Shown piece after piece: positions 1-64,000 of a stretch of 64,000 nt of DNA. Numbering within the stretch: the stretch's first letter is position 1; each line of letters begins with the position of its first letter. Both the position numbers and the translations under genes were made by a program. The notes below the pieces were generated by a model. That model searched no databases, was not told the DNA's origin, and worked only from the letters and a program-made list of their open reading frames with translations. The DNA comes from Planctomycetaceae bacterium (GTDB taxonomy: Bacteria; Planctomycetota; Planctomycetia; Planctomycetales; Planctomycetaceae). The stretch is from positions 124,001 to 188,000 of the forward strand of contig JAHBXV010000001.1 in the NCBI GenBank assembly GCA_019636285.1, read 5' to 3'.

Positions 1-258
1 CAGGGATCAGCAATCAGTGAAGTGCGATCGGCCAATATCCTGGTTGTTAACGCCAACGACTTTTCGAATTTCGGATTTCGATTTTCGAATTTAGAATTTC
101 TGATTTCCCCACTTTCCACTAACTACCAACCACCAACCACCAACCACCAACCACTTTCCTCCCCCCATTGCCCCAAACGCCAGTGACGAGTAACCTAACG
201 ACTCGATGAAAACAGCGGAGAATTTCCGCAAATGGGTATTGGAAAAGGGGATTTGGCC
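1..258. other. Non-coding region upstream of fabI
   Basis: No convincing gene. Positions 58-110 are AT-rich and carry repeated short strings of the form GATTTTCGAATTT. Positions 125-154 hold four exact copies of the 7-mer ACCAACC. A long minus-strand open frame that starts inside fabI crosses this region, but it is low-complexity here and is treated as a shadow. Confidence 0.5.
125..154. repeat. 7-bp tandem repeat (ACCAACC)x4
   Basis: Four perfect head-to-tail copies of ACCAACC followed by a partial AC, about 105 bp before the chosen fabI start. It lies in non-coding DNA. The length makes slippage possible; there is no evidence of function. Confidence 0.85.
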
Positions 259-1071
259 ATGGGTCTGATGGACGGCAAGAAGGGTCTGGTGTTCGGCATT
301 GCGAATGACCACTCGATTGCCTGGGCGATAACCGAGCGATTGCACCAGGAGGGAGCGGTCATGGGGTTCACCCACCTCCCCGATCGCGACCCGGCCAGCC
401 CGAAGATGGAGCGTCGTGTTCGCAAACTGGTCGATCCGATCGGCGCGAAGTTCGTGAAACCGTGCAACGTGCAGGTCGACGAGGATCTCGACCGGATCTT
501 CGAAGCCGCGAAAGAAACCTTCGGCGAACTCGACTTCGTCGTCCACTCGATCGCCTATGCTCCCATTGATGACCTCAAGGGGCCGGTCCACAAGTGCAGC
601 CGTGCCGGTTTCCTGCAGTCGATGGAGATTAGCGTCTACAGCCTGCTCGGCGTCTGCACCCGCGCCCAGGCGCTCATGCCCAACGGCGGAAGCATCATCA
701 CCCTGTCGTACCTGGGGGGCGAAAAGGTCATTCCGGGCTACAACGTAATGGGTCTGTGCAAGTCGGCCCTGGAGTCGGCGACCGAGTATGTCGCTCATGA
801 ACTGGGGCGACAGCAGGTCCGAGTTAACGCGTTGAGCGCCGGCCCGATCCGTACGCTCAGTTCGTCTGCCGTCAAAGATTTTGACAGCATGCTCAAGATT
901 TACGACGCGATGGCCCCGCTCCGGCGAAATGTCACGATGGAGGAAGTCGCCAAGTCGGCCCTCTATCTGCTCAGCGATCTGTCGACCGGCGTGACGGGCG
1001 AGACGCTCCACGTTGATTCGGGTTACCACATCATGGGGGCGCCCCCGGCCGATGCCAAGCTCGATGAGTAG
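259..1071 (+). CDS. fabI: Enoyl-[acyl-carrier-protein] reductase (NADH), FabI type
   Basis: FabI catalyses the last reduction in each cycle of type II fatty-acid elongation in the cytoplasm, reducing enoyl-ACP with NADH. The 270-residue product has the FabI Rossmann start ([16 protein letters not shown] near residue 10), Tyr151 in LSYLGGEK, and the catalytic Tyr161-x6-Lys168 pair in YNVMGLCK, which matches the E. coli enzyme closely. Usual family length is about 260. I chose ATG 259 over ATG 232 because AAGGGG lies about 9 bases upstream and homologues begin near this Met. The stop codon overlaps the ATG of the next gene, a Nudix hydrolase, so the two are probably co-translated although their functions look unrelated. 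Confidence 0.96.
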
Positions 1072-1486
1072 CGGAGCCGGCCAGACGGCGACGCTGGTGG
1101 GGGTCGCTGTCGTCCTGCGCGATGAATATTGCCTGGTGGGGGTGCGCTCCGCCGGGCAAGTTCTCGCGGGTCGCGCGGAATTCCCCGGCGGCAAATGCGA
1201 ACTCGGTGAATCGTTTGCCGAGTGCGCGGCTCGCGAGACCCTGGAAGAGACCGGGTTGGAAGTGGTGCCGCGGCGCTGCCTGCGGCGGGTCGATCATACC
1301 TACGACCATGGAACGGTCCGCATTGAGTTCTGGCAGTGCGATGTGTCAAACCGGGCGGTCGACCGCGCTCCCACGCCGCCGTTTAACTGGGTGCCAATCG
1401 AGATGTTGGCTTCGCTGCCATTTCCCGAGGCGAATCGCGAGATCATCCGGGAACTGGTCTCGCAGGGCGGCGGCAATCGCGCCTAA
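1064..1486 (+). CDS. Nudix (MutT-like) hydrolase
   Basis: A 140-residue Nudix hydrolase. The Nudix box lies at residues 43-65 and keeps every acidic and glycine position of G-x5-E-x7-RE-x-x-EE-x-G, reading GKCELGE then RETLEETGL. The family hydrolyses nucleoside diphosphates linked to another group; size and the early AEFPGGK context resemble MutT/8-oxo-dGTP diphosphatases, but substrate cannot be read from sequence. ATG 1064 overlaps the fabI stop (ATGAGTAG), which argues for translational coupling. An in-frame upstream ATG at 1013 would lie inside fabI and is less likely. The 3' end overlaps the convergent SDR gene by four bases. Confidence 0.88.
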
Positions 1487-2172
1487 CCGGGAGCGGTAAG
1501 CGACTGACCGTTGTGACGCGGCCCCAGGCCCAGAAAATACGAAGCCGCCGACTGGCTCCATGTCTCGGCATCGGGAAATCGACTCGCACCGTCGGCCCAG
1601 CATGTGCGCAGCATGTCGGTATCGATGATGCCGGGATTCATGGCGATCACGGCAAACCCCGCCGGGACTTCCTGCGCCATGGCAAGACTCATGCCTTCCA
1701 CGGCGTACTTCGTCGCGCAGTAAGGGCCAACGTCCGGCGACGTCGATCGGCCCCAGCCGGAACTCAAGTTGATAACGACTCCGCTCCCGCGCGACAGCAT
1801 GCGTGGAAAGACATGGCGGAGGACGTTCACGACGCCGACGATGTTCACGTTGACAATGCGCTGAAATTCGTCGGCCGGGGCCTCCCACAACGGTCCGACT
1901 GGGGTGATGATCGCTGCGTTGTTGATGAGCAGGTCCGGTACGAACCCATCTCGCGCGAGTCCCTCTGCCCAGTTCGAGACAGCGGCATCGTCCGACACGT
2001 CCACCCGATCGAACCGATGAGACGAAGGATACTGTCGCCGCATCTCTTCGACGCGACTGAGATCGGTTCCGACGCCCGCCACGGTGTGCCCCGATTCCAC
2101 GAACCGCGCAACCAGCGCCTTTCCGAGTCCGCGCGTCGCACCCGTCACCACGATGTTCCGCCGCGTCGTCAT
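1483..2172 (-). CDS. SDR-family NAD(P)-dependent oxidoreductase
   Basis: A 229-residue classical short-chain dehydrogenase. It has the cofactor motif TGATRGLG (residues 10-17), the NNAA motif near residue 84, a catalytic Ser about residue 138, and the Tyr151-x3-Lys155 pair in YCATK. The PG motif after strand 6 (AMNPGIIDTDM) is also present. Substrate is unknown. The start ATG at 2172 has GGGAGGG about seven bases upstream. It is convergent with the Nudix gene and transcribed away from the transglutaminase gene that ends at 2232, only 60 bases upstream on the same strand, so it may be the last gene of the DUF58-transglutaminase unit. Confidence 0.9.
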   Translation of the reverse strand: MTTRRNIVVTGATRGLGKALVARFVESGHTVAGVGTDLSRVEEMRRQYPSSHRFDRVDVSDDAAVSNWAEGLARDGFVPDLLINNAAIITPVGPLWEAPADEFQRIVNVNIVGVVNVLRHVFPRMLSRGSGVVINLSSGWGRSTSPDVGPYCATKYAVEGMSLAMAQEVPAGFAVIAMNPGIIDTDMLRTCWADGASRFPDAETWSQSAASYFLGLGPRHNGQSLTAPG

Positions 2173-2231
2173 GATGGCCCTCCCAGTTGATCCTTCAACG
2201 AGTCGCGAGCGACTTCCTGACGTCGTTCAAA

Positions 2232-4616
2232 TCAGTTCGCGCGGGCTCGTTCGCCACCGAGCAGCTCGCGCAACTCGACGACCAGGCCTTCCGCCGCCAG
2301 AAGTTCTTCGTCATCCAGGACGTCGGCCCCGTATCTCACGCGATAGAACAGTTCGGTTACGCTGGCCGACAGCGCGGCGACCGCCTCTCGGGGCATCGCC
2401 GGGCTGAGTCGCTGGCTCAGCGATTCGGCAAACTCGCGGGGAGTTTCACCGGCACGCCGTTCCACGCCCGCTTGCTGTCTGAGGGTCTCCGTGAACTGGT
2501 GATAGAACCGCACGATTTGCCGCAACTGCTGATTGCGGCCCCGCTGCGACAATGCCAGACGTCTCAGCCGCCCCCAGACCCAGCGAATCAGCCAGATCAC
2601 CGCGGAAAGAACGCACATTGCGACAAACGCTGTCACCAGTCCCGTCACGCTGAACCAGTTCCGTGGCGTCGCGGCCCAGGTCTGCCACTCTTTCCAAAGA
2701 GCGGTAAGAGACGTCCATGCTCGACTCAGCCGGTCTCCAATCGCGTGGACCGAAGCTCGAACGGGGCCATAGAACGAGTTCTGCTGCTGCGAATAGTTGA
2801 TGTTCAGAACATAGTCGGTCCAGGCATGCCCCAACTGACCGCGAATTCGGGCGACGACTCCCTGTCTGTCGGACACCGCCTGAACGCTCGACTCCCGTTC
2901 CAGGCCGGGCGTCGGGTCGAGCGTGGTCCATCGATCCGCCGTCACCTTGGCTTCCACCCAGGCATGGGCGTGCCGCTGCTGCACGTAAAACGGCGAATCG
3001 GGCGATGCTTGCTCGCCCCCTTTGAAGCCGTTGACCAGTCGGGCCGGAATTCCGGCCGAGCGCAACATCAGTGCGAGCGCGGTCGCAAAATATTCACAAT
3101 GCCCCTCCTTGCGATTGAAGAGGAAATCCTCCACCGGATCGATGGTCGCATCGGTCACGCTGAGATTCAGCGTGTACCCGTATTCGCCGGAATCGCGCAA
3201 GAGCTTCAGCAGCATGTCGGCGATTTCCGGCTTGGTCAGCGGCCGCCCCTGGCGCTCTTCGGCGGCGGCAATTCGCTTCAGCGTTGCGTCCCGCAACGCG
3301 GTCAGATTCCCCGCAACCCGCGTGTTTATCGCAAGATAATTGAGACGCAGATACTGATTGTTGACGATCGTCGAAATCTCCAACCCGTCGCGATAGTTCC
3401 TCGTCCCAGGACGGGTCGAATAGACGACATAGCTCAGCCGTCGGTTGGGCGCGTCGCCGCGGTCCCGCTCCAGGAGATTCGTGGCCCAGAAACGGGCTCC
3501 TTTTTCGGGGCTGGCCCGCGGCCCCTCAACGGTGCAGGCAATCGCACGGCCCAGATGCGGAAGCATGCGCGTGCCGATCGGCTCCAGCACGCAATCCTGC
3601 TGGATCGCCCCTTCGAACAAAGTCGATGGCACGATTTCGGAAGAATCAACTCGCCCATCCGACGACCACTTGCCATCGGCGTACGTCGTCAGCACTCCCA
3701 TGCGAAACATGGGCTCTTCCATGCCCAGTCGAGCGGCATGCGCGGCGACCCCGATGGCCTCGTTCGTAGAGGTATCGGTCAATCGAATCGACAGAACCGG
3801 ATCGACGCTTTCCAGGATTTGCCCGAGTTCGCCCAGCTTCACTTCACGGGAAAATCCGGTGAGTGTTTGCGACTGCAAACCCCTTTCGTCTCCACTTAGT
3901 TCCGAAAACTGAAATCCGCTGTTAAACCAGACTCGCGGAATCAGCATGAAGAAAACAGCGCTACAAGCCAGAGCCAGACTGGCCAAGACACCGACACCCC
4001 CGACAAACCGGCCGGTAATCCATCGCCCCCCGTCGTCATACCGCAAACCATTGAAGACTTCCGGAACAGAGTTCCGCCATAGGTCGCGGGATGGTCCCGC
4101 CGCAACGGCCAGGACAGGTCGACGGAATTGTTGATCCAGCACCACGAGCGAAAAGACCGCGAGCGTCCAGATCGACGCGACGACGAACGTCAACAGTGCC
4201 AGTCCATACCATGTGTCCTTGGTGAGGACGGCGGCGACCGCGACGTGGAGCAATCCGAGCGCGAAGAGACTCCAGTACTGCCGGACCTTTTTCTCTTGCA
4301 AGAGAACGATCCACGTCGCATAGCAAACCAGGTGCGCGCCGGAGAGGAGTTTCCCTTCCGGGTTGTCACTGAAGAATTCCCAACTGGCGAACGCGATTGC
4401 CAGAAGACCGGCCATGGGATACAGCGCCGGACCGATCCCCCAGCGAAAGGGTTGCTCGGTCAGCCACAGCCCCAGGCCCGCCGCGACGGCCGTTCCGACT
4501 GGAATCCAGGCTCCTTCCGCGGCCGCCAGCACGAGCCCCGAAAACGCCAGGAGGCCATACATGCTGAACTGAAAGACGCGCGAAAGATGTCGCGTGGCGG
4601 CGTCCTGCTGCAGCAT
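2232..4616 (-). CDS. Membrane transglutaminase-like protein (TgpA/DUF3488 type)
   Basis: A 794-residue protein with several N-terminal membrane helices (within about residues 15-215), a large soluble part with a transglutaminase-like core, one more helix near residue 650 (SVTGLVTAFVAMCVLSAV), and a C-terminal DUF4129-like tail. The putative Cys-His-Asp triad is visible: Cys in EGHCEYFATAL (about residue 505), His in RHAHAWVEA (about 550), Asp in TLDPTPG (about 565). In other bacteria such proteins occur next to DUF58 and MoxR ATPase genes and are linked to envelope functions; the exact reaction is not settled. The ATG at 4616 overlaps the upstream DUF58 stop (ATGA). No MoxR gene is visible in this window. 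Confidence 0.9.
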   Translation of the reverse strand: MLQQDAATRHLSRVFQFSMYGLLAFSGLVLAAAEGAWIPVGTAVAAGLGLWLTEQPFRWGIGPALYPMAGLLAIAFASWEFFSDNPEGKLLSGAHLVCYATWIVLLQEKKVRQYWSLFALGLLHVAVAAVLTKDTWYGLALLTFVVASIWTLAVFSLVVLDQQFRRPVLAVAAGPSRDLWRNSVPEVFNGLRYDDGGRWITGRFVGGVGVLASLALACSAVFFMLIPRVWFNSGFQFSELSGDERGLQSQTLTGFSREVKLGELGQILESVDPVLSIRLTDTSTNEAIGVAAHAARLGMEEPMFRMGVLTTYADGKWSSDGRVDSSEIVPSTLFEGAIQQDCVLEPIGTRMLPHLGRAIACTVEGPRASPEKGARFWATNLLERDRGDAPNRRLSYVVYSTRPGTRNYRDGLEISTIVNNQYLRLNYLAINTRVAGNLTALRDATLKRIAAAEERQGRPLTKPEIADMLLKLLRDSGEYGYTLNLSVTDATIDPVEDFLFNRKEGHCEYFATALALMLRSAGIPARLVNGFKGGEQASPDSPFYVQQRHAHAWVEAKVTADRWTTLDPTPGLERESSVQAVSDRQGVVARIRGQLGHAWTDYVLNINYSQQQNSFYGPVRASVHAIGDRLSRAWTSLTALWKEWQTWAATPRNWFSVTGLVTAFVAMCVLSAVIWLIRWVWGRLRRLALSQRGRNQQLRQIVRFYHQFTETLRQQAGVERRAGETPREFAESLSQRLSPAMPREAVAALSASVTELFYRVRYGADVLDDEELLAAEGLVVELRELLGGERARAN

Positions 4617-6049
4617 CAGACACCTCCCTTGGCAGCTTCTTGCACCGGCTTCCGTTCGGCCGTCAGTTGAGTTGCCGGTTCATCGTCGAAAATCAGCATG
4701 CGCGACACAGCCTCCGGCGAAGCCTCGATGGTCGTCACGTTGGGCGGTCGCGTGACTTCGGCGCGATGAGCCGCGTCGCGTGTCGTCACCTCGATAATGC
4801 GTGTTCCCGCCGAAAGATCCTGAATTGTCCCCGCCAGCAATTGCCCCGTGGCGGCGGCGCTGGACGTCGACGCCTCGGCCAGCGCGAACAGATCCAAAAG
4901 GCCCTCCAGACCCCCATGAGCTTCCCCGTCCCACCGCTGCGTGGTGCGGCCGGCGATCACGACCGACAGACTCCCGTCGCGGCATGCGCGGCGATATTCG
5001 GAACAGATGGAGAGCGCCAGCGAGAGCGCGGACTCAACACGGCTGGCCGCCACGCTGTCATTGGACCGTCCCCCCAGCAGATCGACGAACACCGTGAGGT
5101 TGTGTTCCCGATTCTGGTCGTACTCGCGCAGAATCATCTGGCCCCGACGCGCCGATGATCGCCAGTGGATGGCGCGGGGATTATCGCCGCTGCGATACTC
5201 TCGGAGCCGATGAAATTCGTCGTCGAAGACTCCGCGTCGCGACAATGGCGTCGCCACGAGCTCATTCGCGCCAAGAATCTGACGACGCGAACCGCGCTGC
5301 AATCGGCCAATTCGCGGATAGACCAGCAGCGTTCCGGGGGCCGGCATCCGCGTCGATCGCTGGACGAGCCCTAGCGGAAAACGGGACTTGACCTCCAGCG
5401 TGATGAACTCGTAACGACCACGACTCGGCAGACGCAACTGGTAATGCCCGCGCTCGGACGAAGCAGGACGGATGCGGGCAAACAAGACCGATGGTTCGAG
5501 ATCGACCGATTCGCGAGTCAACAGGTCGCGGACCGTCATCATCCAGGCCGTCAGCCACGGGCGGCGATTCTCCAGAATCAGTTCCACGCTGAATCGCTCG
5601 CCCGCCATGACACGCCGGGGCGCCCGCCGCGTCACACGGCAGCCCGTAATCATGGCAAACGTCGCCGAACCATTGACAATGAACGGCCCCGCCATGGTGG
5701 CGAAGACCAGCATCAGCATGTTCGACTGGCCGAGGAGCGAACCAACAAAGAGCACGGTCATGAAGAACAGGTAGACCAGTCCTTCACGGGGGATCGAGGC
5801 ATGATGGCGCACGACCGCGTCCAGCCGTCCCCGCAGCCTTGTCGGCAATCGCCCGACAGCCACCCCTTGCAGTCCGGTCAGCAACAGACCGGCCGCGATC
5901 AGCCAGAACAGAGTTCGGCTGGCGGGCCCCCAGAAGCGAATGAGGTCCGGATTCAGCAGTTTGAGAAGAACCGCCGCGCTTCCGAGGATGAGCAAAGCCC
6001 AACTCACGACGACCGATCGTCGACTCGATCGTGAGTGCCCGTCCGACAT
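4616..6049 (-). CDS. DUF58 domain-containing membrane protein
   Basis: A 477-residue protein with two pairs of hydrophobic segments near the N terminus (about residues 12-60 and 92-130), followed by the DUF58 core. The DUF58 signature is clear around residues 260-300: FDDEFHRLREYRSGDNPR, then AIHWRSSARRGQMILREYD. The C-terminal half resembles a von Willebrand A fold (LTVFVDLLGGRS). DUF58 proteins typically pair with MoxR ATPases and membrane transglutaminases; here the partner begins at 4616 with a four-base overlap. The start is ATG 6049; the gap of 196 bases to the next same-strand gene leaves room for a promoter. No direct evidence for a substrate or regulator. Confidence 0.9.
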   Translation of the reverse strand: MSDGHSRSSRRSVVVSWALLILGSAAVLLKLLNPDLIRFWGPASRTLFWLIAAGLLLTGLQGVAVGRLPTRLRGRLDAVVRHHASIPREGLVYLFFMTVLFVGSLLGQSNMLMLVFATMAGPFIVNGSATFAMITGCRVTRRAPRRVMAGERFSVELILENRRPWLTAWMMTVRDLLTRESVDLEPSVLFARIRPASSERGHYQLRLPSRGRYEFITLEVKSRFPLGLVQRSTRMPAPGTLLVYPRIGRLQRGSRRQILGANELVATPLSRRGVFDDEFHRLREYRSGDNPRAIHWRSSARRGQMILREYDQNREHNLTVFVDLLGGRSNDSVAASRVESALSLALSICSEYRRACRDGSLSVVIAGRTTQRWDGEAHGGLEGLLDLFALAEASTSSAAATGQLLAGTIQDLSAGTRIIEVTTRDAAHRAEVTRPPNVTTIEASPEAVSRMLIFDDEPATQLTAERKPVQEAAKGGV

Positions 6050-6245
6050 GCGCGTGATACCTTCGCCCCGAGGTGGTCCGCGAATTCTTGACGCCCTGCC
6101 CCTGTCGACGACCGCGGCCCATCCTCTCTCGAGACTGCGGACTCGCAGGCCAACGCCTTGCCGACCGATGTATTACAGGCTGTTGGCCGGCATTCGTCCA
6201 GTCACCCTCATCTGTTCGCGCGATTCACCAGTCGCGTCGCACAGT

Positions 6246-6755
6246 CTATCGACGCTGGAGTTCGGGCAGACCCGCCGCCAGGCGCGTCCGCGTGAACAGT
6301 TCCCACGCGGAATGATTAAGGCCGAGAAACTTCACCAGTTGCGACACCGAGCATCCGAAGTGACTCGCCGCCCCGTCCAGGTGACCGCGACGGTCCACCA
6401 CGAAGTCCAGCACTTCGGCGAGCAGGACCGGAAAGTCATGATGATCGGGATTGATGACAATCCGCCCCTTCGGGCAACGCGACTGCCAAAGCAATGACGG
6501 AGGCGCGTCTTCGGTCGGAACTTCCCGATGTTGAACCGCGAGCGCCAGCCGCAACCGCTTGAGGGCCACGCGACGGTTCTGCAACTGCTCGCGACGCTCG
6601 CTGGCCTGAGCCTCGATCCCAGTCGGCCGGTGGACCAGGTAGACGGCACTCTCCGTCACATTGCGGTGCTGTCCGCCTGGACCACGACGACGTCCCGTGC
6701 GCGTTTCGCAGTCCCTTAACAGCAGTTCGTCCGGTAGTGTGACCGGGTGAGGCAC
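6246..6755 (-). CDS. Peptide chain release factor-like protein (GGQ domain only)
   Basis: A 169-residue protein starting at GTG 6755. It contains the catalytic GGQ loop at residues 27-29 within GRRRGPGGQHRN, followed by the class I release-factor core (NVTESAVYLVHRPTGIEA, then RRVALKRLRLAL). It lacks the codon-recognition domain of RF1/RF2, so by analogy with ArfB and mitochondrial C12orf65 it may hydrolyse peptidyl-tRNA on stalled ribosomes. The C-terminal part (residues 85-169) is not the short basic tail of ArfB and has no assignment I can make. Its start lies 24 bases past the stop of the DUF1501 gene on the same strand, so they may be co-transcribed. Confidence 0.85.
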   Translation of the reverse strand: MPHPVTLPDELLLRDCETRTGRRRGPGGQHRNVTESAVYLVHRPTGIEAQASERREQLQNRRVALKRLRLALAVQHREVPTEDAPPSLLWQSRCPKGRIVINPDHHDFPVLLAEVLDFVVDRRGHLDGAASHFGCSVSQLVKFLGLNHSAWELFTRTRLAAGLPELQRR

Positions 6756-6779
6756 CGTCCCTGTGCTCGCTTTCGCCCG

Positions 6780-8273
6780 CTACGCCAGCAATTCGTGCAG
6801 CACGCGAGCCGTTTCCGGAACGATCGAAATGGGCCGGCCACCTCGATCTTCCAGGAAGTAATGAGGATCGATTCCCAACAGGTGATACATGGTCGCGAGG
6901 AGATCCTTGGGCGAGGCCGGGACCGAAGTCACGTCGCCGGCAATCTTGTCGGTCGAACCCACCACGCGACCGCGTGCGATGCCGCCGCCAGCCAGCAGAA
7001 CGGAATAGGCTCGCGACCAGTGATCGCGGCCGCCTCCCTTGGCCGAGTTCAGCTTCGGGGTTCGCCCGTGCTCGCTCACGCAGACCACGAGCGTGTCGTC
7101 GAGCATCCCCTGCTGGTCGAGGTCAAAAAGCAGGCCCGACATACCGCGGTCGAAACTGGGCATCAACTGGTCAAGCATTCGCGGGAAGTGATTCCAGTGC
7201 GTATCCCACGCATCGCCCGCCAGGCCGTATTCGTCCCAGAAGACACTGACCAGACGTGTTCCCGCCTGCAACATGCGGCGGGCGGCCAGGCACGACTGCC
7301 CGAATAGCGACATCCCATACAGATCGCGAATGGAATCCGACTCGCGGCGGACATCGAGAGCATCGCCCACCGCCCGCGAATTGATGAGCGAATAGGCCAG
7401 GTTCTGGAAGGTGTCCAGCGACTTGGTCCGCTGCGTCTCATCAAACGAGCGGCGCTGCTGTTCGAACTGCGACAAGAGCGATCGCCGACGGTCAAGTCGG
7501 TCAACCGTCATGTCAGCGGGGCGATCGGTAGCCGCCAGTTGGAAATGAGCGTCCGGCTTGCAGGCCACGTACGGATCAAAGATTTCCAGGTCCATGTCCC
7601 GCAGGGTTTTGCGAACGCCCCGCGATGCCTCGCCTTTGAACTCCGTCCAGACCGGGTTGTACATGGCACCCAGGTAGGCCGCGTAAGGACCAGCCCGATG
7701 AACTTCGCCGGTGCGTTGCGTGCTGAACGGGAACGGCAGCGCGACGTTTTGCGGAACGTTCGACAGCCCGCCCCGACGCTGGCGGTCCATGAACTCGACC
7801 ACGCTTCCGAAGTAGGGGTGATGTTTCGGATCCTGCGGGCTCAGTTCCATCGCGACATCGATCACCGGCGTCCCCGTCATCGCGTAAGCGACACCGTGAA
7901 TCGGATGGTCGTGGTGAATCGACCGCAGGACCGTTGTCAGATGCATTGCCCGAGAAAGATTCGGCAAGTGCTCGCAAACATCGAGCCCCGGCAGCGAAGA
8001 CGGGATCGGCTGCATCGTGCCGCGAACTTCGACCGGAGCCTCGGGCTTCATGTCGAAGGTTTCGAGCTGGCTCGGCGAACCATACAAGAAGACGACGATA
8101 CACTGCTTGGCTCGGCCAAAGCCGTCGCCCGACGAGGTGCTTGCCGACGCCGTCGATGCCCGCAGCAGTTGCGTTAACCCCAGACCCGCGAACGTCGACC
8201 CGCCGATTTCCAAGAGGTCGCGTCGGCTCATGCCGCTGCACAGTCGTCGCTCGGACCCGAGAACTTTTAACAT
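6780..8273 (-). CDS. DUF1501 domain-containing twin-arginine exported protein
   Basis: A 497-residue member of the DUF1501 family, which is greatly expanded in planctomycetes and distantly related to sulfatases and alkaline phosphatases. The N terminus carries SRRDLLEIGG followed by a hydrophobic stretch, a twin-arginine export signal. Typical family stretches are CIVVFLYGSPSQLETFDMKP, SIHHDHPIHGVAYAMTG, and SEHGRTPKLNSAKGGGRDHW, the last two rich in His/Asp as expected of a metal site. I chose ATG 8273 over GTG 8291 because GGGGAGAG lies eight bases upstream. In other planctomycetes DUF1501 genes often follow DUF1549/DUF1553 cytochrome genes; that partner is absent here. Enzymatic role unknown. 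Confidence 0.92.
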   Translation of the reverse strand: MLKVLGSERRLCSGMSRRDLLEIGGSTFAGLGLTQLLRASTASASTSSGDGFGRAKQCIVVFLYGSPSQLETFDMKPEAPVEVRGTMQPIPSSLPGLDVCEHLPNLSRAMHLTTVLRSIHHDHPIHGVAYAMTGTPVIDVAMELSPQDPKHHPYFGSVVEFMDRQRRGGLSNVPQNVALPFPFSTQRTGEVHRAGPYAAYLGAMYNPVWTEFKGEASRGVRKTLRDMDLEIFDPYVACKPDAHFQLAATDRPADMTVDRLDRRRSLLSQFEQQRRSFDETQRTKSLDTFQNLAYSLINSRAVGDALDVRRESDSIRDLYGMSLFGQSCLAARRMLQAGTRLVSVFWDEYGLAGDAWDTHWNHFPRMLDQLMPSFDRGMSGLLFDLDQQGMLDDTLVVCVSEHGRTPKLNSAKGGGRDHWSRAYSVLLAGGGIARGRVVGSTDKIAGDVTSVPASPKDLLATMYHLLGIDPHYFLEDRGGRPISIVPETARVLHELLA

Positions 8274-8390
8274 CGGCACGGCTCTCCCCACGAAAAATCC
8301 ATCGAATTCAGTTTATGGGAAGTCACCACTCGCGGCAAGCGTTCTCCGTGGGCGATTTCCAACTCAAATTCTCCGCCCAAAACATGTTGC

Positions 8391-8410
8391 GCCTGTCCCA
8401 TTGGACAGGC
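8391..8410. terminator. Stem-loop between HEAT and DUF1501 genes
   Basis: Perfect 8-bp inverted repeat GCCTGTCC / GGACAGGC with a CATT loop. It lies 19 bases past the stop of the minus-strand HEAT gene and 117 bases before the DUF1501 start. There is no U-run directly after the stem in either direction, so it could be an attenuating or mRNA-stabilising hairpin and not a terminator. Confidence 0.4.
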
Positions 8411-8428
8411 CCGGAACCGGGAAATCGC

Positions 8429-9769
8429 TCAGGAAACCTTGTGCCCAGTGGCCACAGCCTCGGGATGTTCCGAGGCCCACCACAGTCGCCACGTCCGAAT
8501 GTCATAGCCGTGATCCATCCCCGTCAATTTCCGCAGGGCTTCGCGAACTTCCGCATTCTGATGAACGACGGGAACGACCACCACGCGCCCGGGAGAACGG
8601 CTCGACGGATTGAATTCGGGGATCACATTCCCGGTTCGATAGGCCCCGGTTCGCAGGCCCGCCTCGATATCGGGAGGCAGACCGGAGCCCAGACCAGCTC
8701 CGAAGTTTCCGTCGCTGCCAAAAGAATAGGCTTGGGAATTTCCGGCCGGTACGCGAACCCGATAGCGGTGCGTTGTCACCAGCGATTGGATCAGCGGGGC
8801 GACAGCCCGATCATCCCCCACTCGCGCCAAACCCAGGGCCGCCCGGCAAACCACCACGTTCTGTTCGCTGCGAAGCTGGCGCAGATAGAGCGTCATCGCG
8901 TGTTCAAAATTCTCCGGGCCGATTCCCTGCACCGCCAGGTAGCGAATTTCGTCGTCCGGATCCTGCAGACTGATCCGCACCAGGCTGGGGATCGGCTTAG
9001 CCCCCGTCAACCCGCTCAGAATGCGCACGCCATACAGTCGAATCTCCCGATGCGGGTCTTCTCCCAGAAATCGGGCGACCGCCGGAGCCGCGTTGGGATC
9101 GTCAATCGCCCCAAGAGCTTTCCAGCCCTCTTCCTGTCGACCCGGAACGCGACCCTGGATCCAGGCGGACCACATCCGAACCGACTTGAACCATTCCCGC
9201 TCCGCCTCCAGTTCGGCGGCCGACTTTTCGATCAGGTCGAGCTCTTCCGGGGTGATGTATTTTCCCTTGTGAAGGACATACCCCTTGGCCTGCATTTCGG
9301 CGTCGTAATCGACCCAGCGTCCGTCTCGCCAGCGGTGTCCCAGCGCCTTGCGTGCCCCTTCGTGCTGGTCTTCCAGTTCGAGAACCTGCCGATACATTTC
9401 GGCCGCGTTTGCGCTCAGGCCCTGTTGCCGACACCATTCCGCCAGTTCAAAACGGGCCGCCGCCGTTTCCTCGATACTCCGGAGGCGCGTTTCCAGCTCT
9501 TCCTCCACCGCCGATCTGCGCAGGATGAATTCGACCTCGCGGACCGAAATGCTCACCTCGGCGCCGGAAAGGGTCGCGATGGTCAGCAGATGGCCGGTTT
9601 CCGGGACAATTCGCCCGTCCGGGTCCAGACTCCAGTTCGTCTGGACGATGCCGCGCAATTCGCCACCACTGGTCAGCCGGATCAGGTCGCCCGCGACGGG
9701 GCGGCTACCACCGGTGGCCATCAGGCCGACGAACGTCAAGAATAGGCAGGCTCGCTGCATCGATTCCAT
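8429..9769 (-). CDS. Secreted HEAT-repeat protein
   Basis: A 446-residue protein with an N-terminal signal peptide (MESMQRACLFLTFVGLMA), then a short beta-rich part (residues 25-80) and an alpha-helical solenoid with HEAT-like units such as ARFLGEDPHREIRLYGVRIL and SLQDPDDEIRYLAVQGIG (about residues 220-300). Such proteins act as binding scaffolds in the planctomycete periplasm; no enzymatic motif is visible. The start at ATG 9769 is supported by GGAGGGGAGG about 12 bases upstream and by the signal peptide; the longer open frame from 9871 lacks one. A possible promoter lies at 9902-9929. Confidence 0.8.
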   Translation of the reverse strand: MESMQRACLFLTFVGLMATGGSRPVAGDLIRLTSGGELRGIVQTNWSLDPDGRIVPETGHLLTIATLSGAEVSISVREVEFILRRSAVEEELETRLRSIEETAAARFELAEWCRQQGLSANAAEMYRQVLELEDQHEGARKALGHRWRDGRWVDYDAEMQAKGYVLHKGKYITPEELDLIEKSAAELEAEREWFKSVRMWSAWIQGRVPGRQEEGWKALGAIDDPNAAPAVARFLGEDPHREIRLYGVRILSGLTGAKPIPSLVRISLQDPDDEIRYLAVQGIGPENFEHAMTLYLRQLRSEQNVVVCRAALGLARVGDDRAVAPLIQSLVTTHRYRVRVPAGNSQAYSFGSDGNFGAGLGSGLPPDIEAGLRTGAYRTGNVIPEFNPSSRSPGRVVVVPVVHQNAEVREALRKLTGMDHGYDIRTWRLWWASEHPEAVATGHKVS

Positions 9770-10221
9770 GACCGATGACGCCTCCCCTCCAGGAGAAACT
9801 CGCGGAATTCCGTCTTCGGAAAGCCGGTTGCCAGACACCAGAATCTCGCGGCGGGAGCAACCTCGCAACAAGCTCCCGCTCGGAATCGTACCGACGCCTC
9901 AATTAGATCGTCCACGAGAAGGAATTCAAGAAGTCTCATCGGACGGGACGGTCGGATTTGCCCGCATCACCCGCCGATCTTGCCATCCCCTTCCGAACAA
10001 ACGCCCGGTTTGTACAGATCGGATGTGGAAAAGGGTCGCGGAGAACAGATAAAATCTCTGGTCTGTAAAGGCCGTGCGGGCTACGCGTCAATGGCCTCAG
10101 AACTTCTCCGTTGTCGCGATCGCGGTTGACCACTTCGGCGAAATCCGGGGTGTAGAGTTGCCTGGCGGGATCCATTTCTCGCCCGGTGGCCGTCAATTGC
10201 TCCAGAATGGGATTCCCCAAC
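9770..10221. other. Divergent intergenic region
   Basis: 452 bases separate the HEAT gene (minus) from the PQQ-propeller gene (plus). On the minus strand TTGAAT (9924-9929) and TCTAAT (9902-9907) are 16 bases apart, a plausible promoter for the HEAT gene. Near 10046-10066 there is a short inverted repeat ACAGA/TCTGT flanking an AT-rich AGATAAAAT. No credible gene in the region. Confidence 0.4.
9902..9929 (-). promoter_or_regulatory. Possible promoter of the HEAT-repeat gene
   Basis: Reading the minus strand, TTGAAT then 16 bases then TCTAAT. The -10 matches TATAAT at five of six positions and the -35 matches TTGACA at four of six. It lies about 135 bases before the chosen start at 9769. Confidence 0.3.
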
Positions 10222-11490
10222 ATGACACGCTTTGGATGGTCTGTCCTGACGGTAGCGTGTATCGCGGTTTCTTCGGTCTGCCAGGGGCAAACGGGAACGC
10301 CCGTCATCCCCTCGCACGAAAAGCTCGCCCGGTTGGGGCTGGAGCGGATGTGGGTCGGTCAGGCCACGCTGAACATCAGCCGCGACAAGGTCGCCCATAT
10401 CTCTCTCGATGAAGAGATGATTTTCGTGCAGTCCGACTCCGGACTGATTACGGCCTTCGACGCCGAGCGCGGCGATCGACTGTGGGCGACAAAGCTGGGC
10501 CGGGGTGATTCCGAAGCTTTTCCCGCGATCGCGAATGAGAACGAAGTTCTCGTCGTCACCGGGGCCTATCTTTACAGCTTGAACAAACGAAACGGGAACA
10601 CGTACTGGAAACTGCGTCTTCCCGGCCCTCCGTCAACCTCTCCCGCCCTTGACGACGAACACGTCTTCCTCGGCATGGTCGATGGCAGCATCTATGCCGT
10701 CAATCTCGCCAAGGCACGGCAGCTCTACCAGGAACAGCGGCTGCCGCAATGGTCCAGCGAGACCATCGACTGGCGATACCAGGCCTTCCTGGAAGTCACG
10801 ACTCAGCCCGTTGTCGCCTCGCAGATCGTTAATTTCGCCAGCCGCGGCGGGTCTCTTTATGGAGTGACGGCACGAGACCACAAGCTCGCCTTCCAACTGG
10901 AAACCGAGAAGGCGATTGTCGCCCCCCTGGCCCGCTGGGAAGATCGGCTCTTCGTCGCCTCGGAGGACTTTTCCGTTTATTCGCTGAATGCCAACAACGG
11001 CAAGGTCTACTGGGAGTTTCTCACCAGCGCTCCCATTCGCAAACCGCCGATCGCCCTCGACCGCGATTTGTTCCTTTCTCCAGAACGCCGCGGCCTGTTC
11101 TGCCTCGATTTGCAGACTGGCGAGTTGCGCTGGGTCCGGCCGGAAGTCGAAGCCTTCGCGGCGGCCACGAGCGACTCGGTTTACGCCACCGACGTGGAAC
11201 GCAACCTGATGCGTATTGACCGCGAGAATGGGGCGATTATCGGCGCGATTCCCATGCGGTCGTTCCCGGTGACCCTGCCGAACATCGTGACCGACCGGAT
11301 CTATCTCGCCACCGAGTCCGGGCTCGTCCTGGCTCTCCGACAGACAGGGCGTACGTTCCCGGTCTATCACCAGAACCCGTTGCGTCTGCCCATCGTCCCG
11401 ATGTTCGCCCCGGAAGAGGAAGAAGCGGAAGCCGCCCCGACCACGGAAGGCGAACCAACCCCGGCAGCGACACCCGATACGACGAACTGA
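10222..11490 (+). CDS. Secreted PQQ-like beta-propeller repeat protein
   Basis: A 422-residue exported protein. ATG 10222 gives a good signal peptide (TRFGWSVLTVACIAVSS). The mature part has repeated propeller blades of the PQQ/BamB type, with recurring units such as SGLITAFDAERGDRLWATKL, DGSIYAVNLAKA, DFSVYSLNANNGKVYWEF and RGLFCLDLQTGELRWVRP. The C terminus (from about residue 395) is a Glu/Ala/Pro/Thr-rich low-complexity tail. No catalytic or PQQ-ligand residues can be identified, so a binding or assembly role is more likely than dehydrogenase activity. Neighbours give no functional clue. Confidence 0.85.
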   Translation: MTRFGWSVLTVACIAVSSVCQGQTGTPVIPSHEKLARLGLERMWVGQATLNISRDKVAHISLDEEMIFVQSDSGLITAFDAERGDRLWATKLGRGDSEAFPAIANENEVLVVTGAYLYSLNKRNGNTYWKLRLPGPPSTSPALDDEHVFLGMVDGSIYAVNLAKARQLYQEQRLPQWSSETIDWRYQAFLEVTTQPVVASQIVNFASRGGSLYGVTARDHKLAFQLETEKAIVAPLARWEDRLFVASEDFSVYSLNANNGKVYWEFLTSAPIRKPPIALDRDLFLSPERRGLFCLDLQTGELRWVRPEVEAFAAATSDSVYATDVERNLMRIDRENGAIIGAIPMRSFPVTLPNIVTDRIYLATESGLVLALRQTGRTFPVYHQNPLRLPIVPMFAPEEEEAEAAPTTEGEPTPAATPDTTN

Positions 11491-11590
11491 GCGTCTGCCG
11501 GACTGCAACCGGACATTGCGGCGGCGCCGCAAAGTGCCCGCCCGAGACTCCACGAGCCTCGGCAGGCACAACCAGCCATGTCAGAACTTC

Positions 11591-12469
11591 TCAGTCGATG
11601 ATCTTGTTGATCGGGTATTCGACGATCCCCCGCGCTCCCGCTTCTTTCAGCGCGGGAATAATCGTCCGGACATACGCTTCGTTGACGATCGTGTTGACAT
11701 CGACCCAGTCGGGATCGGACAGCGACGAAACCGTCGGCTGCTGAAGCGCGGGGAGCCGGGAGAGAATGGTGGGGAGATCCTGCCGCCTCACGTTCATCAT
11801 CAAGCCGACTTTGCCCTCGGCCGCCAGGCATGATTGCAGCATCAGCGAAATAGTCTGAAGCTTGGATCGCTTCCACTCATCGGCGTGCGCCGTCTTGTTG
11901 GCGATCAGCCGCGTGGTGCTTTGCAGCACTTCGTCGATGATTCGCAGATTATTCGCCCGCAGCGAATTGCCAGTTTCGGTCACTTCGACGATCGCATCGG
12001 CCAGGCGGGGAGGTTTGACCTCCGTTGCCCCCCAGGAGAATTCGACCTTCGCCGTGACGCCATGCCGATCAAGATAGGTCTTGGTCAACCCGACCGCTTC
12101 CGTCGCGATGCGCTTGCCCTCGAGATCCTTGGCCGACCGAATCGGAGAGTCGTTCGGGACGCAGAGCACCCACCGCACCGGTCGACGGCTGACCTTGGAA
12201 AAGACCAGCTCGCAGACTTCGACAACATCGGCATTCGTTTCGAGCACCCAGTCGTGCCCAGTAATGCCGGCATCGAGAATTCCCTGCTCGACATACCGCG
12301 CCATTTCCTGCGCGCGAATCAGCAGGCATTCGATTTCGGCGTCGTCAATTTCGGGATAGTACGAGCGCGAGGGGAACTTGATGCTGTACCCGGCCTTCTT
12401 GAACAGTTCGGCCGTCGCCTCTTGCAGGCTTCCCGACGGAATCCCCAGTTTCAACACGCGTTCACTCAT
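11591..12469 (-). CDS. hisG: ATP phosphoribosyltransferase (long form)
   Basis: HisG catalyses the first step of histidine synthesis, joining ATP and PRPP. The 292-residue product is the long form with a C-terminal ACT-like regulatory domain. Visible signatures are the N-terminal [23 protein letters not shown], the [15 protein letters not shown] strand, and the PRPP-binding region [18 protein letters not shown] (about residues 160-177). The C terminus (about 215-292; [28 protein letters not shown]) fits the allosteric domain. Start ATG 12469. hisI lies 103 bases upstream on the same strand, so hisI-hisG is probably one unit; other his genes are not in the window. Confidence 0.95.
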
Positions 12470-12571
12470 CGGCGGTCACTTCCCGGTCGTGGATTTTCAC
12501 TATTCGCACGCAAGGCGGTGCGTTCAAATTGGCGTCGGCGCGCTCGACAGGCCGACGCGACGAAGGGCAAA

Positions 12572-12973
12572 TCAAGACTTCCCATAGACGGCGGCCGGAT
12601 CGAACACACGTTCGCCCACCACGGTCACGCCCTGCGACGCCGGGTCGATCCGTCGGAAGAAACAGCTCTTGAAGCCTTCGTGGCAGGCCGCTCCCCCAAT
12701 CTGGTTCACTTTGACGAGCAGAGTGTCGGCGTCGCAGTCGAAGTAGAGTTCTTTCAACTCCTGGACATTGCCGCTCTCTTCCCCTTTTCGCCACAACTTC
12801 TTGCGACTGCGGGAATAATAGCAGACACGCCCCGTTTTCAGTGTCTCGTGGTAGGCTTCCCGATTCATGTACGCCAGCATCAACACGTCGCCCGTCGCCA
12901 CGTCCTGGGCAATCACGGGAATCAAGTCGTTTTTCTCGAAGTTCGGCCCAGTTGCCGCGTCTGCCGTCGCCAC
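12572..12973 (-). CDS. hisI: Phosphoribosyl-AMP cyclohydrolase
   Basis: HisI opens the adenine ring of phosphoribosyl-AMP, the third step of histidine synthesis. The roughly 133-residue product contains the family motifs [30 protein letters not shown], and [21 protein letters not shown], the last with the Asp/Cys residues that bind zinc and magnesium. The fused HisE pyrophosphohydrolase domain seen in many bacteria is absent. I chose GTG 12973 because GGAAGG lies eight bases upstream; GTG 12982 would have its Shine-Dalgarno almost touching the start. It precedes hisG on the same strand. Confidence 0.94.
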
Positions 12974-13097
12974 GAAAATCACCTTCCTGCTTCCAAAGAG
13001 CCAGCGGGCGCGCCGCCCCTGCTTATCAAACCATGCAGCCTATCACATTTCAGGACCGCCGAAAACGGACTGAAAACCGGCTCTTGGAGCCCAAAAT

Positions 13098-14273
13098 TCA
13101 TCCATGGGTTCTCGCCGGGCGCGCCGCCAGCACGCGCTCGTAAACCGTGCGAATCCGACGGGTCATTGTCTCATGAGCGAATTCGGTCGCACAAAGTTCG
13201 CGTCCCGCCCGGCCCATCCGCTCGCGAAGTTCTGGGTCTGCTGCCAAACGGGTCACGGCATCCACCAATCCGGGGACATCTCCCACGGGAACCAGCAGCC
13301 CCGTTTGCTCCGGCAGGACGACTTCATGCGCGCCATCAATCGCGAAGCTGACGACCGGCTTCCCGGCGACCATGGCCTGCGGAAGAACCCGTGCCAGGCC
13401 CTCCCAGACACTGGTGTGCATCACAACATCCGCTGCGAGCAGCAGTTCAGGAATTCGTTCGGGGGCAACCAGGCCCGTCATGATGACGCGATCCGTCAGT
13501 CCCAACCGTGCCAGATTTTCCTCGATTTGCGGCCGCAGGATTCCGTCTCCAACCAGGAGAATTTTCAGCCGTGGCGCTCTTTCCACGAGCCTGGGCAGCG
13601 CTTCCTGCCAATACTCGTGGCCTTTGAGCGGAAACAGCCGTGCGACTTTCGCCACCACGAGGTCATCGGGGGCAAGCCCCAACTCGCGTCTCGCTTCCTC
13701 GCGGGAGCGACTCGGGTTCAGGTAGGGAGCCACGTCGAAGCCGCTGCGAATGGTGACGAACTTCTCTCTGGGCGCGACCCCGGCGGCGACGTATTGATCG
13801 ATCATCGCGTCGCAGACGGTGATGAATTGGTCGGTTCGTGGTCCGGCCCACCTTTCGAGTGCCCGATATACGCCGAATGCGAGCCGCCCTTGGCCCACGT
13901 GAAAGGAAGCCCCGTGGACGGTGTGGACGGTTGGTAGCCCCAGCAGGCTCGCCGCCCATCGTCCGAGAATCCCAGCCTTGGAGGTGTGGGTGTGAACGAG
14001 GTCGGGTGAAAGACGCCTCAAGCAGCGACGAATCGCAATCGCAGACTGCAAGTCACGCATGGGATGCAGGTTACGACGAAGCTCCGGCAGTAAATGAAGC
14101 TCCACGCCAGCCAGCCGCGCCAGCGGCTCCAGAGATCCTTCTGGTCCGACTCCCGGCCCGGTAATCAGACTGACCCGGTCGCCGAACAGTCGCATCTGGT
14201 CAATGACGTTCCAGAGAGTGTTTTCCTGGGCGCCCCCGACAATCAGACGCGTAATAACATGGGCCACGTGCAT
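13098..14273 (-). CDS. Glycosyltransferase family 4 protein
   Basis: A 391-residue GT-B fold glycosyltransferase. N-terminal acceptor half: HVITRLIVGGAQENTLW and DLVHTHTSKAGILGRW. C-terminal nucleotide-sugar half: VVAKVARLFPLKGHEYWQEA, LLVGDGILRPQIEENLARL, and the EX7E-like site in ADVVMHTSVWEGLARVLPQAM followed by AGKPVVSFAIDGAHEVV. Family 4 enzymes transfer sugars with retention, usually in polysaccharide or glycolipid synthesis; the substrate is not predictable. It stands alone, divergent from the VWA gene, and the start ATG is at 14273. Confidence 0.92.
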   Translation of the reverse strand: MHVAHVITRLIVGGAQENTLWNVIDQMRLFGDRVSLITGPGVGPEGSLEPLARLAGVELHLLPELRRNLHPMRDLQSAIAIRRCLRRLSPDLVHTHTSKAGILGRWAASLLGLPTVHTVHGASFHVGQGRLAFGVYRALERWAGPRTDQFITVCDAMIDQYVAAGVAPREKFVTIRSGFDVAPYLNPSRSREEARRELGLAPDDLVVAKVARLFPLKGHEYWQEALPRLVERAPRLKILLVGDGILRPQIEENLARLGLTDRVIMTGLVAPERIPELLLAADVVMHTSVWEGLARVLPQAMVAGKPVVSFAIDGAHEVVLPEQTGLLVPVGDVPGLVDAVTRLAADPELRERMGRAGRELCATEFAHETMTRRIRTVYERVLAARPARTHG

Positions 14274-14306
14274 GCGAAACAGCGCCCTCGCGCGTCAAAG
14301 AACGAA

Positions 14307-14335
14307 TTGACCCAATCCCTTACGAAACTTATAGT
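14307..14335 (+). promoter_or_regulatory. Sigma-70-type promoter of the VWA gene
   Basis: TTGACC, exactly 17 bases, then TATAGT. Each hexamer matches the consensus at five of six positions. It lies about 50 bases before the ATG of the VWA gene in the divergent gap with the GT4 gene. Confidence 0.65.
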
Positions 14336-14383
14336 TCTGGTAAGTGTACCGTTTCGTCGCCTGGCGACCAACGGAGTTTGTCC

Positions 14384-15406
14384 ATGTCGACAACCGTTCC
14401 CAATCCTTCCGCGCCACCTAGCGTTCGCGGCTCTTCGTGGTCGATCCAACTTCCCAGTTGGCTTCTCTCGCTGTGCATTCATGCGTTCATTCTTCTGCTT
14501 TTGGCCCGGTGGCTTGAGTGGTCGCAACGGACTCCGGTTGGCCTGACAGAAGAGTTTGGCCGTGAAGTTGGGCTGGTTCTGAAGTCACCAAAGGCGGCTG
14601 ACTCGGCCAGCACGCTCCCATCGACGACCGACGACACCCAGGACGTTCCCAGCGAGGCACAGGCGGAACCGATTAACGTCACGTCAGCGACACCGCCTGT
14701 TCCCGTCTCCACGGCGACCACTTCGGCTGTCCAGACGATTGGCGCCGGACCGCCCCCCCGGGCCATCGGGGATGAGTCGCCATCAGCGCCATCGGTCTTA
14801 ACCGACAGCGGCGGAGCCCCCGCGCCGAAGGCCGTCATCGGGGATGGCGTTCCCGGCGCTTCCTTCATGGGGGCGCAAGACAAGGGCTCCCGGATTGTCT
14901 TCGTCATCGACTGTTCGGGAAGCATGGCGAATGGGAATGCCATGCGCGTCGCGAAAGCCGAGCTTGTGGCCAGCCTGGAACAGTTGGACTCGGGGCAGCA
15001 GTTTCAGATTGTCTTTTACAACGAGAAGACCCGCCTGATGATGGGCCGGAACCGCAGCGACCGGCCGGAACTCTTGTTCGCGACCGACATCAACAAGCGA
15101 CTGGCCCGGCAGTACATCAGCAGCATTCCTCCGGAAGGGGGAACTATTCATGTTCCCGCCCTCAAACAGGCCCTGGACTTGGGGCCCGAAGTCATCTTTT
15201 TTCTGACCGATGCCAAGGAACCGCAACTCACGAGTAAGGAACTGGCCGATCTGGAAAAACGGAACGGCGGTCGCACCCGGATTCACACCATTGAATTCGG
15301 GAAGGATTCACTGCTGCAGAACCTCGACAATTTCCTGAAGAAGCTCGCGCGACAGAATGGCGGAACCTACCGCTACCAGGACATCGGCAAGTTCGCCGAC
15401 CGGTAA
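14384..15406 (+). CDS. Membrane-anchored von Willebrand factor type A domain protein
   Basis: A 340-residue protein. One N-terminal membrane helix (WLLSLCIHAFILLLLARWL, about residues 25-43) is followed by a Ser/Thr/Pro-rich linker (about 60-160) and a VWA domain. The metal-dependent adhesion site is visible as DCSGSM (DxSxS) after RIVFVI, with a second MIDAS segment around PPEGGTIHVPAL and a FFLTDAKEPQL strand. The layout (short cytoplasmic N terminus, one helix, proline-rich linker) resembles TonB-like anchors with a VWA head. ATG 14384 has ACGGAG seven bases upstream. It is followed after 29 bases by a secreted protein gene, probably the same transcript. Function unknown. Confidence 0.82.
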   Translation: MSTTVPNPSAPPSVRGSSWSIQLPSWLLSLCIHAFILLLLARWLEWSQRTPVGLTEEFGREVGLVLKSPKAADSASTLPSTTDDTQDVPSEAQAEPINVTSATPPVPVSTATTSAVQTIGAGPPPRAIGDESPSAPSVLTDSGGAPAPKAVIGDGVPGASFMGAQDKGSRIVFVIDCSGSMANGNAMRVAKAELVASLEQLDSGQQFQIVFYNEKTRLMMGRNRSDRPELLFATDINKRLARQYISSIPPEGGTIHVPALKQALDLGPEVIFFLTDAKEPQLTSKELADLEKRNGGRTRIHTIEFGKDSLLQNLDNFLKKLARQNGGTYRYQDIGKFADR

Positions 15407-15435
15407 ACGTCAGGAGTTTTTGGGTACCGCGACTG

Positions 15436-16389
15436 ATGTGCAGAGCCCTCCTCGTCCTGTTCCTCGCTTCCTTGCCCACGGCGATTCACGCCCAGGATCG
15501 CGTGATCCTACAACCGGACGGAACCAGTGGAACCGTTTCGCTCAAAGGCGAGATCATCGACTACACCGGTCGTGAACTGGTCATCCGACCGCGCGAACTG
15601 GGCGACATCAAACGCTACCCGGCCTCGACAGTCCGCGAAATTCAGACCGCGTACCACGATAGCCATCTCGCGGGGCGCGAAGCCCTCGCGCGGCGGGATT
15701 GGGCAACCTGCGAAGACAAGTTGGCCGCGGCTCTCAACCAGGAAACTCGCACCTGGGTCCGCAGGGACATTCTGGCACTCCAGGTGCGCTCCGCGCTCGA
15801 ACAGGGGAAATGGTTACAGGCGGCACGGCGTTTTCTCCTGATTGTCGAGTCGGACCCGCGGACCATTCATTACGACCTGATTCCCCTGTTGTGGATCGGC
15901 GAAACTCTGAACGACGAAGAATCCGCACTTATGCGCGGCTGGTTGAATCATCGCTACGCAGCAGCCCAGTTGATTGCGGTGAGCGCGCTGCTGGACGTCC
16001 GCGATGCCCAGGTGACTCAGACACTCAAGAGCCTGCTGAGAGGCGACGACATCATCGTCCAGCGACTGGCGCGATTCCTCGATTATCGAGCCCAAATCTC
16101 CGACGACCCGCAAACCCTCCCGGACATACGCCGCTGGGAAAATCAGGCTGACGAACTGGCTCCGGCGCTTCGAGGCGGGCCGTACGTCGTCATTGGCGTG
16201 GCATATTCCCTGAAGCACGAACACGACTGGGCAGCAGCCTGCTACCTTCGCACGCCGCTCATGAACCATCCGGATGCAAGATTGCGACGCGCAGCCGCAC
16301 GGCTGGCGGTTGAGTCGCTGACGGCCGCCGGAATGATCGCCGCCGCCGAATCGCTGCAACGTGAGCTTTCCAACCGTGAGATGGAGTGA
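15436..16389 (+). CDS. Secreted helical-repeat protein, uncharacterised
   Basis: A 317-residue protein with a signal peptide (RALLVLFLASLPTAIHAQ) and a mature part starting with a small beta region (residues 22-70: SLKGEIIDYTGRELVIRPR) and then alpha-helical repeats reminiscent of TPR/HEAT units (ALNQETRTWVRRDILALQVR, RRFLLIVESDPRT, LAVESLTAAGMIAAAESLQ). I recognise no enzymatic motif. It begins 29 bases after the VWA gene, with AGGAG 20 bases upstream, and shares its direction, so the two products may act together in the periplasm. Start ATG 15436. Confidence 0.75.
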   Translation: MCRALLVLFLASLPTAIHAQDRVILQPDGTSGTVSLKGEIIDYTGRELVIRPRELGDIKRYPASTVREIQTAYHDSHLAGREALARRDWATCEDKLAAALNQETRTWVRRDILALQVRSALEQGKWLQAARRFLLIVESDPRTIHYDLIPLLWIGETLNDEESALMRGWLNHRYAAAQLIAVSALLDVRDAQVTQTLKSLLRGDDIIVQRLARFLDYRAQISDDPQTLPDIRRWENQADELAPALRGGPYVVIGVAYSLKHEHDWAAACYLRTPLMNHPDARLRRAAARLAVESLTAAGMIAAAESLQRELSNREME

Positions 16390-16544
16390 GCGCGCGGCGA
16401 GTGGTCGTGGAGGTCTTTCTGGGCTGGCAATTTGGCGACCCGATGCTGGCTGAACTGGACATATTTTCTGAGATTTTGCCCCGTTGCGTTACGGCGGCCC
16501 ATGGCGAATCTCGACTCGAAGCCTCAGGTCACGGCTGGAATTAA

Positions 16545-16583
16545 TAGCTATTTTTTAGCCACTAGAACTTGACATTTTAGCTA
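16545..16583. promoter_or_regulatory. Paired TAGCTA palindromes upstream of the RHH-GNAT cassette
   Basis: Two copies of the palindrome TAGCTA (16545-16550 and 16578-16583), centre-to-centre 33 bases, in an AT-rich island that differs from the surrounding GC-rich DNA. TTGACA sits between them at 16569-16574, and TATAAA overlaps the second copy at 16582-16587. Ribbon-helix-helix repressors commonly bind short repeated palindromes next to their own gene, so this may be an autoregulatory operator; that is inference. Confidence 0.4.
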
Positions 16584-16616
16584 TAAAGACTGATGATTGA
16601 CTGTGGAGGTGGACCC

Positions 16617-16826
16617 ATGAGCAAACGCACGATGACGCTGAATCTCACCGAGCGTGAGATGCATGTTCTCGATCAGCTTTGTGCCAAAAAGGGCCTCAAC
16701 AAGACCGCTCTCATGCGGCAAGCGCTTCGGCTGTATCAAGCAGTGGACACCAGGCTTGAGCAAGGTGACAAGCTCATGTTCGAGAACGAGGAAAAGAACG
16801 AAAAGTCGGAGATGGTGGTACTGTGA
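16617..16826 (+). CDS. Ribbon-helix-helix (CopG/Arc-like) small protein
   Basis: A 69-residue protein. The N-terminal strand KRTMTLNLTEREMHVLDQL followed by a helix-turn-helix (KKGLNKTALMRQALRLYQ) is a typical ribbon-helix-helix DNA-binding unit. The C-terminal third (about residues 47-69; EQGDKLMFENEEKNEKSE) is charged and may contact a partner. ATG 16617 follows GGAGGTGG closely. It is the first gene of a three-gene cassette: the GNAT gene overlaps its stop codon (GTGA). By analogy with antitoxins of the TacA/AtaR kind it may be a repressor and/or antitoxin for the GNAT protein. The two TAGCTA sites upstream could be its operator. Confidence 0.82.
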   Translation: MSKRTMTLNLTEREMHVLDQLCAKKGLNKTALMRQALRLYQAVDTRLEQGDKLMFENEEKNEKSEMVVL

Positions 16827-17416
16827 GCAGTACGTCGTCCGTCGTCTATCTCCGTGATGGAGCAACGGGGCAGCTTGTCCAAGCTGAACTCCACGACTCG
16901 ATCCTTCAACGGCATCTGGACGACCACAAGAATCACTGGAACCCTTTAATCGTGGCTCAAGGTGAACAACATGGACACTGGGACTGGGAGCGGAAGTGGT
17001 CGCATTTCTCGGCTCAGTTGCGCTACCAATCCTTCGCCATCGAGTGCAACGGTCAATCTCAGGGATTGATGATTGTCAATACGATCAAGCGGTGTCGTAT
17101 TCGGCAGCAAGCCAACAAGCATCTCGTATATGTCGAATATCTGGAGGCCGCGCCTTGGAATCGAAGAGAGATTCCGAAGTGGAATCGGTTCAGTGGCGTC
17201 GGAACGGTCCTGATGGCCGCAGCCATCCAACTTAGCATTGATGAGGGGAATCATGGACGAATCGGTCTACACTCGCTTCCGCAAGCAGACACTTTCTACC
17301 GAGACAAGTGCGGCATGACAGACCTCGGCCCGGACGTCTCGTACAATCCACATCCACTGCGGTACTTCGAGATGACCGAGGTACAGGCAGCGGCATTCAT
17401 TCAGGAAGGGAGATAG
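16823..17416 (+). CDS. GNAT-fold acetyltransferase
   Basis: A 197-residue protein whose C-terminal half is a GNAT fold. The acetyl-CoA pyrophosphate loop appears as RFSGVGTVLMAAAIQLS (about residues 122-138), preceded by the strand VYVEYLEAAPW and followed by RIGLHSLPQADTFYRDKCGM, the usual beta5-alpha4 segment. The N-terminal 75 residues are unassigned. Substrate unknown; GNAT proteins paired with an upstream RHH gene include tRNA-acetylating toxins, but this one is longer than those (about 150-175 residues). GTG 16823 overlaps the RHH stop, so translation is coupled. A third small gene begins three bases after its stop. Confidence 0.78.
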   Translation: MSSTSSVVYLRDGATGQLVQAELHDSILQRHLDDHKNHWNPLIVAQGEQHGHWDWERKWSHFSAQLRYQSFAIECNGQSQGLMIVNTIKRCRIRQQANKHLVYVEYLEAAPWNRREIPKWNRFSGVGTVLMAAAIQLSIDEGNHGRIGLHSLPQADTFYRDKCGMTDLGPDVSYNPHPLRYFEMTEVQAAAFIQEGR

Positions 17417-17419
17417 ACA

Positions 17420-17617
17420 ATGAAGCTTCAACTTAACAAGGAGTGGTTCGAGTACCGAATTCGTCCCGACGAGGATTTCGAGGTTGGTGCCGGCGTTCCC
17501 ACGGAAGTACAGGAATGTGCTGAAGAGGCTTCTGCACTCTCGCCAAGCCACAAAGACACGGAGAAAGCCGCGCCCCTGATGGCCCCTCCCCTTGGCAACA
17601 ATGACAGACCGACATGA
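17420..17617 (+). CDS. Small protein of the RHH-GNAT cassette, uncharacterised
   Basis: A 65-residue acidic protein beginning at ATG 17420 with GGGAG seven bases upstream and only three bases after the GNAT stop. Residues 1-30 look structured (KLQLNKEWFEYRIRPDEDFE); the remainder is low-complexity and Pro/Ser/Ala-rich. I recognise no domain. Its tight spacing behind the GNAT gene and its good ribosome site argue that it is real and belongs to the cassette, perhaps a substrate, adaptor or modulator of the acetyltransferase; that role is inference. Confidence 0.6.
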   Translation: MKLQLNKEWFEYRIRPDEDFEVGAGVPTEVQECAEEASALSPSHKDTEKAAPLMAPPLGNNDRPT

Positions 17618-17675
17618 ACTCCCCGATGGCCCGCGTGTTTTGCGGCACGTTCTGGCGAGTGTCGCGCGGTCCTCA

Positions 17676-17681
17676 TATAAT
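17676..17681 (+). promoter_or_regulatory. TATAAT hexamer just upstream of aroC
   Basis: A perfect TATAAT lies only nine bases before the aroC ATG (17691). The sequence 17 bases further upstream (TGGCGA) is a poor -35. If used, the transcript would be nearly leaderless; chance occurrence is possible. Confidence 0.3.
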
Positions 17682-17690
17682 CCGGCGATC

Positions 17691-18851
17691 ATGGCAGGCA
17701 ATTCGTTTGGTCAGGCGTTTCGAATCACAACGGCGGGCGAAAGCCATGGGCCGGGAAACGTGGTTATTATCGACGGCGTGCCGCCTGGCATTCCACTAAC
17801 CAGTGAAGACTTGCAGGTCGACCTCGACCGTCGTCGGCCTGGACAAAGTCACATCGTCACCCAGCGAAAAGAGCCCGACGAAGCGGAGATTCTGTCAGGT
17901 GTTTTCGAAGGAAAAACGACCGGAACCAGCCTCGCGATTCTGATTCGAAATACCGATCAGCGCAGCCGCGACTATACGGACATTGCCCAGACGTATCGGC
18001 CGGGTCATGCCGATTTCGGTTTTGATGCCAAGTACGGCTTTCGCGATTACCGGGGGGGCGGCCGATCCAGCGCCCGCGAAACGACGGTGCGCGTGGCCGC
18101 TGGCGTCGTCGCAAAAAAGCTGATTGACACGGCATTCGGGGGTCGGGTGATTGGCTATGTCTCCCAGGTGGGCGATATTCGTGCCCCGTCACCCAATCCG
18201 GCGACGCTGACACTGGATGCCGTGGAATTTCTGCCGGGGGGCGAGCCGAATATCGTCCGCTGTCCCGACCCGGACTCGGCCGCCAGGATGATCGAACTGA
18301 TCGAGCAGGTCCGCAAAGAACAGGACTCGATTGGCGGCTGTGCGGAAATTGTCGCGGACGGCGTTCCCGCCGGCCTGGGCGAACCCGTCTTTGACAAGCT
18401 GAAAGCCGATCTCGCCAAGGCCCTGTTCAGTCTGCCGGCGGTGCTCGGTGTGGAATACGGGATTGGCTTTGGCTGCGCGACCATGCGCGGCAGCCAGAAT
18501 AATGACATCTTCGTTCCCGACTCCGAGCATCCGCGCGGCGATCATCCGGGAGTGGCCACGACGACCAATCGACATGGCGGCATGCTGGGCGGGATCAGCA
18601 GCGGCGAACCCATCGTGCTGCGTGCTGCCGTGAAGCCGACCAGCAGCCTGTCCCGCCCGCAGGAGACGGTTACGTCGGAGGGAGTCGCCACGACCATTCA
18701 AACCAAGGGCCGCCACGACCCCTGCCTGCTTCCCCGGTTTGTTCCGATGGCAGAAGCGATGGTCGCGATCGTCATCGCGGACCACTGGCTGCGCTGGCGA
18801 TCCCAGTGTCCGGATGTCATCGTCGCCCCGCTCAGGAACCTGAATAAATAG
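17691..18851 (+). CDS. aroC: Chorismate synthase
   Basis: AroC makes chorismate from EPSP, the last common step to aromatic amino acids and folate; it needs reduced FMN. The 386-residue product shows all three family signatures: GESHGPGNVVIIDGVPPG near the N terminus, HADFGFDAKYGFRDYRGGGR then SSARET (about residues 105-130), and ATTNRHGGMLGGISSGEPI (about 285-303). Start ATG 17691 matches the conserved AGNSFGQAFRITTAGESHG beginning; the open frame continues upstream to 17592 but that part is not conserved-looking. It follows the small cassette gene after 73 bases on the same strand. Confidence 0.96.
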   Translation: MAGNSFGQAFRITTAGESHGPGNVVIIDGVPPGIPLTSEDLQVDLDRRRPGQSHIVTQRKEPDEAEILSGVFEGKTTGTSLAILIRNTDQRSRDYTDIAQTYRPGHADFGFDAKYGFRDYRGGGRSSARETTVRVAAGVVAKKLIDTAFGGRVIGYVSQVGDIRAPSPNPATLTLDAVEFLPGGEPNIVRCPDPDSAARMIELIEQVRKEQDSIGGCAEIVADGVPAGLGEPVFDKLKADLAKALFSLPAVLGVEYGIGFGCATMRGSQNNDIFVPDSEHPRGDHPGVATTTNRHGGMLGGISSGEPIVLRAAVKPTSSLSRPQETVTSEGVATTIQTKGRHDPCLLPRFVPMAEAMVAIVIADHWLRWRSQCPDVIVAPLRNLNK

Positions 18852-18953
18852 CCCTTCGACGCACTGCCTGACTTCGACCATTGCCAACACAAGGATGTCT
18901 CGGCGGGGCGCTCCCCGAGATGAGTTTCGCGAAAATTCTCTCGGAGCCTGCCC

Positions 18954-20492
18954 ATGCCGTGTCCCTGTTCGGTGAGAATGGCGATCGCGTTCCTCATCGT
19001 TCTTGGCAATCCTCTCAGCGGATTCCTTCGGGGATCTGAGCCGACCGGCGATAACCGCGGCATCGACATCGGCCGCCTGAAGACACACGTCGCCACGCTG
19101 GCAAGCGACTCGCTCGAAGGTCGTCAGGCCGGGTCGCGGGGAGGCAAAGCGGCGTCGGCCTATCTCGTTTCCGAATTAAAGAAGCTGGAACTGACTCCGG
19201 CCGGGACCAGCGGCCAGTGGTTTCAGGAATTTGGATCCGACTGGCGCAACGTGCTGGCCCTGATTCCGGGCGCCGACGCCCAGCGATCGCGCGAGTTGAT
19301 CGTTGTGGGCGCGCACTACGACCACGTCGGATATGGCAACGCCGGAAACAGCCGTGGGCCGTTTGGTTACGTCCATAATGGAGCCGACGACAACGCGAGC
19401 GGCACTTCCGCACTGCTGGAAGTCGCGCGGAGACTGGCCGCGCGGCGTTCGGAACTGAAGCGCAGCGTCCTGATTGCCTTCTGGGACGCCGAGGAGTCGG
19501 GGCTGCATGGGGCGGCACACTGGCGCGCTGTTCCAACGCTCCCTGAACATCGTGTGCTGGTGGTGGCCAATCTTGACATGGTCGGGCGCCTGCGGCAGGA
19601 CCGAGTTCGCGTGATGGGTTGGCGTTCGGCCCCCGGACTCCGTGAGACTCTCTGCCGTGCGAACGAACGATCGTCGCTGTGGCTCGATTTTCAGCAGACG
19701 GTCACGGCCGACAGCGATCATTGGCCGTTTTACTCGGGTCGCGTCCCGGCTCTTTCATTCGATACCGACAAGCACGAAGACTACCATCGGCCCAGCGATG
19801 ACGCCGAGAAGATTGAATACGAAGGCGTGCGGCGCATCGGCGAACTCGCTCTCGAGTTCGTGGCTGCGGTGTCCAACGCCGATTCGCTCCCCCAATTTCG
19901 GAACGACTGCTTCAGCGAACAATCAGCCGGCTATCAGCCGCCGAACATCCCGCCGATTCGCCCCGCGCCGCGTGTGGGCTTCGCCTGGGATCCTGCACTC
20001 GCCGATCAAGGCCGTCTGGTTGTCACCACCACGACTCCCGGTTCGCCGGCCGTCAATGCTGGCTTCCAGGCGGGTGACGAATTGCTGGCCCTGGGCAGCT
20101 GGCGAGGTTCTTCGGTCGACGATCTGCGGACTGCGATCTGTGTCGCGGTGAATCCTGTTTCGTTCACGCTGAAACGTCCCGAGCGCGACGAACCGATTCG
20201 TGGAACGCTAACCCTGAATGGCCAGCCAAGCCGCTTCGGCATGACGTGGAAACATGATCCGGCACAGCCAGGCACGGCTATCGTCTGGTCAGTGATCGCG
20301 TTCTCGCCGGCCGATCGCGCTGGGCTGAAGGCCGGAGACGTCCTCATGCGTTTTCACAGTCGGCCCATCGCCGATGAAGCGACGTTGCGGGGCTGGCTTG
20401 CTGAACAGCCCGGCCCCCTGCAACTGGAGATCGAGCGACACGGCCGGCGGCTGGAGATCGTCGCGCCGCTTTACGATCAGCCCATCAAGTAA
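18954..20492 (+). CDS. Secreted M28-family metallopeptidase with PDZ domains
   Basis: A 512-residue exported peptidase. After a signal sequence (RMAIAFLIVLGNPLSGF) the M28 catalytic domain spans about residues 40-310 with its zinc ligands visible: His in VVGAHYDHVGYG, Asp in HNGADDNASGTSALLEVARR, Glu-Glu in FWDAEESGLHGAA, Asp in VVANLDMVGR, and His in HEDYHRPSDD. The C-terminal part has two PDZ-like modules (SPAVNAGFQAGDELLALGSW at about 365 and SPADRAGLKAGDVLMRFHSR at about 450). This layout is an aminopeptidase-type enzyme with substrate-tethering domains. Start ATG 18954 is the first in frame; GGAG lies about 10 bases upstream. Confidence 0.92.
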   Translation: MPCPCSVRMAIAFLIVLGNPLSGFLRGSEPTGDNRGIDIGRLKTHVATLASDSLEGRQAGSRGGKAASAYLVSELKKLELTPAGTSGQWFQEFGSDWRNVLALIPGADAQRSRELIVVGAHYDHVGYGNAGNSRGPFGYVHNGADDNASGTSALLEVARRLAARRSELKRSVLIAFWDAEESGLHGAAHWRAVPTLPEHRVLVVANLDMVGRLRQDRVRVMGWRSAPGLRETLCRANERSSLWLDFQQTVTADSDHWPFYSGRVPALSFDTDKHEDYHRPSDDAEKIEYEGVRRIGELALEFVAAVSNADSLPQFRNDCFSEQSAGYQPPNIPPIRPAPRVGFAWDPALADQGRLVVTTTTPGSPAVNAGFQAGDELLALGSWRGSSVDDLRTAICVAVNPVSFTLKRPERDEPIRGTLTLNGQPSRFGMTWKHDPAQPGTAIVWSVIAFSPADRAGLKAGDVLMRFHSRPIADEATLRGWLAEQPGPLQLEIERHGRRLEIVAPLYDQPIK

Positions 20493-20519
20493 CGCTGCGT
20501 TCGAGCTTCCGCGCGGCGA

Positions 20520-22148
20520 TCAAACCGGCTGCGGTTGCGAACGCTCGTTTTTGCGGCGGGCCATGGCGGCTCCGACGAACCCGACAAACAACGGATGGGG
20601 CTGCATCGGCTTCGACTTGAATTCCGGGTGGAACTGCACCGCCAGGAACCACGGGTGATCGGGGATTTCGACAATCTCGACCAGTTTGCCGTCCGGGCTG
20701 GTGCCGCTGAGGGACATCCCGGCGGAGACCAGGGGGTTCCGGAACTCGGGGTTGAACTCGTAGCGGTGCCGATGCCGCTCGGACACTTCGGGAAGTCCGT
20801 AAGTCTGGGCAGCAAGCGAATGGTCGGCAAGGACACACGGCTGTGCTCCTAACCGCATCGTTCCCCCCTTGGTCGTGACCGTTTTCTGATCTTCCAGCAG
20901 GCAGATCACGGGGTACGGGGTATCGGCTGCAAATTCCGTGCTGTGGGCTCCGGGTAGCCCCGCCACGTTTCTCGCAAACTCGATGACGGCAGCCTGCATT
21001 CCCAGGCAGATGCCGAAGTACGGAATCTGGTTTTCTCGCGCGAATTGGATGGTTCGCACTTTCCCTTCGACGCCGCGAATGCCAAAGCCGCCTGGAACCA
21101 AAATACCATCGACGCCGGAAAGGAGCGTTTCCGGCGATTGCCGTTCGAGTTCTTCGGCTTCCAATCGTTTAACAATCACCCGGGCGGAATGCGCGAGGCC
21201 GGCATGATCGAGCGCTTCGTAGATCGACTTGTACGCATCGCGATGCTCGATGTACTTGCCGACAACGGCGATCGTCACTTCGTGTTCGGGGTTTCGAATC
21301 CGTCGGACCAGTTCTTCCCAGTCGTCCATGTCGGATGGACCGGCCTTGAGGCCCAGTTTCTCGACAATCAACTGATCGAGACCGTGCTCCACGAGTCCCA
21401 CCGGAACCTCGTAGATCGAGAATTCCTTGTCGATTTCTTCGATGACCGCCTTGTGTTCGACGTTACAGAACAACGCGATCTTTTCCTCGTTGTCGCGGCC
21501 CAGCGGACGCTCGCAGCGGACAATCAGCACGTCCGGCTGAATGCCGATCTCGCGCAACTGCTGGACGCTGTGCTGCGTCGGCTTGGTCTTCAGTTCGCGG
21601 GCGGCTCGCAGATACGGGACGAGCGTCAGATGGACGAACAGGCAGTTCGACTTACCCACGTCGAGCGGCAACTGGCGGATGGCTTCCAGAAATGGCAGCC
21701 CCTCGATATCGCCAACCGTCCCGCCCAGTTCGGTGATGACAACGTCGACATCGGGTCCGGCCAATCTGCGAATCGACGCCTTAATTTCGTCGGTGACGTG
21801 CGGGACGACCTGCACGGTTCCGCCGAGGTATTTCCCCTGCCGTTCCTTCTCGATGACCCGCTGATAAATCCGGCCCGAGGTGTAGTTCGAGTCGCGCGAG
21901 AGGGGACTGTGGGTGAACCGCTCGTAGTGTCCCAGGTCGAGATCGGTCTCGGCACCGTCGTCGAGAACATAGACCTCGCCATGCTGGTACGGGCTCATCG
22001 TGCCGGGATCGACGTTGAGGTACGGATCGAGCTTCTGCAGGCGAATCCGGAGGCCGCGCCGTTCGAGAATCGTGCCGATCGAAGCCGACGTCAGCCCTTT
22101 GCCCAACGAACTGACCACGCCGCCGGTCACGAAAATGAACTTCGTCAT
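20520..22148 (-). CDS. pyrG: CTP synthase
   Basis: PyrG aminates UTP to CTP with glutamine and ATP. The 542-residue product starts with [19 protein letters not shown] (ATP-binding) and contains the synthetase motifs [20 protein letters not shown] and EVHVTDE-like region, then a class I glutamine amidotransferase domain from about residue 300: the nucleophile Cys in [15 protein letters not shown] and the His-x-Glu in [10 protein letters not shown] chose ATG 22148 by homology; ATG 22160 and 22181 in the same frame are alternatives. kdsB lies 64 bases upstream on the same strand, probably co-transcribed. Confidence 0.95.
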
Positions 22149-22212
22149 GCCACCGCTCATTCCGAAAAAATCCGCCCACACCCAGCCTGTTCACGCGAGC
22201 CAGCGCGGAAAT

Positions 22213-22959
22213 TCAAGCCGTTTTTGCCTGCTGCCGCTCGACGAACCGAGCATAGTCTTCGGGAGTATCGATTCCAACTGACGGTTGCCGTACCACCGCG
22301 ACCTGAATTCGAGCACCCGCCTCGAGAGCGCGCAACTGTTCCAGTTTCTCCAACTGCTCCAGCGGCGATGGCGGCAAAGTGGCCAGCCACAAGAGAAAAT
22401 CGCGGCGGTAGGCGTACAGACCGAGATGCTGCAACCAGGGAACCGCAGCTCCTTCGGGAAGACCATCTCGCACGTACGGAATCGGCAACCGACTGAAATA
22501 CAGCGCACGCCCATCACGTCCCCGGGCGATCTTGACGACCGACGGGGAATCGAGGTGGTGCTTGTCCGACAGCGGCGTCCCAAGCGTCGACATCTCGGCG
22601 GTCGAGTGATCCAGCAGCGCCTTGACCAGCGTTTCCACGAGTTCAGGCGACAGCTCCGGTTCGTCGCCTTGCAGATTCACCACAATGTCGCCCAGATCGG
22701 GTCGCCGCCGGATCACTTCCGCGATTCGATCGGTCCCGCTGGGGTGTTCGCCGGTCATCTCGACATCACCGCCGAAACCGCGCACGACGTCGGCGATTTC
22801 CTCGCTGTCGGTCGCCACGAGCACACGGTCAAGCGATTTCGACCGGCTGGCGGCTTCCCAGACGTACTGAATCAACGGCTTGCCGGTTTCGGCAAGCAGC
22901 AGTTTTCGCGGCAACCGCGTCGATTGCAGCCGCGCGGGAATCACTCCCACGACACCCAT
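22213..22959 (-). CDS. kdsB: 3-deoxy-manno-octulosonate cytidylyltransferase
   Basis: KdsB activates Kdo as CMP-Kdo for lipopolysaccharide core assembly, consuming CTP. The 248-residue product has VIPARLQSTRLPRKLL at the N terminus, VLVATDSEEIADVV, the conserved SGTDRIAEV, NLQGDEPELSPELVE, and YFSRLPIPYVRD. Length matches the family (about 250). ATG 22959 is preceded by AAGGAG eight bases upstream. The gene directly precedes pyrG, the source of CTP. Its presence suggests that this planctomycete makes Kdo-containing LPS. Confidence 0.94.
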   Translation of the reverse strand: MGVVGVIPARLQSTRLPRKLLLAETGKPLIQYVWEAASRSKSLDRVLVATDSEEIADVVRGFGGDVEMTGEHPSGTDRIAEVIRRRPDLGDIVVNLQGDEPELSPELVETLVKALLDHSTAEMSTLGTPLSDKHHLDSPSVVKIARGRDGRALYFSRLPIPYVRDGLPEGAAVPWLQHLGLYAYRRDFLLWLATLPPSPLEQLEKLEQLRALEAGARIQVAVVRQPSVGIDTPEDYARFVERQQAKTA

Positions 22960-23022
22960 TTGCCAACTCCTTGACACCCTGCGAACACCCATCCGAGGGC
23001 TGGTTCTTACACAGCCGCGCCA

Positions 23023-24609
23023 TTAATGGCGGAAATGTCGCTTTCCGGTGAAAATCATGGCGATGCCCAGTTGATTGCAGGCTTCAATCACTTCCTGATC
23101 GCGTTTCGATCCGCCGGGTTGGATGACGGCCGTGACTCCGGCGCGATGCAACTGATCGATTCCGTCACGGAAGGGGAAGAACGCATCCGAAGCCGCGACG
23201 CCGCCGACCGCTCGCCCGGCGGCCTTATGCGTGGCGATAAACGTCGAATCGAGGCGGCTCATCTGCCCGGCCCCAACGCCCACAACCTGTCCGTGTTTCG
23301 CAAACAGGACGGCATTCGACTTCACGTGTTTGACGACGCGCCAGGCAAATTCGAGATCGGCATGCTCATTGGCCGTGGGATGTCGGGCCGTGACCACGAC
23401 CCAGTTCGACTGCGAATCGTCCGCGTCGTCCCGATCCTGAACCAGCAATCCGCCGGTGATCGTCCGCACATCCTGAGAGATTGGCCGGGGGTCGAGCATC
23501 GACGGGCACTTGAGCAGCCGCACGTTCGTCTTCCATTTCGGCTGAGTCGTCAGCATCGAGAACGCTTCGGGCGTGTACTCGGGAGCGATGATTGCCTCGA
23601 TGAAGCGACCGGGGACGCAGAGCGCCTCGGCGGTCGCGACGTCCACGGGGCGATTCAAGCCGAGAATGGAGCCAAACGCGCTGACCGGGTCGCCGGCGTC
23701 GGCGTTCGTGTAGGCTTCCGCCAGAGATGAGGCGACCGCGCACCCGCACGGATTATTGTGCTTGATGACGGCTGCCGCCGGCTGCCGGAACTCGCGAACA
23801 ATCTGCAACGCGGCATCGAGATCGAGCAGGTTGTTGTACGACAATTCCTTTCCATGGAGCGTTTCGGCCGTGGCAAGCGAACCGACCGGCGGATTGGGGT
23901 CGGTGTACCAGGCCGCGCGCTGATGAGGATTTTCGCCGTAGCGCAGTTTCGCGCGACGGTCGAAATGAAATTCCAGTCGCGGCGGAAAATCGTGCTCTTC
24001 TTCGGCTTCTCCACCCGGATGGACAATCGACTGCATGTAATTGCTGATCGCGCGATCGTAACGGGCCGTCATCTCGAAGGCGGCGGCGGCCAGCTCGCGG
24101 CGCAGTTCCAGCGATGTTCCCCCGGCTTCGAGCGCCCGCAGAACGCGGTCATATTGGGCCGCGCTGGTAACAACCGTGACGTACTCATGATTCTTGGCGG
24201 CCGAGCGGATCATGCTGGGACCGCCAATGTCGATGTTTTCGATGGCGGTCTCGAGCGTGCAACCCGGCCGCGAAATCGTCTCGACGAAGGGGTACAAGTT
24301 GACCACGACGATCTGAAACGGCGTGATCCCCATGCCTTCCATCGCGGCGACATCGGCCGGGAGATTCAGGCGTCCCAACAGACCCCCATGCACTTTGGGA
24401 TGGAGCGTCTTGACGCGGCCATCCATCATCTCTGGATAGCCGGTGTACTGCGAGATGTCGATCACCGGCAAACCGGCTGCTTCGAGGGCCTTGCGGGTTC
24501 CCCCGGTCGAGACCAGTTCGAACTTTTTTCGGACCAGTGCCTGAGCAAAGGGAACAAGGTCGGTCTTGTCGCTGACGCTGAGCAAGGCCCGAAGAGTCGT
24601 GGCGGCCAT
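23023..24609 (-). CDS. purH: Bifunctional AICAR transformylase / IMP cyclohydrolase
   Basis: PurH performs the last two steps of IMP synthesis. The 528-residue product has the N-terminal IMP cyclohydrolase domain (RALLSVSDKTDLVPFAQAL, ELVSTGGTRKALE, DGRVKTLHPKVHGGLLGR) and the C-terminal transformylase domain, with the catalytic Lys-His pair in AAAVIKHNNPCG and the SDAFFPFRDGID and VTAVIQPGGSKRDQEVI motifs near the end. Start ATG 24609 follows GAGAGA; the upstream in-frame extension to 24684 is not conserved-looking. It is separated from kdsB by 63 bases on the same strand, so purH-kdsB-pyrG may form one unit. Confidence 0.96.
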   Translation of the reverse strand: MAATTLRALLSVSDKTDLVPFAQALVRKKFELVSTGGTRKALEAAGLPVIDISQYTGYPEMMDGRVKTLHPKVHGGLLGRLNLPADVAAMEGMGITPFQIVVVNLYPFVETISRPGCTLETAIENIDIGGPSMIRSAAKNHEYVTVVTSAAQYDRVLRALEAGGTSLELRRELAAAAFEMTARYDRAISNYMQSIVHPGGEAEEEHDFPPRLEFHFDRRAKLRYGENPHQRAAWYTDPNPPVGSLATAETLHGKELSYNNLLDLDAALQIVREFRQPAAAVIKHNNPCGCAVASSLAEAYTNADAGDPVSAFGSILGLNRPVDVATAEALCVPGRFIEAIIAPEYTPEAFSMLTTQPKWKTNVRLLKCPSMLDPRPISQDVRTITGGLLVQDRDDADDSQSNWVVVTARHPTANEHADLEFAWRVVKHVKSNAVLFAKHGQVVGVGAGQMSRLDSTFIATHKAAGRAVGGVAASDAFFPFRDGIDQLHRAGVTAVIQPGGSKRDQEVIEACNQLGIAMIFTGKRHFRH

Positions 24610-24936
24610 GAAGTCTCTCTGGACGGGGCTTCTCCAGACCGACGCAGGCCGGGAATCGCATCCACGTTGATGCGATCGACACATCGACTGATCGGCTGGG
24701 ACGAAGCACGAGGCAAAGGCGGTTGTTCGCGCTGAATGCTATCCCTTGGGGGCGACAAGTTCAAACCGGCCCCACACGAGAGCGCCCAAGATATCGCCCC
24801 AGGCAAGTCGACAGCCGCAAACCATTTCCCGAAAAAAGGTTACACCATGATAACAGCCATTCCACTGTCATCTTGTCAGCTTTCCGGCACCACTGCTACA
24901 ACTCCCCGTCGCGTTTCCCCGGGTAGAGGATGACCC
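24610..24936. other. Divergent intergenic region, purH / DUF1573 gene
   Basis: 327 bases with no credible gene. The plus strand contains a purine-rich ACCATTTCCCGAAAAAAGG stretch near 24820. No clear promoter hexamers, hairpins or repeats were found. Confidence 0.4.
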
Positions 24937-25704
24937 ATGACTGACGACCATCGACGCGTGAACATTCCCCTGGCAGTTTCCCTGCTTCCCGCCCTGTTGG
25001 GGTTGGGGGCGTGGTGGCTGCCCGCAGCTCCCACGCTCAGTCTGGCCGCCAATCCGTTGCCGGCGCTCGCTTTTCGCCAGTATGCCGTTGATCTTGGGAA
25101 AGTGCGTCCGACCACCGAAGTCGTGGGAAGCTTTGTGTTCGAGAATCGCGGGAGAATGCCTGTCACGATTCAAAATGTCGAACCGAGCTGCCACTGCCTC
25201 AAGCCGCGGCTTGAGCAGAAAGTCTACGCGCCTGGAGAGTTTGGCCGGATCGACCTGCGGATTCAGCCCGCCAGTGAGTCGCCGGGCCAGAAAGAATACT
25301 TTGCCGTCGTGAAATATACTGATCCGGAGCCGCGCGAAGTCCGCCTGACGTTTCGGGCGGTCCTTCCCGATCAGCAACTGTCCGTGAAGCCTGCGGCGAT
25401 GATGTTCTACCAGTTCAGCGACCAGCCGACGACGCAACCGCTGATCGTGCAGGACACTCGCGGCCGAGCGATTGGAATTCGATCGATCAAAGTCGCGTCT
25501 CCCCTGGTGACCACCGAATTGGGCGAACCCCACGTCACGGAAGAGGGTGTCGCCCTGCAAAAGATTCATGTGACAGTTTCCGGCGAATGCCCACCCGCGC
25601 AACAGCAGATCCTCCTGACGATTGAAACCGATGATCCCGAAACCCCCCTGCTCCGAGTCCCCCTGCTCGTCCAGGGACGTGCCATCGCCGATCGTCCGAA
25701 ATGA
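24937..25704 (+). CDS. DUF1573 domain-containing exported protein
   Basis: A 255-residue protein with an N-terminal hydrophobic signal (VSLLPALLGLGAWWLPAAPT) and one or two Ig-like DUF1573 domains. The family signature is seen at residues 50-85: VDLGKVRPTTEVVGSFVFEN, then VEPSCHCLKP with the paired cysteines. DUF1573 proteins are abundant in planctomycetes and Bacteroidetes and are thought to be periplasmic or surface adhesion-like modules; none of that is shown here. The 3' end overlaps the possible start of an alpha/beta hydrolase gene. Start ATG 24937. Confidence 0.87.
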   Translation: MTDDHRRVNIPLAVSLLPALLGLGAWWLPAAPTLSLAANPLPALAFRQYAVDLGKVRPTTEVVGSFVFENRGRMPVTIQNVEPSCHCLKPRLEQKVYAPGEFGRIDLRIQPASESPGQKEYFAVVKYTDPEPREVRLTFRAVLPDQQLSVKPAAMMFYQFSDQPTTQPLIVQDTRGRAIGIRSIKVASPLVTTELGEPHVTEEGVALQKIHVTVSGECPPAQQQILLTIETDDPETPLLRVPLLVQGRAIADRPK

Positions 25705-26581
25705 CCAGACCGCTTCAGCACGTCACGTCGGGCTGACCGACTCGCCGTCTCCAACTGGCCGGGCTCTTCCCGGACTGTTTCGGGGGCTGACGTGCAGCGC
25801 GTCGCATTTGGTCACGCCGCTCGGGAAGCTAGTCCCCGCCCGGAAATTCTCGGTCACTTCGTCCGAGCGTTTGTCAGCCGGGCTGGTCATCATTCTGCCG
25901 GGCATCGAAGGCCGAAGCTTTCTGAACTTGGGGATATTGAATGGACTTCTGGACGCCGGAGTACCCTACGCGCTGGAAGTTCACGACTGGACATCCGGCC
26001 TGCCGTTCGCCGGACTGTGGCATTTGCGGGATCGGGCGAGGCATCGCAACGAGGCCAGTCGGCTGGCGAGTCGGATTGCCGCCTACGAGACCGAATACCC
26101 TTGTCGCCCGGTCTGGGTAATTGGCCATTCGGGAGGCGGAGGAATCGCGCTCCTGACGTTGCGAGCCCTGCCTCGAGAAATCAGCGTGCGCGGCGTGGTC
26201 CTGATCGCCGCGGCGATCGATCCGGCGTTCGACTTGCCAAGCGTCGAAGAGCATGTCGAGACCACGATCTGGAATGTCTCGTCCTTTCTAGACTGCCTGT
26301 TCGTGGGTATCGGGACGGTGATCTTTGGAACGATCGATGGCGTGCATACCATTTCCGCGGGTTGTTGCGGATTCCGGAAGTCGGCGACTCGGAAACTGCG
26401 AGAAATGCCGTATCGTTTCGGGATGCTCCCATCGTTTCATTTCGCGGGGCACTTCGGTTGTGTCAACCGCCGATTTGTCGAACGCTATATCGCCCCGCTG
26501 TTGCGAGACGAGGAGGCCTGTCGAGAAGTAACTGAGAGTCGTCCCGTGGTCGGCACGCCGACCACGCCGGTTCGCGGTTGA
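25622..26581 (+). CDS. Alpha/beta hydrolase, N terminus uncertain
   Basis: The open frame gives up to 319 residues. The recognisable part starts near residue 85 (GLVIILPGIEGRSFLNLGI) and includes the nucleophile elbow WVIGHSGGGGIALL (GxSxG), FDLPSVEEHVETTIWNVSSF, and a C-terminal His in LPSFHFAGHFGCVN. The substrate is unknown. The first ATGs (25622, 25631) lie inside the DUF1573 gene and encode an 80-residue Ser/Pro-rich N terminus that does not look conserved; no ATG or GTG follows until the hydrolase core, so a TTG start near 25808 or 25870 is possible. I give the longest frame and flag the start. Confidence 0.7.
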   Translation: MKPMIPKPPCSESPCSSRDVPSPIVRNDQTASARHVGLTDSPSPTGRALPGLFRGLTCSASHLVTPLGKLVPARKFSVTSSERLSAGLVIILPGIEGRSFLNLGILNGLLDAGVPYALEVHDWTSGLPFAGLWHLRDRARHRNEASRLASRIAAYETEYPCRPVWVIGHSGGGGIALLTLRALPREISVRGVVLIAAAIDPAFDLPSVEEHVETTIWNVSSFLDCLFVGIGTVIFGTIDGVHTISAGCCGFRKSATRKLREMPYRFGMLPSFHFAGHFGCVNRRFVERYIAPLLRDEEACREVTESRPVVGTPTTPVRG

Positions 26582-26588
26582 TCTTGAC

Positions 26589-26609
26589 CATCCCGAGAAA
26601 CTGGGGATG
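26589..26609. terminator. Short stem-loop after the hydrolase gene
   Basis: CATCCC / GGGATG, 6-bp stem with a 9-base loop, eight bases past the hydrolase stop. No U-run follows, so terminator activity is doubtful. Confidence 0.25.
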
Positions 26610-26732
26610 ATCGTGCCACGGTCATGGCGGCGCGCGGCTGTTCACCTCGCCATGGAGTAGGCCGACTGGACCAGGAATACTGTCGCGAACGGTCGTTGAC
26701 GAAGGCGCCCGGCGGGACACACGGAGGGTGTC

Positions 26733-27536
26733 ATGCGTTTCCGGCTCGTCGTCCTGTTCCTGATGCTCATGTCGCTGGTTGGCAGCCGCTGGGCCTATGG
26801 TCAGGATGCCGCGCCCGCGGCAGGACCGCCCGCAATTGACGTCCGCCAACTCTTCGAAGACGGCGGCACGATCGGCTATATCATCGTCGCGCTCAGCCTG
26901 GCGATGGTGGCCCTCATTTTCGAGCATCTCTTTTCGCTGCGGCGCGGCGCGCTGATGCCGGGCGGACTGGCCGAAGAGGTCTACCGCCAGATCATGCAGG
27001 GGCAAGTTAAGACAGCCGAAGAGGCCTGTCGCGCGCGGCCCAGTTTCCTCGCCTATGTGCTGGGGGCCGGCCTGCGCGAGGTCAACATCGGCTACACGTC
27101 CGTCGAAAAAGCAATGGAAGATGCAGCCGCGCAGCAGGCCGCGCGACTGCAACGCAAAGTCGAGTACCTGTCAGTCGTGGGGTCGCTGGCTCCGATGCTG
27201 GGGCTGATGGGAACCGTGTGGGGGATGATCATTGCCTTCATGGAATTCGAGCGCAAGGCGAATCCTCAGGTGAGCGAACTGGCTCCCGGCGTCTACAAAG
27301 CTCTCGTCACCACGTTATTTGGCCTGACGGTCGCGATTCCCGCGCTGGCGGCCTACGCCTATTTTCGGAATCGAGTCGATGAACTTGTTGCCCAGACTTC
27401 GCTGATGGCCGAACACGTCTTCGCCGATTATAAACGATCCGAGGCAACGCGCCGCAAGATGCAGCGAGCGGAACGCAAGACCGCGAGGAAGCCCCCGGTC
27501 GCGCCGCCCAACTCCGGCAGGGAGGGACCGCGATGA
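26733..27536 (+). CDS. exbB: MotA/TolQ/ExbB proton channel family protein
   Basis: A 267-residue inner-membrane protein with a cleavable-looking signal (RLVVLFLMLMSLVGSRWAYG) and three membrane helices: IIVALSLAMVALIFEHLF (about residue 50), and the conserved pair in the second half (LSVVGSLAPMLGLMGTVWGM at about 150 and YKALVTTLFGLTVAIPALAA at about 190). The latter two carry the TolQ/ExbB signature. With the two ExbD proteins downstream it would form a proton-driven motor for outer-membrane or envelope energy transfer. The stop overlaps the ATG of the first exbD (ATGA). The C-terminal 40 residues are basic. Confidence 0.92.
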   Translation: MRFRLVVLFLMLMSLVGSRWAYGQDAAPAAGPPAIDVRQLFEDGGTIGYIIVALSLAMVALIFEHLFSLRRGALMPGGLAEEVYRQIMQGQVKTAEEACRARPSFLAYVLGAGLREVNIGYTSVEKAMEDAAAQQAARLQRKVEYLSVVGSLAPMLGLMGTVWGMIIAFMEFERKANPQVSELAPGVYKALVTTLFGLTVAIPALAAYAYFRNRVDELVAQTSLMAEHVFADYKRSEATRRKMQRAERKTARKPPVAPPNSGREGPR

Positions 27537-27949
27537 AGATCCCCCAGCGGGCTCGACAACGGGGCTTGTCTCCTCAAATGACCCCGCTGATCGACATTGT
27601 ATTCCTCCTGAACATCTTCTTTCTGGTTGCCTCATATTTCATCCGGAACCAGGCCCAGGAAGAAATCGAACTGCCGACGGCTTCACAAGCGGAAAACCTG
27701 GATGAAGGCCAGGCACGGCTGACGGTGACCATCGATGCAACCGGGCAGTTATTCCTGGGAACCAACCCGATCGACCGTTTGCAGTTCGACGAGCAACTGA
27801 CCGCCGCCGTGCTGGAAGCTGAAGGTCGCCCCTTCGAATTGCGCCTGCGCGGCGATCAACGGACCCCGTTTGAAGAAATCGAACCGCTACTCATGTCCGC
27901 CGCCAGGAATCACGTGACGACACTGCGATTCGCCGTTCGCCCCGAGTGA
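27533..27949 (+). CDS. exbD: ExbD/TolR family protein 1
   Basis: A 138-residue protein with one N-terminal membrane helix preceded by the TolR/ExbD signature MTPLIDIVFLLNIFFL; the aspartate in this segment (Asp19 or thereabouts) is the proton-conducting residue. The periplasmic domain ends with LLMSAARNHVTTLRFAVRP. It overlaps exbB by four bases and precedes a second ExbD protein by 10 bases. Two different ExbD partners with one ExbB is common in planctomycetes. Confidence 0.92.
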   Translation: MKIPQRARQRGLSPQMTPLIDIVFLLNIFFLVASYFIRNQAQEEIELPTASQAENLDEGQARLTVTIDATGQLFLGTNPIDRLQFDEQLTAAVLEAEGRPFELRLRGDQRTPFEEIEPLLMSAARNHVTTLRFAVRPE

Positions 27950-27959
27950 AGCATACGCG

Positions 27960-28418
27960 ATGAAAATCCCGGTCACTCATCGGCCAACGACTGCCAATCT
28001 CGATTCGGCGATGACACCGCTCATCGATGTCGTGTTCCTGTTATTGATCTTCTTCATCTGCGCGTCGATCGGTCAGTTGCGAGAGGAAGTCCTGCCCGCC
28101 GATCTCCCGAGCGGAGACGTTCAAGCCGAGATGAGTGAAGACATGCCGCGTCCCACTCTCGGCGAAGTCTGGGTGAAATTGATGGTCGACGGGAACCAGA
28201 CGAAAGCCGAGATCGAAGGGACGCTCTACGACGACCTGACCGCGGCGAAGAACCTGCTCCGGTCTCTCAGCGAAGCCGCTCCGGAAATTCCCGTCATCCT
28301 CGATGTGGCGAAGAACGTGCCACTCGGCGATGTGGTAACGATGTACGACACCTGCCGTGCCGCGGGATTCGAATCGATCAAGTTCGCACTGGATCCTTCG
28401 GCCGAGGGCGGGAACTGA
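27960..28418 (+). CDS. exbD: ExbD/TolR family protein 2
   Basis: A 152-residue paralogue of the preceding protein. The membrane segment MTPLIDVVFLLLIFFICASI keeps the essential Asp. The periplasmic domain is longer and more acidic (PSGDVQAEMSEDMPRPTLGE) and ends with the family strand DTCRAAGFESIKFAL. It probably forms mixed complexes with ExbB and ExbD 1. Its stop is 20 bases before an inverted-repeat element that separates it from the convergent hemQ gene. Confidence 0.92.
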   Translation: MKIPVTHRPTTANLDSAMTPLIDVVFLLLIFFICASIGQLREEVLPADLPSGDVQAEMSEDMPRPTLGEVWVKLMVDGNQTKAEIEGTLYDDLTAAKNLLRSLSEAAPEIPVILDVAKNVPLGDVVTMYDTCRAAGFESIKFALDPSAEGGN

Positions 28419-28438
28419 GTCCGCTGTGCCCATTCCAG

Positions 28439-28550
28439 GTGGCACGCCCTGCGGGCTTTGCGAAAGGGCGTGGTCCTGGGGCGTTGCGAGGCACATAGGT
28501 TAGCGTCATGAAACGTTCCCCACGCCCGTCGAGGACTCCGGGCGTGCCAC
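28439..28550. repeat. Inverted-repeat element between exbD2 and hemQ
   Basis: A 112-base element bounded by perfect 11-bp terminal inverted repeats GTGGCACGCCC / GGGCGTGCCAC. Internal matches extend the symmetry (GGGCGTGG near 28468 against CCACGCCC near 28520). It fills the convergent gap between exbD2 and hemQ. It encodes nothing and has no transposase, so it is either a MITE-like repeat or a bidirectional terminator structure. No second copy was noticed in the window. Confidence 0.65.
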
Positions 28551-28562
28551 CCAAGCGAGACC

Positions 28563-29408
28563 TCAACTGAGTTGAAGATGCGCCAGCGCCCGATCGGGGC
28601 TCATGATGTAGCTCACGTAGAAGGGCCCGAACTCCGCGTAGCGGGCCGAGGCTTCGTCGAATCGCATCGTGTAGACGATATCCTTCAAGTACGCCGGAGT
28701 TCGCGCCCACAGCGTGACGCCCCACTCCCAATCGTCCAGGCCGGTCGACGCTGTGATTAACTGCGACACCTTCCCGGCGAACTTGATGCCGCTGGTGGCG
28801 TGTTCGGCCATCAGCTTCGAGCGATGGCTGAACGGTTCGAGATACCAGTTCGCGTGGGGATGGCGGGCTTTGTTCATCGGATAGAAGCACGTCGCCGGCC
28901 AGTCGGGGAAGTCGGGCATGAGCCGCTGCCGATTCATCATGGGCAGACGCTGCTTATACGCGTTGACCTTAGCCTCGAATGCGGGCGTTCCCGGCTCATT
29001 GCCGTCAAGTCGCAGCTTGTCGGCGTATTGCTCGATCGTGGGAACGTATTCGGAGACTTCCGTGATGGAGACAAAGGACCAGGCGGGCGTGAGGACCGTT
29101 CCCAATCCGCTGGCGCGAATCCCCTGCTGCACGGCGTCCAGGAGAAGCGGATCTTCGTCCATCGCCATCAGCGCCAGATCGGCCTTGTGTCCGGAGACGA
29201 CGGACGTTTGCAGGCGAACCGGCGCACCGGGTCGCTCAGGATTGAGAAGGTGCTCGACTTCCTCGCAGCCGCGTGCGCGGGTTTCGGGATCAAGCGCGTT
29301 GAGAGCGGCCTGATCGATCTTGTAGTACAGGTGCAGGCAGTGCCAGCCTTCGGTGAGCTTGACCGTCGGTTCGGGCAGGTCGACAGGGGGACGGTGGGGG
29401 GCGCTCAC
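28563..29408 (-). CDS. hemQ: HemQ-type coproheme decarboxylase (chlorite dismutase family)
   Basis: HemQ converts coproheme to heme b by two oxidative decarboxylations in the coproporphyrin-dependent pathway. The 281-residue product matches the family in WHCLHLYYKIDQAALNAL, the substrate-site stretch CFYPMNKAR then NWYLEPFSHRSKLMAEHA with the putative heme-ligand His in MAEHATSGIKFAG, and the end FGPFYVSYIMSPDRALAHL. I chose GTG 29408 because GGAG lies 10 bases upstream and the mature-looking sequence begins there; the longer frame to 29459 also starts with GTG. True chlorite dismutases carry a conserved distal Arg that I cannot place here, so HemQ is preferred. Confidence 0.87.
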   Translation of the reverse strand: MSAPHRPPVDLPEPTVKLTEGWHCLHLYYKIDQAALNALDPETRARGCEEVEHLLNPERPGAPVRLQTSVVSGHKADLALMAMDEDPLLLDAVQQGIRASGLGTVLTPAWSFVSITEVSEYVPTIEQYADKLRLDGNEPGTPAFEAKVNAYKQRLPMMNRQRLMPDFPDWPATCFYPMNKARHPHANWYLEPFSHRSKLMAEHATSGIKFAGKVSQLITASTGLDDWEWGVTLWARTPAYLKDIVYTMRFDEASARYAEFGPFYVSYIMSPDRALAHLQLS

Positions 29409-29543
29409 GCGAAGAATCTCCAGCAGAATCGATGAACACGTAAATATTGGCCGAGTCACTCTCGTGCCGCGTACCCGACCGTCTGGCCGACCATTGCACA
29501 GAGAGAACCGTCGAGGCGACGTTTCGTCAACCGACCAGAAGGT

Positions 29544-29903
29544 TTAAGTGGCTTCTGGCGGAGGGGCGTCCGCGACTGCCATTGGCTTGGCCGCATCGGG
29601 TTTCGAGCCACTTTCGAGAATCGTCAGAACCTCACGAATCACCGGGTTGGTCAGGAGTTCTTTCTTCAATTTCACCAGCAGCGCGGGAGATGCCAGCTTA
29701 TGTCCAGGCCCGGGTTCGCCTTCCAGGAGCGAGCGTTTCTGGTCGAAGACCGCCCAATAGACGGTCCGTTGATGTGACTTCGCACCGTCGCGCGCCGTGT
29801 CGGCTTCGCGCCCCTTGCGGCGATTGCCATTCACGCGAAAGAAGTCCTTCCGCTCGTAAATGATCGCGATGACATTCCAGTCTTTGCCCGAGAACCAGCT
29901 CAT
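29544..29903 (-). CDS. Uncharacterised 119-residue protein
   Basis: A small protein starting SWFSGKDWNVIAIIYERKD, with a basic stretch (NRRKGREADTARDGAKSHQR) and a second conserved-looking helix (LASPALLVKLKKELL then NPVIREVLTILE). No domain recognised and no signal peptide. The start is uncertain: ATG 29903 or GTG 29933; neither has a strong ribosome site. It lies between hemQ and mtfA on the same strand, 88 bases from the mtfA stop. Coding character (few rare strings, sensible amino acid use) supports a real gene. Confidence 0.6.
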   Translation of the reverse strand: MSWFSGKDWNVIAIIYERKDFFRVNGNRRKGREADTARDGAKSHQRTVYWAVFDQKRSLLEGEPGPGHKLASPALLVKLKKELLTNPVIREVLTILESGSKPDAAKPMAVADAPPPEAT

Positions 29904-29990
29904 GGTGCCATCTCGCAAGGAGGAATCCGACACCTAGTAGATGTACCAGTCCGAGAGTCTATTCGCCAGCAGCGATTCCTCTGGCAGCCG

Positions 29991-30767
29991 TTAAATGGGC
30001 GTTGCCTCGCTGGCCGGATCCTGCTGGAAGTACTCTCGCATCAACTCGTACATCCGGAGATGACGTTCAGCCAGGGGACGTGGCCGCTCGAAGAAGGTTT
30101 CCGTGGCGACCGCAAAGAATTCGGCTGGATTTGTCGCGGCGTATGGATCGAGGACGGTTGGCCGATTCAGCCGCAGATGATTCTGGAGGCGCCGAAACTC
30201 TTCCGCGAAAACATCGCTCCATCGATTGGCCAAGTTCCTGTTCGGCATGGCTGGAATTCCGTCCGCGGCGCCGTCTTCATAATCGAGCTGATGCGCGAAC
30301 TCGTGGACAATCACATTGCGGCCGGTGACCGGCCCGGTGCAATCGGCCAGGCAACTCTTCCAACTGAGGATAACCGGTCCCCGTTGCCATGCTTCACCCA
30401 CGCGTGCTTCCGGCGACTCCACGAGCACCGACCCGATAGCCGCCTGACGCTGGGCGACAAACGTGTCGGGATAGATGAGGACTCGCGCCAACCGGTTGAA
30501 TGCGGGCTGCGGCCAGCCCAGAGTGAGCCGAGCCGCGTGGGCGGCGATCGTCACCTGAATTTCCGACGTCACTTCCAGACCCTTGCAGCCTTCCCAGTAT
30601 TTTTCGGCAACAAGCAATTTGATGCGATCGAGCAGCAAGGCGCGACGCGAATCGGTCCAGGTTCCGTAATCCCGCACGTTGGCCGCCAATATGTCTTCCC
30701 AGTCCGCGGGAACCGGTCTTGAAAGAATTTGACGGCGGCGGCGCTGGCGGAACCAACGAATGATCAT
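29991..30767 (-). CDS. mtfA: MtfA-like zinc metallopeptidase (M90)
   Basis: A 258-residue cytosolic peptidase of the MtfA/M90 family. The zinc motif HEFAHQLD occupies residues 155-162, followed by a downstream Glu in DPYAATNPAEFFAVATETFFE, the same arrangement as in E. coli MtfA, which inactivates the glucose repressor Mlc and has weak aminopeptidase activity. The N terminus is short and basic (RWFRQRRRRQIL). Start ATG 30767. It is divergent from glpK, with 94 bases between their starts, so regulation could be shared. Confidence 0.88.
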   Translation of the reverse strand: MIIRWFRQRRRRQILSRPVPADWEDILAANVRDYGTWTDSRRALLLDRIKLLVAEKYWEGCKGLEVTSEIQVTIAAHAARLTLGWPQPAFNRLARVLIYPDTFVAQRQAAIGSVLVESPEARVGEAWQRGPVILSWKSCLADCTGPVTGRNVIVHEFAHQLDYEDGAADGIPAMPNRNLANRWSDVFAEEFRRLQNHLRLNRPTVLDPYAATNPAEFFAVATETFFERPRPLAERHLRMYELMREYFQQDPASEATPI

Positions 30768-30861
30768 TGCGGGGTGGCCTGGGGTAGATCAGGGATCAAG
30801 CGGTGTCTCTCGTGGATATCACCCGGTATTATCGCGGGCACACCTCGCGGAGACGACACCC

Positions 30862-32355
30862 ATGACCGATTTTGTTCTTGCCATCGACCAGGGAACGACG
30901 TCCAGCCGGTCGATTCTGTTCGATCACGATGCCCGACCGGCGGCACAGGCACAACTGGAAGTTCCGTCGCGTTTCCCGACACTTGGTCACGTCGAACAGG
31001 ATCCCAATACGCTCTGGGCGACATCGCTGGACTCGGCACGGTCGGCCCTGGAAATGGCGGGCTGTTCGTCCTCCGCGGTCGCCGCAATTGGACTGACCAA
31101 CCAGCGGGAAACGACCATTTTGTGGGATCGAAAGTCGGGAGTTCCAGTCGCACCGGCTGTTGTCTGGCAAAGCCGCATTACGGCTCCCGAATGTGACAAG
31201 CTCAAGCGTGCCGGATACGAACCGCTGGTGCGTGAACGGACGGGCCTCGTGCTCGATCCCTATTTTTCCGCAACCAAGATCGCCTGGCTTCTTGATCGGG
31301 AACCGGGGCTGAGGGGTCGAGCCGAACGCGGCGAAGTGCTGTTTGGAACCGTCGATTCGTTTCTGCTGTGGCGATTGACGGGAGGCAAGCTGCACGCGAC
31401 GGATGTGACCAACGCCAGTCGCACGCTGCTGTGGAACCTGCATCGCGGCGACTGGGACGAGGAACTGCTTAACGTGTTTCGCGTTCCACGAGGGATGTTG
31501 CCCACGGTCTTTCCCAGCAGCGGTATCATCGGCCAGACAGACCCCAAGTGGTTCGGGCGGGAAATCCCCATTGCGGGTGTCGCCGGCGATCAGCAAGCCG
31601 CGACGTTCGGGCAACAGTGCCTGACCCCCGGCATGGTCAAGAACACCTATGGAACCGGCTGTTTTGCCGTCATGAACACTGGCGATCAGCCCGTTTCCTC
31701 CGCGAATGGACTCTTGACCACCACCGCCTGGAAAATCGGCGACAAGACGCAATTCGCGCTGGAAGGGGCCATTTTCATGGCGGGTGCCGTGGTGCAGTGG
31801 CTGCGCGATTCCCTACGGGTCATCGGCTCGGCGGCGGACAGCGAAGTTCTGGCATCGCGAGTCTCCGACAATGGCGGCGTCTATCTCGTTCCTGCATTCG
31901 TCGGCCTGGGGGCTCCTCATTGGGATCCGCGGGCACGCGGGGCAATCTTCGGCCTGACGCGCGGCGCGACTGTCGAACACCTGTGCCGCGCGGCTCTGGA
32001 ATCGATCGCCCTGCAATCGCGAGACGTCCTGGATGCGATGGCGACTGATGCCGGACTGGCGATTCCCGCCTTGCGCGTGGATGGCGGAGCGACGGCGAAC
32101 AATCTGCTCATGCAAATGCAGGCCGATGTCCTCGGGATTCCGGTTCACCGTCCACGTGTCTTGGAAACCACGGCGTTGGGCGCCGCCTTCCTCGCGGGGC
32201 TGGCGGTTGGATTCTGGAAAGACGTCCGGGATCTGGAACGAACCTGGCAACTTGACCGAGTGTTCGAACCCAGTCTGTCCAGCGATCAGCGGGAAGACTG
32301 GTATGCCCACTGGAAACGAGCCGTCGCGCGCAGCCGCGACTGGGTTCCAGCCTGA
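30862..32355 (+). CDS. glpK: Glycerol kinase
   Basis: GlpK phosphorylates glycerol to sn-glycerol-3-phosphate with ATP. The 497-residue FGGY kinase has DFVLAIDQGTTSSRSILFD at the N terminus, GVPVAPAVVWQSRIT, YGTGCFAVMNTG, and the family signature GLGAPHWDPRARGAIFGLTR followed by ESIALQSRDVLDAM. Length fits the family (about 500). ATG 30862 has GGAG 11 bases upstream; the frame is open upstream to 30760 but that part is not conserved. No glycerol facilitator or GlpD is next to it. Divergent from mtfA. Confidence 0.95.
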   Translation: MTDFVLAIDQGTTSSRSILFDHDARPAAQAQLEVPSRFPTLGHVEQDPNTLWATSLDSARSALEMAGCSSSAVAAIGLTNQRETTILWDRKSGVPVAPAVVWQSRITAPECDKLKRAGYEPLVRERTGLVLDPYFSATKIAWLLDREPGLRGRAERGEVLFGTVDSFLLWRLTGGKLHATDVTNASRTLLWNLHRGDWDEELLNVFRVPRGMLPTVFPSSGIIGQTDPKWFGREIPIAGVAGDQQAATFGQQCLTPGMVKNTYGTGCFAVMNTGDQPVSSANGLLTTTAWKIGDKTQFALEGAIFMAGAVVQWLRDSLRVIGSAADSEVLASRVSDNGGVYLVPAFVGLGAPHWDPRARGAIFGLTRGATVEHLCRAALESIALQSRDVLDAMATDAGLAIPALRVDGGATANNLLMQMQADVLGIPVHRPRVLETTALGAAFLAGLAVGFWKDVRDLERTWQLDRVFEPSLSSDQREDWYAHWKRAVARSRDWVPA

Positions 32356-32394
32356 TTGAATAATGCGACCGCAATCACGAATGGGTCGATTGCA

Positions 32395-33696
32395 TTATCG
32401 TTGCGAGAGGGTCGGAAGCACTTCCGGCTCCAGCGACATCAGGATTTCACGGATGGCCGCGCGGTCATTCGCGGAGAGGTGATCGAACTTTCCGCTGGTG
32501 TCCTCGCCAGCGAGGATCACACCGAGCCGTGTGCCGAGATAGTCCCGCATTTCCGGCGGCAGAGCGCGAAAGGCGGCGGACTCGACCAGGTAACTGCAGG
32601 GATGACGGAAGATTCGCCGCGTGAGGTCGAAATCGCGCAGCGAACGTCCGGCCGAATCGCGTTGCCCAACCGCCGCAAAGTCGTTGGCGAAACCGGACGT
32701 TCCCCTCAGCGGCCCCGCCAGAGACGCCTCGCCCGAGAAGAGCATCGCTGCCAGCAGATCCTCTCCGGCCGATTGAATCCGTCGCGTCACGCTTTCCAGC
32801 CGATTTCCGGGCGGTTCCCCCAATTCCTTGTTGAGCACCTGCTGATAATGCAATGCCTGGCGGGTCGCGTAATTGGCCTTCGTGATGCGATTGTGCACGA
32901 GCAGTTGATGTTCCAGGACCATGAGGGCCACGAGATCGCTATGGGGAGACGGATAGCTGGACACATCGAACCGGTCGGTCAGATCAACCACGTTCAGACC
33001 GTCTGGGTTCTCGGGCATCGAACGTGCCCGGGAATCGCGACCGATCAAGTTCCCCATGTGCCGCTGGTCTCCGTGAGTTCCCGTGACGTACCAGCCGCCC
33101 CAGCGCTCTGCAATGGGGGTCGTCTGATCGACGGTTCGGCTCCCCGCTGAGTAAATCGGAACGCCGCGACTGTCGACCAGGAGCGAGCGAGCCAAGTGGC
33201 CCGGAACGCCTTCGGTGCGAGATGAACTGTGACACAAGAGGCAGTTGTCCGTCTGCCGAACGAATTGAGGCTTCTCAACGGACTGTTGATCGAGCGTGTA
33301 GAATACGGTTCCCAGGGCCGGATCAACTGCCGAGATCTCCAAGACGTCGCCTGACTGGCAGTAGCCGATGTAGACGTCGTCATTGAAGTAGATCGCGCGC
33401 GGAGTCCGGGGGGAAATGCGACTGAGTTGCAGGCTGGTCTTGGAATAGACGAGCACTTGCGACGAGACCGGGACACGTAGCGTCTCGAGCAGATTTGGCA
33501 GATAACCGAAACGATCGTCAAACTCGAGAGTCGCCGTCCCCTGCAACAACTGTTTCTGCAGTTCGGAGATGCAATTCGACGGCTCGCTTTCGCTGTAACG
33601 GATCGGTTCCTGTTCGAACTCGTCCCCGGCAACTGCCACCGACAGCGCCGTGAAGGTGATAGCAACCAGCAAAGTCGCGATCGGGACGCGTGTCAT
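32395..33696 (-). CDS. Secreted CxxCH (cytochrome c-like) protein, uncharacterised
   Basis: A 433-residue exported protein with a signal peptide (IATLLVAITFTALSVAVAG) and one heme-attachment motif CLLCH at residues 152-156 (in TDNCLLCHSSSR). A distal Met ligand cannot be assigned. Other conserved-looking stretches are VFYTLDQQSVEKPQFVRQ, WGGWYVTGTHGDQRHMGNL and DLVALMVLEHQLLVHNRIT; the last two resemble long planctomycete cytochrome-like proteins. Electron partner unknown. Start ATG 33696. A near-consensus promoter overlapped by a perfect palindrome lies 57-85 bases upstream (33753-33781). It is convergent with glpK. Confidence 0.8.
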   Translation of the reverse strand: MTRVPIATLLVAITFTALSVAVAGDEFEQEPIRYSESEPSNCISELQKQLLQGTATLEFDDRFGYLPNLLETLRVPVSSQVLVYSKTSLQLSRISPRTPRAIYFNDDVYIGYCQSGDVLEISAVDPALGTVFYTLDQQSVEKPQFVRQTDNCLLCHSSSRTEGVPGHLARSLLVDSRGVPIYSAGSRTVDQTTPIAERWGGWYVTGTHGDQRHMGNLIGRDSRARSMPENPDGLNVVDLTDRFDVSSYPSPHSDLVALMVLEHQLLVHNRITKANYATRQALHYQQVLNKELGEPPGNRLESVTRRIQSAGEDLLAAMLFSGEASLAGPLRGTSGFANDFAAVGQRDSAGRSLRDFDLTRRIFRHPCSYLVESAAFRALPPEMRDYLGTRLGVILAGEDTSGKFDHLSANDRAAIREILMSLEPEVLPTLSQR

Positions 33697-34462
33697 GAGA
33701 CCAACTCCGAGACGCCCTGCGAGTTGTGAGACCGAGACTCAATACATTCTGAATTATCACCGAGATAATTCTACATGTCAAGGTGCACGTTTGTTTTCGC
33801 ACCCCCATGCGTGAATCCCATGCCTCTCCCACGCGAAAGTCTATTCAGACGTCACCCGGATCGGTCTAACCGTTCATGAGTTCAGAATTCAGATTTTGAA
33901 GATTCAGCCACTTCGCGAGTAGAATCTGAAGAACTCTGGCTTTCCGCCCGACATGATCTGATAGTCTTTTTCCTGTCCCAGGATTGTCTGTTCGAGCAGA
34001 CCCCGGTCTCGGGTATTCTAATGGTCTTATGAATGTCATGTCGAAGCGCATCGGGACGCAACCCCATCGGCATGGCTTCCTCGACTCGTGACATCGACAT
34101 TCCTGTCATCGCGTTTCTTGCCGGTCTTGCAAAACATCCTCGATTTCCCTGGTCCTCATCGCGGGACAATTCGTCGCTTGGAGTTTCGTGATTCGACTTT
34201 TGCCTCGTTGCTCGTGGGTATGTATCTGGTGGAGTGGTTATGGTCGGGTCTGGCGCGACACATTTCGAGATTCCGTCGCCTGAAACCTGGACGCACGGAA
34301 TGAGAGTCACGCTATCCAAGGACGGTGCCTGGAGGAATTGCTGAACGTCCCGATTCTGGCCGACGCGCGTCGCCCCCCAACCACGGAGGCAACGCAATCG
34401 GGGTGCATAACCTGGTGACAAGCGGCGGGAGACGCGGCCATTCCTGTCGCTGGGAGCGGGCC
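33697..34462. other. Intergenic region with promoter and operator, otherwise empty
   Basis: 766 bases. The left end carries the promoter/palindrome described separately. The remainder (33790-34460) has open frames on both strands of 60-195 codons, but their composition looks random (Ser/Arg/Cys-rich, no hydrophobic pattern) and they lack ribosome sites. Nothing else recognised. Confidence 0.5.
33751..33781 (-). promoter_or_regulatory. Promoter with overlapping operator palindrome, CxxCH protein gene
   Basis: On the minus strand: TTGACA (33776-33781), exactly 17 bases, GATAAT (33753-33758). A perfect 8-bp inverted repeat GAATTATC-N5-GATAATTC (33751-33771) covers the -10 and part of the spacer, so a bound dimer would block the promoter. 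The regulator is unknown. Confidence 0.65.
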
Positions 34463-35119
34463 ATGACAATTCAAGACGTCGATTTTTCAGGTTGGCAGTT
34501 CTTCAGCCATCCCGTCGTTCACAAGCCGAGAATACGCTTTACGGGCTGTTCTCCCAATTTTCACGACAAACGATCGAAGCTGTTCCGAGGGGGAGCAGTC
34601 CTCGCAATCATGGTTTCGGGACTCTCCGCGTCGGCCGTCGACGCAAGGCCGGACCTGCCCGAGTATTTCCGGGGTAATCTTCAGAAGACAGGGCTGCAAC
34701 TCGTTCACCCGAATGACCGCCGGAGGCCGGCCGCGAAAGCCCGTCGCCTGCCGACAGCAAACCGGACGCTTCCTCACGTCAATCTGTCCGGGAATCGTCC
34801 AACTTTAAGCGTTCGGATCGCTTTTGGAGACATTCCCTCGCGCCAGAAGGTGCCATCCGAGCGCGACGGGAGTCTTGCCATTCCGGTAGAGCCGGAGTCG
34901 ACTGGCGCCTCCGAGATTCCGGACGCGACCGCTCCGTCGACAATGCCGCCATGCACGCAATCGGCCGATATGGCAACGTGCCCATCCCTGGCTGCAACCG
35001 AGCAACTCCCGGCCTCGCCACCGGTTCAACCACCGCAGCCGATCTTCACCCTACGGCGGATCATCTTGCTCGGCGTACTTGCTGCCGGCTTCGGACTGCT
35101 GGCTCTTGTTCGTCGCTAA
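34463..35119 (+). CDS. Uncharacterised protein with C-terminal membrane anchor
   Basis: A 218-residue protein. ATG 34463 has GGGAG eight bases upstream. It has an internal hydrophobic stretch (GGAVLAIMVSGLSASAVDA, about residues 43-61) that could be a signal or anchor, a Pro/Arg-rich middle, and a C-terminal membrane helix ending in basic residues (IILLGVLAAGFGLLALVRR). No domain recognised. The gene is isolated, 766 bases from its left neighbour. Coding status is moderately supported by the ribosome site and by the hydrophobic pattern; an alternative start inside the frame would shift the first hydrophobic segment to the N terminus. Confidence 0.5.
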   Translation: MTIQDVDFSGWQFFSHPVVHKPRIRFTGCSPNFHDKRSKLFRGGAVLAIMVSGLSASAVDARPDLPEYFRGNLQKTGLQLVHPNDRRRPAAKARRLPTANRTLPHVNLSGNRPTLSVRIAFGDIPSRQKVPSERDGSLAIPVEPESTGASEIPDATAPSTMPPCTQSADMATCPSLAATEQLPASPPVQPPQPIFTLRRIILLGVLAAGFGLLALVRR

Positions 35120-35223
35120 CAATGTGTTCGCCCGGAGTTCTCGCGGACATGTCGCGCTACCCCTGACCGGCCAGCCGATTCGCTGGAACGGAGGACCGGC
35201 AGGGGTCACGAAGCTCACTGTTC

Positions 35224-35240
35224 GCCGGCTTGGGGCCGGC
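35224..35240. repeat. Short palindromic pair between convergent genes
   Basis: GCCGGC-TTGGG-GCCGGC, which can fold as a 6-bp stem, also a direct repeat of GCCGGCTTG. It sits in the 151-base convergent gap between the anchored protein gene and the coiled-coil protein gene; possible bidirectional terminator without U-run. Confidence 0.3.
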
Positions 35241-35270
35241 TTGCCGCGAAATCACCGAAGTACCAGCAAA

Positions 35271-35939
35271 TTAATCCTCGGGCTTCGATTCCGGGACCGG
35301 GTTTTCGACGGCCGGAGTTTCTTCCTTCTTTGCCGGACCAGGCTCATTGGGAGTCGGCTCCGGTGCGGGTGCGGGCTTCTTGGCCTCTTCCAGTGCCTTC
35401 GTCAGTTCGGCGACGCGGGCATTCGCTTCATCGAGCGACTTCTTCGCCGTCGTTGATTGCTCAGTCGCCTCGGTCAGGGACTTCTTGGCAGAAGCCAACT
35501 CGTCATCCCGAGTTTTCAGTTGGGACTTGAGTTCATCGCGTTCGGCTGCCGTCGACTGGGCCAATTCGGCTTGCTTCTTCGCCCGCTTTCGAGACTGAGC
35601 AAGCTGCTCTTTCAGGACTGTCCCGGCCTTGACCGCCTCGTCCTTCGCGGCCTCGGTCGCCGCTAGTTGTTCCTTGAGGTTGCCCGCATCGGCTTCCAGC
35701 GCGGCATATTTCGCTTCGAGTTCCTGAAGCTTTGCGGTCAGTTCGGCATTCGCGGCTTCCGCCCGATCGGCATCGGCCGCTCGGGCGAGAGCGTCGCTGT
35801 AAGACAACAGCCGACAGCAGTTGATCGGAGCTGGGGCGCAAGGCTGACAATTCGTCGCGGCCCGACGGCCGGCCTCAGCCGTGCCGAGCAGACACGTTGT
35901 TGCCAACACAGCGTTTGCAAACAATGGAAGGTGTCTCAT
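35271..35939 (-). CDS. Exported coiled-coil protein
   Basis: A 222-residue protein: signal peptide (LFANAVLATTCLLGTAEAG), a Cys/Pro-rich patch (NCQPCAPAPINCCRLLSY, residues 30-47), then a long heptad-patterned coiled coil (about residues 52-185; ANAELTAKLQELEAKYAALE and similar), and a Pro/Glu/Lys-rich tail. No enzymatic motif. Probably a structural or envelope-spacing protein. The four cysteines before the coil could crosslink it or bind metal. Start ATG 35939. Confidence 0.75.
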   Translation of the reverse strand: MRHLPLFANAVLATTCLLGTAEAGRRAATNCQPCAPAPINCCRLLSYSDALARAADADRAEAANAELTAKLQELEAKYAALEADAGNLKEQLAATEAAKDEAVKAGTVLKEQLAQSRKRAKKQAELAQSTAAERDELKSQLKTRDDELASAKKSLTEATEQSTTAKKSLDEANARVAELTKALEEAKKPAPAPEPTPNEPGPAKKEETPAVENPVPESKPED

Positions 35940-36500
35940 CGCGGGATCTCCACGCCTGGGGTTGTGCCCGATCGAAGCCCTGAAGGTCGACGTACCGGCT
36001 CGTTCGAGCGCGCCATCAAGACCTTCACGACCTCCAGCGAGCCATCTTGAAAAATGTGTCCACGATCATCGTGAACCTTGTCATTTGGTCCAGCGGAAGG
36101 CGGTCCATTTCGCGGAAAAGGAGCCGACGATTCCTGTGTCGTCGATCGTACATGCTCCTCTGACGTCTGTCAGGCGGTGTGAAGAATAACGGGATCGATT
36201 TCTCTTTCGCGGCCCGCGCAAACGACGCAACCAAACCGATCGGACAGTTCCTTTGTCCGAGATCGCCCGCCGCCGCGATTCGTCCAACCACTCCACCTGG
36301 AGTCGCAAAGGCTTTTGCGAAAATGAGTTGAAGTCAAAGATCGCTCGTGTCCGTCGCGGGTCGAGCGCCCGGAGCGGTAGGGGATTAGTCCGCTCTTAAT
36401 GGTTTTGGGGGCGGGAACTTGCTATTCCGATGGCGGATGCGCGGCGAATGGAACGGCCTTGCCGCGAAAAATCGGGGCTCGAACCGCAGAGGAGCTGACA
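35940..36500. other. Intergenic region, no gene recognised
   Basis: 561 bases between the coiled-coil gene (minus) and a small secreted protein gene (plus). At 36374-36397 GAGCGG and CCGCTC flank a 12-base loop, a weak hairpin about 105 bases before the downstream ATG. Open frames on either strand are short and lack ribosome sites. Confidence 0.4.
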
Positions 36501-36896
36501 ATGTGGCGACGGGAAAGTCTCTTGGCATTAGCAGTCGCGTTCTTCCTGGCCAATGTCGTGGCACAGTCGGCGTCGGCCGGCGTGCAGGGCAAAGACTACG
36601 AAGTTCTCGTGATTACGAGCTCGGACGAACTTCTTGACAACGTGTGGTCATTCGGCTTCGAAAACGAATTCTCGATTGGAATCGATCAGCTCGTTGGCAC
36701 GTACGAGCAGACAGACTTCAATTTCCTCGCCATTTTCGCGGCGACGGCCACTGATGGCGAGGAGTATTCGGTCGAGTTCAGCGGCCTGCAAATCCTGTCG
36801 TACATCATTGCAACGGGGACCAGCAGCAATTCCGAGTCTTTCGTGGTCATCGGACAGGCAACAACGCCGCCCCCATCGAACTCACGAAGGAAGTAA
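36501..36896 (+). CDS. Small secreted protein, uncharacterised
   Basis: A 131-residue protein with a classical signal peptide (ESLLALAVAFFLANVVAQSASA) and an acidic mature part (about residues 27-131) rich in alternating hydrophobic residues, as in a beta-sandwich (DYEVLVITSSDELLDNVWSF, FNFLAIFAATATDGEEYSVE). It ends in a Pro/Ser/Arg tail. ATG 36501 is preceded by GAGGAG eight bases upstream, an excellent ribosome site. No family recognised. A stem with a T8 loop lies 64 bases after its stop. Confidence 0.72.
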   Translation: MWRRESLLALAVAFFLANVVAQSASAGVQGKDYEVLVITSSDELLDNVWSFGFENEFSIGIDQLVGTYEQTDFNFLAIFAATATDGEEYSVEFSGLQILSYIIATGTSSNSESFVVIGQATTPPPSNSRRK

Positions 36897-37319
36897 TCGC
36901 GAACCAGCGGTTGGATCGATGTTCTCCGAACTTGGGGCCGGGCGATTTCGCATCGCTCGGCCCTCTTTTTTTTGAGGGCTTGGCAGAACCTCCGTGCAAG
37001 GAAGTGTTTGCCACGTACTCCGCGGGTTTTTGCCAGGCACAACCGGTTCTGTCAGCGGCACTTGATTTCAGGTCGTTGATTGCCAATCGGAAGAGGTTCG
37101 GCCAGTCAGTTCCGCCCCTCGCCGCAAGCCCCGCCCTGATGCGGTCAATTCCGCCGGCTGAGCCAAACTCCTCCTTGCCTCTCGTGGGAGCCCCTCCTCA
37201 AACTGGTTCTTCCGGCGGAGCCACCCACAATCTCATCGATTTGACGGGAGATTCGGACCGCCGGAGCGGCTTCGGCCATCATCGAGAAGTCGCCGTCAGG
37301 CACCACGGAAACAAAGTCC
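36897..37319. other. Intergenic region with one stem-loop
   Basis: 423 bases. GCCCTC (36960-36965), eight T residues, GAGGGC (36974-36979) form a small hairpin after the secreted protein gene. An open frame on the plus strand spans 36911-37732 but runs into the glycosyltransferase gene in another frame and looks like a shadow. Nothing else recognised. Confidence 0.4.
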
Positions 37320-38576
37320 ATGCACGTTATTTTGGCAACGGCCGGCATCGGAGGCGACAACCTCCCGCTGTTTCCCTGGGCGAACCAGATGCAGCAGGCC
37401 GGGCACGAGGTCTCGATGATCGGCAACGGGGCCTACGCCAGCGCCGCGACTGCCGCCGGGATCGACTTCACGCCGATTATTTCTCACGAGGAACACCGCC
37501 GCCGAACGGCACTGCGGGAAAAGTCGCCTCTCAAGGCGATTTCCAGCGGCATCGAGAACCTGCTGGCGGATATCCAGCCGATGTACCGGACGATCCAGCG
37601 TTTGTATCGACCGGGAGAGTCAGTGATCGCTGCCCACGTGATTGCCTTCGGCGCGCGACTCTTCCAGGACCGCTGGCAGGCCCCGTTGGCGACGTTTCAT
37701 ATTTCTCCCAAGGGGATGAGAAGCCCGCATGATCCGCTGTCGTGGCCCATCTGGCTGCCCAGGCGGATTCATGCGTCGGCCGCGCGCACGACGACGCGCG
37801 TCAGCCATCGCAAACTCTCCCCCCACGTCAATCGCGCGCGAGCACAGGTGGGTTTGCGTCGTCTAACCTATCCCGTCCGCGAGTGGATGAATTCGGCGGA
37901 AATGGTGATCGGTTTCTGGCCGGAGTGGTTTGCCCCGCCGCAGCTCGACTGGCAGCCCGAAACCCGGTTGGTCGGCTTTCCCATGCCGCCCGAGGAATCG
38001 ACACCGCCGCTGCCCGGCGACATCGAAGCCTTTCTGAGCGATGGCGAACCGCCGCTGGTCTTCAGCACTTCGACCGGCTATTCGGAAGCCGCCAGATTCT
38101 TCGAGGAGTCGATTCAAGTCTGCGAGAAACTGGGGCGACGCGGGTTGATGCTGACTCCGGCTGGCATGACCTTGAATGCAGGTGGGTCGCGCCAAATTCG
38201 AATCACCGGTCCACTGCCGCACGCGAGACTGTACCCGCGCGCGGCGGCTGCCGTTCATCACGGCGGCGTGGGGTCGGCGGCGGCGGCCCTGTTGGCGGGT
38301 GTTCCACAATTCATTGTTCCCGCGATGCTCGACCATCCGGAAGTGGCCCGGCGCTGCGAAAAACTGGGCGTCGCGGACTGGATCTCGCCGCGCCAGTATC
38401 GTGCGACAGCCGTGGCGCCACGCCTGGAAAAACTGCTCGAATCGGATGCCATTCAGCTTCGCTGCCAGGACATGAAAGCCGCGATGATGGAATTGAACGC
38501 CCTCGAATCGGCGACCGAACTTCTTGAAGAGCTATACGAACGACACCAACTCGATGCCCCGTCCCTCGCACGCTAG
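37320..38576 (+). CDS. GT1-family glycosyltransferase (UGT/macrolide-type)
   Basis: A 418-residue GT-B enzyme of the MGT/UGT type. N terminus: HVILATAGIGGDNLPLFPWA, the acceptor-domain start. C-terminal nucleotide-sugar domain: PPLVFSTSTGYSEAARFFEE, then PHARLYPRAAAAVHHGGVGS with the conserved HHGG of the family, and VPQFIVPAMLDHPEVARRCE. The donor is unknown. Such enzymes glycosylate lipids or small secondary metabolites. It is followed by an overlapping or closely spaced gene (38524/38620) on the same strand, probably a two-gene unit. Confidence 0.88.
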   Translation: MHVILATAGIGGDNLPLFPWANQMQQAGHEVSMIGNGAYASAATAAGIDFTPIISHEEHRRRTALREKSPLKAISSGIENLLADIQPMYRTIQRLYRPGESVIAAHVIAFGARLFQDRWQAPLATFHISPKGMRSPHDPLSWPIWLPRRIHASAARTTTRVSHRKLSPHVNRARAQVGLRRLTYPVREWMNSAEMVIGFWPEWFAPPQLDWQPETRLVGFPMPPEESTPPLPGDIEAFLSDGEPPLVFSTSTGYSEAARFFEESIQVCEKLGRRGLMLTPAGMTLNAGGSRQIRITGPLPHARLYPRAAAAVHHGGVGSAAAALLAGVPQFIVPAMLDHPEVARRCEKLGVADWISPRQYRATAVAPRLEKLLESDAIQLRCQDMKAAMMELNALESATELLEELYERHQLDAPSLAR

Positions 38577-38619
38577 TGGCCGATTCGAACGGCTGTCACC
38601 GAAAGAGCTGAAATCACCA

Positions 38620-39663
38620 ATGCGTTTTCGCAAGACAAAGACCGATCAAACGGACGAGCAACTGTTCTCGGAAGTTGCGGCCTTCGAGCAGTTACCATCT
38701 CTGTCGCTGGTGACTCCGACGGCCCTGAAGCGACTGACTGCCGAGCGCGGCTTCGACTTCGCAATGGCGCTTTTGTATGACCGCGTCGGAAAATCGCCCC
38801 GGCATCGGCCGCTCGTGGAATGGATGAACCGAACAGGTGATGTCCCGAAAACGTCGCCTAAGTCGCGCGGTCCCGTTGTCATTGTTCCTGCGCTCTACGA
38901 TCCGAAAAAGCCGGAGGAACCGCCGACCGGTCGATTCGCGCAACGTGTCGCCGAGCGGCTTGGCTTTAAAACGACCTGGCTGGAAGTTCCGCCCCACCGC
39001 ACGCTGGCTGTCGGCTCGGCGATGGTTCGCGACGCGATCCTGTCGAACGACGAACCGGTCACCCTCATTTCGCTCAGCCGCAGCAGCCTCGACGTCAAGC
39101 TGGCGCTCGCCGGACTTTCTCACGATGAGCAGGAACGAACCGTTCGCGGTTGGTTGAGTATTACGGGACTGATGAAGGGGAGTCCGGTTGTAAATGGGCT
39201 CTACGGCAGAGCCATTCTACGAATCGGGACGCAGCGTTACCTTCGCCGTGCGGGTCTGGAAGAAGCCGTGCTGCTCGATCTCTTGCGCGGTCCAGGTACG
39301 CCGACTTCGCGACCGCTTTCCCTCAGTCCCCGAATTCCCCTCGTTCATCTGGTGGCTTTTCCACGGCAACGACACTTCGTCGAAAACGCTACGAATTCCG
39401 AAGAGCGCGGCTGGATGCGGCTATTGCGGTTCCTGAAGATTGACAGCGTTGGCCCTCACGAAGGAGCCAGCGTGCTCGGCGATCTGCTCGACGAACCGGG
39501 TCAGATCGCTCCGGTCTGGGGCGTGCCGCACTGGATTTGCCCGGCCTGGAACATCGACGAACGCGTCGCGCGGGCTCTTGAGTACCTCAATCAAGACTCG
39601 GCCCGCGAGACAGTTAGTGGAGATACAGAACAATCGAGCGTCGAAGCCGCACTGCAAAGCTAG
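38620..39663 (+). CDS. Uncharacterised protein, possible alpha/beta-hydrolase-like fold
   Basis: A 347-residue protein from ATG 38620; the frame is open upstream to ATG 38524, which would overlap the GT1 gene by 53 bases. Residues 75-150 (GPVVIVPALYDPKKPEEPPT, ISLSRSSLDVKLALAGLS) recall the strand-elbow-helix of alpha/beta hydrolases, but the elbow reads SLSRS and not GxSxG, so catalysis is doubtful. The middle (GLMKGSPVVNGLYGRAILR) and end (GQIAPVWGVPHWICPAWNID) are unassigned. Its position after the GT1 gene suggests a role in the same pathway. Confidence 0.65.
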   Translation: MRFRKTKTDQTDEQLFSEVAAFEQLPSLSLVTPTALKRLTAERGFDFAMALLYDRVGKSPRHRPLVEWMNRTGDVPKTSPKSRGPVVIVPALYDPKKPEEPPTGRFAQRVAERLGFKTTWLEVPPHRTLAVGSAMVRDAILSNDEPVTLISLSRSSLDVKLALAGLSHDEQERTVRGWLSITGLMKGSPVVNGLYGRAILRIGTQRYLRRAGLEEAVLLDLLRGPGTPTSRPLSLSPRIPLVHLVAFPRQRHFVENATNSEERGWMRLLRFLKIDSVGPHEGASVLGDLLDEPGQIAPVWGVPHWICPAWNIDERVARALEYLNQDSARETVSGDTEQSSVEAALQS

Positions 39664-39671
39664 CCCGTCGG

Positions 39672-40646
39672 TCAGTGGGCTATGCCAGCGTCGGAATCAG
39701 GAATTCGGAGCAGAACTTTCTGAACGGCTCGACTGGCAACGCGCTCAAACGCCTCGATCGCATCCGGGAGGGGAAATTCGGCGTCCACGAGGTGCCTGGT
39801 TTGAACCGATCCCTCCGCCAAGGCGCGGATTGCAGGGGCAAAGGGCCCACAACGCGAGCCGATCACTCGGACTTCGTCAATGACAATCGGGGCGAGGCTC
39901 AACTCGGGTCGGCCCGCCACGGTTGTCTTGAGGATGATTGTTCCCGTGGGACGAACCCACCGGCAAGCATCCTCGAATCCCGATGGGGAGCCCGTGCAGT
40001 CGACGACGATGTCGGCCGATCGATCCGGCTGAGCCGCGTCGCGAAGCGCGGTTTCAACGTTCATCCGCCGAAGCTGTTCGAGCTTGCGGGCATGCTTACC
40101 CACGACCAGCAGCCGCGCGCCGTTTTGATCGAGAACCTGGGCGCACAGTTGCCCGAGCCGTCCATCTCCCAGAAGAACGACTCGCTTGCCGTCGAGATCG
40201 GGACATTGCGCCGGAATCTGGAACGCGGCAGCCAACGGCTCGGTGAAGACGGCAACTTCATCGGCAAGACTGTCTGGCACTGGATGAAGATTCGCCTCCG
40301 GTAGCACCAGGTACTCGGCGAAGGCCCCGTCGCGACCGAGAATTCCAAGCACCGTCCGGCGTGGACAATGCGTCGGCAGGCCGGACAGGCAAGTCTCGCA
40401 GACATGACAGGAACAGTTGATCTCCCCAACGACCCGCTCACCCGCGAACTTTCCGGTCTCGGCGACACCGACGAACTCGTGACCGAGGATTCCGCGAAAT
40501 CCCATGTAGCCGCGCAGCAGTTGCAGATCGGTCTCGCAGATCCCCGCCAGCCGCACGCGTACCCGAACTTCACCGACACTTGGTTCCGGGACTGGCAGGT
40601 CGGTGCGTACCGACAGTTTTCCGTCGTCGAGCACGACTCCCAGCAT
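39672..40646 (-). CDS. Zinc-type medium-chain alcohol dehydrogenase
   Basis: A 324-residue MDR-family dehydrogenase. Catalytic zinc ligands: Cys in AGICETDLQLLRG and the His-Glu in LGHEFVGVAE. Structural zinc lobe: CSCHVCETCLSGLPTHC (four cysteines, about residues 78-94). The cofactor site GDGRLGQLCAQVLDQ has the pattern of a Rossmann GxGxxG with a slightly altered first part. Substrate unknown. It follows czcC by 53 bases on the same strand, so it may be read from the czc transcript, though a functional link is not apparent. Convergent with the preceding gene with eight bases between stops. Confidence 0.88.
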   Translation of the reverse strand: MLGVVLDDGKLSVRTDLPVPEPSVGEVRVRVRLAGICETDLQLLRGYMGFRGILGHEFVGVAETGKFAGERVVGEINCSCHVCETCLSGLPTHCPRRTVLGILGRDGAFAEYLVLPEANLHPVPDSLADEVAVFTEPLAAAFQIPAQCPDLDGKRVVLLGDGRLGQLCAQVLDQNGARLLVVGKHARKLEQLRRMNVETALRDAAQPDRSADIVVDCTGSPSGFEDACRWVRPTGTIILKTTVAGRPELSLAPIVIDEVRVIGSRCGPFAPAIRALAEGSVQTRHLVDAEFPLPDAIEAFERVASRAVQKVLLRIPDSDAGIAH

Positions 40647-40699
40647 CGATCACCGCCCCGTTCTCGTGAACCATAAACCAAACACTCTGCGGATTCTGC

Positions 40700-42253
40700 T
40701 TACGGAAAGACATCTTCCTGTAACAACCCCGCGAGTCCGGCGGCGGCCTGCCAGCGACGTTTTTGCGCGTCGACTCGCGACAGCTCGGCGTCGAGGAAGG
40801 TCTTCTGCGCCTGGAGCAAGCGCAAGAAGTCGACCTGTCCTTGAGCATACAGCCGCTGCGTCAAATCGAGCGTTTCCCGTGCCTTGGGGATAATGCTCTC
40901 ATCGTACCGGGTGACGAACTGTCGGGCCGTTCGGTAGGTCGTCAACGCATCAGTCGCCAGGGTGGCCAGTTCCAATTCCGTGTTCTGCCACTCGGCCCGC
41001 GCGCCGGCGACATCGGCCTGGGCGGTCGTGATGTTCCCCTGATTCTTGTTCCACAGCGGAATCGACACCGTGACCTGGAAAAGCCCCTGATCTTCCTGGG
41101 GAACCCCCACCTGTCGCTGATAGCCTCCCATCAGATCGATATTGGGAATCGGCTCGACACAGGCTCGCCGGAGCAGCAGCAGTGTCCGGTCGACTTCGAG
41201 ACGAGCCACCTGTGCTCGCGGATGCCGTGCGGCGATGGCAAAGCGGACTTCGTCGAGTTCGTAGTCCGCCGTAGCGGCTTCCAGATTCGCAGCTAGACGT
41301 TCGATCGGATAATCGGGCATTCCCACCAGGATGGCGAGTTGCCGCATTCCTAGTTCGTACTCGGTACGTGTATTCGCCAGCGCGACTTCCGCGCGTTGAA
41401 GCTCGATCTCCAACAGCAGAGCATCGCCGCGTGTTCCTTCTCCCGCTTCCAACAGCTTCTGCGAAATATCCAGAGAATGGCGGGCGATCTCGACGAGTGA
41501 TTCCAGGATTTCGACGCGACGCTGATCCGCGAGGGTCGTGTAGAACTGCTGGCGAACTTCCGTCAGAATCTCGAAACGAACGCGTTGCCACTCGAACCGC
41601 GCCTGCTCGGCTGCTCGGGAAGCCGCCGCGGAACTCAATTTGAGTTTTCCCGCTGTGACGAACTCTTGCGACACGAAACCGTTGAACTGGCTCTCTGGCC
41701 CATCCCACTGCGGTGACGAGAAGGCCGCGACGGGATTCGGCTTGAGACCGGCCTGCACCGTCTGGCCTTGGGCCGCCACAATATTCTGATAAGCCACCGT
41801 CAACTTTGGATGATGCGAGTCGGCCAGCGATGTCAGCAGTTCCAGCGTGACGTCATCGGCTGCAAAGGGAGTTTGTGCCGTCATCGACTCCGGCGTTTGG
41901 GGCGTCGGTTCGACGACAGGCGCGGCAATGGGTTGCTGCGTCGGTTTCACATCTTCGTCGTAAGCCTGGACCGCAACTTGCTGAATCGTCGGATCGGGCG
42001 TTGGCTGGACATCGACCGTCCGTTGCGGCTGGGCCGATTGCGTCGGCCGCCGCACTGCATGCTGCTCCGGGCGCGCGCTCGGCTGGGCCGCGACCGCCGG
42101 TTCCTGACGAGCATGGTCGACCGTCACCTTGGAGAGTTTGAACCACCGGGCGAACTTTGACGGCCGCGCGTCCTCTCCCCAGGCGACGAAAGGTACACAG
42201 CAGATCAACACCGCCCAAAGGCTTTGTTTAATCGTTAAAGTTTTCCGATCCAT
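40700..42253 (-). CDS. czcC: TolC-family outer-membrane channel of a metal exporter (CzcC-like)
   Basis: A 517-residue protein. After a signal peptide (LTIKQSLWAVLICCVPFVAWG) comes a Gln/Pro/Thr-rich linker (about residues 25-125), then two TolC/OEP repeats: SHHPKLTVAYQNIVAAQGQT, GLKPNPVAAFSSPQWDGPES and GGYQRQVGVPQEDQGLFQVT with LWNKNQGNITTAQADV typical of CzcC. It would form the outer-membrane duct for the CzcA pump. The start is ATG 42253 by the signal peptide. czcA lies 163 bases upstream; the gene order on the minus strand is czcB-czcA-czcC. Confidence 0.9.
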   Translation of the reverse strand: MDRKTLTIKQSLWAVLICCVPFVAWGEDARPSKFARWFKLSKVTVDHARQEPAVAAQPSARPEQHAVRRPTQSAQPQRTVDVQPTPDPTIQQVAVQAYDEDVKPTQQPIAAPVVEPTPQTPESMTAQTPFAADDVTLELLTSLADSHHPKLTVAYQNIVAAQGQTVQAGLKPNPVAAFSSPQWDGPESQFNGFVSQEFVTAGKLKLSSAAASRAAEQARFEWQRVRFEILTEVRQQFYTTLADQRRVEILESLVEIARHSLDISQKLLEAGEGTRGDALLLEIELQRAEVALANTRTEYELGMRQLAILVGMPDYPIERLAANLEAATADYELDEVRFAIAARHPRAQVARLEVDRTLLLLRRACVEPIPNIDLMGGYQRQVGVPQEDQGLFQVTVSIPLWNKNQGNITTAQADVAGARAEWQNTELELATLATDALTTYRTARQFVTRYDESIIPKARETLDLTQRLYAQGQVDFLRLLQAQKTFLDAELSRVDAQKRRWQAAAGLAGLLQEDVFP

Positions 42254-42416
42254 CGTAACTGGCCTCACTGGAACGCCCCCTCCATGGTGTCATAAGTGAC
42301 ACTGGCGATTCTTCGGTCCTCTTCGTCAACATCGATTCCTATGGACCATTCGTTCTTTCCGCTCCCGCAGACTCTGCGCAATTGGGGCACGGCAATTGCG
42401 ATCGATTTGCGGTTCT

Positions 42417-45400
42417 TCAATGACTGCTCGCGGCTGTCTCCTCCGGCGGGGTATCAAACCAGCGGTAAATCGCGGGCAAGACCAGGAGCGTCAAGATGGT
42501 GCATGTCACCAGTCCGCCGATGACGACCGTCGCCAAGGGACGCTGCACTTCCGCGCCCGCGCTGCCAGAAATGGCCATCGGAATGAATCCCAACGCTCCG
42601 CAGGATGCCGTCATGAACACGGGTCGCAGCCGATCCATGGCCCCGGTGAGGACTGCTGATCGGACGTCATGACCCGTGTGGCGAAGATGGCGGATGTGTT
42701 CGACGAGCACGACGCCATTCATGACCGCGATGCCGAACAGAGCGATGAACCCCACGCCAGCCGAGATCGAAAATGGCATATCCCGCAACCAGAGGGCGAA
42801 GATTCCCCCGGTCGCGGCGATCGGGACGTTCAGCGAGATGAGCAACATGGCCTTCAGCGAGTTGAACGTCACGTAGAGCAACGAAAAGATCAGGAACAGC
42901 GCGACGGGGACCGCGATCATCAATCGGCGGCTGGCCTGCTGGAGATTCTCGAACTGCCCGCCCCACGCCAGGACATAGCCGGGCGGCAGCTTGACCTCGC
43001 GTGCTACGACTTCCTGCGCCTCGGCCACGAAGCCGCCCAAATCACGACCGCGCACGTTGCACTGAATGAGAAGCCTGCGGCGGATGGCGTCGCGACTGAT
43101 TTCGGAGGGTCCGTCTTCCAGGCGAATGTCGGCCAGTTGCGAAATCGGAATCTGACGCCCCTGGGGGTCGTCAATCTTCAACTGTTTCAGCGACTCCAGG
43201 TCATGACGCCATTCTGGAGCCAGGCGCACCTGCAACGGAAATCGCCGCTGCCCCTCGAAGACCTCTCCGACGGTCACCCCGCCAATCGCACTGACGGCGT
43301 TGAGGACATCGCTGGAATTGATCCCATAGCGGGAAAGCGCGTCGCGACGGATGATAATCCGCACGTACGGCAAGCCGGCCACCTGCTGAGCCTGCACGTC
43401 AGCCGCGCCGGGCACACGGTTGAGAGCCTGGACGATGCGATCACCGTGCACCTTCAGGACGTCCAGATCGTCGCCGTAAAGACTAAGCCCAACGTCGGAG
43501 CGCACACCGGCCACGAGTTCTTGGACACGCAGTTCGATCGGTTGGGTGAAGCTGTAGGCATTCCCCGGAACTGCCGCCTCGAGCGCTTCCTGCATTTGTT
43601 CGATGAGTGCCGTTTTGGAAATGGGTTCCGGCCATTCGGAGGGAGGTTTCATGCGCAGGAGAACGTCCGTCTGATGTACGCCCATCGGGTCGTTCGCAAT
43701 TTCCGGTCGTCCCGACTTGGAGACGACGCTCTCGACCTGGGGAAACTTGAGCAGCGCCCGTTCCATGCGCTTGGTCATTTCGATCGACGAATCGAGCGAG
43801 ATGCTCGGTAAGCGAACGGCCTGAATGGCGAGGTCGCCCTCGTCCAGTTTGGGAACAAACTCCACGCCGAATCGCAGCGCGACGACCACGCTGACGAGAA
43901 ATACGGCGACAGAGACTGTAATCATCCTCACCGGATGGGCCATCGCGTACCTGAGCAACGGTACATAGGCGTTCTTCAACCCACGGACCATCCAGGTGTC
44001 GGTTGCACTGACGCGGCGAGCCAGGAAGAGAGAGGCCAGCACCGGCATCACGGTGACCGAGAGAATTAACGCCCCGGTCAGAGCCGACATGAACGTGAAA
44101 GCCATCGGCCGGAACATCTTTCCTTCGACTCCCTGCAGGCTGAGAATGGGCAGGAAGACGATGATGACGATCAGCCCCGCGAAGAGAATCGGCGTTCCGA
44201 CCTCCAATGCGGATTCGCGAAAGACCGACTTGGGAACACGTTTGTCACCCGTCATCCGCAGGTGACGACTCGCCGAACGCACGGCGTTCTCCACCATCAC
44301 CACCGCGCCGTCGACGATCACCCCGAAGTCGACCGCCCCCAGGCTCATCAGGTTGGCCGAGACGCCCGCGATGTTCATTGCCAATAGCGCGCCCATTGCC
44401 GAGAGGGGAATCGCGGCCGCCACAATCAGCCCCGCACGTATGTCGCCAAGCAGAAGGAACAACATCACGATGACGAGAAACACCCCCAGCCCGATGTTCT
44501 CTGCGATCGTGTGAATCGTTTTCTCGACCAACTCGGTCCGGTCGTAGAAGACGTCAATATGCACGCCCGGCGGGAGGGTTGTTTCAATCTCGGCGATTTT
44601 CGCCTTCACGTCCGCGACGACCTGCCGTGAGTTTGCCCCCATCAGCATCATCACCATCCCCGTGACCGCCTCGCGATTGCCATCCCGTGTCACTGCTCCC
44701 TGGCGCAACATGGGAGCGAATCGGACCTGGGCGACATCCGAGATGCGGATGGCGGTTCCATCGTCGCGGTTATCGAGAACGATGCCGCGAATGTCCTCGA
44801 GCGAGCCGATCAAGCCCTCGCCTCGGATGAGCCGTTGTTCGGCGCCGTGTTCAATCGCGCCGCCACCGGCGTTCCCGTTGTTCTCTTCGAGCGCCTGGAA
44901 CACCGTCCCGAGGCCGATTCCGTAGTTGAGCAGCTTGTGCGGGTCAATCTGAACCTCATAGGTCTTCAACTCGCCGCCAAAGGTGTTGACCTCGATCACT
45001 CCCGGCACGCTGCGAAGCTGAAAAGCAATTTGCCAATCGAGGATGGTTCGCAGGTCCATCAGGCTGTAGCCGGCCCCCGGATTGGCGCGGACTTCGAACT
45101 GGTAGATTTCGCTCATCCCGGTCGCGATCGGCCCGAGTTGCGGGTCTCCCATGCCCGGTGGAATCTGATCGCGCGCCTGTTGAAGGCGTTCATTGACAAG
45201 ATTGCGTGCCCAGTAAATGTCGGTCCCTTCCGAGAAGGCGACCGTCACGGCGGAGAGGCCGTAACGGCTGATCGAGCGAATCTCCTCCACGCGCGGCAGG
45301 CCGCTCATCGCGTTCTCGACCGGGAACGTGATGAACTGCTCAACCTCGACCGGCCCCAACGAGGGAGACGTCGTCAGCACCTGCACCTGCACGTTGGTGA

Positions 45401-45524
45401 GGTCGGGCACTGCGTCGAGCGGGAGGCTCGTGATCGAGACTGCTCCCGCGCCGAACAGCATGGCAGCCAGCAGCAGAACGACAAATCGATTGTCGAGCGA
45501 CCAGTTGATCAGCGAAGAAACCAT
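42417..45524 (-). CDS. czcA: Heavy-metal RND efflux pump, CzcA type
   Basis: A 1035-residue inner-membrane proton/cation antiporter that expels divalent metals. It has the 12-helix RND layout and starts with LINWSLDNRFVVLLLAAMLF. The proton-relay motif in helix 4 reads VDFGVIVDGAVVMVEN, with Asp-x5-Asp-x6-Glu spacing as in CzcA, which points to Zn/Co/Cd more than Cu/Ag. The porter domains include GDPQLGPIATGMSEIYQFEV and LPYVRIIIRRDALSRYGIN. ATG 45524 has GGAG about 12 bases upstream; the frame extends to 45590. Together with czcB and czcC it makes a tripartite exporter. Confidence 0.95.
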   Translation of the reverse strand: MVSSLINWSLDNRFVVLLLAAMLFGAGAVSITSLPLDAVPDLTNVQVQVLTTSPSLGPVEVEQFITFPVENAMSGLPRVEEIRSISRYGLSAVTVAFSEGTDIYWARNLVNERLQQARDQIPPGMGDPQLGPIATGMSEIYQFEVRANPGAGYSLMDLRTILDWQIAFQLRSVPGVIEVNTFGGELKTYEVQIDPHKLLNYGIGLGTVFQALEENNGNAGGGAIEHGAEQRLIRGEGLIGSLEDIRGIVLDNRDDGTAIRISDVAQVRFAPMLRQGAVTRDGNREAVTGMVMMLMGANSRQVVADVKAKIAEIETTLPPGVHIDVFYDRTELVEKTIHTIAENIGLGVFLVIVMLFLLLGDIRAGLIVAAAIPLSAMGALLAMNIAGVSANLMSLGAVDFGVIVDGAVVMVENAVRSASRHLRMTGDKRVPKSVFRESALEVGTPILFAGLIVIIVFLPILSLQGVEGKMFRPMAFTFMSALTGALILSVTVMPVLASLFLARRVSATDTWMVRGLKNAYVPLLRYAMAHPVRMITVSVAVFLVSVVVALRFGVEFVPKLDEGDLAIQAVRLPSISLDSSIEMTKRMERALLKFPQVESVVSKSGRPEIANDPMGVHQTDVLLRMKPPSEWPEPISKTALIEQMQEALEAAVPGNAYSFTQPIELRVQELVAGVRSDVGLSLYGDDLDVLKVHGDRIVQALNRVPGAADVQAQQVAGLPYVRIIIRRDALSRYGINSSDVLNAVSAIGGVTVGEVFEGQRRFPLQVRLAPEWRHDLESLKQLKIDDPQGRQIPISQLADIRLEDGPSEISRDAIRRRLLIQCNVRGRDLGGFVAEAQEVVAREVKLPPGYVLAWGGQFENLQQASRRLMIAVPVALFLIFSLLYVTFNSLKAMLLISLNVPIAATGGIFALWLRDMPFSISAGVGFIALFGIAVMNGVVLVEHIRHLRHTGHDVRSAVLTGAMDRLRPVFMTASCGALGFIPMAISGSAGAEVQRPLATVVIGGLVTCTILTLLVLPAIYRWFDTPPEETAASSH

Positions 45525-45579
45525 GTCCGAACTCCGGCGGGCGTCGACGGGGATGGGAAATTCTGGCAGGAAGGACGAA

Positions 45580-47052
45580 CTACTCCGCAAGCAGTTCGGA
45601 CAACATGCGGGACTTCAAGGAAAACCCTCCGGCAACAGCCACCCGCTCTCCGGACGTCAAGCCGCTCCGGACTTCAATCCCCTGTGGCCCTTGGCGACCG
45701 ATTTCGATGTCGCGACGCTCAAACTCCTCGTCGCCGGTCTGCACGAACACGAACGTGCGACCTTCGTGATTCATGACGGCTTCAGGGGCGACCTGGATAA
45801 CGGGATCGGTGTCGAGATTCGGCAAGTTGACGTTGACGAACATGCCGGGTTTGAGCAGTCCGTCGGGGTTCTCGGCAACGGCCCGCAGGCTGACCGTGCG
45901 GCTCGATTCCTGCACCACATCGCCCGTGTAAAAGATACGGGCCTCGAACGTCTGGTCGGGCCAGGCAGACGAGTGGATGCGAACGATCTTGTCCTGCAAG
46001 CGGGACAAAAGCGGAAGGTCGCTTTCGTAAATGTCGGCCGTCACCCAGACGGTGGAGAGGTTCGCGATCGTCAGGATCTGCCGTTCCGGGCCGACTCGCT
46101 CCAGCAGGACAACATCCTTGGAAATCACGGTCCCGTCGAAGGGAGCAACGACCGGATAGTGGGCCAGTTTCTCGCCGTCGCGATCCGGGTCGATCGACTG
46201 GAGCTGGTCATCGCGGAACCCAAGGATCTTGAGATTCGTTTCGGTGATCGCGATCGACGTCTTCAATTCCCGCACGGCCTGTTCCGCGAGCCGCGACGCC
46301 TGCACGGCATCCTGCGAGATTTGCTCCAAGAGCGCTCGCAACGTGGCACGTGTCGCCTGCTCGTCCGCCTGAGCTTCGAGAATCTGTCGCGTGGGAACGG
46401 CACCAGTCTCCCGTAGCGGGGCCAGTCGCTCCAGGTGTGACGTTGCACGGAGTTGAGCGACATAGGCCGTCATCAACTTCTCGCGGTAATCGCCCATCGT
46501 GCGATCCCGCATCGCCGACTCGATCTCGTCGACGGAGACGTTCTCGCGGATGAGGCGAATCATCTCGGTGGTGTTTCGGCCGACCTCGCGAGACCAGTCG
46601 TCCTTGAGCACGGCGAACTCCAGCTTGCGGCGGTTGCCGTACAGTTCCAGCATTCCCGCGCCGACTTCCTTGCTTTGGACCACCACCAGCAGTTCGCCCT
46701 GACGAACCTGCTGTCCAAACCGGACCAGCACTTCATCGACGCGCCCCTCCACCAGGGGAAAAACATGGGCCAGGCGGTCTTCGTTGAGCGCGATTTTTCC
46801 AGTCAACGTGAGCGATTGGTCGAGCGGCGCGAGCTCCGCTTCGGCGACTTTCAGACCGGCCGCTTCCCATAGCGACTTGGGAAACTCGACGGTCGTCGTT
46901 TCGGGAACAGACTCGCCCGTGGACGCTTTGCCATGGTTGTCCGCCGCCGGCCCATGTTCCGTGGAAGCCGACGGATGGCAGCCCGCGACACCGGTAACCG
47001 CGAGGACAACGGCGAAGGGCCAACTGCTGATGCGGGGTTTATCGAGACACAT
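45580..47052 (-). CDS. czcB: Periplasmic membrane-fusion protein of a metal exporter, CzcB type
   Basis: A 490-residue lipoprotein adaptor. The lipobox VAGC follows a hydrophobic stretch (PFAVVLAVTGVAGC), so it is likely attached to the inner membrane. A His/Glu/Asp-containing segment follows (STEHGPAADNHGKAS). The fusion-protein core shows LAHVFPLVEGRVDEVLVRFG, a long alpha-hairpin, and the barrel region YPVVAPFDGTVISKDVVL. ATG 47052 has GGAG seven bases upstream. It is the first gene of czcBAC and lies 195 bases after a small exported protein gene. Confidence 0.92.
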   Translation of the reverse strand: MCLDKPRISSWPFAVVLAVTGVAGCHPSASTEHGPAADNHGKASTGESVPETTTVEFPKSLWEAAGLKVAEAELAPLDQSLTLTGKIALNEDRLAHVFPLVEGRVDEVLVRFGQQVRQGELLVVVQSKEVGAGMLELYGNRRKLEFAVLKDDWSREVGRNTTEMIRLIRENVSVDEIESAMRDRTMGDYREKLMTAYVAQLRATSHLERLAPLRETGAVPTRQILEAQADEQATRATLRALLEQISQDAVQASRLAEQAVRELKTSIAITETNLKILGFRDDQLQSIDPDRDGEKLAHYPVVAPFDGTVISKDVVLLERVGPERQILTIANLSTVWVTADIYESDLPLLSRLQDKIVRIHSSAWPDQTFEARIFYTGDVVQESSRTVSLRAVAENPDGLLKPGMFVNVNLPNLDTDPVIQVAPEAVMNHEGRTFVFVQTGDEEFERRDIEIGRQGPQGIEVRSGLTSGERVAVAGGFSLKSRMLSELLAE

Positions 47053-47246
47053 GGGGAAACTCCACCAAAACGGCGACTCGTTTCTTGCGAGAAGCCGTCG
47101 CGAAAGTCGTGCGAGGACCGGCTATGAGACGATGACGACCGCCAGGTCGGACAGATGCGACAGCGGCGCGGCAGGGGGCTCTGTCACGAACGATCCGGGA
47201 GGGACTGCGACAGACGGCCAGAAAACATGGCCATCCCATCAAGCAA

Positions 47247-47705
47247 TCAACAACTCATCCGGCAGAGAAGATCCTGCAACGAGACAGGCGAAGCCATCGC
47301 GCGCGGACGATCGATCGACAGTCCCGAAACGGACCCGGCCGACACCGGTAAGACCCGTGCGTCGCGGGACGCGACGCTCAAAGAAAGCTGCGTCAGCACC
47401 TGCATGTCGGGACCGCTCGAACTTGCGGAGAGAGTTCGCGGCCAATAGGACGGCGGCGGCGGCTCATCGGTCGGCGATGAGGATGGGTCGGCCCCTTCCG
47501 GAAAGGAAAAATGCCAGTGCCATTCGCTCTGAGCCGAGGCGAGATCGCCACCGTGGAACCGGGCGACGTGTTCAGCAGACGGGACCGACGTCGAGTGGTC
47601 GTGTCCCCAGACCAACGGGCCCTGCCATAACGACAACGCGAGCATGAGCCGAATCGCCAAAGCGATCCGCCCGCAATCGGTCGTTAGGAAGGAGCCATTC
47701 CGCAT
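47247..47705 (-). CDS. Small exported histidine-containing protein heading the czc locus
   Basis: A 152-residue protein from ATG 47705 (alternative ATG 47714). It begins with a signal peptide (GRIALAIRLMLALSLWQGPL) followed by potential metal ligands: GHDHS directly after the predicted cleavage site, AEHVARFHGG, and EWHWHFSFPEG. The C-terminal half is Ser/Pro-rich without a recognisable fold; two cysteines sit at the very end (CRMSC). Same strand and 195 bases upstream of czcB. A periplasmic metal sensor or carrier for the exporter is possible, but only the location and the His clusters support that. Confidence 0.6.
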   Translation of the reverse strand: MRNGSFLTTDCGRIALAIRLMLALSLWQGPLVWGHDHSTSVPSAEHVARFHGGDLASAQSEWHWHFSFPEGADPSSSPTDEPPPPSYWPRTLSASSSGPDMQVLTQLSLSVASRDARVLPVSAGSVSGLSIDRPRAMASPVSLQDLLCRMSC

Positions 47706-47951
47706 GGGTGACATCGCTAAACGGGACTATCCCATCAAGTTTATCGGATGGATGGTCGTTCGTCGACGACCGTCCTGCGAAGAAAATCCTGTCGAACCCG
47801 TAAAGTTCGCGGTTCTGTAGCGTGTCGCCGGCGGGAATTACCGGGCGTATGGTCAGTGAGCCCCCTTCGCTCGCCCCTTGTCGAGCCACCGATTAAGATT
47901 GGCGGCACTTTGAATCGCTGAACCACGATGCCCCACTGGAGATCGGTCACC

Positions 47952-48695
47952 ATGCTGCGAACTGTCCTGGCCCTGAATCTGTGCCTGCTGACGAGTGTTT
48001 TGTCGGCGAAGGACGATGCCAATCAGGCTCCCGCCGAACAAGCCGGTCTGCGCCAGTTGTTTAACGGGACGGACCTGACGGGCTGGAATGGCGACCCGCG
48101 GCTGTGGAGCGTGCGCGACGGGGTCATTCATGGCGAGACCACGCCTGAAAACGTCGCCAATGGCAACACGTTCCTGATCTGGAAGGATGGAACTCTCAAG
48201 GACTTCGAATTGCGCCTGTCATTCCGCTGCAACGCCACGAACAATTCCGGCATTCAGTACCGCTCCAAACACATCACCGATGGCAGCGTGCGAAATGATT
48301 GGGTGGTGCGTGGCTACCAGCACGAGATCCGCAACGAGGTCGATTTCCCGAACACCAGCAGCTTCATTTACGACGAAGGTGGCAAGCGCGGCCGCATCTG
48401 CCAGGTGGGCGAAGTCGTTCGTTGGGAGACCGACGGCAAGAAAGTTCTCAAGTCGGACCTGATCGACCAGGACGAGTTCAAGAAACTCTTCAAGCTGGAT
48501 GATTGGAACGACGTCGTCATCCTCGCCGAGGGAAATCGTATCCGCCATTACCTTAATGGTCGGTTGATTCTCGACTTCACCGACGCCGATCCGGCGCTGG
48601 CACTGTCGGAAGGCGTATTGGCCTTGCAACTGCATGCCGGCAAACCCATGTGGGCCGAGTACAAGAACATTCGCCTCCGTGAGATCATGAAGTAG
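47952..48695 (+). CDS. DUF1080 (3-keto-disaccharide hydrolase-like) secreted protein
   Basis: A 247-residue exported protein with a signal peptide (RTVLALNLCLLTSVLSA) and one DUF1080 domain, a concanavalin-like fold abundant in planctomycetes and Verrucomicrobia. Signature stretches: LFNGTDLTGWNGDPRLWSVR, GVIHGETTPENVANGNTFLI, NATNNSGIQYRSKH, and WNDVVILAEGNRIRHYLNGR. Activity on 3-keto-sugars has been reported for some members; here it is inferred only. ATG 47952 fits the signal peptide; the frame is open to 47928. The next gene starts 111 bases downstream. Confidence 0.9.
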   Translation: MLRTVLALNLCLLTSVLSAKDDANQAPAEQAGLRQLFNGTDLTGWNGDPRLWSVRDGVIHGETTPENVANGNTFLIWKDGTLKDFELRLSFRCNATNNSGIQYRSKHITDGSVRNDWVVRGYQHEIRNEVDFPNTSSFIYDEGGKRGRICQVGEVVRWETDGKKVLKSDLIDQDEFKKLFKLDDWNDVVILAEGNRIRHYLNGRLILDFTDADPALALSEGVLALQLHAGKPMWAEYKNIRLREIMK

Positions 48696-48806
48696 CGGTC
48701 ATTGCCGGTTGATAAACGCAGCGATACTGGTCAGACCGCGCGTAGGCTCTGGCCGGCTGCTATTTCCCTTTCTGGCTTCTTTATTCTTTCAGGATTCGCG
48801 ACCAAC

Positions 48807-49196
48807 ATGGACCACGCCGCCGAGGCTGAACTGCTCAAACTCAGCCGTCAACTGCTCGACTCGATTGATTCCGGCAACTGGGCCGCGTACTGCGAACTGT
48901 GCGACCCGTCGATCACCTGTTTCGAGCCCGAAGCGAACGGCCATCTCGTGGAAGGGATGCCGTTTCATAAGTTCTATTTCGACCTCCCGGGATCGGGAAC
49001 GCCGAAGCAATCGTCGATCGTATCACCCAAGGTGCGCGTGTTCGGCGATGGCGCCGTGGTGACCTACGTCCGCGCGGTGCAAAAGCTGACCGCGGACGGG
49101 GCTCCCGTCACCGTCTGTGCCGACGAGACCCGCGTCTGGCAGCGCATTGGCGGTGCTTGGAAACACGTTCATTTTCACCGTTCGCCGTGCGCGTAG
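48807..49196 (+). CDS. CaMKII association domain-like protein (NTF2-like fold)
   Basis: A 129-residue protein matching the association domain of calcium/calmodulin-dependent kinase II, an NTF2-like fold. The signature ITCFEPEANGHLVEGMPFHK followed by FYFDLPGSG is nearly identical in bacterial and animal members, as is the end GAWKHVHFHRS. No kinase domain is present; bacterial members are stand-alone and probably oligomeric, with unknown ligands. ATG 48807 has AGGA 12 bases upstream; the frame is open to 48702. Its stop codon TAG is the first three bases of a palindromic repeat at 49194. Confidence 0.85.
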   Translation: MDHAAEAELLKLSRQLLDSIDSGNWAAYCELCDPSITCFEPEANGHLVEGMPFHKFYFDLPGSGTPKQSSIVSPKVRVFGDGAVVTYVRAVQKLTADGAPVTVCADETRVWQRIGGAWKHVHFHRSPCA

Positions 49197-49325
49197 TGCT
49201 TTGTCAATGTGAATGATTCGGGTGTGTGCCACTGGCTCCGCCAGTGCGTCTTGTTATGGACGATCCATTTAAGGCACACTGGCGGAGCCAGTGGCACACG
49301 ACGATTCTCAGTTTCGCCGTGAGTC
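49194..49325. repeat. Palindromic MITE-like repeat, copy A
   Basis: About 132 bases. The core arms are GTGTGCCACTGGC / TCC / GCCAGTG (49224-49246) and its reverse complement (49275-49299); each arm is itself a hairpin CACTGGC-TCC-GCCAGTG. Outer parts are also related: the left begins TAGTGCTTTGTCA, the right ends TTTCGCCGTGAGTC. Its first three bases are the stop codon of the CaMKII-AD gene. Copy B at 63654-63783, read in reverse complement, matches over nearly the whole length. No coding capacity. Confidence 0.85.
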
Positions 49326-49346
49326 GACGACTTCGGGAGACGTTCC

Positions 49347-49718
49347 ATGCCAGAAGGTCTCCTTCTCTCGCGAGACTTGTTCTTCACGGGAAAGATCACT
49401 GGCACGGCGAGCGGAATCGGGAAATCGATTCGGACCGTGGGCAGCCTGGACGGCCTTCAGCAGGCGCTGACGCCATCCACGCGGCTGGTTCTTTTGGACC
49501 TGGCGATTTCCGGCATCACGCCGACTGATGTCGCGCAAGTTGTCGCGGCCTGTCCGGGACCGCGCCTGGTCGCATTTGGTCCACACGTTGATACGGTCTC
49601 GCTACAAGCCGCCAAGGACGCCGGCTTCCATGAGGTGCTGCCGCGAAGCCGCTTTTCCTCGGCTCTACCCGAGTTGCTGCGGCAATGGCTGGCCGAGCCG
49701 ACGACGGACGCTTCGTAA
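49347..49718 (+). CDS. Degenerate response-regulator receiver-like protein
   Basis: A 123-residue protein with the alternating strand-helix pattern of a receiver domain: LVLLDLAISGITPTDVAQVV (beta3 with a possible phospho-acceptor Asp in LLDL), RLVAFGPHVDTVSLQAAKDA (beta4-alpha4), GFHEVLPRSRFSSALPELL (beta5-alpha5, where the conserved Lys of receivers reads Arg or is missing). The N-terminal acidic pair is not visible. So the fold looks like a receiver, but the phosphorylation chemistry may be lost. No output domain. Start ATG 49347. It is convergent with lysC, with eight bases between stops. Confidence 0.62.
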   Translation: MPEGLLLSRDLFFTGKITGTASGIGKSIRTVGSLDGLQQALTPSTRLVLLDLAISGITPTDVAQVVAACPGPRLVAFGPHVDTVSLQAAKDAGFHEVLPRSRFSSALPELLRQWLAEPTTDAS

Positions 49719-49726
49719 CGGCGCGG

Positions 49727-51526
49727 TCAACCGACCTCGGTGAGGCCGAATTCCTTGAGCAGCGCGGCATGGGCCGACTTCGCGGTCGTGGGCGAGACAA
49801 CCGCGCTGACCCGAATCTCGCTGGTGTTCACCATGTCGACGTTCACGTCGGCCGCCCCTAATGCCGCGAACATCCGTTCGCCGACGCCGGTATGGCTGCG
49901 CAGGCCGATTCCGATCACGCTGAGCAGGGCAATCTCCCGCTCGAACGAGACCTGGGCGCCTTCCCAATGCTCGCCCAGTTCGCGCACAAGCAAGAGGCAG
50001 CGTTCGAGGTCCGAACGGGGAACGGTAAACGAGATGTCGGTTCGGCCTTCCAGGCCGATGTTCTGAACAATCATATCGACCATCACGCCCCCTTCGCCCA
50101 CCGCGGCGAAGACTTCAGCGGCCACGCCCGGCCGATTGGCGATGCCGCGAATGGTGATGCGCGATTGCCCTTCGTCCAACTGCACTTCGCTGACGACGAT
50201 GTCCTCCATGCTCGCCAGTCGCGAGACGACGTCGCGTTCCAGTTCATCGCGCGAGACGGGAGCCGCGTCGGTCGGGATATTCTGATAGCCGACGGCCAGC
50301 GGCTGCGTGACGGCGTCATGCAGCGAGAATCCATCGTGGGCCGCGTTGAGCGCCGCGACCGACTGCTCGCGATTGACCAAGACCGAGATTTTGATCTCGC
50401 TGGTGGTAATCATGAGGATGTTCACGCCAGCCTCGGAGAGCGATTGGAACATCTGAGCCGCGACGCCCGTATGCGTTCGCATTCCGGCTCCGACGACCGA
50501 CACTTTCGCCACGTTCGTCCCGTGCTGAACAGTCCCGGCTCCCAGTTTCGCAACAGCCGCCTCGGCCGCCGTCAAGGCCTCCGCGAGATCGCTTTCCGGC
50601 ACGGTGAACGACACTTCCGCGAGTCCGGCGGTCGCCACGTCCTGCACCACCATGTCGATGGCGATCTTGCGGCGCGACATCTCGGCGAACAGTGTCGCGA
50701 GGACGCCCGGCCGATCCGGCAGCCCGCGCAGGTTGACGATCGCCTCGCTCTTGACGAGCGCCACGCCCGAGACCACCGGGAGCGTTGCCGAATCGGCCAC
50801 CGGCGCGATCAGCGTTCCCGCCCCTTCCATGTATGCCGGTCGGACGAGGAGCGGCACGCGATACTTCTTCGCGAACTCGATCGAGCGCGAATGCATCTTG
50901 CCGCCGCCCAGGCTGGTCAGCTCCAGCATTTCGTCATAGGCAATCCGCTCCAGCCGGCGGGCGCGCTTCACGATCCGCGGATCGGTGGTGTAGATGCCGT
51001 CGACGTCGGTATAGATCTCGCAGACGTCGGCCTGCAAGACGGCTGCCAAGGCGGTGGCCGTCGTGTCGCTGCCGCCGCGACCCAGCGTGGTGATGTTGAA
51101 GTCGTCATCGATTCCCTGAAAACCGGCGGCGATGACGATGCGGCCTTCCCGCAGCGCGTTGCGAATGCGTTCGGTATCGATCCGCCGAATGCGGGCCTTG
51201 GTGAATGACGAATCGGTGAAAATGCCGATCTGGTAGCCGGTGAAACTGATGACCGGTTCGCCCAGCGTGTGGACTGCCATCGCCAGCAGGGCGACCGATT
51301 CCTGTTCCCCGGTCGCCAGCAGCATGTCCATCTCGCGCGGCGGCGGAGCCTCGCTGATTTCGCCGGCCAGCTCGATCAATTCATCGGTCTTGTCGCCCCG
51401 CGCGCTGACCACCACGACGACGTCATTCCCCGCGCGGCGCGTGTTGACGATTCTCTCGGCGGCCAGTCGCAAACGGGAAGCGTCCGCGACGCTGCTGCCA
51501 CCGTATTTCTGTACAATGAGTGCCAC
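49727..51526 (-). CDS. lysC: Aspartate kinase with four ACT domains
   Basis: LysC phosphorylates aspartate, the first step to lysine, threonine and methionine. The 599-residue product begins with the kinase domain ([20 protein letters not shown], about 1-245; [20 protein letters not shown] is the active-site region). The regulatory half has two tandem ACT pairs: the usual pair (about 265-405, [19 protein letters not shown]) and a second pair (about 430-595) with the paralogous [19 protein letters not shown]. Usual LysC has about 400 residues, so the second pair is a duplication. GTG 51526 is chosen because ALIVQKYGG is the family start; the frame extends to 51565. Divergent from the gamma-carbonic anhydrase gene. 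Confidence 0.94.
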
Positions 51527-51701
51527 AACCCGAACCCAGCATCCGAAAAACAAGACCGATCCCACACTTCGCAGACCCGCCGCGAGACATTTTCAGCCTC
51601 TGGCGATCCGACGAGCGGGCATCATAAACACCGAACCGGCGACAGGACAGGGAGCGAGACCCGGTCGTCCCACCCTGTCCGGTTCCAACAGGAACACCCC
51701 G

Positions 51702-52301
51702 ATGACGTCCGATGGAACTGAGCCCAATCACGGGTGGCCAGTCCCAACCCCCATGGAACCACCCCTTGTCCCCTATCCAGATGTTCCCTGGGACTGGGAG
51801 GCTCTGCGAACCGAACCGATCATCGACCCGACCGCCTATGTCGCCCCGGGAGCCGTGGTCTACGGCCGCGTGAAACTCGCCGCCCGCAGTTCCATCTGGT
51901 ACGGCTGCGTGTTGCGGGGCGACCACGAATGGATTTCGGTGGGCGAAGACTCGAATATTCAGGACGGTTCGGTCCTGCATGTCGACCAGGGCTATCCGTG
52001 CATCGTTGGCAAACGAGTCACCGTCGGCCACAAGGCGGTCGTTCACGCCTGCACCGTCGAAGACGACGCCCTGATCGGCATTGGCAGCCTCGTTCTCAGC
52101 CGGGCCGTCATCGGGGCCGGGGCGCTCGTCGCGGCAGGGGCCGTCGTACTCGAGGGAACCCATGTGCCGCCGGGAACCCTGTGGGCGGGCTGTCCGGCGA
52201 AACAGATTCGCGAACTGACGTCCGAGCAGCGCGAACGGATGGCCAAAAACGCCCTGCACTATGTCAACAACGCCGCTGCCCATCGCGCGGCGGGACGGTG
52301 A
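51702..52301 (+). CDS. Gamma-type carbonic anhydrase family protein
   Basis: A 199-residue left-handed beta-helix protein. The hexapeptide turns are visible in succession (PTAYVAPGAVVYGRVKLAAR, SSIWYGCVLRGDHEWISVGE, DSNIQDGSVLHVDQGY), and the three zinc ligands are His in VLHVDQ and the two in VGHKAVVHACTVEDDALIGI. It ends with an alpha-helical cap. Bacterial YrdA/PaaY-like members bind zinc; carbonic anhydrase activity varies. ATG 51702 has AGGAA nine bases upstream; ATG 51753 is an alternative. The frame is open far upstream but overlaps lysC and is not coding there. Confidence 0.9.
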   Translation: MTSDGTEPNHGWPVPTPMEPPLVPYPDVPWDWEALRTEPIIDPTAYVAPGAVVYGRVKLAARSSIWYGCVLRGDHEWISVGEDSNIQDGSVLHVDQGYPCIVGKRVTVGHKAVVHACTVEDDALIGIGSLVLSRAVIGAGALVAAGAVVLEGTHVPPGTLWAGCPAKQIRELTSEQRERMAKNALHYVNNAAAHRAAGR

Positions 52302-52324
52302 AGTTCCCGGCCTTGCCTATTTGG

Positions 52325-52780
52325 CTACGGCATGACGAAGCCGTGCTGGTTGGGACGGACGGTCAAGACCGGACAGGTCGCCATCCGCACGAGGTTTTCC
52401 GCGACGCTTCCCATCAGGACATGCGCGAGGCCGGTTCGCCCGTGCGTTGTCGCGACGAGTAAATCGATCTCGTTCTCGCGGGCATATCGCAGAATCTCGA
52501 GCACTGGCTTTCCTTCGAGCACCGCCCGGACACAGGAGAGGGACGTCTCACCGGGAAGTCTCGCCAGCGTCTGCTCGGCGACCGTTCGCGACTCCTGGAT
52601 CTGGCTGGGAAGCGCCAGTCCCAGCTCAAAGGTCGGCGTCAGCGTCGGGTGAAATTCCAGGACATGAATCAAATGCAATTCGGCCTGGAACCGCGTGGCC
52701 AGTTCTTGCCCATAGCGAATGGCCGCCTGGCTGAATTCGCTGAAATCGGTCGGTACGAGGATCTTCCGGAGAGCGATCAT
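52325..52780 (-). CDS. Universal stress protein (UspA family)
   Basis: A 151-residue single-domain Usp. Start KILVPTDFSEFSQAAIRYG, then LHLIHVLEFH, ILRYAREN-EIDLLVATTHGR, and the ATP-binding glycine loop HGRTGLAHVLMGSVAENLVR (G-x2-G-x9-G-S pattern). The family binds ATP or AMP and helps survival under stress. Start ATG 52780. It is convergent with the gamma-carbonic anhydrase gene; the stops are 23 bases apart. Confidence 0.93.
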   Translation of the reverse strand: MIALRKILVPTDFSEFSQAAIRYGQELATRFQAELHLIHVLEFHPTLTPTFELGLALPSQIQESRTVAEQTLARLPGETSLSCVRAVLEGKPVLEILRYARENEIDLLVATTHGRTGLAHVLMGSVAENLVRMATCPVLTVRPNQHGFVMP

Positions 52781-52908
52781 TGTCTGAATTCCATCGGTCT
52801 ATCGGTCGTGGATGGCCTTACCTCTTTTTGTACCCACGAGAGGCCAAATTGACGAGGCCGTCTTCATCGACTGCATATCAGCAACGATCGCGAGAAGATG
52901 CTGGCCAC

Positions 52909-53865
52909 TCAAATAGGCAGCCGCCGACCGACGCCTTCTTCCAATGCTCGATTGTAGACAAAAACGCCGACGGCGAGGTCTTCCAGGCCCAACCCCACCG
53001 ACTTGAACAGGGTGATCTCGTCGGGCCCCGTGCGACCGGGAACCTTGCCCGTCAGCACGTCGGCGAGATTTCGGGCTCGCGACCAGTCGAACTGGCCTGC
53101 TTTCGCGGCCGAGACCAGTTCTCCCGATTCCAACTGGCACGCCTCGACATTGTCGCAGACGATGACATCGGATCGAGCAATCGCCACCGCATCGATCTCG
53201 ACGCGTCCCAGGTGATTGCCTCCGACTGCCGCGATGTGCGTCCCCTTGGACAACCATTCCCCCTCGAAGACCGGAGTTCGGCTGGTCGTGGCCGTGATGA
53301 CAATGTCCTGTTCGACGACGGCCTCCAGCGGTGTTCCTACTGCATGCACGGGAATTCCAAGTTTCAGGGTCATTTCTTCGGCGAAACGATTGCGGCGATC
53401 GTCATCGCGCGAATAGACCACGATCCGCTCCAGATCTCGAACCGCACAAACGGCCTCGATCTGGGAACTAGCCTGAAATCCGGTTCCCAGGCAACCCAGG
53501 GTCCGGCTGTCCGTTCGTGACAGGAGGCGAGTCGCCACCCCCGTCGCGGCGCCCGTGCGAATTTGCCCGAGCCAGTTGGCATCGAACATCGCCACCAGTT
53601 GAGCGGTCTCAATCTTGTAGAGCAGCAGATGAAACTGCATACCGGCATTGCCGGTGACATACGTTTTGCACGCCAGGTAGCCACTCGACGTACTGCCGGC
53701 GGACATCATGTGTAGCCAGGCACTGGGGAGCACGACGCGGCGGCGAGGCTGATTGTCGGCCTGACCCGCCGCCCATTCGCGGAACGCCGCATCGAGGCAG
53801 TCCATTCCGGTGTCGATGTCGATCAGGTCGCGGACCTCGCGTTCGGTCAGGTGCAGCGCTCCCAC
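52909..53865 (-). CDS. Ornithine cyclodeaminase / mu-crystallin family protein
   Basis: A 318-residue NAD(P)-dependent enzyme of the OCD family. The substrate region includes CKTYVTGNAGMQFHLLLYKI and the cofactor fold has LGCLGTGFQASSQIEAVCAV, VVYSRDDDRRNRFAEE, VITATTSRTPVFEGEWLSKG, and FKSVGLGLEDLAVGVFVY at the end. Members deaminate ornithine or reduce ketimines or act on opine-like substrates; the specificity is not decidable. Start ATG 53865. Located between uspA and xylB on the same strand. Confidence 0.9.
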   Translation of the reverse strand: MGALHLTEREVRDLIDIDTGMDCLDAAFREWAAGQADNQPRRRVVLPSAWLHMMSAGSTSSGYLACKTYVTGNAGMQFHLLLYKIETAQLVAMFDANWLGQIRTGAATGVATRLLSRTDSRTLGCLGTGFQASSQIEAVCAVRDLERIVVYSRDDDRRNRFAEEMTLKLGIPVHAVGTPLEAVVEQDIVITATTSRTPVFEGEWLSKGTHIAAVGGNHLGRVEIDAVAIARSDVIVCDNVEACQLESGELVSAAKAGQFDWSRARNLADVLTGKVPGRTGPDEITLFKSVGLGLEDLAVGVFVYNRALEEGVGRRLPI

Positions 53866-53916
53866 CTCGTTAGCTCCTCTTACGATGACGGCGCGAACAC
53901 CTCATAAGTCGTCCGC

Positions 53917-55455
53917 TCAAATCTCCTTGACGAGCCGGGCAATTTCTTCAAAGTCGGGCTTCAGGGTGCGATAAAGCCGCTGGAAAACCGGATAGCTCTT
54001 GCCGTACACACGCTTGGCTTCCGCGAGCGGGTCGGTACTGCCGGTGAGGGAAATCGCGGCGGAACAGGCTTCCACCACGCTCTTGTACGCCCCTGCCCCC
54101 GCAGCCGCCAGAAGGGCCGCGCCATAGGCGGGGCCTTCCGACGCATTGATGGTCATCACTCGTCGACCGTAAATGTCGGCCTGCATCTGGCGCCAGAATT
54201 CGCTGCGAGCACCTCCGCCCGAGACCCGAATTTCGCGAATGGGGATCTTCAACTCGTTGACGATCTCCAGGCAGTCGCGCATCGCGTACGTGGCCCCCTC
54301 CATGACCGATCGAATCAGATGGGCGCGGCCATGTCGCAAGCTGAGACCGATCCATGCGCCGCGGGCATTGGGATCGGCATGGGGTGTCCGCTCGCCCGTC
54401 AAGTAGGGCAGGAAGAAGAGTCCTTCGCAACCGGTCGGTGCTTCAGACGCCTGTTCGGTAATCAGGCTGTAGGGATCGGTCTTCAACCGCTTGGCAGCCG
54501 TCACTTCGGCTTCGGCCAATTGGTTGCGATACCATTGCAGGCTGCCGCCAGCGGAAAGAACCACGCCCATGACATGCCATTTATCCCGTACGGCATGGCA
54601 GAAGGTATGCACGCGGCCTTGCGGGTCGATCTGCACTTCGTCGCTGTGGGCGAAGACCACGCCACTGGTCCCTAGCGTCGCCGAGATGATCCCTCGTTTC
54701 ACCACGCCGTTGCCGACCGCGCCCGCGGCCTGATCGCCGCCACCGGCAACAACTGGGATCCCTTTGGCCAGCCCTAAAGCCTTCGCAGCCGCGTCAGTCA
54801 ATTTGCCGGTGACTTCCTCCGATTCAAACACCGTCGGGAGGATGCCGGCCTTGAGGTCGAGCTTCTCGAGCAGCGGCTTGCACCACTGGCGTTTTCTCAC
54901 ATCCAGCAACAGCGTTCCGGAGGCATCGCTGACATCGGTGGCGAATTCCCCCGTCAGGCAGAAGCGGACATAGTCCTTGGGGAGAAGAAGATGCGCCGTC
55001 CGGTCGTAGTTCTTCGGTTCATTCTTGCGAAGCCAGAGAACTTTGGGAGCCGTGAACCCCGTAAGCGCCGGATTCGCGACCAGTTCGATCAGCTTGGATC
55101 GACCGCCGGCGCGCTTTTCGATCTCGGCGCACTCCTCGGCCGTGCGCTGGTCATTCCACAGGATCGCCGGGCGAATAACCTGATTCTGCTTATCCAGGAA
55201 AACGCTGCCGTGCATCTGCCCGGTCAGACCGATCGCGCCGACATCCGCCGGCTTGATCTTCGCGCTTTTGACCGCCTTGCGGACCGAATTCTGGACGGCC
55301 TCCCACCAGTCGGCCGGATTCTGTTCCGACCAGCCCGGTTTGGGACTGGACAAGGGATACTCAGCGGATGCCGACGCAAGAATGGCACCGTCTTCCTGAA
55401 CGACCAGGGTCTTGGTACCGCTCGTACCAACGTCAATACCAAGGAACACCGCCAT
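53917..55455 (-). CDS. xylB: Xylulokinase
   Basis: XylB phosphorylates D-xylulose with ATP. The 512-residue FGGY kinase starts [18 protein letters not shown] and contains [20 protein letters not shown] then [49 protein letters not shown], and the C-terminal [19 protein letters not shown]. The QMHG and WNDQRT motifs point to xylulokinase over glycerol or gluconate kinase. ATG 55455 follows homologues; the frame is open to 55488. No xylose isomerase nearby. Confidence 0.94.
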
Positions 55456-55840
55456 GGGACGCGTGCCTTCGCAGGATGGAACCATCAAGTTGTGGAGATC
55501 AACGACCGCCGCCCCGCGACCCGCGAGAGATCGCTAACCCCCTGGGAGCTTCCGTCAAAACATTGCCGGAACCTCTTCGTCCCTATCCACTTCGGGACCG
55601 GGCCAGAATTTCCGACGCTCTTCAGGCAGCATCAGGGCGCGAGCATCTGCCGAATGGCGAACGCCAGTTCGGTCTTCTGAATCAATTTTCTCGATCTGGA
55701 ATCCATGAATTTCTTCGAAATTTTAGCCAGAACCGTGTACCAACGCGAGCGAACGCTGTTCATTCGCGCGCCATCCCGAAAGCCGGGTCCGATCAAGGAG
55801 ATCCCGCGACTTCGCCCATTACCAGCTTCCGGCGGACCGT
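55456..55840. other. Intergenic region xylB-nhaA, no gene recognised
   Basis: 385 bases between the xylB start and the nhaA stop (both minus strand). Short open frames on each strand have no ribosome site and no hydrophobic or domain pattern. No clear promoter hexamers found for xylB. Confidence 0.4.
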
Positions 55841-57244
55841 TCATTTCGCGGAGTCCTTTGAAGTCTCGGGCTTGCCACCCATGACGACGGCGTAGGTGAG
55901 AATGCTCATCCCCAGAATCGTGCTGAGCGCCGAACCCATTAACGTCCCCAGTTTCCCGGCATCAATATGAGACGCTGGCAAGGCCAGGCCCGTCAGGAAC
56001 AAGGACATCGTGAAGCCAATCCCCGCGAGACAGCCGCCGCCCATGAGCATGGACCAGTTCACGCCCGTTGGCAGGCGTGCCCACCCCAGTTTGACGGCCA
56101 GGAACGAAAACAGCCCGATCCCCAACGGTTTGCCGACCAGCAGTCCGCAGGCAACGCTCTGGGTGAGCGGATCGGACATGTAACTCATCCGGATCGGGAC
56201 ACCCGCGTTCGCCAGGGCGAAGACCGGCATGATCGCCAATGCGACCCAGGGATGAAGCAGATGTTCAAGGCGATAAAGGGGCGGAACGCTTTCGCGCGTC
56301 GCGAATTCCACGGCCGCCAGTTCATCATGCAAGGTTGTCGGATCATCGGGGAGCCGATCCAGTTCCTCCCGCAATTGCCCCAGAACACCGTTCAATGTTT
56401 CCCGGTTCACCCAGGCCGTGGCGGGAGTCATCAGCCCCAACAGGACTCCCGCCACGGTCGGATGGACGCCAGCCTTCAAAACCGCGAGCCAAATGAGCCC
56501 CCCAACCACGACATAGATTGGCACCGCGCGAACTCCGGCTCGGTTCATCCCATACGTGAGCACGAACCCGCCCAGCGCCCAGCCCAGAAGTTCGAACGAC
56601 AGCGATTCCGTGAAGACGAAAGCAATCAGCAGAACCGCCCCCAGGTCGTCGACGATCGCCAGCGACAGCAGCAGAATCTTGAGCCCCAACGGGATGCGAT
56701 CTCCAAAGAGGGCCAAGAGACCGACAACGAAGGCAATATCGGTCGCCATGGGTATGGCCCATCCCCGCGACGCATCGCCCGGCACGCCCAGAATTTGTGA
56801 GCACGCGACAAAAACAACCGCCGGAACGAGCATGCCGCCAATGGCGGCAACGACGGGAAGCGCGGCCGTCCGGGGATCGCGGAGTTCCCCCACGACGATC
56901 TCTCGTTTGATTTCCAGCCCGACCACGAAAAAAAACACGGCCATCAAACCATCGTTGATGACGTGCAGAAGATCCTTTTCGAGTTTCCAGTCGCCGATGC
57001 GGATCTGACACGTCAGATGCCAGAACTCAAGAAACCCTGGGACAAAATCCGTGTTTGCCAGGAACAGCGCGATGGCCGTGACGAAGAGGAGCAACAGGCC
57101 GCTGGTCGATTGCAGGAACAGAAAAGCATTGATCGGTGAAAACCACTGCCGAATTGCCTGTTTCGGCAGGACTTCACGAAACGGGGCACCTTGAATCTTG
57201 TGGCCAGCCAATCGACTATCCCCTTCACTTGCGCGACAAATCAT
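55841..57244 (-). CDS. nhaA: Na+/H+ antiporter NhaA
   Basis: NhaA exchanges sodium for protons across the inner membrane to control pH and sodium. The 467-residue product has about 12 hydrophobic segments and the family motifs MAVFFFVVGLEIKREIVVGE, GWAIPMATDIAFVVGLLALF (with the two essential Asp residues in MATDIAF and in the following LAIVDDLGAVLL), and GGCLAGIGFTMSLFLTGLAL. Start ATG 57244 is the first in frame, giving a 35-residue N-terminal tail longer than usual. It begins 41 bases after the G1P dehydrogenase stop on the same strand. Confidence 0.94.
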   Translation of the reverse strand: MICRASEGDSRLAGHKIQGAPFREVLPKQAIRQWFSPINAFLFLQSTSGLLLLFVTAIALFLANTDFVPGFLEFWHLTCQIRIGDWKLEKDLLHVINDGLMAVFFFVVGLEIKREIVVGELRDPRTAALPVVAAIGGMLVPAVVFVACSQILGVPGDASRGWAIPMATDIAFVVGLLALFGDRIPLGLKILLLSLAIVDDLGAVLLIAFVFTESLSFELLGWALGGFVLTYGMNRAGVRAVPIYVVVGGLIWLAVLKAGVHPTVAGVLLGLMTPATAWVNRETLNGVLGQLREELDRLPDDPTTLHDELAAVEFATRESVPPLYRLEHLLHPWVALAIMPVFALANAGVPIRMSYMSDPLTQSVACGLLVGKPLGIGLFSFLAVKLGWARLPTGVNWSMLMGGGCLAGIGFTMSLFLTGLALPASHIDAGKLGTLMGSALSTILGMSILTYAVVMGGKPETSKDSAK

Positions 57245-57285
57245 TCCGAGAGGAGGGAGACGCGTAATAAGACGTCACCCCCCAG

Positions 57286-58338
57286 TCAGGGTCCAAAACA
57301 TCCGGCCAGTCGCGGATCGCCGCCAATCTGTCGGTCGATTCGCGGCCAGGCATCCATGGTCGACAAAATCGTGTGGAAGCCGGGCTTGAGCATGGGAGCC
57401 CGCTCCACGGCGAGTCGCCACTCGTCCGGGTCGAACGGGTCCGCGCGAATGCTGTCCCAGAACCCGGTCCGATCCAGCAGTTCGCCAATCCGCTCGGTTT
57501 GATTTCCACCTTGAAGTCCGCTGACAAGGTAGGCGGCGACACCCACTTGCAGACCATGCAGACGCGGCCGCTGACTGATTTGATCGAGCGCGTGCGAAAT
57601 CAGATGCTCGCTGCCGCTGGCCGGCCGCGAACTTCCGGCCAGTTCCATGGCCACGCCATTGAGCAATAGGGCTGTCGCCAGAAGTCGAACGCCTTCGAGA
57701 TCCCGCTCGGGACGCGCCAGGAACTGCATCACCGTCGCGTCGGACAAGAGCGCCGCCAGATCGTTCACGGGCGTGCCGTCGTGATGGTACGCCAGCTTCC
57801 AGTCGGCAACGGCGGTCCACTTGGCCGCGAGATCACCGACTCCGGAATGCCATAGAATGTCGGGGGCCAACCGACAAACCTCGGTATCGACCACGACACC
57901 CGTCGGAACGCGACTGACCAGCGAACGACGACGCCCCTGAATCGTCAGGCTGGATTGCGGACTCGCGAAGCCATCGTTCGACAGCGAGAGCGGCATGGCA
58001 TAGTAAGGTCGACCGCCCAGATGCGCGATGTATTTCGCCACATCGAGGGCCTTGCCCCCGCCAAGTCCAAGCACCGCGTCGGTCTCGGGGGGGACCGATT
58101 CAAACAACCGAACCGCATCCTCGAAACTGCCAGAATCGACATCGGTACGTGTCACCGAAACGCCTGCGTCCTCCAAGGCAAGAAGGACGGAATCGACGAG
58201 CGGCGCGGGGAGACCGGCACTTGCGAACAGGATGGCCTTCCGGGTTCCGACACGTTGCAGGTAGATACCGATGCGGCGCGACGCCCCCGGCTTCACTCGA
58301 ACAAGGCTCGGAACCCGTAACGTCCGTACGTCGTTCAT
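57286..58338 (-). CDS. egsA: sn-glycerol-1-phosphate dehydrogenase (EgsA/AraM type)
   Basis: This enzyme reduces dihydroxyacetone phosphate to sn-glycerol-1-phosphate, the stereoisomer used for archaeal lipids and by some bacteria. The 350-residue product has the NAD site AVLGLGGGKALDVAKYIA (GLGGG at 91-95), PLSLSNDGFASPQSSL, and the zinc ligands in WHSGVGDLAAKWTAVADWKL (Asp169), SEHLISHAL (His245/249) and RLHGLQVGVAAY (His261). The SNDGFASP and GDLAAK strings separate it from glycerol dehydrogenase. ATG 58338 has GGGAG about 11 bases upstream. It follows the HAD phosphatase by 16 bases and precedes nhaA by 41. Confidence 0.9.
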   Translation of the reverse strand: MNDVRTLRVPSLVRVKPGASRRIGIYLQRVGTRKAILFASAGLPAPLVDSVLLALEDAGVSVTRTDVDSGSFEDAVRLFESVPPETDAVLGLGGGKALDVAKYIAHLGGRPYYAMPLSLSNDGFASPQSSLTIQGRRRSLVSRVPTGVVVDTEVCRLAPDILWHSGVGDLAAKWTAVADWKLAYHHDGTPVNDLAALLSDATVMQFLARPERDLEGVRLLATALLLNGVAMELAGSSRPASGSEHLISHALDQISQRPRLHGLQVGVAAYLVSGLQGGNQTERIGELLDRTGFWDSIRADPFDPDEWRLAVERAPMLKPGFHTILSTMDAWPRIDRQIGGDPRLAGCFGP

Positions 58339-58354
58339 CCGTTCCACTCCCGGC

Positions 58355-59023
58355 TCAGCCGTCCAACTTCAGCAGGGCCTCGGCCACTTCGGACCAGCGC
58401 TCGAACGAGCGAAATGGCAAGCCCTCACGCGCGAGGGCTTCCGCGCAATCGCCGCGGGCAAACCTCAGGTGTTCGGAAACCAGTTTCGCGGCAGCGACAT
58501 CGGTCAACCCGTCTCCCGCGAACGCGGTCATCGCGCCGCTCTTCACGAAATCCGCGACGATCGCCGCCTTGTTGATGCCGTGTTCCGGGCAGTAGTACGG
58601 AGAGTCGTAAGGCGGCTCCATCACCAGTCCCCGCTCTCCCCCTTCCCAGCGGCCCGGATTCGTATGCAGCGTGTAGGGAATCTCCGACGTCGCCAGGAGT
58701 CGCTCGATGTACCAACCGCACCCCGCCGAAGCGATGACCAGCGACCAGCCGTGTTGTTGAAGGGCCGTCGCGAGCTCGGCAAAGCGGGGTTCTAACGCCA
58801 TGTCATCCAGCAAGGCGAGCACTTCGGCTTCCTCGGACCGGATCGCGGAAAAATAAGATTGCAGAACTCCCAGGTGGGAAGTCCGTCCCGAGACGAAATC
58901 GTTCCAGAAATTCTCCGTTTCCGGAGACAAGAGCCGATCACGAACAAGCTGATAGAACTCGTTCCGGCACAGGGTTCCATCAAAGTCGGTCACAAGGATT
59001 CGTTTCAGCGCGTTGTTTATCAT
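58355..59023 (-). CDS. HAD-superfamily phosphatase (MtnX-like)
   Basis: A 222-residue soluble phosphatase. Motif I is DFDGT at residues 13-17 (in ILVTDFDGTLCRN), motif II is the Ser in LVIASAGCGWYIERLL, and motif IV is FAGDGLTDVAAAK near residue 165. The overall size and SAGCGWYIE region resemble MtnX-type HAD phosphatases. The substrate is unknown; the tight pairing with sn-glycerol-1-phosphate dehydrogenase suggests a phosphorylated glycerol or related compound. Start ATG 59023. First gene of a likely unit HAD-egsA-nhaA; the sulfatase gene ends 136 bases upstream. Confidence 0.85.
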   Translation of the reverse strand: MINNALKRILVTDFDGTLCRNEFYQLVRDRLLSPETENFWNDFVSGRTSHLGVLQSYFSAIRSEEAEVLALLDDMALEPRFAELATALQQHGWSLVIASAGCGWYIERLLATSEIPYTLHTNPGRWEGGERGLVMEPPYDSPYYCPEHGINKAAIVADFVKSGAMTAFAGDGLTDVAAAKLVSEHLRFARGDCAEALAREGLPFRSFERWSEVAEALLKLDG

Positions 59024-59159
59024 CCCTGAATTCTTTCAGACACACGGCAATGAAGGCTTCTCCGATCTGGATGGAAAGCCTCGGTGATCGTCCCATTCAA
59101 ACAGCTTGTCCCTGGCGATGCGACTCCCACGGGCGAAAACCAGGACATTCACGACGAGT

Positions 59160-60593
59160 TCACGGAAGCCGGCCAGCTTTACTGCGGCCGTCACGCCAGA
59201 CGTCGTATTTCGGATCCGCATTCTGCGCAAAGAACTGTTTCAGACGCTCATCCAGTTCCTCGCGTTTGTCGGCATGAGCGGGTTGTCCGAAGAGATTGAA
59301 GCGTTCCTGACCATCCGTGCGCATGTCATAGAGTTCGTGCGGGCCGTCAGGGTGCCGTTTGACGAGTTTCCAGTCTGCCGTGCGAATGGCGCGAGTTCCT
59401 TCCATCTCGTAGTAGACCACGTCATCCCACGCAATCGGCTCCTCACCGCGCAGCAAGTGTGCATAACTGCGGCCGGGCGAGCTTGCGGGGCGGTCCGCGA
59501 TCTTCAGGTAGTCGAGAATGGACGGAAGAAAGTCGTAGTTGCTGACAAAACGATTGGAGACACGTCCTCCCACGAGCGCACCGCGATGACGAAAGATGAG
59601 GGGCACGCGCATCATCAGTTCGTGCGCTCCAACCGGCCGTGTGTGATCGCCCATGCCCCAGAGGCCGTTCTGGCCTCCCATCCAGCCTTGATCGGCGGCG
59701 TAGACGACCAACGTGTTTTCAGCGAGCCCTAACTCGTCGAGCGTCTGCAGAATTCGTCCCACGCCATCGTCCACGCCACTGGTTTCGGCGGCGACGCGGC
59801 GAATCGAGATAATGTTGTTCAGATAGTCCTTGTTGTTGAACTGCCACGGATGCATCGCATCGCGCGGGAAACTCGGCAGCCATTGCGTGTCGTAGGAGTC
59901 GGCATGCCGATTGCACGCTCGTCTGGTCAGCAGCGGCCCCAGGTTGTAAGGGCCGTTGTACGCCAGGTAGAGAAAGAAAGGTCGCGATTGATTCTCCTTC
60001 AGGAACTGGACGCCGCGTTCCGTCCACAAGTCCGTCAAATAACCCGGCTCAGTCCGGACTTTTCCATCTTCAATCACAGGTGCGTCGTAGAACTCAGCAG
60101 TTGAACCGCGCGGCATCGTGATCCACGAGGTAAACCCGAGTTGCGGAGTCAGGCTGTCGCCGAGGTGCCACTTCCCGCTCAAACCGCAGACATAGCCATG
60201 GCGATTCAGGATTGTCGGCAGCGAATCAAACTCGGCAATCTGGCACGCGGCCTCGAGCCCCATCTGGGCGTCCGGCTTCTCGCCACCCAGAAAACTGTGA
60301 ATGCCGTGTTGCGAGGGAATCAACCCGGTGAGATAGGTCGCGCGCGTTGGTGAGCAGACGGGATTGCTGGCAAACGCTCGATCGAACCGGATTCCTTCCT
60401 GCGCCAAACGATCGATCGAGGGCGTGCGGATGTCGGGATTGCCGTAGCAGCCAAGCGTCCATGCCCCTTGGTTATCCGTGAGGATGAAGACCAGATTCGT
60501 CGGCTCCGCGGAGTCCGCTGGGTATCCGGTTGCCGAACAGAGACCCACGAACACAGCGAACGTCGCTGAAGCCGTCAGATTGAGGTACTTCAT
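59160..60593 (-). CDS. Secreted formylglycine sulfatase
   Basis: A 477-residue exported arylsulfatase-type enzyme that removes sulfate esters, probably from marine-type polysaccharides. Signal peptide (TASATFAVFVGLCSATG), metal-binding Asp in NLVFILTDNQGAWTLGCY, and the formylglycine signature CSPTR at residues 80-84, where Cys80 would be converted to formylglycine. Further sites: SGKWHLGDSLTPQLGF, VYAADQGWMGGQNGLWGMGD. Start ATG 60593. Sulfatase expansion is a planctomycete hallmark. Divergent from the FAD oxidoreductase gene. Confidence 0.94.
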   Translation of the reverse strand: MKYLNLTASATFAVFVGLCSATGYPADSAEPTNLVFILTDNQGAWTLGCYGNPDIRTPSIDRLAQEGIRFDRAFASNPVCSPTRATYLTGLIPSQHGIHSFLGGEKPDAQMGLEAACQIAEFDSLPTILNRHGYVCGLSGKWHLGDSLTPQLGFTSWITMPRGSTAEFYDAPVIEDGKVRTEPGYLTDLWTERGVQFLKENQSRPFFLYLAYNGPYNLGPLLTRRACNRHADSYDTQWLPSFPRDAMHPWQFNNKDYLNNIISIRRVAAETSGVDDGVGRILQTLDELGLAENTLVVYAADQGWMGGQNGLWGMGDHTRPVGAHELMMRVPLIFRHRGALVGGRVSNRFVSNYDFLPSILDYLKIADRPASSPGRSYAHLLRGEEPIAWDDVVYYEMEGTRAIRTADWKLVKRHPDGPHELYDMRTDGQERFNLFGQPAHADKREELDERLKQFFAQNADPKYDVWRDGRSKAGRLP

Positions 60594-60769
60594 TTCGCCT
60601 CCGTCAATTGTTGGATCGCAGTCAATTCCACTCTGCGCTTGAGGGACCAGTCTTGCCCAAACTCCGCGATCACGTCAAATCGCCAGATAAAGCTGATCTA
60701 GGCACAAGTCCTCGGTTGCCGCTACAACCTTTCGTTGCGTTGCAAGGACGCGAGAGGGGTGGATCGATC

Positions 60770-62014
60770 ATGCAACTGGATGTTGTCATTTTTGGCGGCG
60801 GAGCGGCTGGTCTCTGGATTCTGGATCGCCTTGCGCGCCAGGGACATTCGGTCGTTCTCCTGGAAGCCGGAGAACTCGGTGCAGGGCAAACGATTGCCTC
60901 GCAAGGAATCATCCACGGCGGTCTGAAGTACGCGCTCCAGGGCCTGATGAATCGCTCCGCGGCCAGCATTTCCGAGATGCCGCTGGTCTGGCGGGCCTCC
61001 CTCCTTGGCCAGCGAAGTCCCTGCCTCACAAACACTCGGCTGCGGTCGGGTGCCTGTTACTTGTGGAGGACCGAGAACTGGTCGTCCCGACTCGGCATGC
61101 TGGGGGCACGGTTGGCCTTGCAGGTTCAACCGGAGGCCCTGTCGGCGGACGAGACGCCCGACGTGCTGCGGCATGGAACGTCGACCGTCTTTCGCCTGGG
61201 CGAGCAGGTGATCTGCCCCAAGAGCTTTGTCAACGACCTCTATGAGCAGCATTCCGAGCGCATCCTGAAGATTGACGCCGCTCACGGTCTCGCATTCGAA
61301 ATCGACAGTCCCGGCGAAACGCGAGCCATCCGACTTCAGTCACCAGATGGTTCGCGCGAACTTGTCTTGAAGCCGCGGCATGTCGTGCTGGCAGCCGGTC
61401 GCGGCAATCGCGAACTGCGGGGGATGCTGGGTTTGTCTCGCGAAACAATGCAGACTCGCCCGCTCAAGATGGTGGTCGCCCGCGGTTCGCTTCCGGAACT
61501 TCATGGGCATTGCATCGACGGCGCAAAAACGCGGGTGACGATCACCTCGGACTGTTCCGAATCGGCCGATGGCCGAACGGTCTGGCAGATCGGTGGGCAA
61601 CTCGCTGAAGATGGCGTTGCCTACGACGATGAGACGCAGCTCACTCGGGCAATCGCCGAGATTCGCGACGTCCTACCGGGCCTCGACCTGACGGGCGTCG
61701 AATGGTCGTGCTACCGGGTCGATCGAGCTGAAAAGGCGACGACCGATGGCCAGCGGCCGGAGGGCATTCAGACGCTGTGCGCCGGCAATGTGACGACCGC
61801 CTGGCCCACGAAATTGGCATTGGCCCCCGTCCTGGCCGACGAAGTCGCGTCGCGGATTGGTGATCCTCGGGAAACTGCCTCCTGGAACGGAACCGAGATT
61901 GCCGATTGGCCGCGTCCCGAGGTCTCCCGCTTCCCCTGGGAACTCCCGGAAGCCCGGTGGTTCGGGACCGATGAACTCGACTCGACACCTAGCGTGACGC
62001 GGCGTGCGGCATGA
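60770..62014 (+). CDS. FAD-dependent oxidoreductase
   Basis: A 414-residue flavoprotein of the DAO/GlpD-like superfamily. The N-terminal dinucleotide motif is GGGAAGLWILDRLARQ, and the second stretch SQGIIHGGLKYALQGL resembles the FAD isoalloxazine site of glycerol-3-phosphate or 2-hydroxyglutarate dehydrogenases. The C terminus carries LCAGNVTTAWPTKLALAPVL, close to the FAD ribityl site. The substrate is not determinable. ATG 60770 has GAGAGGGG about 11 bases upstream; the frame is open to 60608 but that segment is not conserved. The stop overlaps the aldo/keto reductase start (ATGA). Confidence 0.86.
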   Translation: MQLDVVIFGGGAAGLWILDRLARQGHSVVLLEAGELGAGQTIASQGIIHGGLKYALQGLMNRSAASISEMPLVWRASLLGQRSPCLTNTRLRSGACYLWRTENWSSRLGMLGARLALQVQPEALSADETPDVLRHGTSTVFRLGEQVICPKSFVNDLYEQHSERILKIDAAHGLAFEIDSPGETRAIRLQSPDGSRELVLKPRHVVLAAGRGNRELRGMLGLSRETMQTRPLKMVVARGSLPELHGHCIDGAKTRVTITSDCSESADGRTVWQIGGQLAEDGVAYDDETQLTRAIAEIRDVLPGLDLTGVEWSCYRVDRAEKATTDGQRPEGIQTLCAGNVTTAWPTKLALAPVLADEVASRIGDPRETASWNGTEIADWPRPEVSRFPWELPEARWFGTDELDSTPSVTRRAA

Positions 62015-62808
62015 CGATGATGCCCGCATCTGGACCCTGGGATCGCCTGCGCGAGCGACTCGACGGCCGCGCACTGCCGCCGCTCGGCTACGGTGCCTTC
62101 AAGATCGGCAGGAATCAGGCGATCAAGTACGACGCATCGTACGATTTGCCAGCCGACCGGGACGCCGCTCATCTGCTCAATACCGTTGTCGACATGGGCA
62201 TGTCCTGGATCGATACCGCGCCCGCGTATGGCCTCAGCGAAGAACGTATCGGTGCCGCGTTGTCGACACGTCGCGATGAATTCATCCTCAGCACAAAGGT
62301 CGGTGAGATCTTCGAGAACGGCACCTCTCGCTATGACTTTTCGTCCATCGGCGTTCGTGACAGCCTGAAACGAAGCCTCGAGCGACTGCGGACCGATGCG
62401 GTCGACTTCGTGCTGATTCATGCTCCCGCGAATGACGTGGAAGTCCTCCAGCAGACGGATGTCGTGGCGGGACTCCTCGAAGCGCGATCCCGAGGACTGA
62501 CACGTGCCGTCGGATTGTCGGCAAAGTCTGGGGAGGCGGCTGAACTCGCTCTCGAATGGGCCGACGTGCTGATGCTGGAGTACAACCAGGAAGCCGTCGA
62601 AATGTGGTCGATGATCGCGCGCGCGAGAGAAGCCGGAGTCGCGGTTGTCGTGAAGAAAGGACTGGCTTCCGGTCGATTGCCGGCCGAGCAGGCGATCGAG
62701 TTCGTGTTGGCGGAACCGGGTGTTCAGAGCCTGACCGTCAGCAGCCTGACGCTAGGCCACCTGCGGACGAACCTCGCGATTGCCCGACGCTGTCGCCCGA
62801 ACGGCTGA
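62011..62808 (+). CDS. Aldo/keto reductase
   Basis: A 265-residue NADPH-dependent AKR with the (beta/alpha)8 fold. All four catalytic residues can be placed: Asp68 and Tyr73 in WIDTAPAYGLSEERI, Lys96 in FILSTKVGEI, and His137 in VDFVLIHAP. The cofactor loop is near QSLTVSSLTLGHLRTNLAIA. It is translationally coupled to the FAD oxidoreductase by a four-base overlap, which suggests consecutive redox steps on one substrate. Family length is usually about 280-320, so this is a compact form. Confidence 0.88.
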   Translation: MTMMPASGPWDRLRERLDGRALPPLGYGAFKIGRNQAIKYDASYDLPADRDAAHLLNTVVDMGMSWIDTAPAYGLSEERIGAALSTRRDEFILSTKVGEIFENGTSRYDFSSIGVRDSLKRSLERLRTDAVDFVLIHAPANDVEVLQQTDVVAGLLEARSRGLTRAVGLSAKSGEAAELALEWADVLMLEYNQEAVEMWSMIARAREAGVAVVVKKGLASGRLPAEQAIEFVLAEPGVQSLTVSSLTLGHLRTNLAIARRCRPNG

Positions 62809-62827
62809 CACTTCGTCAGGCTTTTCG

Positions 62828-63586
62828 TCAGGACGGCCGATCCTCGGAAATGGGGAGTTCCAGGCGAAACTTCGTTCCCCGGCCGACGGCGCTTTCGCAG
62901 GCGATCGTTCCGTGATGTGCGGCGATGATCTTGCGAACGGTGGGAAGCCCCAGCCCGTTCCCGTTGGGCTTGGTCGAGTAGAAGGCCTCGAACATCCGGG
63001 TGCGCGTCGCGGTATCCATGCCCGACCCGGTGTCGATAATTTCAATGATGACCGACCGACCGCATGGAGACGTATAAGTCAGGAATTCCAGTGAACCGCC
63101 ATTCGGCATGGCGTCGACGGCATTTCCCGCGAGATTGAAGAGAACCTGCCGCCAGAGTTTCTCATCAAGACAAACGTGAGGCAGAGATGCCGCGAGGTGC
63201 AGCCTAACTTCGACGTTGCGTTCCTGCGCCTGGGGCTGAAAGAAGGCCACGAAATCCCGCAGCGTCGCGTTGACATCGCAGGTGCAGGGCTCCAGGTGCC
63301 CGGCGCGTGCGAACTCCAGGAAGCTTTCGAGAATCATCTCCAGGCGGCGGCATTCGGTGCGCACGGTACGCGCCCGTTTGAGCATCCGGCGGTCACGCGG
63401 AGCTTCACTCTCCGCGAGATCTTCCTCGATGAGCTCGAGATTGAGCGTCATCGTGGAAAGGGGATTGCGAATCTCATGCGCGAGACCGCCAGCCAGGGCC
63501 GCGATCTCCGCGTATCGAAATTCTGAATCGCTCAATGCTTCTGCGGTCGGCGGCGACTTCGGTTGGGTCAATTCCGGTGTATTCAT
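62828..63586 (-). CDS. Soluble histidine kinase (HisKA and HATPase)
   Basis: A 252-residue kinase without a visible sensor or membrane segment. H-box: LAGGLAHEIRNPLSTMTLNL with phospho-acceptor His37. ATP-binding domain: N-box LFNLAGNAVDAMPNGGSLEF, G1 box IIDTGSGMD, F/G2 region FYSTKPNGNGLGLPTVRKII. The N terminus (residues 1-22) is short and Pro-rich. It may be driven by a partner sensor or by protein contacts, NtrB/AtoS-like. Start ATG 63586. A 10-bp perfect inverted repeat lies 20 bases upstream. No response regulator gene is adjacent. Confidence 0.9.
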   Translation of the reverse strand: MNTPELTQPKSPPTAEALSDSEFRYAEIAALAGGLAHEIRNPLSTMTLNLELIEEDLAESEAPRDRRMLKRARTVRTECRRLEMILESFLEFARAGHLEPCTCDVNATLRDFVAFFQPQAQERNVEVRLHLAASLPHVCLDEKLWRQVLFNLAGNAVDAMPNGGSLEFLTYTSPCGRSVIIEIIDTGSGMDTATRTRMFEAFYSTKPNGNGLGLPTVRKIIAAHHGTIACESAVGRGTKFRLELPISEDRPS

Positions 63587-63605
63587 GAGAGAATCCGGAA
63601 AAGTC

Positions 63606-63634
63606 GAACGACCGGCTCCACGAACCGGTCGTTC
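63606..63634 (-). terminator. Strong stem-loop between pnp and the histidine kinase gene
   Basis: Perfect 10-bp inverted repeat GAACGACCGG-N9-CCGGTCGTTC. On the minus strand it is followed by GACTTTTCC and lies 20 bases before the histidine kinase ATG. It may end the pnp transcript or act in the leader of the kinase mRNA. Confidence 0.5.
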
Positions 63635-63653
63635 CCTCGCCGCCTTTACTTCT

Positions 63654-63783
63654 CAGCTTGTCACAGCTTCACTTCAGGGTGCCACTGGCTCTGCCAGTGT
63701 GCCTTGATTTGATCGGCCGCAACACGATGCACTGGCGGAGCCAGTGGCACACAATCCCTCTATTTCACCGTGACAAAGCACTA
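63654..63783. repeat. Palindromic MITE-like repeat, copy B
   Basis: About 130 bases, inverted relative to copy A. Core arms GTGCCACTGGC-TCT-GCCAGTG (63679-63699) and CACTGGC-GGA-GCCAGTGGCAC (63730-63750). Ends: CAGCTTGTCAC (63654-63664) and GTGACAAAGCACTA (63770-63783). Reading the minus strand, it begins with TAGTGCTTTGTCA, identical to the start of copy A, and the TAG is the pnp stop codon. No coding capacity. Confidence 0.85.
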
Positions 63784-64000
63784 TTCGCCTTCAGCCGGAA
63801 CTTCTTTTGCCGCGGCCTCGGCCAGCACGGCCTTGCGTGAGAGCTTGACGCGATTCTGTTCGTCGATCGCGATGACCTTCACCTGGATCTTGTCGCCAAG
63901 CTTGACCACGTCATCGATCGACTTCACGAAGCTGTCGGACAGCTCGCTGATGTGGCACAATCCGTCCTTGCCAGGAGCAATCTCCACGAAGACCCCGAAG
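63781..64000 (-). CDS. pnp: Polyribonucleotide nucleotidyltransferase, C-terminal part (truncated by the window)
   Basis: Only the last 72 codons are inside the window; the gene continues beyond 64000. The visible part is an S1 RNA-binding domain with [40 protein letters not shown] and [10 protein letters not shown], matching the C-terminal S1 domain of PNPase, which degrades RNA 3' to 5'. Ribosomal protein S1 or another S1 protein is a less likely alternative; PNPase is favoured by PGKDGL and by the acidic Glu/Ala tail. Its stop codon is the first three bases of repeat copy B. Confidence 0.75.

Follow-up and report, generated by a model that had tools for sequence, protein, structure and literature searches.

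Why should two different genes end exactly where two copies of the same repeat begin? In the window, as we call the whole stretch of 64,000 nucleotides analysed here, the 13 bases TAGTGCTTTGTCA occur exactly at 49194 on the forward strand and at 63783 on the reverse strand, and at a third place with two mismatches (0.34 expected). As a preliminary description of this DNA had noticed, the TAG that opens both copies, here called A and B, is the in-frame stop codon of their host genes, which encode a CaMKII-AD-domain protein and the pnp product (with S1, KH and RNase_PH domains), respectively. The four exact occurrences of an 11-base arm form two inverted pairs, one in each copy, and TIR, arms and spacer can all be aligned between A and B (Table 1). 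Inverted arms, TIRs and the many genomic copies reported below bear out the earlier view of a palindromic MITE-like repeat. Most probably (roughly 0.85), it is a MITE of the IS630/Tc1-mariner type, whose coincidence with stop codons would result from target preference and survival, and not from a stop-codon function.

Table 1. Features of copies A and B and of their host genes in the window
Feature	Position	Strand	Basis
Host gene A, CaMKII_AD-domain protein, 129 aa	48807..49196	+	ORF, codon model; Pfam PF08332, profile positions 2-127 of 128
Stop codon TAG of host gene A	49194-49196	+	ORF
Copy A, left-hand copy of the putative target TA, supplying the first two stop-codon bases	49194..49195	.	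Alignments; TA-duplicating family; flank consensus C-T-A
Copy A, left IS630-type end: TIR GTGCTTTGTCA (49196-49206) and subterminal 17 bases	49196..49223	+	
Copy A, arm 1 GTGTGCCACTGGCTCCGCCAGTGC, hairpin; unit also flanks RAYT-like genes	49224..49247	+	
Copy A, inter-arm spacer	49248..49275	+	
Copy A, arm 2 (inverted)	49276..49299	-	
Copy A, right flank, no recognisable right TIR; model match stops at 49305	49300..49325	+	
Host gene B, pnp, 3' part within the window; stop TAG 63783-63781	63781..64000	-	
Copy B, left TIR GTGCTTTGTCA	63771..63781	-	
Copy B, arm 1	63729..63752	-	
Copy B, arm 2 (inverted)	63677..63700	+	
Copy B, degraded right TIR TGACAAGCTGA, preceded by AAGC	63653..63663	-	

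Both copies belong to a family spread over the genome (6.37 Mb in 113 contigs), where places matching the TIR with at most one mismatch number 40, compared with 6 for a reversed-pattern control. The search for the arm that the preliminary description had proposed, through the whole genome and its relatives, gave 363 matches with up to three mismatches in the source genome (control, 1) and, at one mismatch or fewer, matches in 19 of the 59 genomes searched, the source genome included. The element is short and non-coding, and its full layout reads TA/GTGCTYTGTCA-17 bases-GTGTGCCACTGGCTNNGCCAGTGC-spacer-inverted arm-about 25 bases/TA, with a TIR at both ends (13 bases counting the TA) and GTGTGCCACTGGCTNYGCCAGTGC as the single-strand arm sequence. 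An intact element measures 132 bp with the flanking TA on both sides, as in the three copies where the TIR search matched both ends (C2:74956-75087, C37:210066-210197 and C41:67157-67288). At 33 of the 40 places gathered by their TIR, a near-canonical arm lies at a fixed distance from it (position 29 or 32-34 from the TAG), and at the remaining 7 the arm is altered, shifted or cut. A profile run over 138 stretches (574 kb; 100 fetched around listed places, merged with earlier loci and the window) gave at least 165 element matches, a sample of the genome's copies that covers 105 of 108 further clusters. TA is the commonest flank at both ends and is decayed in about half (left, 35 of 73-odd; right, 43); it is clearer than in this genome in a second set, obtained from a scan of GTDB genomes, whose 43 stretches hold younger-looking copies and lie mostly (39) in MAG CAMAVB01, labelled Ca. 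Kuenenia stuttgartiensis. This MAG (L340 and others) is densely packed with the element despite its Kuenenia label, which may be wrong; otherwise, the element is found in Planctomycetes-labelled MAGs (Fuerstiella, Planctomicrobium).

Some copies depart from this layout. In L148:2621-2722 (C69), both arms have been swapped in concert for a GCCGCGGCTCTGCGAGCCGTG-type hairpin with the ends unchanged, that is, a core swap, and several copies (e.g. L122, L144, L108, L092, L148 and L115) have their spacer split by a second, nested repeat whose ends resemble CTAACACAACC...GGTTGTGTTAG. Single arms (e.g. L104, L133 and L119) adjoin another hairpin repeat, GAGCCTGGGAACGAG, and the apex GGCTCCGCC is common to that hairpin and to the arm hairpin of the element.

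The ends of the element are those of DDE_3 (IS630) transposase elements (L175, L177, L211, L212 and others), and relatives of about 1.2 kb from TIR to TIR, with ends matching those of the element, are present in sister genera. In L177 (G021) and L175 (G036), the C-terminus of the IS630 transposase and its TGA run directly into TIRs like the right end of the element, which matches that of L175 at 20/25 positions. Paired TA-flanked ends were found at 15 of the 30 IS630 loci examined, the copies closest to the MITE being L211 and L212, with 21/28 and 25/28 identities at the left end and 22/25 and 20/25 at the right (shuffled sequence gives about 7/28). In the case of copy A, the left end shares 23/28 positions with L212 and 21/28 with L211 and L214, again with about 7/28 for shuffled sequence. 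A search of seven genomes for DDE_3 gave a single match in the source genome, with ends other than those of the element, and this distant locus is also the source-genome match in a search with the L177 domain, which found matches in 28 of 61 genomes. A transposase of the matching IS630 subgroup was not found in the source genome, a provisional result given a draft assembly of 113 contigs. The MITE would thus be an IS630 derivative of the internal-deletion type with a foreign core. Two of the IS630 copies have features of their own: the transposase of L177 (1381-2478, minus strand) lies in two frames that meet at a run of seven T/A, either a frameshift site or the sign of a broken copy, and the copy at the right end of L214 seems to have gone into a MITE-like end at its TA (TGACAAAGCAC/TAG), which is consistent with regenerated CTAG targets.

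The core between these ends points to a different transposition system. A search for PF01797 (Y1) gave 9 matches in the source genome and at least 54 in nine other genomes, and among the 58 distinct Y1 loci checked (L280 duplicates L209) arms were present at 5, on both sides of L205, L264, L272 and L270 and on one side of L271. The flanking arms of the first four are inverted and 656-664 bp apart, one L272 arm carrying two mismatches, and the Y1 proteins of these loci are 65-85% identical to one another, those of L271 and L280 being about 40% identical to them. The L205 protein contains the motifs EHIHLL and YIHHNP, which we take to be RAYT-like. Classes of RAYTs have been described (PMC6006769). 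The foot, or sequence before the stem, is GTGTGC or GGGTGC and not GT[AG]G, so the core is RAYT-linked without being a canonical GTAG REP. As its arms also flank the four related Y1 genes, the MITE has the look of an IS630 shell around a REPIN-like core. The 20 relative stretches inspected show the same arms with varied ends or other TIR subtypes. The 24-base arm unit also occurs in two contigs of the IMG/VR viral collection (L383 and L384).

How often the ends coincide with stop codons was tabulated, with orientation, along the lines the preliminary description had suggested, from genes called by a simple codon model trained in this analysis and applied unchanged to the IS630 flanks in other genomes. 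A stop lies at offset 0 from 54 of 184 projected ends, in 54 different elements, every other offset occurring three times at most; the codons are 46 TAG, 7 TAA and 1 TGA. With stricter TIR matching, 44 of 110 sampled elements in which one or both ends are well kept have a stop exactly at the TIR (21 at the left end and 23 at the right), as do 18 of the 39 in which both are. Among the 165 sampled copies, none spans a called gene, and only 3 of 110 have divergent genes as neighbours.

A simple pathway would account for these positions. The element would be made of the two ends of a 1.2-kb IS630 transposon, 28 bp from the left and about 25 bp from the right, around two inverted hairpin arms, and a transposase acting in trans would insert it at TA, preferentially within CTAG, duplicating the TA. 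Both ends read TA/GTGC outward; because the element starts with G, a stop codon hit at its TA, whether TAG or TAA, would again read TAG, with the length of the protein kept. Insertions within genes would be purged by selection, so that the survivors, presumably neutral, would be intergenic or located in stops, and since a large proportion of non-coding CTAG sites are stops, many copies would be expected at gene ends. Of the earlier proposal that the repeat inserts at, or carries, the stop codon, insertion at the stop and supply of its last base (target TA plus the G of the element) are retained, and a stop-codon function is not.

The flanks at sites away from stops indicate the target. At the 105 non-stop ends of this genome, C, T and A precede the element in 67%, 52% and 55% of cases, at the 74 ends of the second MAG set in 82%, 77% and 72%, and C stands before TAG at 21 of the 22 ends of 11 IS630 copies in relatives (11 of the 15 with paired ends; L221, L222, L223 and L228 were omitted for diverged ends, a contig start or a spurious-looking pair). 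The target therefore appears to be CTAG with TA duplicated, preferred rather than strict. Tenzen and Ohtsubo are said to have found in 1991 that IS630 prefers TA in CTAG. At stop-sited copies C precedes TA in only 43% (n=44), compared with 67% at other ends, which favours a softer null, a strict CTAG not being the rule there.

The coincidence of two genes ending at the same repeat had been judged unlikely by chance, and chance is indeed rejected, but the proper null is the share of stops among CTAG or TA targets and not a random position. In 400 kb of other sequence of this genome, from stretches chosen by hand by position rather than randomly by program, CTAG sites number 64 in coding DNA, 16 in stops, 40 in intergenic DNA and 4 at stretch edges. 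Stops thus account for 16/60 of non-coding CTAG sites, or 16/43 when divergent regions and edges are left out (27-37%), and 40-46% of the elements are found at stops. If the preference for CTAG is no more than 5- to 8-fold on each side, 24-27% of elements should lie at stops, a figure that the data exceed about 1.5-fold; across nulls that use TA alone or weight CTAG softly, the prediction is 16-27%, and 44/110 lies above it (p = 1e-9 at a null of 16%, 0.016 at 30% and 0.16 at 35%). Elements between tandem genes are close to the start of the next gene, many at less than 60 bp, and promoter avoidance therefore lifts the null little. In CAMAVB01, stops represent 4/33 or 4/23 of non-coding CTAG sites (12-17%), and elements occupy stops in 7 of 40 cases (8 of 44 when four other genomes are added). 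The share of elements at stops is therefore near the CTAG null in both genomes, and we conclude that target and survival explain most of the stop coincidence. It had been reasoned that a lack of stop preference among other genomic copies would refute a special relation to stops; copies are often found at stops, but about as often as stops occur among non-coding CTAG sites. A modest extra retention at stops is possible in this genome, for example if losing an end that supplies a stop were harmful.

This residual excess, 40% against 24-27% under the soft nulls, is also what could be expected if the element or its transposase sought gene ends, or if a hairpin that improves 3' ends through termination or mRNA stability selected for stop-sited copies. 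The small number of copies in divergent regions agrees with this explanation, as do the RNA folds, which are very stable (z -9.65 and -5.30), although any near-palindrome is expected to fold strongly. Either end of the element serves the stop about equally often, however, and 3 of the 11 IS630 copies, which lack the arms, also have a called stop exactly at an end (L211, L218 and L236, the last at both ends), which indicates that the hairpin is not required. Moreover, the second MAG stays close to its CTAG null, intrinsic terminators (hairpin plus T run) are at background level (2 found, 2.6 expected), the promoter and terminator scan gave nothing above background, no Rfam family matched, and compensatory changes were seen in 0 of 7 pairs, in a sample whose gathering by arm patterns biases arm conservation and blunts the comparison. 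Selection or targeting for gene ends is thus unlikely, and neither a 3' processing signal at the end of the element nor a hairpin stabilising mRNA ends, both suggested at the outset, is supported.

The stops could also be new ones, created by insertion into Tyr codons (TAC or TAT), in which case the element would truncate its hosts. In 4 of 24 copies at stops the far TA is followed by C, the base expected if a Tyr codon had been hit, but the base after the far TA does not discriminate (purine in 20/24 stop copies and 27/37 others). Host proteins are mostly complete: in all 10 examined, the final Pfam domain stops no more than 2 positions short of the end of its profile, and in the comparison with orthologs (26 loci examined; the genus of the source genome comprises one genome) the end residue is the same as in the host for GspE (8/8) and TrxR (7/7), EF-P orthologs end within one residue, and the two GatA orthologs are off by 2-3 residues. 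A general truncation of hosts, and with it the Tyr-codon origin, is therefore quite improbable. The possible exception is pnp, where 5 of 8 orthologs have tails at least 3 residues longer past the aligned part, so that the insertion of copy B may have cost this protein part of a variable tail, but no domain. As for a canonical GTAG-type REP or REPIN mobilised by a RAYT only, whose GTAG would give the stop, the arms do flank four related Y1 transposase genes, and REP ends giving TAG stops have been reported (PMC3733652). But the stop here is supplied by the IS630-type end and not by the arm, which lies 28-33 bp from it, C and not G precedes the TAG, and the foot of the arm is of another type, which makes this origin highly improbable; it is refuted for the ends of the element and stands for the core only.

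With insertion at CTAG followed by survival as the preferred reading, a further and rather tentative idea concerns the chimeric build of the element. An IS630 MITE may have taken up a REPIN-like pair that a RAYT-like Y1 transposase recognises, one enzyme copying or homogenising the core and the other moving the whole. The ends, with G after TA and C before the far-side TA, would also rebuild a stop and a CTAG at each end, so that stops could serve as reusable safe landing sites. In any case, several planctomycete genomes combine IS630-type ends with RAYT-linked arms, which suggests that a single small element can be shared by two transposition systems.

Repeat ends that supply stop codons are known in kind, from GTAG REPs and from BOX. 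What is added here is an explanation by CTAG and a leading G, for which two genomes were compared with a CTAG null, and a RAYT-linked core in an IS630 shell; neither the leading-G explanation nor this combination was found in the literature searched, nor was this element or any MITE of its kind in planctomycetes, subscription papers (e.g. on ERIC and YPAL) lying outside its reach. The model offers a simple and testable reason for repeat-supplied stops, a target within the stop codon that is completed by the first base of the transposon, and it predicts that genes with TGA stops would be immune. It also warns that coincidences of this kind should not be taken for 3'-end regulation.

Among known systems, IS630 itself shares the CTAG target and the duplicated TA, but is a full transposon, and its TIR sequence probably differs from that of the element. 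RUP of pneumococcus (PMC2229807) and MITEPlu5 of Photorhabdus (PMC6267812) are IS630-related MITEs and, as far as described there, are likewise short and non-coding, with TIRs common to an IS630 element, a duplicated TA and a strong fold, whereas the element described here targets CTAG, has a core of RAYT-linked hairpin arms and has no matching transposase found in its host genome. BOX of Streptococcus pneumoniae, a different element, also supplies stops, encoding the 3' stop in 36 of the 58 genes that it overlaps, with evidence for truncation that is not strong; the BOX passage of that paper gives no target-site explanation (PMC3049150). The ends of GTAG REPs often provide TAG stops, and the repeats of TIRtrons, with their TIRYTs, are of a non-GTAG type (PMC3733652). 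The present element resembles REPINs/RAYTs and TIRtrons in its inverted hairpin pairs, which also flank a Y1 transposase, but unlike GTAG REPs it has GTGTGC as its foot, and its hairpin pair travels inside IS630-type ends.
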